From NCBI RefSeq assembly GCF_019468465.1, contig NZ_CP080519.1, forward strand, positions 1 to 64,000: DNA of 64,000 nt, written 5' to 3'. This stretch comes from Amycolatopsis sp. DSM 110486 (GTDB taxonomy: Bacteria > Actinomycetota > Actinomycetes > Mycobacteriales > Pseudonocardiaceae). A program made the translations under genes and the position numbers. The notes beneath the pieces were generated by a model. The model saw only the letters and a program-made list of their open reading frames with translations. It made no database searches and was not told the DNA's origin. This document shows, piece after piece, positions 1 to 64,000 of the stretch (within the stretch, counting starts at the first letter, position 1; each line of letters begins with the position of its first letter).

Positions 1-408
1 CTCGTCGTCGCGCTCGACGGTGGGCGCCTGGACGGTCGCCTCTCCGGCGTCGTCGGCCGGGAGGATTGGTGTCTCAGCCTCTACCGCGGGCAGCACCACT
101 TGCACGACGTAGGAGTGGCGGGCGCACGACACGTCCACGCGCGTGCCGCCGACCACTCCCTTCGGCCACGCGATCCCGAAGAGGTCCACACCGTCGCGGT
201 CTGCGGCGACGGTGCCGAGGTGGTCGTACCCGCGGGCCGCCCGGCGCAGCACGGTCACGCGCACCTTGTCGGTGTCCGCGAGGTTGTCCGCGATGAGCTG
301 CGGGAGGCGCATCTCCCCGTACTGCACGTGGACTGCGGCGAGCCGCGCCACGGCGGACACGTGGGAGTCGGTGACCTCCAACGCGTCGGTATCCTTCGTT
401 TCGATCAT
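1..408 (-). CDS. Unknown protein of the integrated element, 3' end beyond the window
   Basis: An open frame of 136 codons runs without a stop from an ATG at 408 to the window edge, so the C-terminus is missing. A purine-rich AAAGGG lies just upstream of the ATG. The N-terminal part (EVTDSHVSAVARLAAVHVQYGEMRLPQ lies at residues 11-37) looks helical, followed by a beta-rich middle and an acidic tail. I recognise no family. It lies downstream of the two coupled HTH-cassette genes on the same strand and is probably element cargo or part of its regulatory operon. Codon use is similar to its neighbours. Only the frame, start and context are visible. Confidence 0.6.
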   Translation of the reverse strand, partial: MIETKDTDALEVTDSHVSAVARLAAVHVQYGEMRLPQLIADNLADTDKVRVTVLRRAARGYDHLGTVAADRDGVDLFGIAWPKGVVGGTRVDVSCARHSYVVQVVLPAVEAETPILPADDAGEATVQAPTVERDDE

Positions 409-491
409 GAGAGCCCTTTCTCTCGTGGTTAGCCCGCTCCGGAGCCCTGCACGGCGACGGGGCGGGCGTCTTGTTGTTGCGGCTGGTCAGG

Positions 492-767
492 TCAGGCGGC
501 GCGGCGTTCCTCCGCCTGCGGCGCGGCCTGCGCGCAGCGGGCGTCGAGCACGGCGGCGAGCTGGCCGATTGGTGCGGCTTCGGCCCGGGTCAGGGGCGGC
601 AGGCTCGCGGCGAGCGCAGCGGCCCACTGGTTGAGCGCCACGTCGCGGTCGTCGCGGGCCGGGTCAGCCGGCGGCACCTCGGTCGGCTCGGTGCGCGGAG
701 GCGCCGGGCGCGCAGGTACCGGCCGGGTGCCGTCGTTCCTGCTCCGTCGTGGCGGGCGGCTGCTCAT
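492..767 (-). CDS. Small unknown protein coupled to an HTH regulator
   Basis: This encodes 91 residues. Its ATG overlaps the stop codon of the upstream HTH gene as ATGA, which suggests translational coupling. The first 40 residues are rich in Arg, Pro and Asp and probably disordered. The rest is Ala-rich helix (LNQWAAALAASLPPLTRAEA) with one cysteine near residue 78. No known domain is recognised. The overlap with a regulator, and its place between that regulator and another small element protein, suggest a role in the element's maintenance or control. That is inference; an alternative is a non-functional passenger frame, although the coupling argues against this. Confidence 0.6.
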   Translation of the reverse strand: MSSRPPRRSRNDGTRPVPARPAPPRTEPTEVPPADPARDDRDVALNQWAAALAASLPPLTRAEAAPIGQLAAVLDARCAQAAPQAEERRAA

Positions 768-1093
768 GCCGCGACCCCATCGGCGACACGCTTCGGTGCC
801 TTCTTGGTCGGCTCGCGTGTCGGCGGCTTGGTGGGCGGCTTCGGCTGCGGATGGGGCCGGTCCGGGACCGTGCCCGCCCCCGTCGGCATGAAGTCCGCCA
901 CGGTCACGCGGGTCTTGAGCAGGCGAGAGAACTCCCGGGCGATCAGCTCGGCCAGCTCCGGTGAGGGGTTCCGGTTGCCGTTCTCGCAGTTGGTCAGGTG
1001 CGAGGGGCTGCACTGGACCAGCTCCGAGAAGGCGCCGACCTTGAGCCCGGTCGCCTGCCTCAAGCTCCTGAGGCGATCGTTCGGAATCTGCAT
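764..1093 (-). CDS. XRE-family HTH regulator of the integrated element
   Basis: This is a 109-residue DNA-binding protein. Residues 5-60 form a Cro/C1-type helix-turn-helix (LRQATGLKVGAFSELVQCSP, then SHLTNCENGNRNPSPELAEL, ending in an IAREFSRLL helix). The last 35 residues are a Pro/Lys/Thr-rich basic tail. It is transcribed divergently from a second HTH gene at 1269, across a region packed with CGCGAG-type direct repeats. This is the layout of an element's repressor switch. It probably binds that region and controls its own operon, which includes the coupled small gene behind it. The target is inferred from position only. Confidence 0.8.
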   Translation of the reverse strand: MQIPNDRLRSLRQATGLKVGAFSELVQCSPSHLTNCENGNRNPSPELAELIAREFSRLLKTRVTVADFMPTGAGTVPDRPHPQPKPPTKPPTREPTKKAPKRVADGVAA

Positions 1094-1103
1094 GAATGCA
1101 GAC

Positions 1104-1205
1104 TACGCGAGACACGCGAGCTGTCAAGGCGAGATGCGCGAGTTACGCAAGCTTGACCTCTGAATCCACTTGAATTACCTTGAATGCATGCGCGAATTGA
1201 GCGAG
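1104..1205. promoter_or_regulatory. Repeat-rich divergent control region between two HTH genes
   Basis: Short related repeats are packed here: ACGCGAG at 1105-1111 and 1114-1120, ATGCGCGAG at 1134-1142, TTACGCAAG at 1143-1151, and ATGCGCGAA at 1188-1196 followed by GCGAG at 1201-1205. The block is less GC-rich than its surroundings and separates two divergent HTH genes. A -10-like TACAGT (1247-1252) lies 16 nt before the GTG of the rightward gene. The repeats fit operator half-sites for one or both HTH proteins; this is inferred. Confidence 0.5.
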
Positions 1206-1268
1206 CTGCGGGTAAGGCGAAGACGGCAGCGGGTAGCGCCGTGTCGTACAGTGCGCCATTCTCGACCC

Positions 1269-1673
1269 GTGACTACGCAGGACACGCGGATTAGGCAAGG
1301 GCTCGGCGCGGAGATCGCACGCGCTCGGGTCAGCGCCGGCATGCCGACACAGCAGGCACTCGCTGAGGCGGCAAAGCTCGGATTACGAACCGTGGTCGCC
1401 GTCGAGAATGGCGAAAAAGTTTCAGCTCGCACCATGCGCAAAATCGAAGTAGCCATCGGCTTGCCCGTCGGCGCTGCCGATGATTACTTGGCGGGGAAGG
1501 TCACCGAGTTTCCGAAGGTTCGGACGCTGCGAGCGGTGTCGGCGCCGGCGGGGCCAGATCTGCGCGACGAGGTCGAACGGAAGCTGTGGGCGATCACCGA
1601 CCTGTCCGAAGACGAGCGGTGGGCGTACATCTACCAGCACCGCGCGCGCCAGGAGCAGCGCTACGGGGAATAG
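1269..1673 (+). CDS. Second HTH regulator of the integrated element
   Basis: I chose the GTG at 1269 because the HTH fold begins right after it and a -10-like TACAGT lies at 1247-1252. A longer frame runs back to 1170 but would read through the operator repeats. The 134-residue product has an N-terminal XRE-type helix-turn-helix at about residues 10-60 (LGAEIARARVSAGMPTQQAL, then RTVVAVENGEKVSARTMRKI). The C-terminal half is helical (LWAITDLSEDERWAYIYQHR). It is divergent from the HTH gene at 764-1093. The pair may form the element's on/off switch; which one represses is not visible. Confidence 0.72.
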   Translation: MTTQDTRIRQGLGAEIARARVSAGMPTQQALAEAAKLGLRTVVAVENGEKVSARTMRKIEVAIGLPVGAADDYLAGKVTEFPKVRTLRAVSAPAGPDLRDEVERKLWAITDLSEDERWAYIYQHRARQEQRYGE

Positions 1674-1711
1674 CACACGCGTTTGAGTTTTCCAATACCG
1701 GCATTCGAGTG

Positions 1712-2500
1712 GTGACCGAAGACGCAAATACCGCCAAGCGGGTGAAGTTGAATTGGCAAACGGCTCACGAGGTTTACTCCGCGATTACCGAGGTGCAACT
1801 TGCATTAGTGATTTTTCTAATTGTTGCGTCCGTCGCCAGTGTCTTCGCAAGTGCAGTCTCTGTATATGCCCTATGGCGCGTGCGACGCGTGAAACGCTGG
1901 GTCAACGGACACCTGAGGGCACAAGCCATCCTCGACGAACCACACCCACCCGACGACGGAAGACGCCGGCACCTGCGGATCGTGGCCGTGTTCGGCGCGA
2001 TCGCCGGCGCCCTCCCCTGGCTCATCCGCCAGGCACAGAGCCACCCCGTCGCCGCCACCGCCGTCTCGCTCACGGCAGCAACAGTGACGACCGCGTCCGT
2101 GCTCGTCCTGGCGCCCGCCACACCGCCGTCGCCGCCTGGTGCGTCTCCAGCGGGCCCTCAGCCAACGATGCCCCGCGCCCCCGCACCCACTACCTCCCCG
2201 ACCGTGCCCGCGCCTGTGCCCGTGCCGAGTCCGACAACCACTGCGCCCCGCGTCACGAGAACGTCCACCGCCCCCGCCCCGCCGCCCACATCTCCCTCTC
2301 CGCTGGACGTCGGCGCGATCGCCAGCAGTGTTTCGACCCTGCCGTTGGGATCCGTGAGCCCGACCGGCCGAGTGAGCGCGACAGCGGCGGCACCGTTCAC
2401 CTCGGCCTCGGCCTCGGTCACGGCTTCGGCCGCGCCGAACTGCGAGGTTCGGGTCGACGTCCGGGGCGTTCTACACGCCTGCGCTCCTGTCGACCGCTGA
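1712..2500 (+). CDS. Membrane protein with a long Pro/Thr/Ser-rich tail
   Basis: This encodes 262 residues from the GTG at 1712. A strong hydrophobic segment (ALVIFLIVASVASVFASAVS) lies near residues 30-55, and one or two more lie around residues 105-160. The following roughly 80 residues are almost entirely Pro, Thr, Ser, Ala and Val, a mucin-like stalk, and two cysteines close the protein (NCEVRVDVRGVLHAC). The topology suggests a membrane-anchored surface protein. I recognise no family. Its first part is less GC-rich than the chromosome. The 3' end overlaps the convergent recombinase gene by 30 bp. A role in surface exclusion or conjugal contact is possible but unproven. Confidence 0.65.
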   Translation: MTEDANTAKRVKLNWQTAHEVYSAITEVQLALVIFLIVASVASVFASAVSVYALWRVRRVKRWVNGHLRAQAILDEPHPPDDGRRRHLRIVAVFGAIAGALPWLIRQAQSHPVAATAVSLTAATVTTASVLVLAPATPPSPPGASPAGPQPTMPRAPAPTTSPTVPAPVPVPSPTTTAPRVTRTSTAPAPPPTSPSPLDVGAIASSVSTLPLGSVSPTGRVSATAAAPFTSASASVTASAAPNCEVRVDVRGVLHACAPVDR

Positions 2501-4003
2501 GTCCGGGGTGACGATGCTGATGCGGTTGGGGTCGAACACCCTCGGCGCGGACGGGTCGAGCGAGCTGACGACGAGCCACCGGCCGCGCAGCGCGCGGGCC
2601 AACAGCGCGCGACGCTCGGGCACAGTCGCGGCCTTCAACCGGGCACGCCACTCCTCGAGGGACTCGGCCGCCAGCTTCGGGGGCAGCTTCACCTCCGCGC
2701 TCTCCCCCAGCTCCACCAGCTGAGCACGCAACCGAGCGATCTTCTTGTCCAGAGGCGCCACGGCGGCGTCGTAGCGGGCCAAGCTCATTTCCTCGCGGCC
2801 GAGTCGTGCCGAGAGCTCGTTCGCCAGCTGCTCGGCGCGCGCCAGCTCGTCATGCACCAGCTGGCGCGCGTCGGCGGCCGCCTTGGTCGACGCCTCGATC
2901 GCAGCGGCGTGACGTGGGTCGGAGAGGATGACCGCGATCAGCTCAAGCACGTGGCCATCGAGCGCACGCTGATCGACGCTGATGCGGCCACAGCCCCCGG
3001 CATGGGCGCGTGGTTGGCACCAGTACTGCCGCCGCACCGTGCCGTCCGGGTATGGCGCCATGTTCTTCCGCGGACGGCCCGTGAGGGTGTGCTTGCACAC
3101 TCCGCAGTGGACGATCCCCGAACACAGGTAGGCCTCCGACGTCGGCCGGCCGCGGCGGCGCGACGAGTACAGCGAATGCAGGTCTTCCCACGTCCCCACA
3201 TCGAAGATCGGCTCGACGTCGACGAGCCGCTTCAACTCGCCGGGAACGTTCGGGTCCTCGCTGGGTTCGCGAAGCACTTCGTTTTGGTACACAGCGATTC
3301 CCGCGTTGCGTGGCCGCAACAGCAGTTGCCGAAGCGCTGTGCGCGTGAACGGCTTCCCGTTGACCGAGCGCAGCCCGGACCGGTTCCACTCGATCACGAT
3401 GGCGTCTTGCGACTGGAACGCGAGCACACGCTTGGCGGCGTCAGCGAGCGCGTCGGCTTCGGATTTACGGAGCGTCTTGTTGTCCTCGTTCCACCCGAAC
3501 GCTCTTTGGCTGTTGTTGGTCTCGCCCTTCAACGCCTTCAGCCGCTTGCCGCGCTTGGTCTTCGTCGAGGTGCGGTCGCTCTCGTAGGCAGCAGTGTTGA
3601 GCTGGTCCCGAAACGCCTTCTTCCCGCTCGGCGTGGTCAGGTCGTACTCGCCTTCCGAGTCGAGCACGAGCAGCCCGCGCTCGGCGGCGGAGATCAGCCG
3701 CTCGCCCTCGATCGGCCGGCGCGAGAACCGCGCCAGGTCGAACACGATCACGCCATCGCTGGCGCCGGTTTCCAGGCGCTGCATGAGTTCGTCCCAGTCG
3801 GGTCGCTTCACGCGTGGGTTCCACGCGCTCCGGCCGCGGTCGGCGTCGAGCACCTTGCCGACCTTCGCGCCGATGTCCACGAGACGGGCCTTGCAGTCGG
3901 CCACCTGCCCCTCAACCGAACGCTGCCGCTCGTCGCCGAGCCGACTCACCCTGGCGTAGACGTCGAGCACCAGGCCGTCACGCACCCGTTTCCTTGCCAC
4001 CAT
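2471..4003 (-). CDS. Large serine recombinase (element integrase)
   Basis: This 510-residue site-specific recombinase integrates or excises the element by double-strand breaks with a phosphoserine link. The resolvase domain covers residues 12-150 with the nucleophile region YARVS (Ser20) and the arginine-rich FDLARFSRR motif near residue 92. A recombinase domain follows, then a zinc ribbon with Cys294, Cys303, Cys329 and Cys338, then a coiled coil around 375-432, as in the large serine integrase family. I start at the ATG at 4003 because GGGAGG precedes it by 5 nt; an upstream in-frame start would run into the attachment region. The gene lies at the element boundary and reads into the element. 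Confidence 0.95.
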   Translation of the reverse strand: MVARKRVRDGLVLDVYARVSRLGDERQRSVEGQVADCKARLVDIGAKVGKVLDADRGRSAWNPRVKRPDWDELMQRLETGASDGVIVFDLARFSRRPIEGERLISAAERGLLVLDSEGEYDLTTPSGKKAFRDQLNTAAYESDRTSTKTKRGKRLKALKGETNNSQRAFGWNEDNKTLRKSEADALADAAKRVLAFQSQDAIVIEWNRSGLRSVNGKPFTRTALRQLLLRPRNAGIAVYQNEVLREPSEDPNVPGELKRLVDVEPIFDVGTWEDLHSLYSSRRRGRPTSEAYLCSGIVHCGVCKHTLTGRPRKNMAPYPDGTVRRQYWCQPRAHAGGCGRISVDQRALDGHVLELIAVILSDPRHAAAIEASTKAAADARQLVHDELARAEQLANELSARLGREEMSLARYDAAVAPLDKKIARLRAQLVELGESAEVKLPPKLAAESLEEWRARLKAATVPERRALLARALRGRWLVVSSLDPSAPRVFDPNRISIVTPDSAVDRSAGV

Positions 4004-4045
4004 GTACCCTCCCGTTCTAGGGTAACTTATAGCAGGTTTACCGGC
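4004..4045. other. Probable hybrid attachment site (element/chromosome junction)
   Basis: Leftward lies the recombinase start; rightward, from about 4037, the sequence reads in frame as the conserved TGVGNLYK core of a Fpg/Nei glycosylase. The switch from AT-richer element DNA to host coding sequence happens in these 42 bp. Large serine integrases usually sit next to their own att site. The exact core cannot be fixed without the other junction, which lies left of the window. Confidence 0.65.
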
Positions 4046-4357
4046 GTCGGCAACCTGTACAAAGTCGAGATCTGCCACCTGCTCAAGGTGTCACCGTGGA
4101 CGCCGGTGTCCGAAGTGGACACCAGGAAGGTCGTGGCGCTGGCCCGGAAGCTGCTGCTGGCCAACGCGTGGCGCCACGAGCAGGTGACCACCGGCGACCT
4201 CGGCCGCGGCCGGCGCAATTGGGTCTACGAGCGCACGCGCCAGGGCTGTTTCCGCTGCGGCGGCCGGGTCGAGGTCCACGACCAGGGCGAAGGCGTCCAC
4301 CGGCGGCCCACGTGGTTCTGCCCGCGCTGCCAGCCCGGTCCGCGCCCGGTGGACTGA
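4037..4357 (+). pseudogene. 3' fragment of a Fpg/Nei-type DNA glycosylase, split by the element
   Basis: These 106 codons encode the C-terminal part of an endonuclease VIII/formamidopyrimidine glycosylase. They begin at the conserved GVGNLYKVEI loop, continue with SPWTPV, and end with the zinc finger pair CFRC...CPRC near the C-terminus, preceded by the family's RNWVYERTRQG signature. The catalytic N-terminal proline and the beta-sandwich domain are absent: upstream is the integrase gene on the other strand. The 5' half should lie at the far end of the element, outside the window. The fragment has no start codon or RBS of its own. The function is probably lost while the element is integrated and restored on precise excision. 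Confidence 0.85.
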
Positions 4358-4908
4358 ACCGACGGACCGGACAAGGCCGCGAAACCGACCGCGGCGGCCG
4401 GCGCTTGTCCACCGGCCCCTGCCCGCCGGCCGCTGTTCGCGGCTGGCGAACGGATTCGGACATCCCAGGCAGGCAACCGTGAGTTCGCCCAAATGATGTT
4501 GCCGGGCACCGGCATTCGCGGTTAGCGTGGTCTTACACGAGAGAGGAGGTGGTCCTAAGTTGTATTCTCACAGGACTCGTGAGGTGGCTGTCCGCTAGCG
4601 GATGGCACGCGTAGGGACTTTGAGCAGCGATACAACCTGAGCCACCTTCGGCTCATCGCCTGCTTCGCGTGTTTGCCTGATAGCGAATACCAGGCAGTCA
4701 CCGGGCTCCCGGGGCTTTCGAGCACCGGTCCGGCTTGGACTCGGACGTTTGACGGCGTCCGAGAGGCACCCCGGGAGCACCCCTTCATATACGAGATCTC
4801 GCCGCCGGGCCCCGCTGGGCGACCGTCCGGCGATTGATCCCCGTTCTTCGCCGATCGATCGGCACGGGCGCATACCCCGAACGGCCGCATGTGGCTAGCC
4901 TGAACGGC
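4358..4908. other. 551-bp gene-free stretch with a structured leader-like segment
   Basis: No convincing long gene is present on either strand. The part from 4545 to about 4800 has a near-perfect Shine-Dalgarno sequence, a 12-codon ORF, the palindrome CCGCTAGCGG at 4592-4601 and several short hairpins. It looks less like random spacer than the rest and could be a leader RNA or a short-peptide gene. The antisense frame at 4595-4873 has no family and no RBS. Confidence 0.45.
4560..4598 (+). CDS. Candidate 12-residue peptide behind a near-perfect Shine-Dalgarno
   Basis: The stretch AGGAGGTGG (4545-4553) is close to a full complement of the 16S rRNA 3' end. It lies 6-8 nt before a TTG that opens a 12-codon frame (MYSHRTREVAVR) and a TAG. 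A competing start, GTG at 4550, would give a hydrophobic 21-residue peptide ending in WHA. The stop falls inside the palindrome CCGCTAGCGG, so ribosome position could affect folding downstream. Such strong ribosome binding without a long gene is unusual. No family is recognised. Confidence 0.35.
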   Translation: MYSHRTREVAVR

Positions 4909-5475
4909 ATGCTCAGGCCCGACTACCCGATCGCGACGGAACGGTTGCTCCTGCGCCCGTTCAAGCTCGAGGACCTCGACGCGCTGAACTCCTTCCAGTC
5001 CCGGGCCGACGTCGCCCGCTACCTCTACTGGGGACCGCGCAGCCGGGCCGAATCCGCCGCCGCCCTCGCGAAGCGCGTGCACAGCTCCTCGCTGACCCAG
5101 GAGGGCCAGTTCCTCGCCGTCGCGGTCGAACTCGCCGAGACCGGCCAGCTGATCGGCGACCTGAACCTCGAGTACCTCAGCTCCGAGCACCGCCAGGGCG
5201 AGATCGGGTTCGTCTTCCACCCCGACCACCACGGCCGCGGCCTCGCGCTGGAGGCCACGAAAGAGCTGCTGCGCCTCGGGTTCGAGGACCTGGGCCTGCA
5301 CCGCGTCGTGGGGCGTTGCGACGGCCGCAACAGCGCGTCGAGCGCCCTGATGGAACGCCTCGGGATGCGCAAGGAAGCGCACCTGAAGGAGAACGAGATC
5401 GTCAAGGGCGACTGGACCGACGAACTGGTCTACGCCATGCTCGAAGACGAGTGGAAGGAAGGCGCCACCGGCTGA
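4909..5475 (+). CDS. GNAT acetyltransferase, RimJ/RimL type
   Basis: This encodes 188 residues that transfer an acetyl group from acetyl-CoA to an amine; the substrate is unknown. The N-terminus ([18 protein letters not shown]) is the usual RimJ/RimL opening. The acetyl-CoA-binding part is [20 protein letters not shown] near residues 105-124, and [18 protein letters not shown] is the closing motif. I chose the ATG at 4909 because TAGCCT (4896-4901) lies 7 nt upstream, which marks a leaderless promoter; a longer frame from 4834 crosses that promoter. The length is normal for the family. The next gene, pyrD, is separately started 94 bp on. Confidence 0.88.
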
Positions 5476-5569
5476 CCGGTGTCGTGGCCGGCGGGTCCGA
5501 CGGCGACCGGCGCCACAGGCGGGCCGGGTTCCAGGCGCCGCTCCGGAGCCGATGAGGCAGCATGGGCGC

Positions 5570-6601
5570 GTGCTCTTCGAGAAGATCGGACGCCCCGGGC
5601 TGTACCGGCTGGCCTACCACGATCCCGAGCTGGTGCACGAGCGCACCGTGCGGCTGCTGAGCCGTGTGGGGCCCGCGCTCGGGCCGCTCGGGCGCGTCTA
5701 CGGCACCGACGACCCGGTGACCGTGCTGGGGCTGCGGTTCCCGAACCGCGTGGGGCTGGCCGCGGGCATGGACAAGAACGGGCGCGCGCTCACGGCGTGG
5801 CCGGCGCTGGGGTTCGGGTTCGTCGAGGTCGGCACCGTCACTCGGCACGCGCAGCCGGGAAACCCGAAGCCGCGGCTGTTCAGCCTCCCCGAGAGCGACG
5901 CCGTGATCAACCGGATGGGCTTCAACAACGACGGCGCCGAAGCCCTGGCCCGCCGGCTCGCCGCGCAGGGCAAGCCCCGCGTGCCGCTGGGGATCAGCAT
6001 CGGCAAGTCCAAGGTGACCCCGCTCGACGAGGCCGTGGCCGACTACCGCTTCTCGCTGCGCGTGCTGCACCCCTACGCCGACTACTTCGCGATCAACGTC
6101 AGCTCGCCCAACACCCCGGGGCTGCGCGCGTTGCAGGACAAGGCCGCGCTGGGCGAGCTGCTCGCCGAGCTGCGCAAGACGTCCGCCGAGCTGGGCGGGG
6201 ACACGCCGCTGCTGGTGAAGGTCGCGCCGGACCTCACGGACGAGGCGCTCGCGGAGCTGCTCGAGGTGTGCCTCGGCCACGGCGTCGCGGGGCTCATCGC
6301 CACCAACACCACGCTCTCGCGCGACGGCGTCGCCCCGGCCGAAGCGCACCTCGCCACCGAAGCCGGCGGCCTGTCCGGCCGCCCGCTCACGGCGCGCTCG
6401 CTCGAAGTCGTCCGCTTCGTCCACGGGCGCACCGAAGGCAAGCTGCCGATCATCGGCGTCGGCGGCATCCTCGGCCCCGACGACGCGAGCCGGCTGCTCG
6501 ACGCCGGCGCCAGCCTCGTGCAGCTCTACACCGGCTTCGCACTTCACGGACCGGCGCTGGTGCGCCGCGTCAGCCGGGGGATCGCAGGCCGGCCGTGCTG
6601 A
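5570..6601 (+). CDS. pyrD: Dihydroorotate dehydrogenase, quinone type (class 2)
   Basis: This oxidises dihydroorotate to orotate with FMN and passes electrons to membrane quinone, the fourth step of UMP synthesis. Visible motifs are the FMN-binding [14 protein letters not shown], the NRMGFNNDG loop, the catalytic-serine stretch [17 protein letters not shown], and the phosphate-binding GVGGI with QLYTGF. The N-terminal helical extension ([18 protein letters not shown]) is typical of class 2. The GTG at 5570 gives 343 residues and has a CAGCAT -10-like box 6 nt upstream; an ATG at 5552 would add six residues. The 3' end overlaps the convergent hydrolase gene by 32 bp. Confidence 0.95.
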
Positions 6602-8315
6602 CGAACCGCAGGTAGCCGCGCCACGATTCGTACCGGTCGAGGTTCGGCGCGCCACCTGTGGCGGCCGGTGGGCACAGCACCGCGAGCGGCGTACTGCCGT
6701 CCTCCAGCTCCACGTGCCCGAGCACGAACGGCTCCGGCAGCGCCGCCGCGAACTGGCCGAAGCCCGCCGGCGAAAGCCGCCAGAGTTCGCCGTCGAGCGC
6801 GCCGCTGCCGGGGATCACGCCGGGCTGCGGCGGTTCGGTGTCGAGCAGCACCATGCGGTACCGCTCGGCGGTCTGGACCGGCGTCACGAACCGCGCGCCC
6901 CGCAGTTCGCCGTGCAGCGGCTGGCCGCGCAGGTGGGCGCCGAACACGACCAGGTCGACCCCTTCTGCCGGGTACGGCTCGCTCGCCTGCTCCCCGGTGA
7001 GCACCGCGGCGAGGTCGAGCGCGATCTGGTCCTCGAACGCCCGCACAGCGATCGTGACGCCGAACGGTCGCTGGTCCCCCGGCGCGACCGGCACGGTCAC
7101 GGCGGCGAGGTCGAGGACGTTCACGAACGCGCTGTACGTCCCCAGCCGCGCGCTCACGCCGAGCGGATCTGCCAGTGCCTCGCGGAGGTCCGGGTGGTCG
7201 GGCACGGTGGGCAGCAGCAGCGCGTCGCACTCGCCGAGCGCATCGCGGGCCGCCGCGCGCAACCGGGCGACCTGGCCGTGGGCGTCGGCGAGCTCGTGGG
7301 CGAGGTGGGTGCCCGCCGCGGCGACGAGTCCGGCGACCGTCGGATCGACGCCTTCCGGTTTCCCGGCCAGCACGTCTCCGGCCGACGCGAAGCGCTCGGC
7401 CACCAGCGCGCTGCCGGAGAGCAGCTCTCCGGCTTCGAAGAACACGCCGAGATCGATCGGCTCGATCACCGCGCCGGACGCCTCCAGCGACGCCACGGCC
7501 ACGCCGAAAGCGCGCCTCGCCGGTCCGGACAACGCGGCGAGCCCGGCGACGTCGGGGATCGCGACCCGCGGCCGCTCCCCCGCGCCGAGGCGGACGTCGG
7601 CGGGCCACTCGCGCACGGACGCGTCCTGGCCGTCCGGGCCGGTCAGCGCGGCGAGCGCGCGCTGGCCGAGCTTGAGGGTGCTCGCGAACACCGAAACGCA
7701 GTCGAACGACGGCGACGCCGGGAAAACCCCGGTCCTCGGCACGAGCCCGAGGGTCGGTTTGAGGCCGACGACGGCGTTCAGCGCCGCGGGAACCCGGCCG
7801 GAGCCGGCGGTGTCAGTACCGAGCGCGAGGTCGGCGATTCCGAGCGCGACGGCCACGGCAGAACCGCTGCTGGACCCACCCGCGACCTTCTGGGGGTCGC
7901 CGGCCGAAGCCACCGCGCCGTACGGGCTGCGCGTGCCGGCCAGCCCGGAGGCGAATTGATCGAGGTTCGTCTTGCCCAGCACCACGGCACCCGCGCCGGT
8001 GAGCCGCGTGACCGCCGTGGCGCTGGTCACGGGCACCCGAGAAAAACCCGGGCACCCCGCGGTGGTGGGCAGCCCGGCGACGTCGATGAGGTCCGTGACC
8101 GCGACGACGGTCCCGGCCAGCGGGAGGTCCTCCCCGGCGCGGACGCGCTCGTCGACGGCCTTCGCGTCGACCAGCACCTCTTCCAGCGTGCGGAGGCTGA
8201 TCCACAGCTCGGGGCGGTCGACTTGCGCGAGGCGTTCGAACGCGGCCACCACCCTCTGGTGCGAGCCGGGCGGGGGGACGGGCACGGGTTCCGGTTCGGG
8301 CGGGAGCGTGGTCAC
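6570..8315 (-). CDS. atzF: Allophanate-hydrolase-like amidase with a substituted catalytic lysine
   Basis: The 581-residue length and layout fit AtzF, which hydrolyses allophanate to ammonia and CO2 in urea degradation: an amidase-signature domain (about 1-440) and a C-terminal allophanate hydrolase domain (about 455-575). GGSSSGS (146-152) and GTDTAGSGR (166-174, nucleophile Ser172) are intact. The lysine of the family's AVKDNID motif, part of the Ser-Ser-Lys triad, is Thr74 here (AVTDLID; codon ACG at 8096-8094). It may be inactive, rescued, or have a changed substrate. The GTG at 8315 follows AGGAAAGGAC. No urea carboxylase gene is nearby. Confidence 0.82.
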
Positions 8316-8662
8316 GGAGGGTCCTTTCCTCGACGGAACGGATGAGTCCACTGTGTACGACCGGCGCCGCGGAACCTCAGGCCACGGCGCTGATCCTGGC
8401 GGGTGCCACCACTGACTTCATGAGAAAAACGTTAAACCGCACGCGTTTCCGTAACCAGCTGTTTCGGATTACGCCATTGTTTCGGTATTCGGGGACACTC
8501 ACCCACCGTCGGCGCGGGGTGACGAGGACTAGGCCGACCGGAAACCCAAACTGCGCCATCCGGCTCGTTCCGGTGCCGCACACAGCACTCGGTCACCGCA
8601 CAGGAATCCGTACACGCGGGAAAAATCACCCGCGGAAAATCCGCCGAACCGCGTGGCGGCCC
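8316..8662. other. 347-bp gene-free region upstream of the atzF-like gene
   Basis: This holds the promoter side of the leftward atzF-like gene and the 3' side of pspM. It is clearly less GC-rich between about 8420 and 8500, where three GTTTC repeats lie. I see no RNA gene or convincing short gene. The leftward frame 8377-8583 has no RBS or recognisable domain. Confidence 0.5.
8441..8490. promoter_or_regulatory. Three GTTTC/GAAAC repeats upstream of the atzF-like gene
   Basis: GTTTC occurs at 8445-8449, 8461-8465 and 8479-8483, so the starts are 16 and 18 bp apart. Each is next to a GTAAC- or ATTAC-like element. The GAAAC and GTnAC words resemble the half-sites of the actinobacterial nitrogen regulator GlnR, but the spacing is not canonical. 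As the downstream gene looks like a nitrogen-release enzyme, nitrogen control is plausible but unproven. Confidence 0.3.
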
Positions 8663-9646
8663 CTAGGACAGGTCCCGCAACGCCAACGCGAGCCCCGCGA
8701 GGTGGTCGGTCGCGTCGGTCAACGCCTGCTTGGACGTGCCCATGCCGTCGCTGCTGGCCGCGACCGCGCGTCCCGCCGCCGCGACCAGGCTGCCGAAGCC
8801 TTCGATGCCGTCGTCCAGCTGCTCGCGCAGCTTCGCCACGGCCGCATCCAGCGCGCCGCGCTCACGTTCGGGGGCGGAGTTGCGGCCGCGTTCGATGGCC
8901 TGGATGCGGGCGGCCAGACCACGCAGGGCGCGGGCCGCTTCCTGGGCCGTGGCACGGGCGTCGGCCACGGAGACCTCGGGGACGGCCGTGGTGCCCAGCG
9001 AGGTGGGCACGGACAGCTGCCGCAGCAGCTCGCCGAGGGAGGCTTCGGACTCCGCCAGCCGTTCCATCGGTTCGCGGGCGGCCGAGGCGGCCGGGGGCAG
9101 CGGCGGCGGGGCCGCGCTGCTCGCCGCGGGGAGTTCGAGTTTCTTCAGCTGGCGGAGCTTCAGGCCGGTCCGCACGCTGAACGTGCCGAACACGACCGTG
9201 CCGAAGCCCGCGAGCACGGTCTGGGCCACGTCGGTGCCGCCGGCGCCCATCAGGCCGGTGCCGGCGAGCACGGTCAGGACGCCGAGCAGGATCGTGATGA
9301 GCAGCCACAACGTGAGCACCCTGGAGGTGCGGGTGATGCGCCGCTGGTGCTTGGCCGCGGGTTCGTTCCACCGCTGCCACTTCGCGCGCGCCTCGGCGAC
9401 GGCCGGGACCTGGCCGGCCACCTGCGCGAACGCGGTGGGCACGGCGGTCCGGCGCACCACGGGCGGCGCGGGACGTTTCGGCGAGGACGGCCTCGCGGCG
9501 GGCTTCCCGCCGGCCTCATCGGCCGGCGGGAAGTACCGCTGCAGCTTCTCCTGGGCACGCTGGGCGTACTCCGGCAGCTTCTCGATGTGCTTCTCGAGCT
9601 TGGCGTTGAACTCGTTGAAGTCCCGCCGTCTGCCGCTGCCGGCCAT
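8663..9646 (-). CDS. pspM: Phage-shock envelope stress protein PspM-like
   Basis: This 327-residue protein is the probable membrane partner of PspA. A charged N-terminal part (FNEFNAKLEKHIEKLPEYAQ near residue 10) precedes a Pro-rich linker. Two adjacent hydrophobic segments follow at about 110-135 and 143-160 (LTLWLLITILLGVLTVLAGT, then VLAGFGTVVFGTFSV). The C-terminal half is helical and probably coiled. It lies 35 bp behind pspA on the same strand, the order clgR-pspA-pspM known from Mycobacterium (Rv2745c-Rv2743c). That synteny is the main support, as the sequence itself is poorly conserved. Its role is likely membrane anchoring of PspA under envelope stress. Confidence 0.8.
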   Translation of the reverse strand: MAGSGRRRDFNEFNAKLEKHIEKLPEYAQRAQEKLQRYFPPADEAGGKPAARPSSPKRPAPPVVRRTAVPTAFAQVAGQVPAVAEARAKWQRWNEPAAKHQRRITRTSRVLTLWLLITILLGVLTVLAGTGLMGAGGTDVAQTVLAGFGTVVFGTFSVRTGLKLRQLKKLELPAASSAAPPPLPPAASAAREPMERLAESEASLGELLRQLSVPTSLGTTAVPEVSVADARATAQEAARALRGLAARIQAIERGRNSAPERERGALDAAVAKLREQLDDGIEGFGSLVAAAGRAVAASSDGMGTSKQALTDATDHLAGLALALRDLS

Positions 9647-9681
9647 GCCCCACCCCCGGGAGTCGTCCTCGAGCCCGGCGA

Positions 9682-10527
9682 TCAGGCCGGGTTCTTGCCC
9701 TGCTCGGCCTGCACGCGGGCCTGGACCTCACGCTGGATGTCCGCGCTGGCGGCTGTGCCGGCCGACTTCGCGGCGCCGCCACCGTCGGTGACCTGCGCGA
9801 CCGAGTCACCACGCATCGACGCGCGGATCTGCTCCAGGCGCGAGTGGCCCGCCATCTGCGTGGCGGACTCCTGCACCTCGAGCATGCGGCCCTGCACCGA
9901 GTTCTGCGCCAGCTCAGCCGAGCCCAGCGCGGTGGTGTAGCGCTTCTCGATCTTGTCGCGAACCTCTTCCAGCGACGGCGTGTTGCCCGGCGCGGCCAGC
10001 TGGCTCATCTGGTTCAGCGACGCGGAGACCTGCTCCTGCATCTTCGCCTGCTCCAGCTGCGAGAGCAGCTTGGTGCGCTCGGCCAGCTTCTGCTGCAGCA
10101 TCGTGGCGTTGCGCTCCACGGCCTTCTTGGCCTGGCCCGCGGCCTGCAGCGACTGGTCGTGCAGCGTCTTGAGGTCCTCGATGCTCTGCTCGGCCGTGAC
10201 GAGCTGCGCGGCGAAGCTCTCCGCCGCCGTCTCGAAATCGGTCGCCTTCTGCTCGTCGCCCTTGCCGCGGGCCTCGTCGGCGAGCACCAGGGCCTGCCGG
10301 GTCGACGCCTGCAGCTTCTCGACCTCGCCGAGCTGCCGGTTGAGCTTCATCTCCAGCTGACGCTGGTTGCCGATCACGGAGGCGGCCTGCTGCGTCAGCG
10401 CCTGGTGGTTGCGCTGTGCCTCCTCGATGGCCTGCTGGATCTGCACCTTCGGGTCGGCGTGCTCGTCGATTTTCGACGAGAACGACGCCATGAGGTACTT
10501 CCAGAACTTCACGAACGGGTTGGCCAT
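9682..10527 (-). CDS. pspA: Phage-shock protein A (PspA/IM30 family)
   Basis: This 281-residue peripheral membrane protein oligomerises on damaged membrane. The amphipathic N-terminal helix ([20 protein letters not shown]) and the [14 protein letters not shown] segment are family signatures. A long coiled coil spans about residues 30-215 and is rich in Gln, Glu and Ala. It ends with a low-complexity Gly/Ala tail, slightly longer than in E. coli PspA (222 residues). It is followed by pspM and preceded by the regulator gene clgR, from which it is separated by a strong hairpin at 10702-10744, so it probably has its own promoter in 10528-10700. Confidence 0.93.
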
Positions 10528-10701
10528 CTCCTCCGCCTGCCTTCTTGCGTCCCACGGGCCCTGTGTGTCTCGAGGTGGGGCGTCGCTCCCCTAGTTCACA
10601 ACGTCCCGACCCCGGCGTTGGGTTCCATCGTGTCAGGTCAGCCCCTGCCGTTCCAGGCGACCCCGGGGGAATTCAGGGACGACCCTGATCGATTCTGTGG
10701 A

Positions 10702-10744
10702 TACGCGTACGGCCCCGGGGTCACAACCCGGGGCCGTACGCGTA
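10702..10744 (-). terminator. Perfect 18-bp hairpin after clgR
   Basis: The arms at 10702-10719 and 10727-10744 are perfectly complementary (TACGCGTACGGCCCCGGG) with a 7-nt loop GTCACAA. It lies 22 bp after the clgR stop. No U-run follows on the minus strand. It probably ends clgR transcripts or attenuates read-through into pspA. Confidence 0.75.
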
Positions 10745-10766
10745 CGAAGCGTTTCTCTGCGCGTTC

Positions 10767-11237
10767 CTAAGCGGCGATCGTGGACGCGAGCTTCGGCGCG
10801 CCGATCGTGGTCCGCAGCTGGGTGTTCATCCGCGGCGCGGGCGAAAGCCGCAGGTCGGAGAGGTCGTCGCCGACCAGCTCGGAGACCAGGCGGCCGCCTT
10901 CGAACCCGCTCGCGGACGCGGTGGCTTCCCGCTCCGCCGGCACGGTCTCCCTCGCGGCACCGTCGACCACGCGCTCGTCGACCGGGGCCACCTCCACCGA
11001 CTCGAGGGCCGTCACGTCTGCCGCGACCTTGTGGAGCAACTCGCCGAGCGGAAGGTCCAGGGCGTCGCAGATGGAAGCCAGCAGCTCGCTGGAGGCCTCC
11101 TTCTGACCACGCTCGACCTCGGACAGGTAGCCGAGGCTCACCCTGGCGGCGCGGGAGATGTCACGCAGCGTCCGACGCTGGTTGGTGCGGGCATGACGGA
11201 GCCGATCACCGATCGCCTCACGCAACAGCACGGTCAT
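10767..11237 (-). CDS. clgR: HTH regulator ClgR (Clp protease/phage-shock activator)
   Basis: This encodes 156 residues. The XRE-type helix-turn-helix lies at about 10-65 (RTLRDISRAARVSLGYLSEV, then ERGQKEASSELLASICDALD). The C-terminal tail is variable and ends in alanines, as expected for ClgR, which in several actinobacteria is degraded by ClpP. ClgR activates clp protease genes and, in Mycobacterium, the psp genes that follow here. The ATG at 11237 is preceded by AAGGAGG 6 nt upstream; the frame extends further but without an RBS. A ClgR-box-like sequence lies upstream at 11313-11329, suggesting autoregulation. Confidence 0.92.
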   Translation of the reverse strand: MTVLLREAIGDRLRHARTNQRRTLRDISRAARVSLGYLSEVERGQKEASSELLASICDALDLPLGELLHKVAADVTALESVEVAPVDERVVDGAARETVPAEREATASASGFEGGRLVSELVGDDLSDLRLSPAPRMNTQLRTTIGAPKLASTIAA

Positions 11238-11312
11238 CACGCGCCTCCTTCCCGAACTGGTGCCTCCTACGTTACCCAGAGCGGTGCCCCGAGCGCAGGA
11301 CTTGACACGTGC

Positions 11313-11329
11313 GTCCGCCAAGGGCGAAC
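11313..11329 (-). promoter_or_regulatory. ClgR-box-like palindrome upstream of clgR
   Basis: On the minus strand this reads GTTCGCCCTTGGCGGAC: the half-sites TTCGC and GCGGA around a 5-bp spacer, close to the published CGC-N5-GCG ClgR motif. It lies 76 bp upstream of the clgR start and just before the cinA stop codon. Autoregulation is inferred. Confidence 0.5.
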
Positions 11330-11336
11330 GCCCCAT

Positions 11337-11813
11337 TCAGTGTAGATGTTCCCCGAGCAGGGAAAACGCCGAACGCACCGACGCGGTCCTGATCATGTCC
11401 CGGTCACCGGTCTCCACCAGGGTACGGACGATCCGGGTCGACGGCCCGCTGAGACCGATGTGCACGGTGCCCGGAGGCACCCCGTCCTGGGCGGTCGGGC
11501 CCGCGACGCCGGTCAGCCCCAGGCCCCACGTGGCGCCGCACCGCTCGCGAGCGCCGTCGGCCAGCTGCGCCGCCACCTCGGGGTGCACTGCGCCGTGCTC
11601 GGCCAGCAACTTCTCGTCGACGCCCGCCAGCGCGACTTTCAGCTCCGTGGCGTAGACGACGAGCCCGCCGCGCAGCACCACGCTCGCGCCCGGGATGCGG
11701 GCGACAGTGGCGCACACCAGCCCGGCGGTCAGCGACTCGGCCGTGGCCACGGTCTCCCCGCGCCGGGTCAGGGCGGCCACCAGCTGCGCGGCCGCCTCGT
11801 CGAGCTCCGCCAT
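11337..11813 (-). CDS. cinA: CinA C-terminal domain protein (nicotinamide-nucleotide amidase type)
   Basis: This 158-residue single-domain protein corresponds to the CinA C-terminal domain, which deamidates NMN to nicotinate mononucleotide in pyridine-nucleotide salvage. The TAESLTAG signature lies near residue 23; GGLVVYATELK and LGLTGVAGPTAQDG follow in the usual order. The N-terminal molybdopterin-binding domain of full-length CinA is absent, as in many actinobacteria. The ATG overlaps the pgsA stop (TGATG), so translation is coupled. It is the last gene of the rimO-pgsA-cinA operon, and its end lies close to the clgR promoter. Confidence 0.92.
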   Translation of the reverse strand: MAELDEAAAQLVAALTRRGETVATAESLTAGLVCATVARIPGASVVLRGGLVVYATELKVALAGVDEKLLAEHGAVHPEVAAQLADGARERCGATWGLGLTGVAGPTAQDGVPPGTVHIGLSGPSTRIVRTLVETGDRDMIRTASVRSAFSLLGEHLH

Positions 11814-12523
11814 CAAGCGCCCGTCGCCCGGCGGCCCGCCGCGCGCAGGCGGATCGCGCGGATCAGGTAGTCGACGCCGGTGACCACGGTCAGCAGAACA
11901 GCGAGCCCCATCAGCACCCAGCGCACCGGGTCCGCGCCGGCCGGCAGCGGCAGCAGGTAGACGACGATCGCCAGGATCTGCGTCATCGTCTTGGCCTTGC
12001 CGCCGCGGCTCGCCGGAATCACACCGTGACGAATCACCCAGAAGCGCAGAAGTGTGACGCCTATCTCCCTGACCGCGATCACGATCGTGACCCACCACGG
12101 CAGCTCGCCGAGCACGCTGAGCCCGACGAGGGCGGCGCCGATGAGCGCCTTGTCCGCGATGGGGTCGGCGATCTTGCCGAAGTCGGTGATCAGGCCGTAC
12201 TTGCGGGCGACCCACCCGTCGACCTGGTCGGTGGCCGAGGCGATGACGAACAAGCCCGTGGCGATCGCGCGCCACGTGGTGTCCACGCCGTCGCCGGCGA
12301 AGAGCGCGAGGACGAACAGCGGCACCAGCATCAGCCGCGAGAGCGTGAGCAGGTTCGCGACGTTCAGCGTCGGGACGGGCGTCGGTTCGGGTACGGCAGG
12401 CTCGGGCATGCGGGCGGCCCCCGTTTCAGCAGGCACCTCGTGGGTCTGGGGGGCCGCTCCCTGGGACGACGCCTGCGCGGCGCGGGTCATGCCCTCGCCG
12501 GCGTCGCTGGGTGCGGCACTCAC
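11813..12523 (-). CDS. pgsA: CDP-diacylglycerol-glycerol-3-phosphate phosphatidyltransferase
   Basis: This membrane enzyme makes phosphatidylglycerol phosphate, the precursor of phosphatidylglycerol and cardiolipin. The CDP-alcohol phosphotransferase motif D-x2-DG-x2-AR-x8-G-x3-D-x3-D is complete (DQVDGWVAR, then [10 protein letters not shown]). About six hydrophobic segments are visible, including [11 protein letters not shown] and [10 protein letters not shown] flanks. The GTG at 12523 overlaps the rimO stop as GTGA; it gives 236 residues with a Pro/Ala-rich N-terminal tail of about 45 residues. An ATG at 12490 is the alternative start. Its neighbours match the mycobacterial pgsA3-clgR order. 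Confidence 0.93.
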
Positions 12524-13968
12524 CGGTCCGCGTCCGGCACCGGGCGGACGATCAGGTCGACCCCGGCGGAGTCGACGACCTCGCAGCGCACCAGATCGCC
12601 CACCTCGACGGCGGCACGGTCCGGGTCTTCGAGGATCACGCACTCACCGTCGACCTCGGGCGCCTGGTGGGCGGCACGGCCGACGGCGTCTTCGCCGTCC
12701 TCGGCCTCCTGCTCCACCAGCACGTCCACGAACGTGCCGATGCGATCCTCGGCCCGCTGGGCGGTGAGCTCTTCGACCAGCGCCGAGATCCGGGTGACGC
12801 GCTCGGTGACCACGGCGGGGTCGAGCTTGCCGTCGAAGGTCTCGGCCTCCGTGCCGTCCTCGTCGGAGTAGCCGAACACACCGACGGCGTCGAGGCGCGC
12901 GCCGGTGAGGAAGCGTTCGAGTTCCGCGAGGTCGTCCTCGGTCTCGCCGGGGAAGCCGACGATCACGTTGGTGCGGATCCCGGCCTCCGGCGCGTACTCG
13001 CGAATCTGCTCGGTGAGCGCGAGGAACGAGTCGGTGGACCCGAACCGGCGCATCCGGCGCAGCACCTGCTCGCTCGAGTGCTGGAAGGACAGGTCGAAGT
13101 AGTCGGCGACGCCCGGCGTGGTCGCGATGGCCTTCACCAGCTGCGGGCGCGTCTCGGCCGGCTGCAGGTAGGACACGCGCACGCGGTCGATGCCCTCGAC
13201 CTCGGCCAGGCGCGGCAGCAGCAGCTCGAGGGCGCGCGTGCCGTCCCGGCCGAAGTCCTTGCCGTAGGAGGTGGAGTTCTCGCTGACGAGGAACAGCTCC
13301 TTCACGCCGTTCTCGGCGAGCCACTGCGCCTCGGCGACGATCTCCTCCGGCTGGCGCGAGACGAACGAGCCGCGGAACGACGGGATGGCGCAGAACGAGC
13401 AGCGCCGGTCGCAGCCCGACGCGATCTTCAGCGCGGCCACGGGCGAATCGTCGAGCCGGGTGCGCAGCACGCGCGGGCCCCAGCCGTGCTGGGCGTGCCC
13501 GGGGACCTCCACGGCCTCCGCGGCCGCGGGCCGCTGCACCGGGCTGATCGGCAGCAGCTTGCGCCGGTCCGACGGCGTGTGCGACGCGACCGTGCGGCCG
13601 GCCACGACGTCGTCGAGGCGGTCGGACAGCTCGGCGTAGTGGTCGAACCCGAGCACGGCGTCGGCCTCGGGCAGGCTTTCGGCCAGCTCCGTGCCGTAGC
13701 GCTCCGCCATGCACCCGACGGCCACGACCTTGCGGCCGGTGTCGGACGCGGCGAGCAGCGTGTCGACCGAGTCCTTCTTCGCCGACTCCACGAAGCCGCA
13801 CGTGTTCACCACGACCACGTCGGAGTCCTCGGGGTCCGCCGCCAGCTCCCAGCCCCCGGCCGCGAGCCGTCCGGCCAGCTCCTCGGAGTCGACCTCGTTG
13901 CGGGCGCAGCCCAGGGTCACGAGGGAGACACGACGACTGCGGGCTGGCTCAGTGGTGGGAGAAGGCAC
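12520..13968 (-). CDS. rimO: Ribosomal protein S12 methylthiotransferase
   Basis: This radical-SAM enzyme adds a methylthio group to an aspartate of ribosomal protein S12. The 482 residues hold an N-terminal UPF0004 domain with three cluster cysteines ([32 protein letters not shown]), the radical-[11 protein letters not shown] motif, and a C-terminal TRAM domain. The lack of tRNA-MiaB features and the S12-type [14 protein letters not shown] opening support RimO. The GTG at 13968 has TACCCT (13981-13976) 7 nt upstream, which marks a leaderless start; a longer frame to 14067 crosses this. It is the first gene of the rimO-pgsA-cinA operon. Confidence 0.95.
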
Positions 13969-14086
13969 GACGTTGAGGGTAGCCGCCGCACCCACGCCGG
14001 TCGGCGACGGCGTCACCCAGTGCGGTGGCCCGGCCCCGCCGGTGGGCGGGCTTTCCCGCTCCCCCACCGGCGGGGCGCGCCGAAGG

Positions 14087-17000
14087 TCACCCTTGCGGGG
14101 GCAGATCCGCCGGTGTCAGGAGCGTCAGTTCGGCGTCGTCGACGGACTCGAGGTCGACGTCCGGGCCGGCGAGGCGCAGCGCCTGCGCGGCGATCGCCTG
14201 CTCCAGCAAGCCGCGGGCCGAGCGGCCGTTGGCGAAGCCGCTGCCGCGGTCGATCCCGGCCATGACCGCGGGCAGCGCCGCGGTGAGGTCGGGGGCGAGC
14301 CGGTAGCCGCGCTGGGTGGTCATCGCCGTGAAGATCGCGGCCAGCTGCTCGTCGGAGTAGTCCGCGAAGTCGACGGTGCCGCCGAAGCGCGAGCGCAGGC
14401 CGGCGTTGGCGTCGAGGAAGCGGTCCATGTCGGCGGGGTAGCCGGCGGCGATGACGATCAGGTCGTCGCGGTGGTTCTCCATCTGGACCAGCAGCTCGGC
14501 GATGGCTTCCTGGCCGTAGTCGGCGTGGCCGCCGCCGTAGGTCTGCACGAGGGCGTAGGCCTCGTCGATGAACAGCACGCCGCCGAGCGCGCGTTCGCAC
14601 ACCTCGCGGGTCTTGGGCGCGGTCTGGCCGAGGTACTCCCCGACCAGGTCCGGCCGCGCGACCTCGACCAGGTGCCCGGACGTCAGCAGCCCCAACTCCC
14701 GGTACAGCCGCCCCATGAGCCGGGCGACGGTCGTCTTCGCCGTGCCCGGGTTGCCGGTGAAGACGAGGTGGCGGCTGCTCGCCCCGACGGGCAGGCCGGC
14801 CTTGCGCCGCCGCGCGTCCAGCCGCGCGCCGGCGACGAGCGCGCGCACGCGTTGCTTGACCGCGTCGAGGCCGATCATGCCGTCGAGCTCGGCGAGCAGG
14901 TCGTCGAGACCACGGCGTGGTCCGGCGTCGTCCGTGACCGCGACGCCGGACTCCCCGGCGCCCGGCAGATCGGCGGCGACCAAAGTGGACAGTGCCGACG
15001 CCGGGGTGTCCGGCTGCGCCGCGAGCCGGGCCGACTGCTTGCCGATCGTCGACTCCAGCACGCCGCGCGCGGAGCGGCCGTTGGCGAAGCCGCGCCCACG
15101 CGGGATGCGGCGCATGGCCTCGGGCAGTTCCGCGAGGAGGTCGTCGGAGAGCTCGTAACCCTGGCCTCGCGCGAGGACGCGGTAGATCCCGGCGAGCTCG
15201 TCGGCGGTGTAGTCGGGGAACTCGATCCGGGTGGCGAACCGCGAGCGCAGACCCGGGTTCGTCTCCAGAAAGCCGTCCATCTCCTTCGGGTAACCGGCGG
15301 CGAAGACGACGAGGTCGTCGCGGTGGTTCTCCATCTGGAGCAGGATCTCGGTGACGGCTTCGCGGCCGTAGTCGTCGTCCTTGTCCAGCGCGAGGCTGTA
15401 GGCCTCGTCGATGAAGAGCACACCGCCCGACGCGCGTTCGCACACGGCGCGAGTCTTCTTCGACGTCTCGCCGACGTACTCGCCGACCAGGTCCGGCCGC
15501 GCGACCTCGACGACGTGGCCCTTCGGCAGCGTCCCCAGCGCCTGGTAGATCTTGCCGAGCAGCCGCGCGACGGTCGTCTTGGCCGTGCCGGGGTTTCCGG
15601 TGAGCACCAGGTGTCGGCTGCGGCTGGCCACGGGCAGGCCCGCGTCACGGCGCCGGGCGTCGATCTGGGCCTCGGCGACCAGCGCGCGCACGCGCTGCTT
15701 CACCGAGTCGAGGCCGATCATCGTGTCCAGCTCGGCCAGCAGCTCCTCGATCGGCTGCCCGCTCCGCTGCTCGGCCGCGGCGACGAGCGGCGCGAGGTGC
15801 TGCTGCGTCAGGTGGATCCGGCCGTCCGCCGACGGACCGCTCGCGACGGCTTCCCGCCCGGCGGCGTCCAGCAACGCCTCGACACCGCGGGCGCCGGCGG
15901 AGAGGTTCGCCAGCTGCGCCAGCCGGTCGCGGACGTCCGGGGGCAGCACAAAGGAGCGCTCGACCGCGACGACGTCCAGCAGCGCGGCCGCGTGCGCGTG
16001 CCGGGTGAACTTCGGCAACCGGTACTGCAGCACGGCGGAAACCAGGTCCGGTGCCTCGGTGCGCAGCCGCTCGGCCACGCGCTCGGTGCCCGCGAGCACG
16101 AGCAGGCGGCAGCTGCCTTGGTCGTGCGCGTAGTCCCGCAACGCGCGCAACACACCGGCCGGATCCTTGTCCAGGAGCGTGTCGAGGTCTTCGACGAGGA
16201 CCAGCGCCGGGTCGGTGCGCCGCGAGACAAACCCGCGCAGCGCGTCGCCGGCCGAGTCTTCGTCGCCCAGCACCTCGGCCGCGCCGACCGTGACGAAGTC
16301 CTCGAACCCGACGTCGGCCGCGCCGAGCTCGTCGCGCACCGACCGCCACAGCCGGCTCTGCCCCGTGTGCGGCTGGCCGACGAGCAGCACCAGCGGGTTC
16401 GGCTGCCGGTTGCCGGAAGCGTTGCGCCGTTCCCATTCCTGGTACGCGACGGTCCACTCGGCGTACGCCTGCTCGTACCGCTCCTGCTCTTTCCGGCCCC
16501 GCGCGCGGTTGCCGGCGGCGAGCAGGTCGAAGGTCATCGAGCGGGTGTTGCGGGCGAGGTCGTCGAGGAGCCCGCCCTGCTTGCCCTGGGGTCGCTCGGG
16601 TTCCGGCGGCGGCGGTTCACCCGAGCCACCCTGGCCGTGTCGCGTGCGGTCGGCCCACGAGACGACCTGCACCACGCGGCGCACGAACTCGGCCGCCGGC
16701 TCGTCGCCGGAGACGAACCCGCCGCCGCTCAGGTTTTCCACCCGGACGGGGGTTTCCGCCGGACGCGCCGGCGTCGGCGGCGCGACGGGACCGGCCGGAC
16801 CGCTTTGCGGCGGCGCGGGTTGAGCGGGCACCGGCGCGGACGGGAGCGGCGGTGCCTGTGCCGGCATCGGCGGTGGCGCGGACCGACCCGGCCACGACTG
16901 TGCGGGCATCGGCCCGGACTGGGGCGGTGGCGCGGGCGGGAAACCGGTCTGGACCGGCTGAGCGGGTGGCGGTCCGGGCGGCATCGGCCGTGCGTTTTGC

Positions 17001-17296
17001 CCGCCCGGAGCACCAGGTCCGGCCGGCGCCGCGAACGGTCCCCGCGGACCACCTCGGCCGCCAGGTCCCGGGCCCGGCTGCCCGCCGTTCGGCGGCACCA
17101 TCCGAGTCCCGGCCCGATACGCCGGATCCGGCGGCACCACCCCGAACTGCCACGCACCACCCGGTCGTGACCACTGCCACGGCTGTCCCGGCACCAGCAG
17201 CCACGAAGTGCCGTCCGGTCCGGCCAGCGTCGTCGTCCGGCCCGCCGCAGCCTCGGCCTGGGCGGCCTGGAATGCGTCCCACCCCGCGCGCGTCAT
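14087..17296 (-). CDS. Triple-AAA CbbX/EccA-like ATPase with a Pro/Gly-rich N-terminus
   Basis: This 1069-residue protein has three AAA modules. Residues 1-55 form a small domain ([20 protein letters not shown]), and 56-185 are almost only Pro, Gly, Ala and Gln. The first AAA (about 300-460) has a degenerate P-loop, GQPHTGQS at 306-313, with Gln for the Walker lysine, but a Walker-B-like LVLVEDLD. The second and third have GNPGTAKT (567, 848) and VLFIDEAY (626, 907), plus CbbX-type FANGRSARG arginine motifs. The two active modules look like an internal duplication. EccA and SpoVK/CbbX relatives remodel partners; its target is unknown, and no type VII secretion genes are nearby. Confidence 0.85.
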
Positions 17297-17361
17297 CTCC
17301 CCCGCTTCCCCCTGTCGATCTCCCGGTGCCGCAGCATACGGGGATCAGGGAACCGGAGCGA

Positions 17362-19410
17362 TCACCACTTCAGGGCGGCCTTCATCTGCTTGTCGGCGAT
17401 GGGGGCCAGCGTGGTCAGGAAAGTGGCGGTGAGGTGGTTGTCGTCCATGTACACCAGCACGTTGCCGACCACCGGCGGGCAGGTGTCCTTGTCGCAGAAG
17501 TAATCCGTGAAGTCGAGGAACGACACGTTGCCCGGCACGCCGCGCGTACTCGTGTACGACGGCGCGGCCGGCTGCACGGCGTCGCGGTCGAGCACGCACA
17601 CCGGGTTGGTCGGACCCTGCTGCGCGACGCAGGCGGCCATGTTGAACGCGAACCGCGGATTGTCGCGCAAGGCCACCACGGGGATGCCGGCCTTGTCCAT
17701 CGCCGACCACTGGGTCACGAAGCCCGCCGGGGTCGTCTCGGTGATGCCCGCGTGGGTGTTCACGCTCGCCAGGGTGACCACGGCGTCGGGGTGCATCGCG
17801 ACGATCTCGTCGGCCGCGGCCTTGTTCCAGTCCATGCAGGCCTGGTCGCCGGGCATCAGGTCGGCGTTGCTGGAGAACGGGCAGGCGCCCTTCAGCATCG
17901 ACGTCACGGCCCAGCCCTCGGTCTGCACCATCGGCAGGAACGCGGCGAGGTACTGCTGCATGTGCGAGTCGCCCACGAGGACCACGCGCTTCTTCGGCGG
18001 GCCTTCGGGGTTCTGCGTGCAGACCTTGAGTTCCTCGTTGCGCGGCGACATCGTGCATTTGTCGTCGGTGATGCCCGCCCAGTCTTCGGGCAGTTTCAGC
18101 GTCGGCGGCACGATCGAGGGCTCCGCAGAACCGCGGTAGGCGAACCCGGGTGCGTGCGCGGCGGCTCCGGGGTGGTCGGCGTCCGCGAGCGAGATCGTGT
18201 AGTTGGCCTGTGCCGAGGTGTACGTGCCCCACACACCGGCCGCGATCAGCACCGGCGCCAGCGCCAGAATGCCGAACCGGTAGGCGCCCCAGCGCTTCAC
18301 CGTGCCGATCTTCGACAACCGGATCGGGTTCTCGATGAAGTGGTAGGTGAGGATCGAGAGCACGAACGACGCGCCGATCACCACCGCGCCGCCGAGCAGG
18401 CCGACGGCCGCGCGGTCACGCACGACCAGGTAGAACACCAGCACCGGCCAGTGCCACAGGTACAGCGAGAAGCTCAGGTTGCCGAGGTAGCCCAGAGGCT
18501 TCGAGCTGAGCCAGCGGTCGGCGCCGAAGACGGTGTTCGTCTGGCCGGCCACGAGCACGAGCCCGGCCGAGAGCGTCGGCCACAGCGCGATCCAGCCGGG
18601 GAACACCGAGTCGACGCGCAGCACGATGCCGCACAGCACCAACCCGGCCACGCCGATCCAGCCGAGCACCACGCGCAGGCCCCGCGGCAGCGTGAAAGAG
18701 TCGAGGAACATCACCATCAGGCCGCCGAGCGCGAACTCCCACACGCGGGTGAGGCCGTGGAAGTAGGCCAGCGGCTGGTCGACGGCGGTGAGGTACACCG
18801 AGTACGCCAGCGAAGCCACGAACAGCGTGATGAGCAGAGTGTTCACGGTGTGGCGCAGCGACAGCCCGAGGCGGCGCACGAGGAAGCCGAGCGCGACGAA
18901 GACCAGCGGCCACAGCAGGTAGAACTGGCCCTGGATCGACAGCGACCAGAAGTGCTGGACCAGGCTCGCGCTGTTGTGCTGGGCGAAGTAGTCGACGGAG
19001 TCGGCGGCCAGCTGCCAGTTCTCGTAGAACAGCGCGGAGGCGAAGACCTCGCGAATGGTCTGGAACCAGCGGTCCTCGGGCAGCAGCAGCGTGGAGACGA
19101 CAACCACCGCGAGCAGCACGGTCATCGCCGCCGGGAAGAGCCGCTTGATCATCCGGCCCCACATCGGCCGCAGCTCGATCTTCCCGCGCAGCAGCGCGCG
19201 GTAGAGCTGGCCGGTGATCAGGAAGCCCGACACCAGGAAGAACACGTCGACGCCGCCGGAGATCCGGTCGAGCCACACGTGGTAGACCACGACCAGCAGC
19301 GAGGCGAGGGCTCGCACGCCCTGCAGCTCGGGCCGGAAACGGCTCTGTGCCGCACTGGGCGCCGGAGGCTTACCGGGTCGTTCAGGCGCGACCACGGTGG
19401 TCCCGGACAT
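17362..19410 (-). CDS. OafA-type membrane acyltransferase with an SGNH domain
   Basis: This 682-residue protein acylates a cell-surface glycan or similar substrate. The N-terminal acyltransferase-3 domain (about 25-370) has ten or so membrane segments, starting with ELQGVRALASLLVVVYHVW, whose histidine is catalytic in the family, and GGVDVFFLVSGFLIT. The C-terminal extracellular SGNH domain (about 440-680) has VVLVGDSHMQQY with the nucleophile serine and DDNHLT with the Asp/His pair. GGGGGAGG precedes the ATG. The acceptor (peptidoglycan, arabinogalactan or a secondary metabolite) cannot be told from the sequence. It appears to be a single-gene unit. Confidence 0.92.
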   Translation of the reverse strand: MSGTTVVAPERPGKPPAPSAAQSRFRPELQGVRALASLLVVVYHVWLDRISGGVDVFFLVSGFLITGQLYRALLRGKIELRPMWGRMIKRLFPAAMTVLLAVVVVSTLLLPEDRWFQTIREVFASALFYENWQLAADSVDYFAQHNSASLVQHFWSLSIQGQFYLLWPLVFVALGFLVRRLGLSLRHTVNTLLITLFVASLAYSVYLTAVDQPLAYFHGLTRVWEFALGGLMVMFLDSFTLPRGLRVVLGWIGVAGLVLCGIVLRVDSVFPGWIALWPTLSAGLVLVAGQTNTVFGADRWLSSKPLGYLGNLSFSLYLWHWPVLVFYLVVRDRAAVGLLGGAVVIGASFVLSILTYHFIENPIRLSKIGTVKRWGAYRFGILALAPVLIAAGVWGTYTSAQANYTISLADADHPGAAAHAPGFAYRGSAEPSIVPPTLKLPEDWAGITDDKCTMSPRNEELKVCTQNPEGPPKKRVVLVGDSHMQQYLAAFLPMVQTEGWAVTSMLKGACPFSSNADLMPGDQACMDWNKAAADEIVAMHPDAVVTLASVNTHAGITETTPAGFVTQWSAMDKAGIPVVALRDNPRFAFNMAACVAQQGPTNPVCVLDRDAVQPAAPSYTSTRGVPGNVSFLDFTDYFCDKDTCPPVVGNVLVYMDDNHLTATFLTTLAPIADKQMKAALKW

Positions 19411-19577
19411 GCACTTCCTCCCCCAGAGGCCACCTGGGGCGGCCTGATGTTCTGAGCGGCTACTGATCGATCAGGGCGTGCAATAGCTATACGTGAAGGC
19501 CGTTCCGCTCACGCATCCGGGGTACCTCGATCGAGCCGTCCGGGGCGCCGGGCGCCGCGATCGATATCTTGGACCGT

Positions 19578-20102
19578 GTGCCCCTTGACTCCGTCCGACC
19601 CACTGTCCGCCGCGCGCGCATAGCCGACGTCCGCAAGATCAAAGCACTGGTCGACGCCGACGCCGGCCGCGTGCTGCTCGAGAAAGACCTGGTCACGCTG
19701 TACGAGGCGATCCAGGAGTTCTGGGTGGCGGTGGACGAGGACGGCACCGGCGACGAGGACGTGCTCGGCGCCGCCGCGCTGCACGTGCTGTGGGAGGACA
19801 TCGCCGAGCTGCGCACGGTCGTGGTCGACAAGGCCGCGCGCGGCCGGGGCATCGGTCACGCGTTGGTGGGCCGGCTCGTGGACGAGGCGCGCGACCTGGG
19901 CCTCAAGCGCCTGTTCGTGCTGACGTTCGAGACCGGCTTCTTCCTGCGCCACGGCTTCGTCGAGATCGACGGCACGCCCGTGTCGCACGAGGTCTACGAG
20001 GAGATGCGCCACTCGCTCGACCCGGGTGTCGCGGAGTTCCTCGACCTGCCCTACGTCAAGCCGAACACCCTGGGCAACTCGCGCATGCTGCTGGAGTTCT
20101 AG
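19578..20102 (+). CDS. argA: Amino-acid N-acetyltransferase (N-acetylglutamate synthase type)
   Basis: This 174-residue GNAT enzyme makes N-acetylglutamate, the first step of arginine synthesis. It resembles the short mycobacterial enzyme Rv2747, which has no amino-acid-kinase domain. The acetyl-CoA loop is VVDKAARGRGIGHALVGRLV at about residues 81-100, and TFETGFFLRHGFVEIDGTPV and YVKPNTLGNSRMLLEF are typical ends. The GTG at 19578 has TATCTT (19565-19570) 7 nt upstream, a leaderless promoter; a TTG at 19569 lies within that promoter. The position next to ftsK and pgsA matches Mycobacterium. Confidence 0.9.
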   Translation: MPLDSVRPTVRRARIADVRKIKALVDADAGRVLLEKDLVTLYEAIQEFWVAVDEDGTGDEDVLGAAALHVLWEDIAELRTVVVDKAARGRGIGHALVGRLVDEARDLGLKRLFVLTFETGFFLRHGFVEIDGTPVSHEVYEEMRHSLDPGVAEFLDLPYVKPNTLGNSRMLLEF

Positions 20103-20286
20103 ACCGGCCCCCAGCCAGGGACGAGGTGCGCCGGCGCGCGGCCTCGTCCGTCCGGAAAGCCGAAAACCTCGGGCCCTTCGCTCACGCTCGGCCGATTGCG
20201 GGCGCGCGCCGGCCTCCCCGCGGCCAAGATCGAGTGCGGCCGCCGCGGCGGCCGAGACGATCTTCGCCTCGCGACAGGGAGCCCTG

Positions 20287-20913
20287 ATGGAGTTCGACCA
20301 CGTCCTGACCACCACGCCGTCGGTGCGGCGCAAGCTGGACCTGCGGCGTCCGGTGGAGAACGAGGTGCTCGCCGAGTGCCTCGAGCTGGCCCTGCACGCG
20401 CCCACGCCCGGCAACCAGCAGTCGTGGCGCTGGCTAGTCGTGCGCGACCAGGACGTGAAGAACCGGCTGGGCGAGCTGTTCCGCCGCGTCGGACTGGCGT
20501 ACCTGGAGCAGTACGCGGACGTCGCCGCCGCCGACCCGGCCATGGCCCGCTCGGTCGCCTCCGGCCGGCACCTGATCGACGTGATCGAGCAGGTCCCGGC
20601 GTTCGTGGTGCCGTGCGTCGAAGGCCGCACGACCGGCGCGAACGTGGCCGACGCGGTGCTCTACGGCGGCATCTTCCCCGCCGTGTGGAGCTTCCAGCTG
20701 GCCCTGCGCTCACGGGGCCTCGGCTCGACGCTCACCACCTACCACCTGCAGACCGAGGCCGAGGCGGCCGAGATCCTGGGCATTCCCGAGGGCTACACGC
20801 AGGCCTGCCTGCTGCCCGTGGCCTACACGACCACGACCGACTTCAAGCCCACCCCGCGCCGCCCACTGTCGGAGGTCGCCTACCTCGACCACTGGGGAAA
20901 GTCGCTCGGCTGA
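20287..20913 (+). CDS. Nitroreductase-family FMN oxidoreductase
   Basis: This 208-residue FMN enzyme probably reduces nitro groups or quinones with NAD(P)H. The opening TPSVRRKLDLRRPV is the FMN-phosphate-binding part, HAPTPGNQQSWRWLVV the next conserved block, and RGLGSTLTTYHL and LLPVAYTTTTDFKPTPRRPL the closing ones. An ATG at 20287 with GGGAGCC upstream starts it. The stop codon abuts the stop of the convergent secreted protein gene. The natural substrate is unknown; paralogues are common in actinobacteria. Confidence 0.87.
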   Translation: MEFDHVLTTTPSVRRKLDLRRPVENEVLAECLELALHAPTPGNQQSWRWLVVRDQDVKNRLGELFRRVGLAYLEQYADVAAADPAMARSVASGRHLIDVIEQVPAFVVPCVEGRTTGANVADAVLYGGIFPAVWSFQLALRSRGLGSTLTTYHLQTEAEAAEILGIPEGYTQACLLPVAYTTTTDFKPTPRRPLSEVAYLDHWGKSLG

Positions 20914-21357
20914 TCAGCTCACCCGCAACGTGATCCGCTCGCCCGCGCGGCTCACGTCGACGAGCTCGACGTGAGCCGCCGCGTACGTCAGGTCGTGCGG
21001 CCCGCGCCGGCCAGTGTGCAGCTGCGCCGCGGTCTGCTCCCCGCGCCCCGGCTGGCTCAACGACACGGCCACGACCGCGTCACCGGCCCACACGCACGTG
21101 ACGTTCGCCGGACACCGCGAGTCCTCGACCAGGCGCGTGTACCGCACGGTCAGGTCCTTGGTGCTCAGCTGCGCCTCCTGGCCGACCTTGAGCGTCACGT
21201 CCCGGCCGGGCTCCGCCGGCACGGTCCCCACCGCCGCGGCCGGCGGCGGCGCGCCGCCCGCACCGTCGAGCGTGTGCGCGAGCGCCACCGAACTCCCCGC
21301 GCCCACCGCGAGTACGGCGACGGTCCCGATGGCCAGAGCGAGCTTGTGCGCGTCCAT
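20914..21357 (-). CDS. Secreted protein of unknown function with a C-P-x4-C-W motif
   Basis: This encodes 147 residues. The N-terminus is a signal peptide or anchor (KLALAIGTVAVLAVGAGSSVALA), followed by a Pro/Ala linker. A beta-rich domain with DSRCPANVTCVWAGDAVVAV follows: two cysteines 6 apart and a tryptophan-glycine pair, as in a small family of exported proteins. A disulfide between the two cysteines is likely. No lipobox is visible. It faces the nitroreductase gene tail to tail and precedes ftsK's 3' end only by position. Its function is unknown. Confidence 0.78.
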   Translation of the reverse strand: MDAHKLALAIGTVAVLAVGAGSSVALAHTLDGAGGAPPPAAAVGTVPAEPGRDVTLKVGQEAQLSTKDLTVRYTRLVEDSRCPANVTCVWAGDAVVAVSLSQPGRGEQTAAQLHTGRRGPHDLTYAAAHVELVDVSRAGERITLRVS

Positions 21358-21401
21358 GTGATCAGGACGGAAGGATCACCGGTCCTGGTTGCACCACCGC
21401 G

Positions 21402-23936
21402 TCAGAAGTCCTCGTCGTCCGAGTCGCCCGGCGAGGCGTCGCCGCCGCGGATCATGAACAGGACGCCCTCCAGCTCTTCCGGCTTGATGAGCACGTCGCG
21501 GGCCTTCGAGCCCTCCGAGGGGCCCACGACGCCGCGGCTTTCGAGCAGGTCCATGAGGCGGCCGGCCTTGGCGAAGCCGACGCGGAGCTTGCGCTGGAGC
21601 ATGGACGTGGAGCCGAACTGCGACGTGACGATGAGCTCGGCGGCCTGGAGCAGCACGTCGAGGTCGTCGCCGATGTCGGGGTCGATCTCCTTCTTCTCGC
21701 CGGCCTTCTGAGCCGTGACGCCGACGGTGTAGTCGGGCTGGGCCTGGTCCTTGGCGAACGAGACGACGGCCGCGATCTCCTCGTCGCCCACGAACGCGCC
21801 CTGGATGCGGACCGGTTTGCCGGCGCCCATCGGCAAATACAACGCGTCGCCCATGCCGATGAGCTTCTCGGCGCCCGGCTGGTCGAGGATGACCCGCGAG
21901 TCGGTGAGCGACGACGTGGCGAACGCCAGCCGCGAGGGCACGTTGGTCTTGATCAGGCCGGTGACGACGTCGACCGACGGCCGCTGTGTGGCCAGCACCA
22001 GGTGGATGCCGGCGGCGCGCGCCTTCTGCGTGATGCGCACGATCGCGTCTTCCACGTCGCGGGGCGCGGTCATCATGAGGTCGGCCAGCTCGTCGACGAT
22101 CGCCATGATGTACGGGTACGGCCGGTACTCGCGCTCGCTGCCCGGGGGCGCCGTGATCTCGCCGGAGCGGACCTTGCGGTTGTAGTCGTCGATGTGGCGG
22201 ACCTTGTTGACCTGCATGTCCTGATAGCGCTGCTCCATCTCCTCCACCAGCCAGGCCAGCGCGGCGGCGGCCTTCTTCGGCTGGGTGATGATGGGCGTGA
22301 TCAGGTGCGGGATGCCCTCGTACGGCGTGAGCTCGACCATCTTCGGGTCGATGAGGATCATGCGGCACTCGTCCGGCGTCGCGCGGGCGAGCAGCGACAC
22401 CAGCATCGAGTTGACGAAGCTCGACTTACCGGAACCGGTCGAGCCCGCCACTAGCAGGTGGGGCATTTTCGTGAGGTTCGCGGTGACGAAGTGGCCCTCG
22501 ATGTCCTTGCCGAGCCCGATCACCATCGGGTGGTTGTCCTTGACCGTGGACGGCGCGCGCAGCACGTCGCCCAGGCGCACCATCTCGCGGTCGGAGTTCG
22601 GCACCTCGATGCCGACGGCCGACTTGCCGGGGATCGGCGCGAGCAGCCGGACGTTGTCCGTGGCCACGGCGTACGCGATGTTCTTCGTGAGCGCCGTGAT
22701 CTTCTCGACCTTCACGCCCGGGCCGAGCTCGACCTCGTAGCGCGTGACCGTGGGGCCGCGGGTGAAGCCGGTGACCTGCGCGTCGATGCTGAACTGGTCG
22801 AGCACGCCGGTGATCGCCTCGATCATGGCGTCGTTGGCCTTGCTGCGGGATTTCGGCACGTCGCCGAGCTTCAGCAGGTCGGGTGACGGCAGCTGGTAAT
22901 CGCCCTCGACGGTCCGCGTCATCGCCAGCGGCGGCTCCGGCGCCTTCTTCGGCTTCTTCTCCGGCACCTCTTCGGCGGGCTTCGGCTTGGGCGGGCGCAC
23001 CGGCATCGGCGGCTCGGCCAGCATCGCGTCGAGGTCGAGCTGCTCGCCCTCGGTGTCGGCGCTGCTCTGGCGGCGACGCGACGGCTTGCGCAGCCGCACG
23101 GCCTTCGGGTCGGCCTCGATGAGCTCGTCGGCCTCGGGTTCCGCGTTGTCGCCCTCGAGGTCGGCCAGCTCGTCTTCGTCGAGACCCCACGTGCGAAGGC
23201 GGTGCGGGATCTCGCGCACGGGCGTGCCGGTGAACACCAGCACGCCGAACAGCAGCGCCAGGATCAGCAACGGCACTGCGACCCACGTGGTGACGCCCTT
23301 GGTCAGCAGCCCGCCGGACAACAGCCCGATGATGCCGCCGGCGTACATGCGGCCGTCGTTGGTTTCGGGCAGCGCCGTGAAGATGTGCAGCATCCCCAGC
23401 ACGGACAGCACGACCAGCCCCGTGCCGATCACCATCCGCGGCCGGGTCTCGGGGTTCGGCTCCGACCGCATCAACGCGACCGCGACCACCACCAGCACCA
23501 GCGGCAACGTCACCGCGCCGGCGCCCAGCACCGTGCGCGTCGCGACCTCCACGGCCGCCCCGATCGGCCCCGCGGCCCGCCACCACACGCCCACGGCCGC
23601 GACGATCGCCAGCGCGATCAGCCCCAGCGCCAGCCCGTCACGGCGGTGTTCCGCCTCCAGCTCCCGCGTGCGCCCGACCGTGCGGGCCAGCGAGCCGACG
23701 CCCTTGGCCACCAGGTTCCACGTGCCGCGCACCCCGCGCCCGAACGCGCCGGACTTCGCCTTTCCCCGCCGCGGCGGGGGTTTGCGCGCCGCACTCCTCG
23801 GCCGTGACCCAGAACTTGAAGAACGCGACCCGGAAGCCCCGGACGAGCGCGGCTTCGCCGGCGTGCGCGAACCACGCGCCGGTGCCTTCCCGCCGCTTCC
23901 CGCCGTGCTCCGCTTCCTCGTCGCCGACCCAGACAT
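21402..23936 (-). CDS. ftsK: DNA translocase FtsK/SpoIIIE
   Basis: This septal DNA pump moves chromosome ends out of the closing septum. The 844 residues start with a basic, Ser/Pro/Arg-rich tail (1-95), four membrane segments (about 100-250), and an acidic linker. The motor has Walker [11 protein letters not shown] and Walker [12 protein letters not shown], and [10 protein letters not shown]. The gamma winged helix that reads KOPS-type sequences closes the protein ([20 protein letters not shown]). The size is normal for actinobacteria. It stands alone, in the same order relative to argA and rnj as in Mycobacterium. Confidence 0.97.
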
Positions 23937-24037
23937 GCCTCCACGGTAACGGCCCGGGACCGATAGTCACATGCGCCACTCTCAGAGCAGGAGAAACAAT
24001 CGTCGCGAACGTCCCGGCCGACCTGGTGGATCTCCGC

Positions 24038-24379
24038 TCAGCAGAGCGATTCGGCCGCCGCGAGGATCTTCTCGGCCTTCGCCTGGTCGACCGACACATC
24101 GGCGCTGATGAAATACCAGGTCACGCTCGCGAGCACGGCCGCGTGGTCCTTGCCCTGCGCGACGTCGTCGCACAGGTCGTGCGCGTGCGCGATCGCGGCG
24201 CCCATGTTGGTGACGAGGGCCGGGTCGATCGAACCGAGGGCCGCGAGGTAGGCCCGCTCGCGTGGTCCGATCGCGACGGCCCGCGGCGAAGGCTTTGGCG
24301 TCGGCACCGGGGCGGGGTCCGGGCCGCCACATGCGGTGAGGAGGACCAGCGCGGTGGGGATCGGGACAAGTTTGCGCAC
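24038..24379 (-). CDS. DUF732-type lipoprotein
   Basis: This encodes 113 residues. The signal peptide ends in the lipobox LLTAC with Cys17 as the lipidated residue, followed by a Pro-rich linker of about 20 residues. The helical domain (AYLAALGSIDPALVTNMGAA, then HAHDLCDDVAQGKDHA and a C-terminal Cys) fits the DUF732 family, common in mycolic-acid-containing and related actinobacteria. The two cysteines may pair. Function is unknown. It lies alone between ftsK and the divergent plsC. Confidence 0.82.
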   Translation of the reverse strand: MRKLVPIPTALVLLTACGGPDPAPVPTPKPSPRAVAIGPRERAYLAALGSIDPALVTNMGAAIAHAHDLCDDVAQGKDHAAVLASVTWYFISADVSVDQAKAEKILAAAESLC

Positions 24380-24479
24380 GGCCGCTACAGCGTGGGTGCA
24401 CGCTGGTTCGTTACGAAGCCGAGGTCACGTGGTGAACCACCCCACCGGGCCGAGATCGGCTTCATGACATGCTCTGCCC

Positions 24480-25319
24480 ATGTTCGCGCTGCAACAGGAC
24501 GACTTCCCGGCCCCGCGTCGTGCCCCGGCGATCTGGCGGACGATGCTCAACATCGACCGCGGGCTGGTCAACATGGTGGGCCGGCTGACGGTGTCGGGGG
24601 CGGTGCCGCGGGAGCTGCGGGGGCGGCCGTTGCTGATGGCGGCGAACCACATCGGCGTGTTCGACGCGTTCGTGCTGATGGCGGCGTGCAAGAGGATCGG
24701 CATCAACCCGCGGTTCATGCTGGCCGGGGGCATCCTGGACGCGCCGGTGATCGGGCCGGCGCTGCGCGTGAGCGGGCATCTGCGGGTGGACCGCAAGCAC
24801 GCGGCGACGGCCATCGGGCAGTTCGCCGAGGCCGTGGAGGAGCTGAAGACCACGCGGGAGCCGATCGTCGTCTACCCGGAGGGGCGGATCAGCCACGACC
24901 CCGGGCTGTGGCCGGAACGCGGCAAGACGGGGGCGGCGCGCCTGGCGCTGGCCGCGGATGTCCCGGTGATCCCGATCAGCCAGTGGGGCGCGCACGAGGC
25001 CGTGTACTGGGGCACCGAGACCGTGAACGGCCCGGCCGACCTGGTGCCGCTCGCGCGTTCGGGCCTGAGTGCGCCCCTGCGGCGGCCCAGGTTCAAGGTG
25101 CACTTCGGGGCGCCGGTGGACCTGGCGGACGTCGAGCCGCAGCGGCCGGGCGCCGGGGTGCGCGCGCACGCGAAGATCATGCAGGCGATCACCGACGGTC
25201 TCGTGCCGCTGCGCCGCGACGAGCCCGTGCGGCCGCGGTTCAACGACCCGACGCGGCCGACGGACACCGTGAGCCCCTGGAAGCCGGGACCGCCCACCCC
25301 TCGGACAGCACAGTCCTGA
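24480..25319 (+). CDS. plsC: 1-acyl-glycerol-3-phosphate acyltransferase family protein
   Basis: This 279-residue membrane-associated enzyme transfers an acyl chain to lysophosphatidate or a related lipid. The catalytic H-x4-D motif is NHIGVFD at about 56-62, and the glycerol-phosphate-binding block is YPEGRIS near 139. PVIPISQWGAHE completes the PlsC signature. The C-terminal 50 residues are Arg/Pro-rich. The ATG has CATGCT 6 nt upstream, perhaps a leaderless promoter. The exact acceptor is unknown. A flavoprotein gene follows 29 bp later from its own promoter. Confidence 0.9.
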   Translation: MFALQQDDFPAPRRAPAIWRTMLNIDRGLVNMVGRLTVSGAVPRELRGRPLLMAANHIGVFDAFVLMAACKRIGINPRFMLAGGILDAPVIGPALRVSGHLRVDRKHAATAIGQFAEAVEELKTTREPIVVYPEGRISHDPGLWPERGKTGAARLALAADVPVIPISQWGAHEAVYWGTETVNGPADLVPLARSGLSAPLRRPRFKVHFGAPVDLADVEPQRPGAGVRAHAKIMQAITDGLVPLRRDEPVRPRFNDPTRPTDTVSPWKPGPPTPRTAQS

Positions 25320-25348
25320 ACCCGCGCTTTCGCCTAGAGTCGCGGGGC

Positions 25349-25969
25349 GTGAGCACACGCATCCTCGTCGTCTACTACAGCGCCACCGGCAACACCGCCG
25401 CCCTCGCCTCCGCGCTGGCCGAGGGCGCCCGGGAGACCGGTGCCGAAGTCCGGGTCCGGACCGTGCGCGAGACCGCGCCGCCCGAGGCCGTCGCGAGCAA
25501 CCCGCGCTGGCAGGCGTGGGTGGACTCCGGTCCGCACCACGAGTACGCCACCCTCGCCGACCTCGAGTGGGCCGACGGCATCGCCGTGGGCAGCCCCACC
25601 CGCTTCGGCGGTCCCGCGGCCCAGCTGAAGTCCTTTTTGGACAGCACGGGTGGCTTGTGGGCACAGGGAAAGCTGGCCGACAAGGTCGCGACGTCGTTCA
25701 CCACGGCGTCGACCGCGCACGGCGGCCTCGAGGCGACCGTGCTGGCCACGAACAACATCTTCTACCACTGGGGCGCCATCGTCCTGCCGCTCGGCTACGG
25801 CGACCCGCACCTGAAGGAGTCGGGCAACCCCTACGGTGGCTCGTTCGTCTCGCGCAAGTCCGCTGCGCCCGACGACCTGGCGCTCGGCGCGCTGACCCGG
25901 CAGGGCAAGCGCCTCGCGACGATCACCACCCACGTCGCCACCGGACTGAAAGCGGACGATAACCGCTAA
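25349..25969 (+). CDS. wrbA: NAD(P)H:quinone oxidoreductase, WrbA type flavoprotein
   Basis: This 206-residue FMN flavodoxin-fold enzyme reduces quinones by two electrons. The FMN-phosphate loop is YYSATGNTAALA near residue 9, followed by GIAVGSPTRFGGPAAQLKSF and the GGLEATVLATNNIFYHWGAI segment, which are WrbA signatures. The GTG at 25349 has TAGAGT (25335-25340) 8 nt upstream, a leaderless start. It follows plsC closely but is separately promoted. A general role against quinone stress is expected from the family. Confidence 0.92.
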   Translation: MSTRILVVYYSATGNTAALASALAEGARETGAEVRVRTVRETAPPEAVASNPRWQAWVDSGPHHEYATLADLEWADGIAVGSPTRFGGPAAQLKSFLDSTGGLWAQGKLADKVATSFTTASTAHGGLEATVLATNNIFYHWGAIVLPLGYGDPHLKESGNPYGGSFVSRKSAAPDDLALGALTRQGKRLATITTHVATGLKADDNR

Positions 25970-26011
25970 AACGGTTTCGGTGGTGACGCGAAAGTCGTAC
26001 TGTCGACGAGC

Positions 26012-26956
26012 GTGACCACCGAACTGCCCGTCCTCGCGCCACCCCGCGTCGCGCACCGCGGCCGCGGGGTGGCGTTCGTGCTGCTCGCCGCGCTGTTCTT
26101 CAGCACGTCGGGCACGCTCGGCAAGCCCGCGATGGCCGCCGGGATGACGCCGGAGCAGGTCGCGACGTTCCGCATCGGCTTCGCTGGCCTCCTTCTTCTC
26201 GCCGGCACGGCCGCCATCGCGCCGCGCACGCTCAAGGTCCGCCGCGGCGAGTGGCCGATGCTGCTCGCGTACGGGCTGCTCGGCGTCGCCGGCACGCAGC
26301 TCGCGTACTTCATCGCCGCCGACCGCGTGCCCGTGGGCATCGCGATCCTGCTCGAGTTCCTCTCCCCCGTGCTGATCGCGCTGTGGGTGCGCGTGGTCCG
26401 CCGCACGCACCTGCCGCGCGCCATGTGGGCGGGCATCGGGCTCGCCATCGCCGGCCTCGCGCTCGTCGGCCAGGTCTGGCAGGGCCTCACCCTCGACGCG
26501 ATCGGCGTCCTCGCCGGCCTGGGCGCCGCGGTGTGCTCCGCCGGCTACTTCCTCATCGGCGAACGCGCCGTCGCCGACCGCGATCCCCTCGGCTTGGTGA
26601 CGTGGGGCATGGTCATCGGCGCCGTGATCGTGTCCGTGGTCAGTCCACCGTGGACGATCCCGTGGTCACTGCTGGACCACGCTGTGGAGTTCGGCCCGTG
26701 GACGCCCCCGATCTGGCTGCTGCTGACGTTGCTGGTGCTGCTCTCGACCGTGCTGTCCTACCTGCTCGGCATCACGGCGCTGCGCCACCTGCCCGCCTCG
26801 GTCGCCAGCGTGCTCGGCCTCCTCGAACCCGTCACGGCGACGGCCTTCGCGTGGGCGCTGCTCGGCGAGGCGCTGGCGTGGCCCCAGGCCCTCGGCGCGG
26901 CGATCCTGCTCGGCGGAGCGTATGTGGTGCAACGGTTTTCGAAAGGCGTGACCTAA
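26012..26956 (+). CDS. EamA-family drug/metabolite exporter
   Basis: This 314-residue protein has ten membrane segments in two EamA repeats (first ending near residue 140, second from about 155 to 300). The opening GVAFVLLAALFFSTSGTLGK and the closing LPASVASVLGLLEPVTATAF are typical of RhaT/YdcZ-like exporters. The GTG at 26012 has TACTGT (25998-26003) 8 nt before it. The transported compound is unknown. The 3' end overlaps the convergent SDR gene by 4 bp. Confidence 0.92.
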   Translation: MTTELPVLAPPRVAHRGRGVAFVLLAALFFSTSGTLGKPAMAAGMTPEQVATFRIGFAGLLLLAGTAAIAPRTLKVRRGEWPMLLAYGLLGVAGTQLAYFIAADRVPVGIAILLEFLSPVLIALWVRVVRRTHLPRAMWAGIGLAIAGLALVGQVWQGLTLDAIGVLAGLGAAVCSAGYFLIGERAVADRDPLGLVTWGMVIGAVIVSVVSPPWTIPWSLLDHAVEFGPWTPPIWLLLTLLVLLSTVLSYLLGITALRHLPASVASVLGLLEPVTATAFAWALLGEALAWPQALGAAILLGGAYVVQRFSKGVT

Positions 26957-27693
26957 CCCTGCCGGGCGGGCCGGATGGTCAGGTCGCCGATCTCGACGTC
27001 GTCCGGCTGCTCGATCGCGAACGCGATGGCCCGCGCCACGGCCTCGGGCGCGATGCCCAGCGCCGCCATGGCTTCCTGGGCCTGCGCCCGCTGCCCGGGA
27101 TCCTCGACGTAGTCGACGAGCTCCGTGCGGACGTACCCCGGCGAGATGGAGGTCGTCCGCAGCACGCCGTCGGTGGACTCCTGGCGCAGCGCCTCGAGCA
27201 GCGTACGCACGGCATTCTTGGTCCCCGCGTACACGGCCTGCGCCGGCACGATCTTGAGGCCCGACGTCGACACGGTGGTCACGAGGTGCCCGCTGCCCTG
27301 CTCGCGGAACACCGGCAGCGCGGCAGCGATGCCGTGCAGGACCCCGCGCAGGTTGACGTCGATCATCGCGTCCCAGCTGTCCACGTCGAGATCGCCCACC
27401 GGGGCGATCCGCGCGACGCCGGCGTTGGCCACCAGCACGTCGAGCCGGCCGAACCGGTCCACGGCCAGTGCCACCAGCCGCTCGAGATCGGCCCGCTTTG
27501 TCACGTCGACGTCCAGCATCTCCGCGCGCCCGCCCGTGGCCCGGATCCGCGCCACGAGCACCGCCAGCCGGTCGGTGCGCCGCGCGCCCAGCACCACGGC
27601 CGCACCGCGGGTCGCCAGTTCCAGCGCCGTCGCCTCCCCGATCCCGCTGCTCGCGCCGGTGATGGCGACGACCTTGCCCTCCACTGTGCTCAT
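26953..27693 (-). CDS. Short-chain dehydrogenase/reductase
   Basis: This 246-residue NAD(P)-dependent oxidoreductase has the Rossmann motif TGASSGIGEA near 13, DVTKRADL, the NAG motif (VLVANAGVA), the catalytic Ser (TVSTSGLKIV), and YAGTKNA (Tyr/Lys of Y-x3-K). The family acts on alcohols or ketones; the substrate is unknown. It is divergent from a TetR gene across 96 bp with two related operator palindromes, so it is very likely repressed by that TetR. GGCGGAGAGG lies upstream of the ATG. Confidence 0.92.
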   Translation of the reverse strand: MSTVEGKVVAITGASSGIGEATALELATRGAAVVLGARRTDRLAVLVARIRATGGRAEMLDVDVTKRADLERLVALAVDRFGRLDVLVANAGVARIAPVGDLDVDSWDAMIDVNLRGVLHGIAAALPVFREQGSGHLVTTVSTSGLKIVPAQAVYAGTKNAVRTLLEALRQESTDGVLRTTSISPGYVRTELVDYVEDPGQRAQAQEAMAALGIAPEAVARAIAFAIEQPDDVEIGDLTIRPARQG

Positions 27694-27714
27694 CTCGACC
27701 TCTCCGCCCTAAAC

Positions 27715-27759
27715 TGACAACTGTCCGCTTACGGCTCCCACCGTACCGGACACTTGTCC
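27715..27759. promoter_or_regulatory. Paired operators between SDR and TetR genes
   Basis: Two related partial palindromes, TGACAACTGTCC (27715-27726) and GGACACTTGTCC (27748-27759), share the form nGACA-n2-TGTCC and start 33 bp apart, about three helical turns. Their inner flanks also form an inverted repeat (ACAACTGTCCG against CGGACACTTGT). They sit in the divergent promoter and are the probable binding sites of the TetR protein. Confidence 0.65.
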
Positions 27760-27789
27760 ACTTAGTCGAACGGAAGCGAGGTGACGCCG

Positions 27790-28362
27790 ATGGCGAGCCG
27801 TGAGCTGCGGTCCGACGCGGTGGCCAACCGGGACCGCATCGTCGAGGCGGCGCGGGCCGAGCTGAGCAGGTCCAACGGAGCGATCGACGACCTCAAGCTC
27901 CACGGGGTCGCGAAGGCCGCGGGCGTGGGCCAGGGCACGCTCTACCGGCACTTCCCCACCCGCGAGCACCTGCTGGCGGAGGTGTACCGCCACGAGCTGA
28001 CCCAGCTCGTCGAGGCCGTGCCGCCGTTGCTGGCCGAGCACCCGCCGCTGATGGCCCTGACCCACTGGCTGCACCGGCTGGTCGAGTACGCGCGCGTCAA
28101 ACGCGGGGTCATGGCGGCGATCGAGGCCTCGGCGTGGCACGACCTGTACTCCGGCCAGCACCACCGGCTCGACGAAGCGCTCGGCACGCTGCTCGATCGC
28201 GGGAAAGCCGCTGGTCAGGTTCGTGGCGGGGTCGATGCCGCCGACGTCATCCTGCTCTTGGGCGCGTTGTCGCGGATCCCCGAGGCGGAGTGGGAGCCGC
28301 GGGCCGGCACCGTCGTCACGGTCATCGTCGACGGTCTCCGTCCGCCGAGAGACCCGGCCTAG
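27790..28362 (+). CDS. TetR-family repressor, divergent from an SDR gene
   Basis: This encodes 190 residues. The TetR helix-turn-helix lies at about 12-60 (IVEAARAELSRSNGAIDDLK, then GVGQGTLYRHFPTREHLLAE). The C-terminal ligand domain is mostly helical. The ATG at 27790 has GAGGTG 6 nt upstream; a GTG at 27781 lies within that RBS and is less likely. It probably controls itself and the divergent SDR gene through the two palindromes between them. The ligand is unknown but may be the SDR substrate. The stop overlaps the convergent VWA gene by 4 bp. Confidence 0.92.
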   Translation: MASRELRSDAVANRDRIVEAARAELSRSNGAIDDLKLHGVAKAAGVGQGTLYRHFPTREHLLAEVYRHELTQLVEAVPPLLAEHPPLMALTHWLHRLVEYARVKRGVMAAIEASAWHDLYSGQHHRLDEALGTLLDRGKAAGQVRGGVDAADVILLLGALSRIPEAEWEPRAGTVVTVIVDGLRPPRDPA

Positions 28363-29933
28363 CGCGCCACGAGCTGGGCCAGCGCCGCGTAGAACACCTC
28401 GCCGATCTTCGCCGGGTCGCGCGTCACGTACGCGCCGCCGCCGGTGATCGCGGTGATGGCGGACAGCTCGGTCCCGTCGGCGTCCTCGCCGATGCCGATC
28501 GCGATCACCGGCAGCGGGTGCGCCGGGTCGGCGAGGCGGGTGAGGCCGGCCAGGAACGCGTCGCGGGTGATGCCGGACGTGTCCTCGTTGCGGCCGTCGG
28601 TCATCACGATCACGACGTTGAGCACGCCGGGCTGCCAGTCACGGCGGGCGAGGGCGTAGACGTCGAGCACGGAGTCGTAGAGGCCGGTGCCCGCTTTCGG
28701 GATGGCGCGCACCGCGGTGAGCCGCGCGACGTCACCTGGCGTGAGGTGCTGCGCGACAGGCGCGAGGGGAAGCACCTCGCGGTAGTCCTTGGTCCCGTCG
28801 AGCCTCGTGGCGAACTCCCAGATCCGCACCTGCGTCGAGGGCCGGAACAGGTGCAGCGCCTGCTCGGCGGCGGCCACGGTCACCTGCATCCGGTTCAGGT
28901 TCGTGCCCCGCACACGTGCCTCCATCGAGCCCGAGACGTCCAGCAGCACCTCCGCGCGCGCGTCGAGGTTCACGCCCGCCCACTGGGTGAGCAGCACCTT
29001 GAGATCGGCGCCCGACGGCACGGGCGCGCTGCGCTGCGCGGCCGCCTGCACGTGCGGGTCGTCCTCGTGCCCGGCCAGGGCCTGCCCGGGCACGCGCAGG
29101 CCGGCCCGCCCGAGGGCCGCCGTTGCCGCGCCGCCCAGCATCGCCTGCTGCAACGCGTCGACGGCAGCGCTCTGCGCGCCACCGCCGCCGGTGCCGGTCA
29201 GCCGCGCGAACGGGTAGTCCAGCGCGGGCGCACCGGCCGAATACACCGCCACCAGCGGCGAAGCCCCGGAAGCAGCGTTGTGCTGCACCACGGAGCTCTC
29301 CGAAGCCGGATACGCCGTCGCTCCCCCGCCGTCGCCGACGGTGAACCGCCGCAGCACCGCCGCGAGGGCCCCCGCCGGGTCCGGTGCCGAGCCCACCTCG
29401 GCACGCAACCCGACCAGCGCCGAGGTGCCCACCGCGTCGCGAGCCGGGTCCGGGATGGTGAGCACGGCGTCCGGCGCGCCGACGACGTCGGTCCAGGTCA
29501 GCGTGCGCCCCGGCCAGCCGAGGCCGCGCGCGGCGCCTTCCGCCACGGCCAGCACCACCGGGGAGCTTGCGACCGACGGTCCCGACTCCGGCACGTCCGT
29601 CGCGCCGAGCTGCCGCGCCCGCTGCAACGCGATCGTCGAGTCCGGCACCCAGACCTGCGCCCGCTCCCCGCCGGGCGCAGAAAGCTCCGCCACGGCCTGC
29701 GCGGCATCGCGCGGACGGATCTCGTACGATTGGCACCTCGCTGAAAGTCCTTGCGCCACCTGGGAAAGCACCGGGGCGATGTCGGGCGAAGCCGACACCA
29801 GGACGTGCCCCCGCGCGCACCGGGTCTCCAGCGCGGCCGCGACCCACACCGCTCCGCCGAGCACGAGCAGCACGCAGACGGCCAGCGGCACCAGCAGCCG
29901 GCTTCGTCCCCGTACGCTCGAATGACGCCCCAT
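28359..29933 (-). CDS. Membrane-anchored protein: solute-binding-like domain plus VWA domain
   Basis: This encodes 524 residues. An N-terminal anchor (LLVPLAVCVLLVLGGAVWVA) precedes an extracellular solute-binding-protein-like domain (about 40-290, starting VLVSASPDIAPVLSQVAQ). A von Willebrand A domain follows (about 325-520) with the metal site DVSGSM at 332-337 and VIVMTDGRNED. The fusion suggests a surface-exposed binding or adhesion protein, known from other actinobacteria but without assigned function. The ATG at 29933 has GGAGGG upstream; an earlier TTG lies before the RBS and is not the start. The 3' end overlaps the TetR gene. Confidence 0.85.
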   Translation of the reverse strand: MGRHSSVRGRSRLLVPLAVCVLLVLGGAVWVAAALETRCARGHVLVSASPDIAPVLSQVAQGLSARCQSYEIRPRDAAQAVAELSAPGGERAQVWVPDSTIALQRARQLGATDVPESGPSVASSPVVLAVAEGAARGLGWPGRTLTWTDVVGAPDAVLTIPDPARDAVGTSALVGLRAEVGSAPDPAGALAAVLRRFTVGDGGGATAYPASESSVVQHNAASGASPLVAVYSAGAPALDYPFARLTGTGGGGAQSAAVDALQQAMLGGAATAALGRAGLRVPGQALAGHEDDPHVQAAAQRSAPVPSGADLKVLLTQWAGVNLDARAEVLLDVSGSMEARVRGTNLNRMQVTVAAAEQALHLFRPSTQVRIWEFATRLDGTKDYREVLPLAPVAQHLTPGDVARLTAVRAIPKAGTGLYDSVLDVYALARRDWQPGVLNVVIVMTDGRNEDTSGITRDAFLAGLTRLADPAHPLPVIAIGIGEDADGTELSAITAITGGGAYVTRDPAKIGEVFYAALAQLVAR

Positions 29934-30106
29934 CGGCGCAACCCTCCTGCTCAAAGCAGATTAACGCCGCCACGGCCCGAAGCTGTAGGACGAACGGTTC
30001 AAAGCCGGACTCGTACCTGAGGGGGAGCCAGGACCCGCCTCACGCGGGATGTGCCGGGCCGCCGCACGAGCGACCATGGGACCGACCACGAGAAACGGGG
30101 GCAGCC

Positions 30107-30211
30107 GTGACCACACCGAACAAGTCCGAGCAGCGCCGGGCCCGCAACGCACTCGCCCGCCAGGGCGCCGTCGTCGCCTTCGCACTGCTGATCGCCGCCA
30201 TCACCCGCTGA
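30107..30211 (+). CDS. 34-residue single-span membrane protein
   Basis: The GTG at 30107 has ACGGGGGCAG upstream. The product has a basic N-terminus (NKSEQRRARNALARQG) and a hydrophobic C-terminal helix of about 15 residues (AVVAFALLIAAITR), the topology of a small regulatory membrane peptide. The stop is followed by AAAAA and a convergent hairpin at 30242-30277. It is too short for similarity to be decisive and no family is recognised. It could be a real small protein or a chance frame; the RBS and the hydrophobic helix favour a gene. Confidence 0.5.
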   Translation: MTTPNKSEQRRARNALARQGAVVAFALLIAAITR

Positions 30212-30241
30212 AAAACCCGGCCGGCAGCGCTGACAAAACAA

Positions 30242-30277
30242 CCGCCGCCGCTCCCCTGACGAGGAGAGCGGCGGCGG
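30242..30277. terminator. Convergent hairpin between the small protein and rnj
   Basis: The arms CCGCCGCCGCTC (30242-30253) and GAGCGGCGGCGG (30266-30277) are perfectly complementary with a 12-nt loop. It lies between two convergent genes and can serve both. ACAAAACAA precedes it, giving a U-rich stretch for leftward transcripts from rnj. Confidence 0.75.
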
Positions 30278-30293
30278 CCGTTGACGCGAGAAC

Positions 30294-34592
<4,299 letters not shown>

Positions 34593-34679
34593 GGGGCCGG
34601 GCTCCTCGTTCGGGGTCGCGCAGATGCTAGTCGGACCGCGCGAGGCCCAAGCCGGTTCCTTCGGGTTTCAGCCCCGGTT

Positions 34680-35921
34680 TCAGCCCGCGACGGTGAGGTA
34701 GATGAGCGCGATGTTGAGCGTGATGATCACGGCCGCGACGCACCACGCCAGCACGGTGGTGATCCGGCGGTTCACGTCGGTGCCCATGAGCTGCGCGTCC
34801 GACGTGAGACGGATCAGCGGCACGAGCGCGAACGGGATGCCGAACGACAGCACCACCTGCGACACCACCAGCGCCGCACTCGGGTCGGCGCCCAGCGCGA
34901 GCACCAGGATCGCCGGCGTGAGCGTGACGAGCCGGCGCACGAGGATCGGGAACTTCTTGCGCAGCAAGCCTTGCATGATCATCGCGCCCGCGTAGGCGCC
35001 GACCGACGTGGACGCGAGGCCCGAGGCCAGCAACCCGATCGCGAACAGCAGCGCCACCGTCGGGCCGAGCGCTGTGGCGACGGCTCCGTGCGCGCCCTCG
35101 ATCGAGTCGACGCCGGGCAGGCCTTGCAGGTTCGTGGCGGCGAGCAGCAGCATGCCGAGGTTGACCGCGCCGGCGAGGAGCATCGCGAGGCCGACGTCGT
35201 AGCGGGTCGCACGAAGCAGGCGTCGCCGCTTCTCGGGCGCAGGCGTGCCGTGGCGGTCGCGGACGAGCCCGGAGTGCAGGTAGACCGCGTGCGGCATCAC
35301 GGTGGCGCCGAGCATCGCGGCGGCGATCAGCACGCTGTCGGCGCCATCGAAGCGCGGCACGAGCCCGCTCGCGATCCCCGACGCCGAGGGCGGCTCCACG
35401 AACAGGCTCGCCAGGAAGCCTATGGCGATCACGGCGAGCAGACCCGTCACGACACGTTCGAACGGGCGCTGGCCGCCGCGGTCCTGCACCGCGAGCAACG
35501 TCAGCGACACGAAGCCGGTGATCAGGCCGCCGACCACGAGCGGCAGGTCGAACAGCAGGTTCAGCGCGATGGCGCCCCCGACGACCTCGGCCAGGTCCGT
35601 CGCCACGGCGACCACCTCGGCCTGCGCCCAGTACGCCAGCCGCGCCGAGCGCGGCAGCCGCTCGCGCAGCGCCTCGGGCAGCGAACGGCCCGTGACCAGG
35701 CCGAGCTTCGCCGACAGGTACTGCACCAGCACGGCCATCAGGTTCGCCGCGACGATCACCCACACCAGCAGGTACCCGAACCGCGCGCCCGCGCTGATGT
35801 TGGACGCGACGTTGCCCGGATCCACGTACGCCACGGCGGCGACGAACGCCGGACCGAGCAGAGCCGAGCCCGCACGCAGGCGGGCGAGCCGCCTGGGTCG
35901 GACCGCTTCCGCCACTGCCAT
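34680..35921 (-). CDS. mntH: NRAMP-family Mn2+/Fe2+ transporter
   Basis: This encodes a proton-coupled divalent-metal importer with about eleven membrane segments. The metal-site motifs are AYVDPGNVASN (DPGN, TM1) and MLGATVMPHAVYLHS (MPH, TM6). I start at the ATG at 35921 because GGAGGG lies 7 nt before it; an ATG at 35936 precedes that RBS. A DtxR/MntR-like box at 35961-35975 suggests metal repression. The 413-residue length is normal. The gene stands between the kinase gene and the ACT gene's terminator. Confidence 0.94.
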   Translation of the reverse strand: MAVAEAVRPRRLARLRAGSALLGPAFVAAVAYVDPGNVASNISAGARFGYLLVWVIVAANLMAVLVQYLSAKLGLVTGRSLPEALRERLPRSARLAYWAQAEVVAVATDLAEVVGGAIALNLLFDLPLVVGGLITGFVSLTLLAVQDRGGQRPFERVVTGLLAVIAIGFLASLFVEPPSASGIASGLVPRFDGADSVLIAAAMLGATVMPHAVYLHSGLVRDRHGTPAPEKRRRLLRATRYDVGLAMLLAGAVNLGMLLLAATNLQGLPGVDSIEGAHGAVATALGPTVALLFAIGLLASGLASTSVGAYAGAMIMQGLLRKKFPILVRRLVTLTPAILVLALGADPSAALVVSQVVLSFGIPFALVPLIRLTSDAQLMGTDVNRRITTVLAWCVAAVIITLNIALIYLTVAG

Positions 35922-35960
35922 CTCGTCGCCCTCCATCTATCGGGTGTCCCAACTCGAAGT

Positions 35961-35975
35961 TTAGGCACGCCGAAC
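35961..35975 (-). promoter_or_regulatory. DtxR/MntR-like operator upstream of mntH
   Basis: The sequence TTAGGCACGCCGAAC matches 11 of 15 positions of the DtxR-type consensus TTAGGTTAGCCTAAC and has symmetric TTAGGC/GCCGAA halves. It lies 25-54 bp upstream of the possible mntH starts. Metal-dependent repression by a DtxR/MntR protein is inferred. Confidence 0.5.
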
Positions 35976-36026
35976 TTTCCAGGGCAAGGGTGTGCTCGGC
36001 CACCAGCCGGTTGGCCGTATCGGACA

Positions 36027-36063
36027 ACGACGGCCCTCCGCCTTGCGGGCGGAGGGCCGTCGT
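36027..36063 (-). terminator. Strong hairpin after the thyX-ACT operon
   Basis: The arms ACGACGGCCCTCCGCC (36027-36042) and GGCGGAGGGCCGTCGT (36048-36063) form a perfect 16-bp stem with a 5-nt loop. It lies 12 bp after the ACT gene stop and upstream of mntH. No long U-run follows. Confidence 0.85.
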
Positions 36064-36074
36064 CGTGAGTCTGC

Positions 36075-36473
36075 TCAGGCGGGCAGGCCGACCTCGTGGC
36101 CGGCGTCGCGGAACGCCTTCACCGCGCGGTCGAGCTCCGCGGCGCGCACGAGGATGTGGTCGGTGTCGAAAGTGGACAGTGAGAACAGCGCGACGCCGGC
36201 GGCAGCAAGTTCCGAGGCCAGCGCCGAGATCACGCCGGTGAGCGTGAACTCCAGCGGGCCGCGCACGCTCATCAGGCGCCAGCCGTGCTCGACGACGCCA
36301 CCCGAGGGCTCGCGGCCCGTCGGGCAGATCACCGAAAGCTCCTCCGGCGTGCGGGTGACGGACACGAGCGCGGGCTCGGCGGGGTCGAGCAGGTCTGCGG
36401 GCACCGGTGCGTCGGCGGGCAGGCGCACCACCGAGTAATCGCCCGGGCGGACGTCGATCGCGAGTCGTTTCAT
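36075..36473 (-). CDS. ACT-domain protein coupled to thyX
   Basis: This encodes 132 residues. The fold looks like two ACT-type repeats: the first about 15-60 (YSVVRLPADAPVPADLLD), the second about 65-130 (SVRGPLEFTLTGVISALASE, then GVALFSLSTFDTDHILVRAA). Such tandem ACT proteins bind amino acids, but here the ligand is unknown. The ATG overlaps the thyX stop (TGATG), so it is coupled to thymidylate synthase. A link to thymidylate or amino-acid sensing is possible but speculative. Confidence 0.82.
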   Translation of the reverse strand: MKRLAIDVRPGDYSVVRLPADAPVPADLLDPAEPALVSVTRTPEELSVICPTGREPSGGVVEHGWRLMSVRGPLEFTLTGVISALASELAAAGVALFSLSTFDTDHILVRAAELDRAVKAFRDAGHEVGLPA

Positions 36474-37225
36474 CAGCCTTCGAGCACCTTCGGGCTCGAG
36501 GCGACCTCGGTGCCGTCGGGCAGGGTGGAGATGGTGAAGTCGGCGAACACGTTGCCCGCGGCCTTCTGCAGCTCCCGCAGGCACTCGATGGCCAGCGCGC
36601 GGATCTCGACGTCGGCGTGCTCGGTGGCGCGCATGGCCACGAAGTGGCGCCAGGCGCGGTAGTTGCCGGTGACGACGATGCGCGTCTCGGTGGCGTTCGG
36701 GAGCACGGAGCGAGCGGCCTGGCGAGCCTGCTTGCGGCGCAGCGTGGCGCTCGGCGCGTCGGCGAACTTCTCCTCGAGCCCGGCGAGCAGCTCGGTGTAG
36801 GCGTCGGCGCTCGCCTGCGCGGCCTTGAGGAACTTCTCGTGCAGTTCGGGGTCGTTCGCGATCACGTCGGGCTCGACGAAGGCCGCGTCACGCTCGGGAA
36901 CGTAGCGCTGTGAGAGCTGCGAGTAGGAGAAGTGGCGGTGGCGGATGAGCTCGTGGGTGAGCGAGCGCGAGATGCCGGTGATGTAGAAGCTCACGGATCC
37001 GTGCTCCAGCACGGAAAGGTGGCCGACCTCGATGATGTGGTCGATGTACCCGGCGTTGGTGGCCGTCTTCGGATTCGGCTTCTTCCACGACTGGTAGCAG
37101 GCGCGCCCGGCGAACTCGGCCAGGGCCTGTCCCCCGTCGGCGTCCGTCGTCCACGGCACGTCCTCCGGCGGGAAGAACTCCGTTTTCGCGACCAGTTGCA
37201 CTCTGGGCGACACGGTCTCGACCAC
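36473..37225 (-). CDS. thyX: Flavin-dependent thymidylate synthase
   Basis: This FAD enzyme makes dTMP from dUMP with methylene-tetrahydrofolate and NADPH, independently of ThyA. The ThyX signature [13 protein letters not shown] is complete near residues 95-107, and [23 protein letters not shown] and WRHFVAMR follow. The GTG at 37225 gives 250 residues, exactly the size of the Mycobacterium enzyme (Rv2754c), and GGAGAGGGAG lies upstream. The ACT-domain gene follows with overlap. Confidence 0.96.
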
Positions 37226-37293
37226 GTCAGCACTCCCTCTCCGGCTTGCGGCTCCCGGCCCGCACTCTAACCGCTTGTGTGTTCGACACCGGC

Positions 37294-37357
37294 GTGACAC
37301 CACTTGATGTCACGACGTCCTTGACTGACGTCACATGTGACGTCATAGTGGTGTCAT
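37294..37357 (+). promoter_or_regulatory. Palindrome-filled promoter of the RHH/DUF4097 operon
   Basis: A -35 TTGACT (37321-37326) and a -10 CATAGT (37344-37349) lie 17 bp apart, and the ATG follows the -10 by 6 nt, so transcripts are probably leaderless. A perfect 20-bp palindrome (37326-37345; half-site TGACGTCACA) fills the spacer. A longer pair, GTGACACCACT (37294-37304) and AGTGGTGTCAT (37347-37357), encloses it. Also GTGACA/TGTCAC at 37294-37313. This is a tight operator array, probably for autorepression. Confidence 0.75.
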
Positions 37358-37862
37358 GGACCTGACGCCGTACATCGCGAACCTTCGCGAAGACCTCGCG
37401 AACACGGCCTCCGCCGGGGACGAGCAGACCCGGCGCACGGCCGCTCTCCTTTCGTCCGCACTCGAACCCTCGGCCCGGCTCACGTTGATGAACGCGCTGG
37501 CCGACCTCGCCGCCGAGGTGACCGCCGCCCTGCCGGGCCAGGTCGTGGACGTCCGGCTCGACGGCCGCGACGTGCGCGTGGTCGTGACCGGCGCACCCGA
37601 GCCCGGCGAACCGGCCCGGACGGACCAGGCGCGCACGCCGCCCCCGCCCATCGACGGCGGAGACATCTCGCGCATCACGCTGCGGCTCGTGGAACAGATC
37701 AAGAGCCAGGCCGAGCAGGCGGCGGCCGCGCAGGGGGTCTCGCTCAACACGTTCGTCGCCCAGGCCGTGCAGGGGGCGCTCGGCCAGGCGCAGCACCACC
37801 AGCAGCGGCACCACCAGGGCGGCCGCTCGGAGACCAAGCTGCACGGCTGGGTCCAGAGCTAG
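37356..37862 (+). CDS. Ribbon-helix-helix type DNA-binding protein (probable autoregulator)
   Basis: This encodes 168 residues. The N-terminal half is Ala/Leu-rich helix; a Pro-rich linker (about 90-100) leads to a C-terminal ribbon-helix-helix-like segment (about 106-145: ISRITLRLVEQIKSQAEQAA, then AQGVSLNTFVAQAVQGAL) as in Arc/HicB-type regulators. The tail is rich in His and Gln (AQHHQQRHHQGG). RHH proteins bind short palindromes, and a 20-bp palindrome lies in its promoter. It precedes the DUF4097 gene by 15 bp, so they form one operon. The Pro-linker and N-terminal domain are not recognised. Confidence 0.8.
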   Translation: MDLTPYIANLREDLANTASAGDEQTRRTAALLSSALEPSARLTLMNALADLAAEVTAALPGQVVDVRLDGRDVRVVVTGAPEPGEPARTDQARTPPPPIDGGDISRITLRLVEQIKSQAEQAAAAQGVSLNTFVAQAVQGALGQAQHHQQRHHQGGRSETKLHGWVQS

Positions 37863-37877
37863 AAGGCGGAAGCGACG

Positions 37878-38867
37878 ATGAGTGAAGAAAATTCCAATCG
37901 GGACGAAGCCGCCGAGGAAGCCGTCGCTGGTGCGGCGGAGGAGGCTGTCGCCGCGGCTGACTTTGGTTCGTCCACTTCGGACGATCCGCTGGCGCGTTCA
38001 CAGGAGTTCGAGGCCGACGGCCCGCTGGAGCTCGACGTCGGCGTGACGATCGGCCGCGTGGAGCTGGTGCTGGACCGCGAGTCCGGCGCGCGGGTCGACC
38101 TGCGGCACGACGTCGGCGAGCAGCCACCGTGGGTCAGTGGTGTGAACAACCTGCTGTCGTGGGTCGGCGAGCGCTTCGGCGACCAGCTGGGCGTGACCGC
38201 GGACGCCTCGCCGGCCGACGCGGTGCGCCAGGCGCGCATCGAGAAGACCGGCAACCGGCTCATGGTGCGGGCGGCGAAGGAGTGGCAGCTGCGGAACGTG
38301 CCGGTGGCCGTCACCGTGCACGCGCCGAAGGGCTCCCACGTGGAGGTCCGCGCCGGCGCCGCCGACGTCACGGTCACCGGCACCGCCGGGCGCGCCGACA
38401 TCCTCACCGGCTCCGGCGAGGTCACCCTGGAACAGGCCGACGGCGCCGCCACCGTGCGCACCGGCACGGGCCGCGTGAAGCTCGGCCCGACGCCCGCCGG
38501 CCTCCAGCTGCGCACCGGCAGCGGCTCGGTGGAGGCGGCGTCCGTCTCGGGCTCCGCGACTCTCGCCACGGGCACCGGCAACGTCTGGCTCGGCTCCGTC
38601 GCGGGCGAAGTCATGGCCCGCACCGGCAGCGGCGACCTCTCCGTCGCCGAAGCGGCCTCCGGCTCGGTCGATCTGATCACCGGCTCCGGCGAAGTCCGCG
38701 TGGGCATCCGCCGCGGCGTCGCGGCCGAAGTCGAGCTCGCCTCGTCCGCGGGCCGCGTCCACAGCGAGCTGGACGTGTCCGACGTGCCGCCCGAAGCGGG
38801 CACCACCCTGCGCGTCCGCGCCCGCACCGGCACCGGCAACGCGGTGGTGACCCGCGCGGCCGGCTAA
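37878..38867 (+). CDS. DUF4097-family beta-helix-like protein
   Basis: This encodes 329 residues. An acidic N-terminal tail (about 1-50) is followed by regular beta-repeats of about 20 residues with GTGRV, TGSGSVE, TGTGNV and GSGDLS turns (about 140-300), the repeated beta-helix pattern of DUF4097/adhesin-like proteins. No signal peptide is visible, so it is probably cytosolic. GGAAGCGACG precedes the ATG. It is coexpressed with the ribbon-helix-helix regulator and ends in a strong hairpin (38875-38913). Function is unknown. Confidence 0.87.
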   Translation: MSEENSNRDEAAEEAVAGAAEEAVAAADFGSSTSDDPLARSQEFEADGPLELDVGVTIGRVELVLDRESGARVDLRHDVGEQPPWVSGVNNLLSWVGERFGDQLGVTADASPADAVRQARIEKTGNRLMVRAAKEWQLRNVPVAVTVHAPKGSHVEVRAGAADVTVTGTAGRADILTGSGEVTLEQADGAATVRTGTGRVKLGPTPAGLQLRTGSGSVEAASVSGSATLATGTGNVWLGSVAGEVMARTGSGDLSVAEAASGSVDLITGSGEVRVGIRRGVAAEVELASSAGRVHSELDVSDVPPEAGTTLRVRARTGTGNAVVTRAAG

Positions 38868-38874
38868 GGGGGAG

Positions 38875-38913
38875 GCGGCGGGCCGGACCGAGGCATCCGG
38901 TCCGGCCCGCCGC
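38875..38913 (+). terminator. Strong hairpin after the DUF4097 gene
   Basis: The arms GCGGCGGGCCGGACC (38875-38889) and GGTCCGGCCCGCCGC (38899-38913) are perfectly complementary with a 9-nt loop. It begins 8 bp after the stop codon and ends the RHH/DUF4097 operon. Confidence 0.87.
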
Positions 38914-38937
38914 TTCGTATCCACAGCCTGTCCGGCA

Positions 38938-39425
38938 CGAAACCCTTGTGCAGCAAGGAATTCTGGCTCGGTGAACGCGCTTTCGGCACACCAGGCACTC
39001 CGCCGCCGAACATCGACTTTCCCGCCAGGTGCCCAGCTCCCCTGCGGCAGGAATCCGCTCCGGCCCGCCACATCTCGCCGGACGGCAACTCCCGCGCGAG
39101 ACCCTTGCCCGGCAACGCATTCAGGCCAGCTCGGCGCACCACCCGCGCCAAGAGCACCGCCATGCCCATGAAACCGGCTCTTCCGCCAGGGTGCACACCC
39201 GTGGTCAGGCGTGAGGCTTCGTGCGACACGCAGGCTCCGCCGCGCGAAGCACCCGCCCGGCAAGGCGTTCGAGTCTGACCCCCCGCAATACGCGTGACAA
39301 CCGCACCACCAGGTCGCCAGGTCGCCGGAACCGGCCGTGCCGCCCGGTGAGCAGCGTCCGGCCCACCGCTTCTCGTCCGCCCACCTGTTCCGGCGCGAAC
39401 TCCCTGCGCCGCAACGCGTTCAAGC
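38938..39425. repeat. Four diverged repeats, period about 150 bp, in a gene-free block
   Basis: A roughly 30-bp motif recurs four times, with starts about 160, 147 and 150 bp apart: 38938-38967, 39098-39127, 39245-39275 and 39394-39425. All share a C-rich stretch, then GCAAGGAATTC, GCAACGCATTC, GCAAGGCGTTC or GCAACGCGTTC. The interval 38914-39430 holds no supported gene; the leftward frames are not RBS-led. It looks like old, decayed tandem duplication. Confidence 0.5.
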
Positions 39426-39430
39426 GTCGC

Positions 39431-40645
39431 TCAGCGCACCGCGCGCGACAACGGCCCCGCCAGGTCACCGCGCGGGCCCACCGCCACGCCGTCCAACCCG
39501 AGCCACTGCGCCATGTGCGCCAGCTCCCCCGCCAGCTCGTCGGCGACCCGCGGCACGTCGGCGCCCTCCTCGGCGAAGGAGCCCTGCACGCGCAGCACGC
39601 CGGCGGCGCGGTCGGACTTGAGGTCCACGCGGGCGGCCAGCGAACCGTCGAGCAGGAACGGGAAGACGTAGTAGCCGTAGAGCCGCTTGGGTTCCGGCAC
39701 GTAGATCTCGATGCGGTAGCGGAAGCCGAAGAGCCGCTCGGTGCGGGCGCGTTCCCAGATGAGCGGGTCGAACGGGCACAGCAGGGCCCGCCCGGTCACC
39801 GCGCGCGGGGTGCGGGCGGCCGTGTGCCGGTAGGCGATGCCGCGCCAGTCGCGGACCTGGACGGGTTCCAGGGTGCCCGCTTCGACCAGTTCGGCGACGG
39901 CCTGGCGCGCGACGTCCGGGCCGAGCCGGTAGTAGTCGCGCAGGTCGGTCTCCGTGGCCACGCCGAGAGCACGCGCGGAGCGGTCGATCAGGCCACGGGC
40001 ACCCTCCTCGGCCGACACCTGCCGGGAAAGGATCTCCGGCGGCACCACGCGTTCGGTCAGGTCGTAGAGCCGCTCGAACGACCGGCGCGTGCCCGTGGAC
40101 AGGCGGCCGAGGCCGAACAGGTACTCGCACGCCTTCTTCACCACCGAGCGTTCCCACCACGCGCCGGGCCCACGGCCGGCGACCTCCGCTTCGAGCACCT
40201 TCTCGATGGCGCCCGCGCCGATGGGGCCGTGTTCCTTGACGATGGCGAGCACGTCGTCGATCAGGCCCGGCACGGTGTCGACGACGCGGGTGTAGTTGCG
40301 CCACCAGCCGTCGCGTTTGGCGCCGGAGCGCAGGAGCGGCCAGTCTTCGACGGGCAGCAGGCTCGCTTCGTGAGCCCACGACTCGACGAGCATCCGCGGT
40401 TTGCGCGCGGTGCCGGTCCAGGCGGCGTCGTCGACGAGGGCCTGGTCGTAGGCGCCCAGGCGCGAGAACACGGGCATGTAGTGCGCGCGGACGGCGACGT
40501 TGACTGAGTCCAGCTGCAGCAGCTGGACACGCGAAAGCACCTTGGCCAGGTGCCGGCGGGTGGGCGGCGCGGCGGGGCGCGCGTCGGCGAACCCCTGCGC
40601 GGCCAGCGCCGTGCGGCGGGCCGCTTGAAGGCTGATCGTCTGCAT
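39431..40645 (-). CDS. Winged-helix DNA glycosylase-like protein (YcaQ family)
   Basis: This 404-residue protein belongs to the winged-helix HTH_42 family, whose members YcaQ and AlkX unhook DNA interstrand crosslinks in E. coli and Streptomyces. The opening SLQAARRTALAAQGFADARP, and VLSRVQLLQLDSVNVAVRAH with the family's QxD-type motif (LQLDSV), are visible, then WAHEASLLPVEDWPLL, and PFDPLIWERARTERLFGFRY near the C-terminus. The function is likely repair or self-resistance to an alkylating agent; not certain. The ATG at 40645 is divergent from a GNAT gene. Confidence 0.85.
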   Translation of the reverse strand: MQTISLQAARRTALAAQGFADARPAAPPTRRHLAKVLSRVQLLQLDSVNVAVRAHYMPVFSRLGAYDQALVDDAAWTGTARKPRMLVESWAHEASLLPVEDWPLLRSGAKRDGWWRNYTRVVDTVPGLIDDVLAIVKEHGPIGAGAIEKVLEAEVAGRGPGAWWERSVVKKACEYLFGLGRLSTGTRRSFERLYDLTERVVPPEILSRQVSAEEGARGLIDRSARALGVATETDLRDYYRLGPDVARQAVAELVEAGTLEPVQVRDWRGIAYRHTAARTPRAVTGRALLCPFDPLIWERARTERLFGFRYRIEIYVPEPKRLYGYYVFPFLLDGSLAARVDLKSDRAAGVLRVQGSFAEEGADVPRVADELAGELAHMAQWLGLDGVAVGPRGDLAGPLSRAVR

Positions 40646-40709
40646 GGTCGGTCCATCGTGCCAGCCGCCCCCGACAGTTTCCGCGACGGCGGGCGGTAGA
40701 TTCCCCCGC

Positions 40710-41270
40710 GTGAGTGCCGCCGAAGTCCGTCCCGCGAGCCTGTCCGACGCCGCGGAGATCGCCCGCATCCAGCGCCTCACCTGGCGGGCGGCCTACACCG
40801 ACCTGCTGGGCGCCGAGGCCATCGACGCGCTCGACGCCGCCGACCTCGAAGGCACGTGGGCCGAGACCATCGAGTTCCCCGCCACGCGGGTCTACCTCGC
40901 GGTGGAAGGCGAGTTCACCGTCGGCTACTGCGTGGCCGGCCCCGCGCCCGCCGACGAGATCGCCACCGCTGACGGCACCGCCCCGCCCGACGCCGCCACC
41001 ACCGCGCTGATCGCGACGCTCGTCGTCGAGCCGCGCTGGGGCCGCCGCGGGCACGCCGGTCGGCTGCTCGGCACGGCCGCCGCCGACCTGCGCTCAGACG
41101 GGCTCGACCGCGGCGTCACGTGGGTCGCGCAGTCGGACCACCCGACGCTCGGGTTCTACCGGCGCGCGGGCTGGGCGCCCGACGGGACCGTGCGCACCCT
41201 CGACACGGGCCGCGGCACGTTGCGCGAAGTGCGCCTCACCGGCACGTTGCAGCTGGACCTCACGCACTGA
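40710..41270 (+). CDS. GNAT acetyltransferase
   Basis: This 186-residue acetyltransferase has the acetyl-CoA loop LVVEPRWGRRGHAGRLLGTA near residues 105-124 and the HPTLGFYRRAGWAPDGTVRT ending. The GTG at 40710 has TAGATT (40697-40702) 7 nt upstream, a leaderless start; a longer frame runs back through the promoter. The substrate is unknown. It is divergent from the YcaQ-like gene and overlaps the convergent GtrA gene by 11 bp. Confidence 0.88.
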   Translation: MSAAEVRPASLSDAAEIARIQRLTWRAAYTDLLGAEAIDALDAADLEGTWAETIEFPATRVYLAVEGEFTVGYCVAGPAPADEIATADGTAPPDAATTALIATLVVEPRWGRRGHAGRLLGTAAADLRSDGLDRGVTWVAQSDHPTLGFYRRAGWAPDGTVRTLDTGRGTLREVRLTGTLQLDLTH

Positions 41271-41739
41271 CGGCGGGCTCTTCGCGCTTCGCGAAGACGA
41301 CCCAGCGCATCACCGAGTACATGAACACGCCCTCGCACGCCCCCGCGATCAGCCGCGACAGGTGATACTCCATGCCCAGTGCGGCGAGCCCGGCGCCGAC
41401 GCCCAGCAGGAACGCCGCGTAGTTCACCCCGATCGCCACCACGTACAGCACCGCCTGGCGCCCGACGGGCGCGTGCGAGCGGAAGTTCAGCGCGCGGTTG
41501 AGCACGAAGCTGAGCGCGAACGCGAGTACGTAGGACGCGCTGATCGCCAACCACACCGGCCAGCCGAGGCTGCTGTGGAACACCGTCAGCAGCCCGAGGT
41601 CGACGCCGAACGTGAACCCGTTGATGATCACGAACCCGAGGAAGCTCGGCGCGACGAGACGCGAAAGCCCGAAGGGCAGGACTCGGACGACGGCCGCGCA
41701 GAGCCCGGCGAAGCGATCGGCGAAGGGCACGTCGGTCAC
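41260..41739 (-). CDS. GtrA-family membrane protein
   Basis: This encodes 159 residues with four hydrophobic segments (LGFVIINGFTFGVDLGLLTV, AISASYVLAFALSFVLNRAL, LYVVAIGVNYAAFLLGVGAG and RLIAGACEGVFMYSVMRWVV). The FVLNRALNFRSH motif is the GtrA signature. Members help flip polyprenyl-linked sugars across the membrane in surface glycan synthesis. No glycosyltransferase is adjacent. The GTG start at 41739 is inferred from the frame. Confidence 0.88.
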   Translation of the reverse strand: MTDVPFADRFAGLCAAVVRVLPFGLSRLVAPSFLGFVIINGFTFGVDLGLLTVFHSSLGWPVWLAISASYVLAFALSFVLNRALNFRSHAPVGRQAVLYVVAIGVNYAAFLLGVGAGLAALGMEYHLSRLIAGACEGVFMYSVMRWVVFAKREEPAVSA

Positions 41740-41906
41740 GCCCGAATGGTGGCAGGTGGAGGTGTCCTGAACCGAACGTCCAGGTGATCTTCTGGGGTCA
41801 GCACCCGCCGGAATAGGGGGGTTAGCCCCCGTGACCTTTTCGTGACGACTGCTAGCCTCGAATGACGAGGATCACTTCGGGCGGTTCACTTCAGGGGGGA
41901 GGCACG

Positions 41907-42434
41907 ATGGGCTGGTTGCTCGTGACGCTCGGCGTCGCGTTCGGCTCGGCGATCGTGCCGGTCGTGAACGCGGAGCTGTTCGTGGTCGGCCTCTGCGCCA
42001 GCCAGCACGACGTGCACTGGCTGTGGCTCGGCGCGGCCGTCGCCGTCGGCCAGATCGCCGGCAAGCTGCTGTACTACCTCGCCGCGCGCGGCTCCATCCG
42101 ACTCCCGCCGTTTTTGCACGACCGCCTCCACAACCGCCTCCACCGCGAACGCCTGCCCAGCGCCCGCCGCGACCGCTGGCACCGGCGCACCAAGGTGCTG
42201 CGCGCCAAGATCGAAGCCCTGCGCGAACGCTGCCAGCGCCACCCGCACTGGATGGCGGGCACCTACGGCGTCAGCTCGCTCATCGGCCTCCCGCCCTTCA
42301 TGGCGACGAGCGTGCTCGCCGGCATGGTGCGGATGCGGCTGGTCACGTTCCTGGCCGCGGGGCTCGCGGGCCGCTGGGTGCGGTTCAGCCTGCTGGCGGC
42401 GTCGCCGGCGCTGCTCGCGGGCTGGATGCACTGA
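41907..42434 (+). CDS. Small VTT/DedA-like membrane protein
   Basis: This encodes 175 residues. The opening LLVTLGVAFGSAIVPVVNAE resembles the reentrant loop of VTT/SNARE-associated (DedA-like) proteins, with FVVGLCAS and WLGAAVAVGQIAGKLLYYLA following. A basic stretch rich in Arg and His (about 65-120) interrupts it, and the C-terminal part has more hydrophobic helices (LIGLPPFMATSVLAGMVRMR). AGGGGGGAGG precedes the ATG; an upstream in-frame start lies before it. The transported or flipped lipid is unknown. It stands alone between GtrA and the TPR gene. Confidence 0.72.
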   Translation: MGWLLVTLGVAFGSAIVPVVNAELFVVGLCASQHDVHWLWLGAAVAVGQIAGKLLYYLAARGSIRLPPFLHDRLHNRLHRERLPSARRDRWHRRTKVLRAKIEALRERCQRHPHWMAGTYGVSSLIGLPPFMATSVLAGMVRMRLVTFLAAGLAGRWVRFSLLAASPALLAGWMH

Positions 42435-42522
42435 GCCACTCGGCGGCCGGGTCATCGCTGCATCGTCGACCCGCACGGACGCCGCGGAACGGCAACCCCT
42501 GTTCCGCGGCGACCCCTGCTTT

Positions 42523-45076
<2,554 letters not shown>

Positions 45077-45099
45077 GGGTTCCTTACTCACGATGCCGT

Positions 45100-45136
45100 G
45101 AAGGCCTCCTCGCGCCGTTTCCGCGAGGAGGCCTTC
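45100..45136 (-). terminator. Hairpin between the pnp-side repeats and the peptidase gene
   Basis: The arms GAAGGCCTCCTCGCG (45100-45114) and CGCGAGGAGGCCTTC (45122-45136) form a perfect 15-bp stem with a 7-nt loop CCGTTTC. It lies 24 bp before the peptidase start on the leftward strand, and can end transcripts arriving from pnp, although no U-run is clear. Confidence 0.7.
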
Positions 45137-45146
45137 GACGGGAGAG

Positions 45147-45457
45147 CTGTGCTGATGAGCACCGATCCGGCCACAGCCACGGCGGGAACGGTCACCAGAC
45201 AGGGCAACGTCCAGTTGGGTACCCGCCTACTTTTGGCCGGATCGGTGATCACTGTGCTGATGAGCACCGGTCCGGCCACAGCCACGGCGGGAACGGTCAC
45301 CAGACAGGGCAACGTCCAGTTGGGTACCCGCCTACTTTTGGCCGGATCGGTGATCACTGTGCTGATGAGCACCGATCCGGCCACAGCCACGGCGGGAACG
45401 GTCACCAGACAGGGCAACGTCCAGTTCGGTACCCGCCTACTTTTGGCCGGATCGGTG
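45147..45457. repeat. Three near-identical 105-bp tandem repeats after pnp
   Basis: Units start at 45151, 45256 and 45361; the array with shared flanks spans 45147-45457. The copies differ at one base in unit 2 (GATCCGG becomes GGTCCGG) and one in unit 3 (GTTGGG becomes GTTCGG). Each unit has inverted 14-bp arms (CACCGATCCGGCCA, TGGCCGGATCGGTG; unit 1 at 45160-45173 and 45234-45247; in unit 2 the left arm has one change). The length is a multiple of 3, so all three units stay open in frame on both strands (35 residues per unit). Confidence 0.95.
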
Positions 45458-45479
45458 CTGCTTTCCTCCAGACCGTGCC

Positions 45480-47729
45480 TTACTTGGCTTCGGCGTTCTC
45501 CGCGTCAGCGTTGTCGGCGCCCTCGGCCGGGGCCGCGTCCTCTTCCTTGACCACGATCAGGCTGATCTTGCCGCGGTTGTCGATGTCGGCGATCTCGACG
45601 CGGAGCTTGTCGCCCACGTTGACCACGTCCTCGACCTTGGCGATCCGCTTGCCGTTGCCCAGCTTCGAGATGTGGACGAGCCCATCCTTGCCCGGCAGCA
45701 GCGAGACGAACGCGCCGAACGCGGCCGTCTTCACCACGGTGCCGAGGAAGCGCTCGCCGACCTTCGGCAGCTGCGGGTTGGCGATGGCGTTGATCATGTC
45801 GATCGCCGACTCGGCCGACGGGCCATCGGCCGCGCCCACGTAGATCGTGCCGTCGTCCTCGATGGAGATGTCGGCACCGGTCTGCTCGGTGATCGAGTTG
45901 ATCATCTTGCCCTTCGGGCCGATGACCTCGCCGATCTTGTCCACCGGGATCTTCACGCTGGTGACGCGCGGGGCGAACGGGCTCATCTCGTCCGGGCCGT
46001 CGATCGCCTCGGCGATGACCTCCAGGATGGTGAGACGAGCGTCCTTCGCCTGCTTCAGCGCGGCCGCGAGGACCTCCGACGGGATGCCGTCGAGCTTCGT
46101 GTCGAGCTGCAGCGCGGTGATGATGTCCTTGGTGCCGGCGACCTTGAAGTCCATGTCGCCCATGGCGTCCTCGGCACCGAGGATGTCGGTCAGCGCGACG
46201 TAGCGCGTCTCGCCGTCGACCTCGTCCGAGATCAGGCCCATCGCGATGCCCGCGACCGGCGCCTTCAGCGGCACGCCGGCGTTGTACAGACCCATGGTGG
46301 ACGCGCAGACCGAGCCCATCGAGGTCGAGCCGTTGGAGCCCAGCGCCTCGGAGACCTGGCGGATCGCGTACGGGAACTCGTCCCGCTTCGGCAGCACCGG
46401 CACGAGGGCGCGCTCGGCGAGCATGCCGTGGCCGATCTCGCGCCGCTTCGGCGAACCGACGCGGCCGGTCTCACCGGTGGAGAACGGCGGGAAGTTGTAG
46501 TGGTGCATGTAGCGCTTGTGCGTCTCCGGGGACAGCGAGTCGATCTGCTGCTCCAGGCGAAGCATGTTCAGCGTGGTGACGCCCAGGATCTGCGTTTCTC
46601 CACGCTCAAAGAGTGCCGAACCGTGCGCCCGCGGGATCACGGCGACCTCGGCCGCGAGCGACCGGATGTCGGTGAGGCCACGGCCGTCCATGCGGATCTT
46701 GTCCGTGAGGACGCGCTTGCGCATGACCTTCTTGGACAGCGCCTTGAACGCGGCGCCGATCTCCTTCTCGCGGCCCTCGAAGGCTTCGCCCTCGCCGATG
46801 CCGACCTTCTCCAGCACCGCGGCCTTGACCTGGTCGGTCGCGGCGTCGCGGTCCTGCTTGCCGGCGATCTGGAGCGCGTTCGCCAGATCGTCGGTCGCGA
46901 TCGCGGCGACGGCGTCGAAGGCGTCCTGCTCGTAGGCCAGGAAGACCGGGAACTCGCCGGTCGGCTTGGCGGCGACGTCGGCCAGCTTCTGCTGGGCCTC
47001 GCACAGCACCTTGATGAACGGCTTGGCGGCCTCGAGGCCCTCGGCGACCGAGACCTCGTCCGGCGCCTTGCCGCCGTCGGCGATCAGGTCGAGCGTGTTC
47101 TCGGTGCCCTCGGCCTCGACCATCATGATCGCGACGTCGTCACCGACGATGCGACCGGCGACGACCATGTTGAAGGTCGCCTTCGCGAGCTGCGACCAGG
47201 TCGGGAACGCGACCCACTGGTCCTCGATCAGGGCGACGCGGACGCCGCCGACCGGGCCCGAGAACGGCAGGCCGGCGATCTGGGTCGACGCCGATGCGGC
47301 ATTGATGGCCAGCACGTCGTAGGGGTCGTCCGGGTTGAGGCTCTGGACGGTGATGACGACCTGGATCTCATTGCGGAGACCGTCGGTGAACGACGGGCGC
47401 AGCGGCCGGTCGATCAGGCGGCAGGTCAGGATCGCGTCGGTCGAGGGACGGCCCTCGCGGCGGAAGAACGCGCCGGGGATGCGGCCGGCCGCGTACATGC
47501 GCTCCTCGACGTCCACCGTCAGCGGGAAGAAGTCGAAGTGGTCCTTCGGGTGCTTCGACGCCGTGGTGGCCGAGAGCAGCATGGTCTCTTCGTCGAGGTA
47601 CGCGACGACGGAGCCGGCGGCCTGCTTGGCCAGGCGGCCCGTCTCGAAACGCACGGTGCGGGTGCCGAACCGGCCGTTGTCGATCACGGCTTCGGTCTCG
47701 TGCACGGTGACTCCGGTGGAGTCGGTCAT
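45480..47729 (-). CDS. pnp: Polyribonucleotide nucleotidyltransferase
   Basis: This PNPase degrades RNA 3' to 5' by phosphorolysis and can also polymerise. The 749 residues hold two RNase PH domains, a helical linker, a KH domain ([20 protein letters not shown]) and an S1 domain ([20 protein letters not shown]) with an acidic Ala-rich tail. Signature blocks [20 protein letters not shown] and [19 protein letters not shown] are visible. The ATG at 47729 has GAGGAG upstream; further in-frame ATGs are absent. It lies behind rpsO, the usual rpsO-pnp pair. Confidence 0.97.
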
Positions 47730-47924
47730 AGGGTGTATCTCCTCTTTTGTGCTACGTCCGGCGCGAGTCTCCCACCCTGGGACCCGGTTCGCCCGCGGAC
47801 GCTCGAGGAATGAGGCCGGTCTTCGATCGAAGTCCCCGGGTCTTCTCACCCGGAAACCACTACCGAGGACCGGCGGACGGATCCTCCAGCGCGCTCGCGC
47901 CGCTTCTTTTCTTCTGTTCTGGCA

Positions 47925-47961
47925 CCGAGGGGGAGCGACCGGACCGGTCACTCCCCCTCGG
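47925..47961 (-). terminator. Hairpin between rpsO and pnp
   Basis: The arms CCGAGGGGGAG (47925-47935) and CTCCCCCTCGG (47951-47961) with an inner GACC/GGTC extension make a strong stem 7 bp after the rpsO stop. No U-run follows leftward. In other bacteria the rpsO-pnp spacer carries processing hairpins; attenuation or RNase cleavage here is inferred. Confidence 0.65.
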
Positions 47962-47967
47962 GTCACA

Positions 47968-48237
47968 CTATCGGCGCAGGCCGAGCCGCTGGATCAGCGA
48001 CCGGTAGCGCTCGATGTCCACCTTCATCACGTAGTTCAGCAGCCGGCGGCGACGGCCGACCAGCAGCAGGAGCCCGCGACGCGAGTGGTGGTCGTGCTTG
48101 TGAGCCTTGAGGTGCTCGGTGAGGCCGACGATGCGCTTGGTCAGCAGCGCGACCTGGGCCTCGGGGGATCCGGTGTCCGAGTCGTGCACGCCGTACTCGG
48201 TCAGGATCGACTTCTTCTCATCGGTGGACAGCGCCAC
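47968..48237 (-). CDS. rpsO: 30S ribosomal protein S15
   Basis: This 89-residue primary 16S rRNA-binding protein of the small-subunit platform shows the family blocks [35 protein letters not shown] and RRRRLLNYV. The GTG at 48237 has GAGGAGC upstream. The length is standard. It heads the rpsO-pnp pair; a TTGACA-like -35 lies on the leftward strand at 48341-48336, but a matching -10 is weak. Confidence 0.97.
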
Positions 48238-48378
48238 TGGTGTTGCTCCTCATGAAATCGGTGCCGTGGGGCCCGTACCGCGCTGCGCGGCCGGGTAGTC
48301 GGTCTCGGCCGCCACGGACTGCAGCCGGACCCGGTTGTCAAGGTTACCAGCCGTGTGATCAGTGCCTTCAGTCGCGGT

Positions 48379-48894
48379 TCACGTTCCGGCGGCGCTCAGC
48401 GGGAACGTCCGCAGCTCCCGGTAGCGCGGGCCGACCGTGCCGGCACTGGCCATGAGCACCACCTCGCCGGCGGTCCACTTACGACTGGAGAACCCGACGA
48501 GCCGCCGCGTCCAAGGTTCGGCCGCGCCCCGCCGTTCACGCGGGTACCGCGCCAGCGTGAGGTGCGCCTGGTAGGAACGCTCCTCCTGGTCCGCGCCGGC
48601 CGCTTCCGCGAGCCGCGTCAGCCCATCCCCCACAACGCCCAACCACAGCACGCCGGGAAATGTTCCCGGGCCGGTCAGCCGGACGTCGACGGCCGGGCGG
48701 CCGGCCAGTGCGGGGACGAGTTCGGCCGTCCGTTCGTCCGGGTCTGCTTCGCCGTAGTACGCGAGCGTGACGTGCCAGTCCTCCGGCGCCGACCAGCGCA
48801 GGCCGGGGCCGGGTTCGCCGAGGGACTCGCCCAGAGACAGCGCCACGGCGGCCACGACGTCGACCGGCGGGCGCAGCGCGGTGAACAGTCGCAC
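48379..48894 (-). CDS. thpR: RNA 2',3'-cyclic phosphodiesterase (2H family)
   Basis: This 171-residue protein has the two H-x-[T/S]-h motifs of the 2H phosphoesterases, WHVTLAYYG near residue 40 and YQAHLTLARYP near residue 107, and the MRLFTALRPP opening typical of ThpR (formerly LigT). The reaction opens 2',3'-cyclic phosphates to 2'-phosphates. The GTG at 48894 starts 4 bp after the stop of the upstream HTH gene, so they are an operon. The RNA substrate in vivo is unknown. Confidence 0.9.
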   Translation of the reverse strand: MRLFTALRPPVDVVAAVALSLGESLGEPGPGLRWSAPEDWHVTLAYYGEADPDERTAELVPALAGRPAVDVRLTGPGTFPGVLWLGVVGDGLTRLAEAAGADQEERSYQAHLTLARYPRERRGAAEPWTRRLVGFSSRKWTAGEVVLMASAGTVGPRYRELRTFPLSAAGT

Positions 48895-48898
48895 GGGT

Positions 48899-49372
48899 CT
48901 AGTGGCTGGCCCCGGCGCGGCGCAGGAGCTCGGCGAGGATCGGGAAGTCGTCGTCGAGGCGCTTCGCGGCCTCGGTGAGGTCCTCCTCCTCGGCGACCTC
49001 GCGCAGCGCGGCGAGCACGAGCCGCTCGTCGGAACCCACCGGGATGTTGTCGCGCCCGACCGTGGGCCGCGAATCGCGCACGTCCTCCAGCGCCGCCTGC
49101 ATCGCGTCGCGGTTGCCCGCCGCGACCTCGGGCACGAGGATCTTGCGCTCCAGCATGATCATGCGGGCCAGCACCACGGGGTTGCCGATCTTGGCGCGCC
49201 GGCCGCTCATCACCTGGCTGAGCATGGGGGCGCTGATGCCGAGGACCTCCGCGAGGAACGCCTGCGAGATGTCGAAAGCGACGACCAGTCTGCGCACCCG
49301 ATCACCCAGTGGTTCGCCGTACCACTCCCGCTGCAGCGCGACGTTCCGCTGGACGATCTTGTGGTCCTCCAC
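48899..49372 (-). CDS. XRE-type helix-turn-helix regulator
   Basis: This encodes 157 residues. The helix-turn-helix lies at about 28-60 (VVAFDISQAFLAEVLGISAP, then MLSQVMSGRRAKIGNPVVLA). The rest is helical with an acidic C-terminal part (LREVAEEEDLTEAAKRLDDD). The GTG at 49372 has GGGGAGC upstream; the longer frame runs through a palindromic segment GTCCGGCCGGAC (49398-49409), which may be its own operator. It sits between ribF and thpR. The regulated genes are unknown. Confidence 0.87.
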   Translation of the reverse strand: MEDHKIVQRNVALQREWYGEPLGDRVRRLVVAFDISQAFLAEVLGISAPMLSQVMSGRRAKIGNPVVLARMIMLERKILVPEVAAGNRDAMQAALEDVRDSRPTVGRDNIPVGSDERLVLAALREVAEEEDLTEAAKRLDDDFPILAELLRRAGASH

Positions 49373-49522
49373 CAGTTCCGCTCCCCTTGGTCCCCTCGTC
49401 CGGCCGGACCGGCGTGTCCGGACCGTTTCACCCGCCCGTGAGCATCTTGCCACCGGACCCGTACCCGGGCGGCCGGAACCGCCCATTCCGCCCCCTGCCG
49501 GACCCCGTCCGGGGGAACGACC

Positions 49523-50488
49523 TCAGTCTTCGGCGCTCAGCGCCTCGCGGGTGCGCGCCACGTCGTCGTCGATCCGCACCACGAGCTCCTCGGACCGGCT
49601 GAACCGCTCCTGGTCGCGCAGCCGCGTGACGAAGTCCAGGGCCACGTGCTGGCCGTAGAAGTCCTCGTCGACGTCGAGCACGAACGCCTCGACCGTGCGC
49701 TCACGGCCCGAGAACGTCGGGTTCGTGCCCACCGACACCGCGGCGCGCAGCCGCCGGCCCGGGTCCGACGGGCGGGTGAACCACGCCGTGTAGACGCCGT
49801 CGGCGGGCACCGCGGCGAACCGCGGCGTCGACAGGTTCGCGGTCGGGTAGCCGAGGTCGTGGCCCCGGCCGTCGCCGCGCACGACGATGCCCTCGAGCCG
49901 GTGCGGGCGCCCGAGCGCGTCGGCCGCGGCGACCACGTCGCCGGCGTCGATGCACGAGCGCACGTAGGTGGAGGAGAAGGTGATGTCGTTGGCGATGCGG
50001 TCGTCGGCGAGCGAACGACCCTGCAGCTCCGCGCCGTAGGCCACGAAGCCGAAGCGGCTGCCGAGCTTGCGCAGCAGCGTCACGTCGCCCGCGGCCTTGG
50101 CGCCGAACGTGAAGTTGTCGCCCACCAGCACGGCGGCGGCGTGCAGCCGGTCCACCAGCACCTCGTGCACGAACTCGTGCGGCGACAGGCGCGAGAGCTC
50201 GAGAGTGAAAGGCAGCACGGCGAACACGTCGACGCCCAGCTCCTCCACGAGCTCGGCCTTGCGCCGCAAGGTGGTCAGCTGCGCCGGGTGGCTGCCCGGG
50301 CGCAGGACCTCCGACGGGTGCGGGTCGAACGTGAGCACCACGCTCGGCACGCCGCGTTCGGCCGCCGCCCGCACCGTGCGCGAGATGAGCACCTGGTGCC
50401 CGCGGTGCACGCCGTCGAACACGCCGATGGTGACCACGCACCGTCCCCAGCCACTCGGGAGGTCCCCGAGGCCACGCCACCGCTGCAC
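49523..50488 (-). CDS. ribF: Bifunctional riboflavin kinase/FAD synthetase
   Basis: This 321-residue enzyme makes FMN and FAD. The FMN adenylyltransferase domain (about 1-185) has the nucleotide motif GVFDGVHRGHQVLI and VLTFDPHPSEV; SSTYVR ends it. The kinase domain (about 190-310) has GRGHDLGYPTANL and the GTNPTFSGRERTVEAF block, with DFYG. The GTG at 50488 is chosen; a TTG three codons upstream is possible. It follows truB 48 bp downstream in the same orientation. Confidence 0.95.
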   Translation of the reverse strand: MQRWRGLGDLPSGWGRCVVTIGVFDGVHRGHQVLISRTVRAAAERGVPSVVLTFDPHPSEVLRPGSHPAQLTTLRRKAELVEELGVDVFAVLPFTLELSRLSPHEFVHEVLVDRLHAAAVLVGDNFTFGAKAAGDVTLLRKLGSRFGFVAYGAELQGRSLADDRIANDITFSSTYVRSCIDAGDVVAAADALGRPHRLEGIVVRGDGRGHDLGYPTANLSTPRFAAVPADGVYTAWFTRPSDPGRRLRAAVSVGTNPTFSGRERTVEAFVLDVDEDFYGQHVALDFVTRLRDQERFSRSEELVVRIDDDVARTREALSAED

Positions 50489-50536
50489 TGTCGTCAACTC
50501 TCCCCGCGCCGGTCTCTCGCCCAACCGCGACCCACC

Positions 50537-51451
50537 CTATGCGGGCAGCAGGACCACCACCGACCGGGCCACACCCTCCGTGTCGGCGGCCAGGGCGAGC
50601 ACGCGGCCGTCGGGTGCGAAGAGGCCGTAGGTCCCGTCGATGCCGGCCGCCGGGATGGCCCGGCCGTGGCGCACGGCCTGCGCTTCGGTGGCGTCGACGT
50701 CGCGGCGCGGGAAGGCCGCGGCTACGGCGGCGTCGAGGTCCAGCGACAGCTCGGGCGTCTCCTCGAGCTGGTCGAGCGTGCGCGCGCGGGCGAGGGTGAA
50801 GGGCCCGACCGTGGTGCGCCGCAACGCGAGCAGGTGCCCGCCGACGCCGAGCCCCGCGCCGAGGTCGCGGGCCAGCGCGCGCACGTAGGTGCCTGAGGAG
50901 CACTCGACCACGGCGTCGAGCTCGATCCGGTCGTCCTCGCGGCGCGTGGCCAGCACGTCGAAGCGGTAGACGGTGACGGGCCGCGGCGGGAGCACCACGT
51001 CCTCCCCCGCGCGCACCCGAGCGTAGGCCCGCTTGCCGTCGATCTTCACGGCGCTGACGGCGCTGGGCACCTGCTGGATGTCGCCGGTGAGCTCGGCGAC
51101 GCCGGCCGCGAGCTGCTCGTCGGTGATCTTCGCGAGCACCGCCGGGTCGCCCTCGGTGAGCACCTCGCCCTCGGCGTCGTCGGTGGTGGTGGAGCTGCCC
51201 AGCGACAGCGTCGCGAGGTAGGTCTTGCGATCGAGCGCCAGGTGGCCCAGCAGCTTGGTGGCGCGCTCGATGCCGAGCACGAGCACGCCGGTGGCCATCG
51301 GGTCGAGCGTGCCGGCGTGGCCGACCTTGCGGGTGCCCATGATCCGGCGCGCCCTGGCGACGACGTCGTGCGAGGTCATTCCGGCCGGTTTGTCGACGAT
51401 GAGCAGACCGGGCGGCGGAGCGGGGCGGCGCGGTTCTTTCGGGCGAGACAC
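50537..51451 (-). CDS. truB: tRNA pseudouridine(55) synthase
   Basis: This 304-residue enzyme makes pseudouridine 55 in the T loop of tRNAs. The catalytic-Asp motif is HAGTLDPMATGVLVL, preceded by LLIVDKPAGMTSHDVVARAR and followed by SGTYVRALARDLG. The C-terminal part contains the actinobacterial TruB-C/PUA-like region. The GTG at 51451 has TAGGGT (51464-51459) 7 nt upstream, a leaderless start. ribF follows, as in most actinobacteria. Confidence 0.96.
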   Translation of the reverse strand: MSRPKEPRRPAPPPGLLIVDKPAGMTSHDVVARARRIMGTRKVGHAGTLDPMATGVLVLGIERATKLLGHLALDRKTYLATLSLGSSTTTDDAEGEVLTEGDPAVLAKITDEQLAAGVAELTGDIQQVPSAVSAVKIDGKRAYARVRAGEDVVLPPRPVTVYRFDVLATRREDDRIELDAVVECSSGTYVRALARDLGAGLGVGGHLLALRRTTVGPFTLARARTLDQLEETPELSLDLDAAVAAAFPRRDVDATEAQAVRHGRAIPAAGIDGTYGLFAPDGRVLALAADTEGVARSVVVLLPA

Positions 51452-51497
51452 GGGCCGAACCCTATCGAGACGGGCGGTTCGGACCGGCGAGCACCTC

Positions 51498-52865
51498 TCA
51501 GGCGGCGACGGCCGCGGGTTCGGCCGGCACCTCGCCGTCCCAGCGCCGGCGCGTGAGCCGCACCGGCACGTCCTCGCCACGGGCTTCGGCGGCGAACACG
51601 TGGGCCCTGGCGCGGCGCCACCACACGAGCATCCGCCACGTGCCCAGCGCGAGCACGACCACGATGCTCAGCAGGGACACGCGGAAGTTCCCGCCCGTCC
51701 ACTGCAGCAGAATGCCGACCACGAGCGAGGTGACCGTGGTCGCGACGAACCCGGCGACGTTCACCAGGCCGGTCGCCGTGCCGACGCGCTCGATCGGGTT
51801 GTAGTCCCGCGCCAGCGCGAAGCCGATCATCGACACCGGGCCGCCGAGCGACAGCAGCGCGAACGCGGGCCCGAGCACGCCGAGCGGGAGGTGCCCGTTC
51901 CAGCCGAGCAGCACGGCCCACGTGACGGCGGCGGTGCCGAGGTACCCGCCGACGATCGGCATCCGCAGCTCCGGGTGACGGCTGATGACCGTGCCCAGCA
52001 CCGGGCCGCCGGCCAGCGAGCCGAACACGAACACGGTCAGCATCGCGCTCGCCGTGGCGGCCGGGATTCCTTGGCCCTCCACGAGAAACGGGACGCCCCA
52101 CAACAGCGTGAGCACGTTGGGCGCGAACATCGTGCTGAAGTGCGTCCAGAACCCGAGCCGGGTGCCGGGCACGCGCCACGCGGCGCGGATCTGGCGCGCG
52201 AGCAGCGCCGGGTGCACCGGCTTGCGCTCGGGCTCGGGGACGCCGAGCGGGGTGTCGCGCACGCGCAGCACCACCGGCACCGCGACCAGGAGTGTGAGCG
52301 CGCCGACCGAGACGAACGTGACCGTCCACCCGGGACCGGCGAGCAGCAGCGTGAGCGGCACCGTGGCGGCGAGGTTGCCGATGTAGCCGACTGCGGAAGT
52401 GAAGGACGTGATCAACGCGTACTGCCGCGCCGGGAAGTGGGCGGCGATCAGGCGCAGCACGCTGACGAACGTCAGCGCGTCGCCCAGGCCGAGCACGCCG
52501 CGGGCGAGCAGGCCGACGCCGTAGCTTTCGGCGAGGCCGAGCAGCAGCTGCCCGGTGCCCAGGATGAGCACGGCGGCGGTGAGCACACGGCGCGGGCCGT
52601 AGCGGTCGACGAGCACGCCGGTGGGGATCTGCATGGCGGCGTAGACCCCCACCTGCAGCACGGTGAACGTGCCGAGCGCCGCGGCGCCGACGCCGAACCG
52701 GTCCGCCGCTTCCAGGCCCGCGACTCCGAACGAGGTGCGGTGGAACACGGCGAGCAGATACACGAAGACGGCGGTGAGCCAGATGAGCCAGGACCGGACG
52801 GTGGCGCGGCCGGGCGACAAGGTTTCCTCCTGCGGGTAGCGGTCGTCGGGGAAGGACGACGACAC
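51498..52865 (-). CDS. MFS transporter
   Basis: This 455-residue major-facilitator protein has about twelve membrane segments. The loop 2-3 motif is VLVDRYGPRRVL, and TSFTSAVGYIGNLAATVPLT and GPVLGTVISRHP are other recognisable loops. It resembles NarK/NNP-like or drug permeases of actinobacteria; the substrate is unknown. The GTG at 52865 starts it. The C-terminal tail is charged (RRARAHVFAAEARGEDVPVR). It is in the same direction as truB but truB has its own promoter. Confidence 0.9.
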   Translation of the reverse strand: MSSSFPDDRYPQEETLSPGRATVRSWLIWLTAVFVYLLAVFHRTSFGVAGLEAADRFGVGAAALGTFTVLQVGVYAAMQIPTGVLVDRYGPRRVLTAAVLILGTGQLLLGLAESYGVGLLARGVLGLGDALTFVSVLRLIAAHFPARQYALITSFTSAVGYIGNLAATVPLTLLLAGPGWTVTFVSVGALTLLVAVPVVLRVRDTPLGVPEPERKPVHPALLARQIRAAWRVPGTRLGFWTHFSTMFAPNVLTLLWGVPFLVEGQGIPAATASAMLTVFVFGSLAGGPVLGTVISRHPELRMPIVGGYLGTAAVTWAVLLGWNGHLPLGVLGPAFALLSLGGPVSMIGFALARDYNPIERVGTATGLVNVAGFVATTVTSLVVGILLQWTGGNFRVSLLSIVVVLALGTWRMLVWWRRARAHVFAAEARGEDVPVRLTRRRWDGEVPAEPAAVAA

Positions 52866-52943
52866 TGCCGCCTCGATTGTTGTATCGCCTCAGCAAGCTC
52901 GAAACATAGCCGTTATCTCGGTGGGATACACCACATCACCCGA

Positions 52944-53762
52944 TCACCGCAGCGCCACTTGACCTGCGACTCCCACCACTGTGTCGCCGCCCACCCACAC
53001 TTCGCCGCCCGCGCGCTCGACGTGCACGCGCCCGCGCCGGCCGAGCCGGGTGCCCTGCGCGGCCACGTAGGACTCCGGCGCGCGGCCCGAACCGATGAGC
53101 CATTGGCCGATCGCGGCGTTGAGGCTGCCGGTTACCGGGTCCTCGACCAGGCCCGTGAAGGCCCGGACCTCGAACGCCGTGGGCGATCCGGCCGGGTGCG
53201 GTCCGACGACGCCGACCTTGTACTTCCCGAGCGCCGCGACGTCGCGTTCGACCGCGAGGACCGCCTCGGCGTCGGTGAGGAGCACGGCGAGCCAGCCGGG
53301 GCCGTTGTCGGCCCACCGCGCGTCGACGACGTCGCTCTCGGCCAGGTGCAGGGCCTTCCGGACGGCGGCGAGGTCCTCGGGCGCGACGGGGCCGCCGCGC
53401 GTGAGCGGCGGCGCGGCGAAGGCGAGCCGCTCGCCGGTGCGCCGCACGCGGACCAGGCCGGCGCCGCACTCCTGCACGAGGTCCTCGCCCTTCGGCGTGC
53501 CGCCGGCTTCGAGCCACGCGCGGGCCGAGCCGAGCGTGGGATGCCCGGCGAAGGGCAGCTCGCGCTCGACGGTGAAGATCCGCACGTGGTAGTCGGCCTC
53601 GGCGCGCGTCGGCGGGAGCAGGAACGTGGTCTCGCTGAGGTTGGTCCACCGTGCGAAGGCGGCCATCCTGTCGTCGGAGAGGCCTTCGGCGTCGTGCACC
53701 ACGGCGAGTGCGTTGCCGAGGGTGAGCTCATCGGTGAAGACGTCGACCTGGCTGAAGCGCAT
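52944..53762 (-). CDS. PhzF-family isomerase/epimerase
   Basis: This 272-residue protein has the diaminopimelate-epimerase-like PhzF fold. Signatures are FTDELTLGNALAVV, ERELPFAGHPTLGSARAW (the PFAGHPT motif), and EDPVTGSLNAAIGQW. PhzF members isomerise phenazine precursors or unknown small molecules; no phenazine cluster is nearby, so the role here is unknown. The ATG has AAGGTGGAG upstream and lies 21 bp after dinF, in one operon. Confidence 0.93.
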   Translation of the reverse strand: MRFSQVDVFTDELTLGNALAVVHDAEGLSDDRMAAFARWTNLSETTFLLPPTRAEADYHVRIFTVERELPFAGHPTLGSARAWLEAGGTPKGEDLVQECGAGLVRVRRTGERLAFAAPPLTRGGPVAPEDLAAVRKALHLAESDVVDARWADNGPGWLAVLLTDAEAVLAVERDVAALGKYKVGVVGPHPAGSPTAFEVRAFTGLVEDPVTGSLNAAIGQWLIGSGRAPESYVAAQGTRLGRRGRVHVERAGGEVWVGGDTVVGVAGQVALR

Positions 53763-53783
53763 GGCTCCACCTTGGCACGGCGT

Positions 53784-55127
53784 TCAGGCGCCGCGGATGG
53801 CCCCGACCACCGCCCAGCGGCCGGAGCGCCAGCGGATCAGCACGGCGGCCAGGCGGAACACCATGAACAGCGACAGACCCGTCCAGATGCCCGTGAGCCC
53901 CCAGCCGAACGCGAGCGACAGCCAGATCAGCGGCAGGAAGCCCAGCCCCGCGCTGACGAGCGTGGCGGTACGCAGGAACGCGGCGTCGCCGGCGCCCAGC
54001 AGCACGCCGTCGAGCGCGAACACCACACCCGCGATCGGTTGCAGCGCCACGAAGAACCACCACGCGTGCGGGATCTCCGCGAGCACCCCCGGGTCCGAGG
54101 TGAACGCGTGCGGCAGCGTGCTCCACAACGCGCCGAAGAGCACACACAGGACGCAGCCGAGCACCAACCCGTACGCGACGATCTGGTTCGCGACCCCGCG
54201 CGCCTGCCGCGCGGCTCCCCCGCCCAGGGCCGCGCCGACGAGCGACTGCGCGGCGATCGCGACGGAGTCGAGCACGAGCGAGAGGAACGTCCACAGCTGC
54301 AGCACGACCTGGTGCGCGCCGACCGCCTCGGTCGACGTCCGCGCCGCCACGGCCGCCGCCGAGACGAAGCACGCCTGGAACGCGAGGCTGCGCAGCACGA
54401 GGTCGCGGCCCAGGCTCAGCTGCGCGCGCATCACGCCGAAGTCCGGCCGCAGCGGCACGCGCTCGCGCACCAGCGCCGCGAAGAACAGCGACGCCGAGAC
54501 CACCTGGGCCACCACGTTGGCGATCGCCGAGCCCTCCAGGCCGAGCCCCGCGGCGTAGACGAGCACCGGGCACAGCACGGCCGAGATGCCGTTGCCCGCC
54601 AGCACGTACCGCAGCGGGCGCGCCGCGTCCTGCACGCCGCGCATCCAGCCGTTGCCGGCCATGGTGACCAGAATCAGCGGCGCCCCGAACAGCGCGATCC
54701 GCAACCACGACACGGCCGCCGCCGCGATCTCGTCACTGCCCGACAGCGCGCGGGCGATCGGACCGGCCAGCAGCTGACCCGCCACCAGCAGCACCAGCCC
54801 CACCAGCACCGCGAGCCACGTGGCCTGGACGCCTTCGCTCACCGCGTCGCGCCGCCGCCCGGCGCCGTGCAGCCGCGCGGTGCGCGAGGTCGTGCCGTAG
54901 GAGAGGAACGTGAGCTGCGTGGAGATCTGCGACAGCACCACCCCGCCCAGCGCCAGCCCCGCCAGCGGCAACGCGCCCAGGTGCCCGACCACCGCGGTGT
55001 CCACCAGCACGTACAACGGCTCCGCCGCCAGCACCCCCAGCGCGGGCACGGCAAGCCCCAGCACGCGGCGCGCGGGGATCCGGTCTTCGGAGGTCACGGG
55101 CGGGGCAGGCGGGGCTTCGTCAGGCAC
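53784..55127 (-). CDS. dinF: MATE-family efflux transporter (DinF-like)
   Basis: This 447-residue membrane protein has twelve segments. The opening VPALGVLAAEPLYVLVDTAV and VGHLGALPLAGLALGG is the MATE/DinF signature. It exports cationic drugs or metabolites by H+ or Na+ exchange. The GTG at 55127 has TACGCT (55139-55134) 6 nt upstream, a leaderless promoter. In Mycobacterium dinF directly follows nrnA; here a P450 gene lies between. phzF follows. Confidence 0.92.
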   Translation of the reverse strand: MPDEAPPAPPVTSEDRIPARRVLGLAVPALGVLAAEPLYVLVDTAVVGHLGALPLAGLALGGVVLSQISTQLTFLSYGTTSRTARLHGAGRRRDAVSEGVQATWLAVLVGLVLLVAGQLLAGPIARALSGSDEIAAAAVSWLRIALFGAPLILVTMAGNGWMRGVQDAARPLRYVLAGNGISAVLCPVLVYAAGLGLEGSAIANVVAQVVSASLFFAALVRERVPLRPDFGVMRAQLSLGRDLVLRSLAFQACFVSAAAVAARTSTEAVGAHQVVLQLWTFLSLVLDSVAIAAQSLVGAALGGGAARQARGVANQIVAYGLVLGCVLCVLFGALWSTLPHAFTSDPGVLAEIPHAWWFFVALQPIAGVVFALDGVLLGAGDAAFLRTATLVSAGLGFLPLIWLSLAFGWGLTGIWTGLSLFMVFRLAAVLIRWRSGRWAVVGAIRGA

Positions 55128-55164
55128 CCGGGGAGCGTAACGACCGCCGCCGACATTCCGGACG

Positions 55165-56304
55165 TCAAGCGCGCAGGATCACCGGCAGGGAGGCCAACCC
55201 GCGGCTGCGGAACGACGAGCGCCACTCTGGGTCGCCCGCCAGGGCCATCGCAGGGAAGCGGCGCAGCAGGGTGTCGAAGCCGATCTCCAGCTCGAGGCGG
55301 GCCAGGGGTGCGCCGAGGCAGTAGTGGGGGCCGTGGCCGAAGGCGAGGTGGGAGTTGTCCGGGCGGTCGGCGTCGAAGGTGTCCGGGTCTTCGAACACCG
55401 TGTCGTCGCGGTGGGCGGAGGCGAGGGCGAGCAGGACGGTGTCGCCGGCGGGGATCTTGGTGTCACCGATTTCGAGGTCCTGCAGGGGAAATCGGCGGAT
55501 GGCGAGCTGGACCGGGGACGCGTGGCGCAGGATTTCGTCCACAATGGACACCGAGGACCCGGCCGGCGCCGACCGCGGTGCCGGGCGGGTGAGCAGCTCG
55601 TGCAGGCCGTTGCCCAGCACGTGGACCACGTTCTCGTACCCCGCGAGCAGCAGGAGGAACGCGGCGCTGAGCAGTTCGTCGTCGGTGAGGTCCGGGGCGA
55701 CGACGCTGAGCAGGTCCTCCCCCGGATCCGCGCGCTTGGCCGAGATGAGCTCGGTGAGGAACCCGAACAGCGACCTCATGGCGTCCCGCGCGACCGCGGC
55801 GTCCGTCGGCATCAGGACGGCGTCGGTCCACGTGCGGAAGACGGCGACGTCCGCGGGGGCGACACCGAGCAGCACGCAGATCACCGTGATCGGCAGCGGC
55901 ACGGCGTAGCCGGCCATCAGGTCGGCCTCGGCCGGGAGCGCGTCGGCGAGCTCCTCGGCGATGCGCGTGACCTCCGGCCGCAGCGCCTCGACGCGCCGTG
56001 GCGTGAAGGCGCGCCCCAGGAGCCGGCGCAGGCGGGTGTGCTCCGGCGCGTCGAGGTTGAGCAGGTTCTTGTCGAGCGCGGGCGGCAGCGCGAGGCCCCG
56101 GTAGCCGCCCGACGAGTGGGCCTTGTCCAGCGACAGCCGCGGATCGCCGAGGCCGGCTTTGACCTCGGCGTAGCGCGTGACCAGCCAGATCGGCGCGCCG
56201 TCGGGTGACTCCGCTCGGTGCACGGGGCCGGCGGCGCGCAGCCGGGCGTACGCGCACACCGGGTCGGCCAGGAACTCGTCGTCGAACCGGACGGGTTCAG
56301 GCAC
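55165..56304 (-). CDS. Cytochrome P450 with an unusual I-helix
   Basis: This 379-residue soluble P450 is of bacterial class I (CYP105/107-like). The heme motif is FGHGPHYCLGAPLA with Cys329; EILR (257-260) is the ExxR motif; and the I-helix is LLLLAGYENVVH with Asn225 where the usual acid-alcohol pair has threonine. The substrate is unknown. The GTG at 56304 overlaps the nrnA 3' end by 8 bp, so it is cotranslated with nrnA. It sits between nrnA and dinF, a pair that is adjacent in Mycobacterium, so it looks inserted. Confidence 0.93.
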   Translation of the reverse strand: MPEPVRFDDEFLADPVCAYARLRAAGPVHRAESPDGAPIWLVTRYAEVKAGLGDPRLSLDKAHSSGGYRGLALPPALDKNLLNLDAPEHTRLRRLLGRAFTPRRVEALRPEVTRIAEELADALPAEADLMAGYAVPLPITVICVLLGVAPADVAVFRTWTDAVLMPTDAAVARDAMRSLFGFLTELISAKRADPGEDLLSVVAPDLTDDELLSAAFLLLLAGYENVVHVLGNGLHELLTRPAPRSAPAGSSVSIVDEILRHASPVQLAIRRFPLQDLEIGDTKIPAGDTVLLALASAHRDDTVFEDPDTFDADRPDNSHLAFGHGPHYCLGAPLARLELEIGFDTLLRRFPAMALAGDPEWRSSFRSRGLASLPVILRA

Positions 56305-57322
56305 TCCGGTCCCCCAGCAGCGGCGCCCGGCCGAGCGCGGCCCGCAGCCGCGCCAGCACGTCGTCCGACGTGCCCTCCATCGTGCAGCCCGCGGCCATCC
56401 GGTGCCCGCCGCCGCCGAACTCCGAGGCCACCGCCGACACGTCGACCCTGCCCGCGGACCGCAGCGAGACCGTCCACACGGAACCCCGCGAGTCGGGCGC
56501 GAACTCCTTCAGTACCCCCGCGACGCCGGCTTCACGCGTCGCGCGCACCACGTCGATCACCGACTCGACCTCTTCCGGCCGCACGCTCGCCGCCACGGCC
56601 GAACGCACCACGGCGTGCACGAACCCGAAGCCCTGCGCGGCTTCCGGCTCCAGCTCCGCTTCGGACAGCACGGCCGAGAGCATCGGCAGCCACGCGAACG
56701 GGTGGTCGTCCACGATCCGCCGCGCCACCTCCGTCGGGTCGACGCCGGCCTCCAGCAGGCGCGCGGCGATCCGGTGCGTTTCGGGGCGGGCGCGGCGGAA
56801 ACCGCTGGTGTCCGTGACGATCCCCGCGTACAGGCAGCGCGCGGCCGGCTCGTCCAGCTCGACGCCCATCGCCTCGACGATCTGCGCGACGAGCACCGCG
56901 GTCGCCTCGGTGGCCTCGTCGACCACGTGGTGCGTGCCGTAGAACGCGTTGGTGGCGTGGTGGTCCACCACCAGCACGGCGCCGCCGGCGGAGCGGACGG
57001 CGTCGACGCGCGAGGCGAGCCGACCCAGCCGCGCCGGCACCGGCGTGTCGAGAGCGACCAGCAGCTGCTCCGACGCGGGCAGATCGTCGGGCTTGGTGAG
57101 CAGCCCGTCGACGTCGAGCCAGGTCAGGGTCTCGGGGGCGTCGTCGGGCTCGCCGAAGGACACCCGCACGCGGGCGCCGCGCAAGTGCAGCACGTGGCCG
57201 AGGGCCAGTGCGCTGCCGAGTGCGTCGGCGTCCGGGCGCACGTGGCCCAGCAGCGTCACGTCGGTGGCCCCGGCGAGCAGGGCGGCGGCGGCTTCGATGT
57301 CCTGCGCCAAAGTAGCTGTCAC
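56297..57322 (-). CDS. nrnA: DHH-family oligoribonuclease/pAp phosphatase
   Basis: This 341-residue phosphoesterase degrades short RNA oligomers and dephosphorylates pAp. The DHH motif is VLVVDHHATN, with the substrate loop HVRPDADALGS near residue 27, and the DHHA1 domain motif GGGGHRMAAGC near the end. It matches Rv2837c in position between rbfA and dinF. The GTG at 57322 starts it, and the gene is divergent from a methyltransferase across 25 bp. Confidence 0.93.
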   Translation of the reverse strand: MTATLAQDIEAAAALLAGATDVTLLGHVRPDADALGSALALGHVLHLRGARVRVSFGEPDDAPETLTWLDVDGLLTKPDDLPASEQLLVALDTPVPARLGRLASRVDAVRSAGGAVLVVDHHATNAFYGTHHVVDEATEATAVLVAQIVEAMGVELDEPAARCLYAGIVTDTSGFRRARPETHRIAARLLEAGVDPTEVARRIVDDHPFAWLPMLSAVLSEAELEPEAAQGFGFVHAVVRSAVAASVRPEEVESVIDVVRATREAGVAGVLKEFAPDSRGSVWTVSLRSAGRVDVSAVASEFGGGGHRMAAGCTMEGTSDDVLARLRAALGRAPLLGDRSA

Positions 57323-57347
57323 AGTGCGTCACGCTACGCTCTGCGGG

Positions 57348-58391
57348 ATGCCTGAGTACGCGATTCTCGTTCACCCGTCCGCCAACCGGGTCTACGCCGC
57401 CTCGTCGCCCGCGCTGCTGCGCGCCGAGCTGGCGGTGTTCGGCGCGGCCGGGCTTTCCGCCGAGCTGTCGGAGGCCGAGGAGGTGGAGCTCGGCGGCGTG
57501 GGCTACGTCAAGTTCGCGACGCCGGAGCCGCTGACCGAACCGGACGTCGCGCTGCTGTCCAACCTGTCCTCGCTCTACGCCCTGTTCGAGCTGGGCGACG
57601 GCGTGCTGCGCCCCGTCCTGGTGCGGCCACTGGCGAAGACGGACTCGGACCTGCTCACGATCCAGAAGTACGCGGGCAAGACCAATGAGCAGTTCACGAA
57701 GCTGCTGCTCAACGTCACCCTGCTCGCCACCGCCGACCCGACCGGATGGCTCGAGCGCCCGCGGACGCTGCTCGACCCGCTGTGCGGGCGCGGCACCACG
57801 CTGAACCAGGCCGTGATGTACGGCTTCGACGCCACCGGTCTCGACGTGGACGGCAAGGATTTCGAGGCCTACGAGCAGTTCCTCAAGACCTGGCTGCGCA
57901 CCAAGCGGGTGAAGCACACCGCCGACTCCGGGCAGCTGCGGCGCAACAAGGTCCGCCTCGGGCGCCGCCTCGACGTCGAGTACGCGTTCGACAAGGACGA
58001 CTACAAGGGCGGCCAGACGCGCCGGCTCACCTACTTCAACGCCGACACCCTCACCACCGACGAACTGCTGCGCGCGAACTCCGTGGACGTGATCGTGACC
58101 GACGCCCCGTACGGCGTGCAGCACGGCAGCCACCGCACGCAGGACGCGAGCCTCGCGCGCAGCCCGCGCGACCTGCTGGCGGCGGCCGTTCCCGTGTGGA
58201 CGCGCGTGCTCCGCCCGGGCGGGGCGCTCGGGATCTCCTGGAACCTCAACGTCCTCCCGCGCGAAGAGCTCGTCGCGGTGCTCTCACGGGCCGGCCTCGA
58301 CGTGCGCGAGGGCGGGCCGTACGAGGAGTTCGCCCACCGCGTGGACCAGGCGATCGAGCGGGACCTCGTGGTGGCGGCGAAACCGGCCTGA
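57348..58391 (+). CDS. Trm11-like SAM-dependent RNA methyltransferase
   Basis: This encodes 347 residues. The catalytic motif is VDVIVTDAPYGVQHG ([D/N]-x-P-Y), and the SAM-binding part includes LLDPLCGRGTTLNQAVMYGF. This pattern is shared with Trm11/TrmG10 enzymes that methylate tRNA G10, with the N-terminal part possibly a THUMP-like domain (YAILVHPSANRVYAAS). The ATG at 57348 has TACGCT (57335-57340) 7 nt upstream, a leaderless start. The base modified is not proven. It is divergent from nrnA. Confidence 0.85.
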   Translation: MPEYAILVHPSANRVYAASSPALLRAELAVFGAAGLSAELSEAEEVELGGVGYVKFATPEPLTEPDVALLSNLSSLYALFELGDGVLRPVLVRPLAKTDSDLLTIQKYAGKTNEQFTKLLLNVTLLATADPTGWLERPRTLLDPLCGRGTTLNQAVMYGFDATGLDVDGKDFEAYEQFLKTWLRTKRVKHTADSGQLRRNKVRLGRRLDVEYAFDKDDYKGGQTRRLTYFNADTLTTDELLRANSVDVIVTDAPYGVQHGSHRTQDASLARSPRDLLAAAVPVWTRVLRPGGALGISWNLNVLPREELVAVLSRAGLDVREGGPYEEFAHRVDQAIERDLVVAAKPA

Positions 58392-58405
58392 GACGTCGTT
58401 TGTGG

Positions 58406-59377
58406 TCAGAGCCCGAGGAGCTTGCGCGCGTTGCCTTCCGCGATCTTCTCGTGCACCTCGCGGTCGAGGTCCAGCGCGTCGAACCACGCGGCGGCCTCGC
58501 CCATCGACTCGAACGGGTAGTCGGCTGAGAACAGCACGCGGTCGGCCCCGACCTCGTTGATCGTGAACGCCAGCTCGGGCGTGGCGAAGTTGCCGCTCGT
58601 GGTGAGGTGGAAGTTCTCGCGCAGGTACTCGCGCAAGGGTTTACACGCCGGAATGCCCGCGGGCTTGACCTTGAGCCGGTGGTCGGTGCGCCAGATGTTG
58701 AACGGCAGCAGCTCGCCCAGGTGCCCGAGGATCACCTGCACGCCCGGGTGTTCGTCGAACAGGCCACTGGCCATGAGCCGCAACGCGTGCGTGCCGGTTT
58801 CGATCGAGAATCCCCACGCCGAGCCGTAGAGCCACGGGTGGCCTTCGAGCATCCGGCTGTCACGCGGCAGCGGGTCGCGCGGGTGCAGGTACACGGGCAC
58901 GCCCAGGTCTTCGACGGCCGCCCAGAACTGCCGGTACCGCGGCTCGTCCAGGTAGGCGATCCGGTCACCGTCCACTTCGGAGAACCCGTTCACCAGCGCG
59001 CCCTTGAACCCCAGCTCGGTCACGGCGCGGCGCAGCTCGACGACGGCTTCTTCGGGATCCTGCAACGGAAGCGCGGCGAACGCGGCGAAGCGATCCGGCC
59101 TCAGCTGCACGTGCCGCGCGGCCACGTCGTTGGTGCGGCGCGCCCAGTCCACGGACTGCGCACGGTCGGACAGCCCCTGGATTCCGGGCGCCAGCAGGGA
59201 AAGCACGACGATCTCGATGCCGGCCGCGTCCATCAGCTTCAGGCGCTCGTCCTGGATGTCCAGCAACTGGCGGCGGTGCGGCAGCCACGTCTGCTCGGTG
59301 AAGTGTTCGCGCGATTGCTCGACGATGTCGGGGTCACCGGTGCCGAAGTGTTCCTCGAGGGCGATCTTGCGGACCAT
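58406..59377 (-). CDS. Amidohydrolase-family decarboxylase (resorcylate/dihydroxybenzoate type)
   Basis: This 323-residue metalloenzyme removes or adds CO2 on an aromatic acid such as gamma-resorcylate or 2,3-dihydroxybenzoate. The metal residues are in KIALEEHF (Glu8 and His10), VYLHPRDPLP and FSADYPFE. The length fits the ACMSD/gamma-RSD family. AAGAGGAGGC precedes the ATG. It is divergent from a MarR gene with a 14-bp palindrome over its promoter, so it is probably repressed by MarR and induced by an aromatic compound. Other aromatic-pathway genes are not nearby. Confidence 0.9.
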   Translation of the reverse strand: MVRKIALEEHFGTGDPDIVEQSREHFTEQTWLPHRRQLLDIQDERLKLMDAAGIEIVVLSLLAPGIQGLSDRAQSVDWARRTNDVAARHVQLRPDRFAAFAALPLQDPEEAVVELRRAVTELGFKGALVNGFSEVDGDRIAYLDEPRYRQFWAAVEDLGVPVYLHPRDPLPRDSRMLEGHPWLYGSAWGFSIETGTHALRLMASGLFDEHPGVQVILGHLGELLPFNIWRTDHRLKVKPAGIPACKPLREYLRENFHLTTSGNFATPELAFTINEVGADRVLFSADYPFESMGEAAAWFDALDLDREVHEKIAEGNARKLLGL

Positions 59378-59393
59378 GCTGCGCCTCCTCTTG

Positions 59394-59422
59394 GTTCAGT
59401 GGTCTGAACATAGCATGCTATG
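59394..59422. promoter_or_regulatory. Overlapping palindromes between decarboxylase and MarR genes
   Basis: CATAGCATGCTATG (59409-59422) is a perfect 14-bp palindrome. GTTCAG-TGGT-CTGAAC (59394-59409) is an inverted repeat next to it. Leftward TATGTT in the palindrome may be the decarboxylase -10, so binding would block it. Rightward, TAATCT (59436-59441) lies 6 nt before the MarR GTG. These are the likely MarR operators. Confidence 0.65.
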
Positions 59423-59447
59423 AACTCCGGTGATCTAATCTTTCCGG

Positions 59448-59930
59448 GTGACCGTGCCCTCCGGGTCCTCCGAGCCCGCCGACACCGCCGTCGACCGCTT
59501 CGCCGACGCCTGCAACGCGCTCTACTCGGCCATGCGCACCAACCGCGCCCGCCTCGACGCGCAGGCCGCGGCCGCCTCCGCCCTCAGCGACTCGCAGGCC
59601 CAGCTCGTGACTCCCCTGGCCCGGCTCGGCGCCATGACCATCGGCGAGCTCGCGCAGGAGGCGAAGCTCGCCCAGCCCACCGTCACGCGCTCGGTGAAGG
59701 CCCTGGAGTCCGCCGGCCTCGTGCGCCGCACCCCGCACGCCCACGACGACCGCCGTGTCGTCGTCGACCTCACCGACCGCGGCCGCGCCCACTGGGACCG
59801 CGCCCGCACCCGCCTGCGCGACAACCAGCGCGCGGCGTGGGACCTGCTGCCTGACGACCTGCGGCCCCAGGCGCTGGAACTGCTGAAGGCGCTGACCGAC
59901 GCCGTGACCGCCACGCGGCCGGCGGACTGA
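59448..59930 (+). CDS. MarR-family repressor
   Basis: This encodes 160 residues. The winged helix lies at about 55-110 (AMTIGELAQEAKLAQPTVTR, then SVKALESAGLVRRT and DDRRVVVDLTDRG, the wing). The dimer helices flank it. The GTG at 59448 has TAATCT 6 nt upstream, a leaderless start; a second GTG two codons later is possible. It is divergent from the decarboxylase and very likely its repressor; the effector is probably an aromatic acid. Confidence 0.93.
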   Translation: MTVPSGSSEPADTAVDRFADACNALYSAMRTNRARLDAQAAAASALSDSQAQLVTPLARLGAMTIGELAQEAKLAQPTVTRSVKALESAGLVRRTPHAHDDRRVVVDLTDRGRAHWDRARTRLRDNQRAAWDLLPDDLRPQALELLKALTDAVTATRPAD

Positions 59931-59942
59931 CCGGACGAAAAA

Positions 59943-59979
59943 CCGCCGGCCCTGAACGTTGTGCGTTCAGGGCCGGCGG
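59943..59979 (-). terminator. Rho-independent terminator downstream of rbfA
   Basis: The arms CCGCCGGCCCTGAACG (59943-59958) and CGTTCAGGGCCGGCGG (59964-59979) make a perfect 16-bp stem with a 5-nt loop. Leftward transcripts then run into GGTTTTTCGTC, a clear U-run, so it ends the infB-rbfA transcript. It may also stop marR transcripts. Confidence 0.9.
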
Positions 59980-60109
59980 CCTGGTGGGCGGGGTAACCGC
60001 GGGCGGCGTACCCAGCGGGGCGGAGCGCCCGGAGGAGGTGGCGACGAACGGCGCGGCGCCACCGAACAGCGCGCCGCGTCGTGGGACGTCGGGGATCCTC
60101 CGGAGCGGT

Positions 60110-60598
60110 TCAGCCTCGGGTCTCCTCTTCGGCTTCGATTTCGGTGTCGGCGAGGTGGTCGTCGTCTTCGCGCGGCGCCTTGTACGGGTCGGCTTCGCCG
60201 GCGTGCTGGGCGCCGGTGGCCTGGCGGGCCACCTCGGCGTCGGCCTCGCGGGCCTTGGCGAGCAGTTCCTCGATGCGGCGTGCGTCGTCGGGGATGCTGT
60301 CGGCCACGAAGGCGAGGGTCGGGGTGTAGCGGACTCCGGTGCCCTGCCCGACTTTGGTGCGCAGCACACCACGCGCGGACTCGAGGGCCGCCGCGGCGCC
60401 GGCGAAGTCCGGCTCCGAGTTGAGGCTTTCGCCGAGCACCGTGTAGTACACCGTGGCGTCGTGCAGGTCCGCGGTGATCTTGGTGTCCGTGATGGTCACG
60501 GCACCGAGCCGCGGATCCTTGACGTCGTGCTCGATCGCCGACGCCACGATCTGCGAGATCCGCTTGGCGAGCTTGCGAGCCCGAGCAGGATCGGCCAT
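60110..60598 (-). CDS. rbfA: Ribosome-binding factor A
   Basis: This 162-residue protein helps mature the 30S subunit and the 16S rRNA 5' end. The KH-type fold shows [40 protein letters not shown] and [20 protein letters not shown]. The tail is acidic and rich in Glu, Asp and Ala. The ATG at 60598 has GAAGGAGA upstream; a longer frame lacks an RBS. It follows the DUF503 gene and infB in the same direction, as in Mycobacterium, and is closed by the terminator at 59943-59979. Confidence 0.95.
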
Positions 60599-60630
60599 GG
60601 GAGGTGTCTCCTTCTGAAATGTTCTCCGGT

Positions 60631-60924
60631 CTAGTCGTCCGGACCCAGCAGCCGGCGGTGTGCCGACAGCAGGACGAACTCCGGTCGCGAGGCCACGAAC
60701 CGCTCGCACGAGTCGAGCACGTCCCGGACGTGCTCGCCACCCGCGGCGACCACGGCCACCCCGATCAGGGCTCGCCGGTGCAGGTCGAGGTGACCGGCTT
60801 CGGACACCGAGACGGCGAAGCGCTTGCGCACCTCCGCCACGACCGGCTTGATCACGGATCGCTTCTGCTTCAACGAGTGAATGTCATCGAGCAGGATGTC
60901 GAGCTCGAGAGCTCCGACGTACAT
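60631..60924 (-). CDS. DUF503-family protein
   Basis: This 97-residue small alpha/beta protein ([20 protein letters not shown], then [20 protein letters not shown] and [20 protein letters not shown]) is a YlxP-like DUF503 member, nearly always found between infB and rbfA. The ATG at 60924 is chosen because the conserved part begins there; no good RBS is seen, which may mean coupling to infB, whose stop lies 78 bp upstream. A role in ribosome assembly is inferred from the neighbours. Confidence 0.92.
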
Positions 60925-61002
60925 AGGCAGCGAAGTTGTGCCGCAAGGAACCGGGTGGCCCGGGGTGCGGGCCGAAACCCGCACCCCGGAACCGATCAGC
61001 CC

Positions 61003-64000
61003 TTACGCACGGGGCTTCTCCCGCTGTTCGTAGGTCTCGATCACGTCGTCGACCTTGATGTCACTGTACGAACCCAGCGTCAGACCACATTCGTACCCTT
61101 CACGAACCTCGACCACGTCGTCCTTGAACCGCCGCAGCGAGCTGATCGGCAGGTTCTCGGCGATGACGGTGCCATCGCGGAGAAGGCGCGCCTTGGCGTT
61201 GCGCCGGATCTCCCCGGACATGACCAGGCAACCCGCGATCGTGCCGATCTTGGAGGACTTGAAGACGTCGCGGACCTCGGCGCGACCGAGCTCCACCTCT
61301 TCGAACTCCGGCTTGAGCATGCCCTTGAGGGCCTGCTCGATCTCGTCGATCGCCTGGTAGATGACCGTGTAGTACCGGACGTCGACGCCCTCGCGGGTGG
61401 CCCGCTCGGTCGCCTTGCCCTGGGCCCGGACGTTGAACCCGAGCACGATCGCGTCGGACGCGGTCGCCAGGTCGATGTCCGACTCGGTCACGCCACCGAC
61501 ACCGCGGTGCACCACGTTCAGCTCGACGTCGTCGCCGACGTCCAGCTGCAGCAGTGCCGCCTCGAGCGCTTCGACGGTACCCGAGTTGTCACCCTTGATG
61601 ATCAGGTTGAGGCTGCTCGTCTCCTTCAAGGCGGAGTCGAGGTCCTCGAGGCTGACCCGCTTGCGGCGCGACGCGTTGAGCGCGTTGCGGGTGCGAGCGG
61701 AGCGGCGCTCGGCGATCTGCCGGGCGACGCGGTCCTCGTCGACCACCAGGAAGGTGTCGCCCGCGCCCGGCACCGAGGTGAACCCGATGACCTGGACGGG
61801 ACGCGAGGGCAGCGCCTCGGTGACGTCCACGTTGTGCTCGTCCACCATGCGGCGGACGCGGCCGTAGGCGTCGCCCGCGACGACGGAGTCGCCGACGCGC
61901 AGCGTGCCTCGCTGCACCAGCACCGTGGCCACCGGGCCGCGGCCGCGGTCGAGGTGCGCCTCGATCGCGACACCCTGGGCCTCCATGTCCGGGTTGGCCC
62001 GGAGGTCCAGAGCGGCGTCGGCCGTCAGCAGGATCGCCTCGAGGAGGCCATCGATGTTGATGTTCTCCCGCGCGGAGATGTCCACGAACATCGTGTCGCC
62101 GCCGTACTCCTCGGCCACGAGGTTGTACTCGGTGAGCTGCTGGCGGATCTTCTGCGGGTTGGCGCCTTCCTTGTCGATCTTGTTGACCGCGACCACGATC
62201 GGGGCCTTGGCGGCCTGCGCGTGGTTGATCGCCTCGACCGTCTGCGGCATGACCCCGTCGTCGGCGGCCACCACGATCACCGCGATGTCCGTCGAGTTCG
62301 CACCACGAGCACGCATGGCGGTGAACGCCTCGTGACCCGGGGTGTCGATGAAGGTGATCAGCCGCGGCGTGCCCTCGAGCTCGGTCTCGATCTGGTAGGC
62401 GCCGATGTGCTGGGTGATGCCACCGGCTTCACTCTCGCGCACCTTCGTCTTCCGGATCGTGTCCAGCAGGCGGGTCTTACCGTGGTCGACGTGACCCATG
62501 ATCGTCACGACCGGCGGCCGGACCTGCAGGTCCTCCTCGCCACCCTCGTCCTCACCGTAGGTGATGTCGAAGGTCTCCAGCAGCTCGCGGTCCTCCTCCT
62601 CGGGGGACACGACCTGGACGACGTAGTTCATCTCGCCGCCGAGCAGCTCGAGGATGTCGTCGGACACGGACTGCGTCGCCGTGACCATCTCGCCGAGGTG
62701 GAAGAGCACCTGCACCAGCGAAGCCGGGTTGGCGTCGATCTTCTCGGCGAAGTCGGTCAGCGAGGCACCACGCGGCAGCCGGATCGTCTCGCCCTGGCCC
62801 TTGGGCAGGCGGACGCCGCCGACGCTGGGCGCCTGCATGTTGTCCATGTACTCCTGGCGCTTCTGTCGCTTCGACTTGCGACCCTTGCGCGAGGGACCAC
62901 CGGGACGCCCGAAGGCACCCGCGGTACCGCCACGGCCACCGGGGCCGCCACGACCGCCGCCGCCACCGCGGAAGCCACCGCCACCGCCGGCAGGAGCACC
63001 GGTGCCGCCACCGGGACGGAAGCCGCCGCCACCGCCACCGGGACCGCCACCGGGACCGCCGCGGAAGCCACCGCCACCGCCGCCACCACCGGGACGGAAG
63101 CCGCCGCCACCGCCGCCGCCACCGGGACGACCGCCGCCACCACCGGGACCGCCACGGGCACCGCCACCGGGACCACCACGGGCGCCACCGCCCGGACCGG
63201 CCGGACGCGGGGTGCGGCCCGGCATCATGCCGGGGTTCGGCCGCGGGGGCATGTTGCCCGGGCTCGGCCGATTGCCACCGGCGCCACCGCCGGGACGCGG
63301 CGCGGGCCGGTCACCGCCGCCACCGGCACCGCCGGGACGCGGCGGACGGTTGTCGCCGCCCTGACCCGGACCGGGGCGCTGGGCCGGCGGACGCGGGGCC
63401 GGGGCGCCGGAACCGACGCCGAACGGGTTGTTGCCGACGCGCGGAGTGCGCGGGCCGGGCTTGGGACCGCCGGGCTTGGGGCCCTGCGGCTTCGGCGGCA
63501 CGACCGAGCCGGACGCAGCAGCGTCCTGCTTCGGCGCGTGCTTCGGCGCCGCGGTGCTGCCACCGGACGGCTCGGCCTTGGCCGCGGGGGCCTGCACCTG
63601 GGGCTGCGGTTCCTGCTGCGGCTGGGCCGGAGCAGGCGTGGCCGGGCGCGGGCCGGGACGCGGGCCCGGACCCGGGCGGCTGCCCGGGGTGGCCGGACGC
63701 GGGCCGGACTGCTGCGGAGCGGCGGACGGAGCGGCCTTGGCCGCCGGCGCCTGCTGCTGGGTCTGCTGCGGAGCGGGCGCGGCCGCGGGCCGGGGAGCCT
63801 GCGGAGCGGGAGCGGCAGCGTTCGAGTTGCCCGAGCCGGGGGCGGGCGGCATGGGCCGCGGGCCGGGCGTCGGACCGGACTTCTTCCCGCCCTTGGCGGG
63901 GTACGCGTCACGCAGACGGCGGGCGACGGGCGCCTCGACCGTGGATGACGCGGACTTCACGAACTCGCCCTGCTCCTTGAGCTTGGCGAGAACTTCCTTG
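61003..64000 (-). CDS. infB: Translation initiation factor IF-2, start beyond the window
   Basis: This GTPase brings initiator tRNA to the 30S subunit. The frame is open to the window edge; the visible 5' end reads [14 protein letters not shown], normally about 20 residues from the start. A Pro/Ala/Gln-rich linker (about 30-200) and a very Gly-rich region ([17 protein letters not shown] runs, positions 62900-63300) precede the G domain with [16 protein letters not shown] and NKID. Two beta barrels and the C2 domain follow. The long disordered linker is typical of actinobacteria. DUF503 and rbfA follow. Confidence 0.97.

Follow-up and report, generated by a model that had tools for sequence, protein, structure and literature searches.

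The closest described counterparts of the array reported here are short repeated DNA elements of several kinds. ERIC, Correia (NEMIS) and RUP elements are shorter than 200 bp and non-autonomous, form a long stem-loop, occur in many intergenic copies and have TA ends together with a TA duplication (according to the available portions of PMC2229807 and PMC2759123). The REP palindromes measure 20-50 nt (available portion of PMC8266576), the MIRU/VNTR of mycobacteria are intergenic and can occur as tandem arrays whose copy number changes (available portion of PMC4128351), and the PATE, which are of the IS200/IS605 type, are short, gene-less, palindrome-bearing and often moved in trans (available portion of PMC7290912).

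The window, i.e., the whole stretch of 64,000 nucleotides from Amycolatopsis sp. DSM 110486 that was analyzed, contains between two minus-strand genes an array that is probably a tandem cluster of a recently mobile, non-autonomous hairpin element of ~103 bp. The upstream gene (45480..47729, stop at 45480, longest open frame extending to 47966) is presumably pnp (polynucleotide phosphorylase), and the downstream gene (43712..45091, with a likelier ATG start at 45076-45074 behind AAGGA) presumably encodes a pepR-like M16-type zinc peptidase; the closest match to the peptidase locus was found in A. saalfeldensis (93% identity). The array, also on the minus strand, consists of three tandem units of 105 nt each: copy 1 on the pnp side (45357..45461, model match 45351-45459), copy 2 (45252..45356, model match 45246-45354) and copy 3 on the peptidase side (45147..45251, model match 45141-45249). 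Identity to the first 105-nt unit was 99% for the second and 96% for the third, which bears out the three near-identical units after pnp reported by the initial annotation and is consistent with recent tandem duplication. Its 14-bp inverted arms are real and were understated in length (18 nt long with 94% identity, or 16 nt long with 100%). The array had a Tandem Repeats Finder score of 608, the runner-up array in the window scoring 116, and the fold of the 388-nt intergenic strand reached -221 kcal/mol (z = -9.4; equally stable shuffles 0/100). Elsewhere in the window (62926-63190) imperfect GC-rich tandem repeats of short period were seen, perhaps a low-complexity coding stretch.

The 15-bp hairpin in which the array was said to end does exist (45100..45136, minus strand) and adjoins the peptidase gene; it is separate from the array and older, as it is also present in congeners that have no array. 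Its sequence varies among the congeneric loci read while its pairing, judged by eye, is kept, and it has the appearance of a conserved attenuator or terminator located in the pnp-peptidase gap. The array itself was found in none of the 29 other congeneric pnp-peptidase gaps read (30 loci including our own), two of which (L110, L116) have masked bases in or beside the gap. The array most likely arose when one element inserted between pnp and this older hairpin and was then duplicated in tandem in our strain's lineage. Four of the 29 congeneric gaps (L101, L103, L107, L119) carry another palindromic insert, CGTGAGTG..CACTCACG, inside the pre-peptidase hairpin, possibly representing a further family of mobile hairpins.

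The initial annotation had proposed a genome search for further copies of the unit. A DNA search of the strain's own genome (10.98 Mb, two contigs) returned 24 places, and 28 copies were aligned for constructing a covariance model; the search with this model gave 54 rows corresponding to 52 distinct copies (two rows were reverse-strand readings) at 47 loci once tandem copies were merged. Tandem loci were the window (three copies), 3320935 (three) and 4954450 (two). The near-identity of the window units would also be expected from an assembly or gene-conversion artefact restricted to the pnp locus. The existence of the other two tandem loci and the private substitutions in individual units, which argue against a simple copying error of the assembly, make such an artefact extremely improbable. 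With respect to position, 45 of the 52 copies are found in the initial 6 Mb of contig C1, which is 10.96 Mb long. A second dispersed repeat, a GC-rich hairpin of ~120 bp, was noticed at 1595844-1595964 of the same contig (L153:15345-15465), with at least 15 and at least 7 matches among those listed for the congeneric genomes G046 and G078, respectively.

Estimated copy length ranges from 95 to 106 nt (102-105 nt in 49 of the 52 copies), and a length that is a multiple of three is therefore not a feature of the family. This property and the open frames on both strands, both pointed out previously, hold for the units of the array; in the family as a whole 38/52 copies have an open frame of some phase on each strand. 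The consensus, written in the orientation of pnp (minus strand), reads TA / CYRATCCGRCC - RAAGTA - GGCSG..variable loop..CSGCC - GTGRCTGT - GGYCGGATYRG - TAAC - NANCRGCACAG / TA. Residues that are near-invariant (RAAG, GTGRCTGT, CACAG) lie in or beside internal loops and in the tail, and there are two sequence types of the element, differing in inner stem and loop. With genes called by a simple codon-usage method that had been trained on the window, the median overlap of the element with coding sequence was 0, with values above 0.3 at 2/47 loci (at one of these, 4956466, because the call for the downstream gene runs across the element), and the flanks were at the median 89% coding. With regard to the adjacent genes the 47 loci are co-directional in the same (17) or the opposite (12) orientation, divergent (12) or convergent (6).

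MIRU are defined by their position within operons and their co-directionality with the genes. The likeness to in-operon repeats of varying copy number that the initial annotation saw stands insofar as the element is interspersed, mostly intergenic and changes in copy number at 4954450; it fails for the operon placement, because divergent and convergent loci occur as well. This placement misfits the definition of MIRU, and the hairpin and the TA insertion point elsewhere, so identity with MIRU was not confirmed. A regulatory role, in which copy number would tune the mRNA stability of pnp and the peptidase gene and PNPase would feed back on its own transcript, could draw on the long stable hairpins that the transcript would carry and on the difference in copy number at another locus (4954450). 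It is nevertheless very unlikely, and the proposed feedback loop finds no confirmation, given that the array is missing from 29/29 other congeneric gaps read and that the family is scattered next to unrelated genes, whatever their orientation. The array is a local tandem cluster of a dispersed mobile hairpin and not a pnp-specific device, and whatever influence it has on the two adjacent genes would be incidental or near-neutral.

The ends of the element were read from conservation, of which none strong is seen upstream of NTTA and which downstream stops after CACAG. The two ends are unlike (left CYRATCCG, right as reverse complement CTGTGCYG), and the inverted repeat, which on one side includes 3-4 bases of the host, stops 12 nt short of the right end. 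TA precedes the left end at 34/47 loci, follows the outer right end at 25/47 and is found at both ends of 21 of the 44 single-copy loci, the background frequency of TA in the window being 0.0078 per position.

Empty sites were examined mainly in G046, whose flanks are 86-98% identical to those of our strain (mostly above 91%); the stretches were placed by rough synteny or taken from earlier element searches. Three clean empty sites were found there: 1783888 (GTTACGTG becoming GTTA[C..CACAG]TACGTG), 4956466 (GTTAGCC becoming GTTA[C..CACAG]TAGCT) and 994391 (GTTAAGG becoming GTTA[C..CACAG]TTAAGG, with TTA rather than TA on both sides). A fourth, 1793864, is empty in G078 and occupied in G046 (ATTACGCTG becoming ATTA[C..CACAG]TACGCTG). 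At 1581195 (CTA), 1399484 (TTA) and 1969114 (CTA) TA is present in G046 and the element ends are altered in our strain. Altogether TA, mostly as TTA, stands at the junction in 7/11 empty loci (10 empty in G046, one in G078), and in the other four (pnp, 1590610, 1597885, 2663412) the junction in G046 now lacks TA. A TA that is part of the element's end and one arising by target duplication are not fully distinguishable, and a case in G315 could be read as a longer duplication. In three instances (994391, 1399484, 4956466) insertion hit the upstream gene's stop codon, changing TAA or TAG to TAC and supplying a TAA or TGA one codon later, and at 1581195 TAG is replaced by six more codons up to the TAG inside AAGTAGG; as TA is rare in this GC-rich genome, stop codons are natural targets.

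Seventeen loci were located in G046, 10 of them empty and 7 occupied; since five of the occupied ones (2069882, 2240910, 3882227, 5385699, 7263874) had been chosen via an element match, the tally without these match-led loci is 10 empty and 2 occupied. The copies at 712437, 863852, 1472319 and 1509803 were sought in G046 and not located, and the remaining loci of the 47 were not deliberately sought. Gain is polarized by a third species only at 1793864 (G078 empty) and 1581195 (G046 and G078 both empty). Locus 1597885 is occupied in the more distant G078 and empty in the nearer G046. This pattern requires that loss, precise excision or a second insertion be considered, and emptiness in G046 is therefore not by itself proof of gain in our strain. 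Tandem copy number also differs between species: 4954450 has two copies in our strain and one each in G046 and G078. In L312 (G315:C26:8000-16000) two identical copies (3832-3940 and 4002-4110) lie in a tandem duplication of 170 bp that extends into flanking DNA, an arrangement suggesting that ordinary duplication can give rise to arrays.

The stem shows strong co-variation. In an alignment of 96 matches (95 distinct; rows from 90 sources, not covering every locus) both sides change in 13/24 pairs, with 167 co-varying cells compared to 61 in shuffles (0/500 shuffles reached 167); slid controls for the stem pairing were 14-49% paired. The alignment was fitted to the model and is hence biased towards the structure; it does not include the middle window copy and retains one reverse-strand self-match (L016, last row). 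Three of the co-varying pairs join the host TTA to the TAA of the element, and a fourth host base varies with its partner in some copies. As host bases could not have co-evolved with the element before insertion, either targets are chosen by pairing or the arms are corrected later. The second possibility is favored by 1581195, where G046 and G078 read GCTA and our strain reads GTTA opposite TAAC. Changes of several bases or transversions in paired positions separate copies at one place, namely 1597885 in our strain and in G078, where the two copies are perhaps separate insertions, and L139 and L143; multi-base paired changes of this kind have been reported to result from template switching (available portion of PMC8794818).

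Co-variation and the near-invariant RAAG, GTGRCTGT and CACAG would also fit a structured RNA (sRNA, attenuator or riboswitch-like) that is kept for a function at the RNA level. We did not take the co-variation as proof of RNA function, and set selection on RNA aside as its cause in view of the co-varying host bases and the multi-base paired changes. Rfam models returned nothing near threshold for 44900-45700 (best hit 19.9 bits to a miRNA family with a gathering score of 82), and membership of a curated Rfam family was rejected for that interval. Most of the loci compared are not common to G046 and the orientation to genes is variable, and some of the paired changes are multi-base or transversions as produced by template switching, all of which renders an RNA-level function distinctly improbable. 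The co-variation of the arms instead points to correction of a DNA hairpin by template switching, which explains it better than a functional RNA does.

In the preferred reading, a mobile DNA hairpin, insertion takes place mostly at TA, usually TTA, with TA present on both sides afterwards and the host bases NTTA completing one arm of the stem. A transposase would presumably move the element in trans, template switching during replication after insertion would keep the arms complementary, and single copies sometimes turn into tandem arrays, as at pnp.

Two transposase families, Y1 and IS630-type, were searched for in the strain's own genome as potential helpers. The Y1 model (PF01797) had no matches there (as a control, it matched in 5/14 genomes), and a RAYT/Y1 helper was rejected on this ground. 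Nine IS630-type genes (PF13358) were found, and eight of them belong to elements that likewise use TA, as part of CTAG, but have GTGT.. ends; an IS630 helper was rejected for these eight because their ends are unlike those of the hairpin, the ninth (L295) leaving no end comparison. No recurrent gene was seen beside the copies in 111 stretches with 395 called proteins, the 25 largest clusters consisting of genes next to a single array, of genes at orthologous loci or of widespread gene families that are unrelated. Searching for the arms with up to three mismatches counted 440 places, of which ~100 were listed; all listed matches with zero or one mismatch lie in known copies, except for a lone arm at 535187, and a full-length transposon with the same arms was accordingly rejected among them. 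Either a helper is absent here, or it has unlike ends of its own, or it belongs to a family outside this search.

These results also bear on the idea that the element is a single-strand DNA element of the HUH (IS200-IS605) or REP type, with its TTA target chosen by pairing with the TAAC at the foot of the hairpin. The hairpin with internal loops, the pairing of the target NTTA with TAAC, the internal GTAG-like motif, and the complementarity of the right-end CACAG to the stem CTGTG (95.5% of cells paired) would agree with it. However, no Y1_Tnp domain was found in the genome, TA flanks the element on both sides, in contrast to IS200/IS605 elements, which insert without duplication (available portion of PMC7290912), GTAG is often GCAG, and the CACAG-CTGTG pairing, a potential pseudoknot, carries no co-variation signal, and we regard this alternative as unlikely. 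Elements of the IS200/IS605 type insert 3' of a tetra- or pentanucleotide; the targets here are often TTA. A more speculative and rather doubtful variant is insertion guided by pairing with a recombinase outside Y1/RAYT and IS630, in which TAAC would read the target NTTA, the stem CTGTG would read the element's own CACAG end, host bases would form one strand of the stem, and the in-frame stops near the left end would allow landing in stop codons without loss of the gene.

The mobile element is not confined to a single species. Matches were obtained in 44/80 Amycolatopsis genomes (own included), and in a set of 40 relatives in 11 (own included) and in 0/16 from other genera. An even draw across the family gave matches in at least 33/346 genomes and at least 4/46 genera, these counts being lower bounds because filtering was stricter and 11 candidates were scored for each genome; they comprised Amycolatopsis with 24 genomes, the genus g42 with seven (strong scores), and two further genera with one weak match each. 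The element is present in a second genus of the family, g42. Neither 72,556 plasmid records nor 50,697 phage records matched a single-copy query, and carriage by plasmids or phages was rejected for these records.

Compared to the described systems, the element resembles ERIC, NEMIS and RUP in being shorter than 200 bp, gene-less and hairpin-forming, with many intergenic copies and TA flanks, a comparison made with their descriptions and not by sequence. It differs from them in having no terminal inverted repeats and a one-sided 12-nt tail, from the described A+T-richness of this class in being GC-rich and actinobacterial, and from RUP, for which IS630-Spn1 is the proposed helper, in having no known helper. 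Its two ends not being inverted repeats of each other also separates it from ordinary miniature transposons. Lacking terminal inverted repeats, it is to be placed as an ERIC/NEMIS/RUP-like variant rather than as a member of a named family. With REP and its TnpA-REP (RAYT) the element shares many intergenic hairpins and a GTAG-like motif beside an inner GC hairpin; membership was rejected based on its length (~103 nt), the variable and internal GTAG (often GCAG) and the absence of a Y1 transposase from the genome. As in MIRU/VNTR, it is intergenic and capable of tandem arrays with changing copy number, and it is set apart from MIRU, compared by description, by its hairpin architecture, its TA insertion and its 12 divergent and 6 convergent among 47 loci. 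It is short, gene-less and palindromic like PATE, yet has TA on both sides and no Y1 helper was found in the strain's own genome. No description of such a repeat in Amycolatopsis was found among the best-listed titles and abstracts, which is weak evidence as subscription literature is mostly uncovered, and the actinobacterial terms sought were absent from the available portions of PMC10969869 and PMC3733652.

The many empty sites between sister species make the ends, the target rule and the rate of spread measurable, and the loci may be usable as strain markers in Amycolatopsis. The element is also a warning case, in that stem co-variation, the usual proof of a functional RNA, here reaches into the target bases of the host. 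It appears to represent an undescribed family of a generally known type, and extends to the actinobacteria the range of small mobile hairpins, whose best-known examples come from enterobacteria, Neisseria and pneumococcus.
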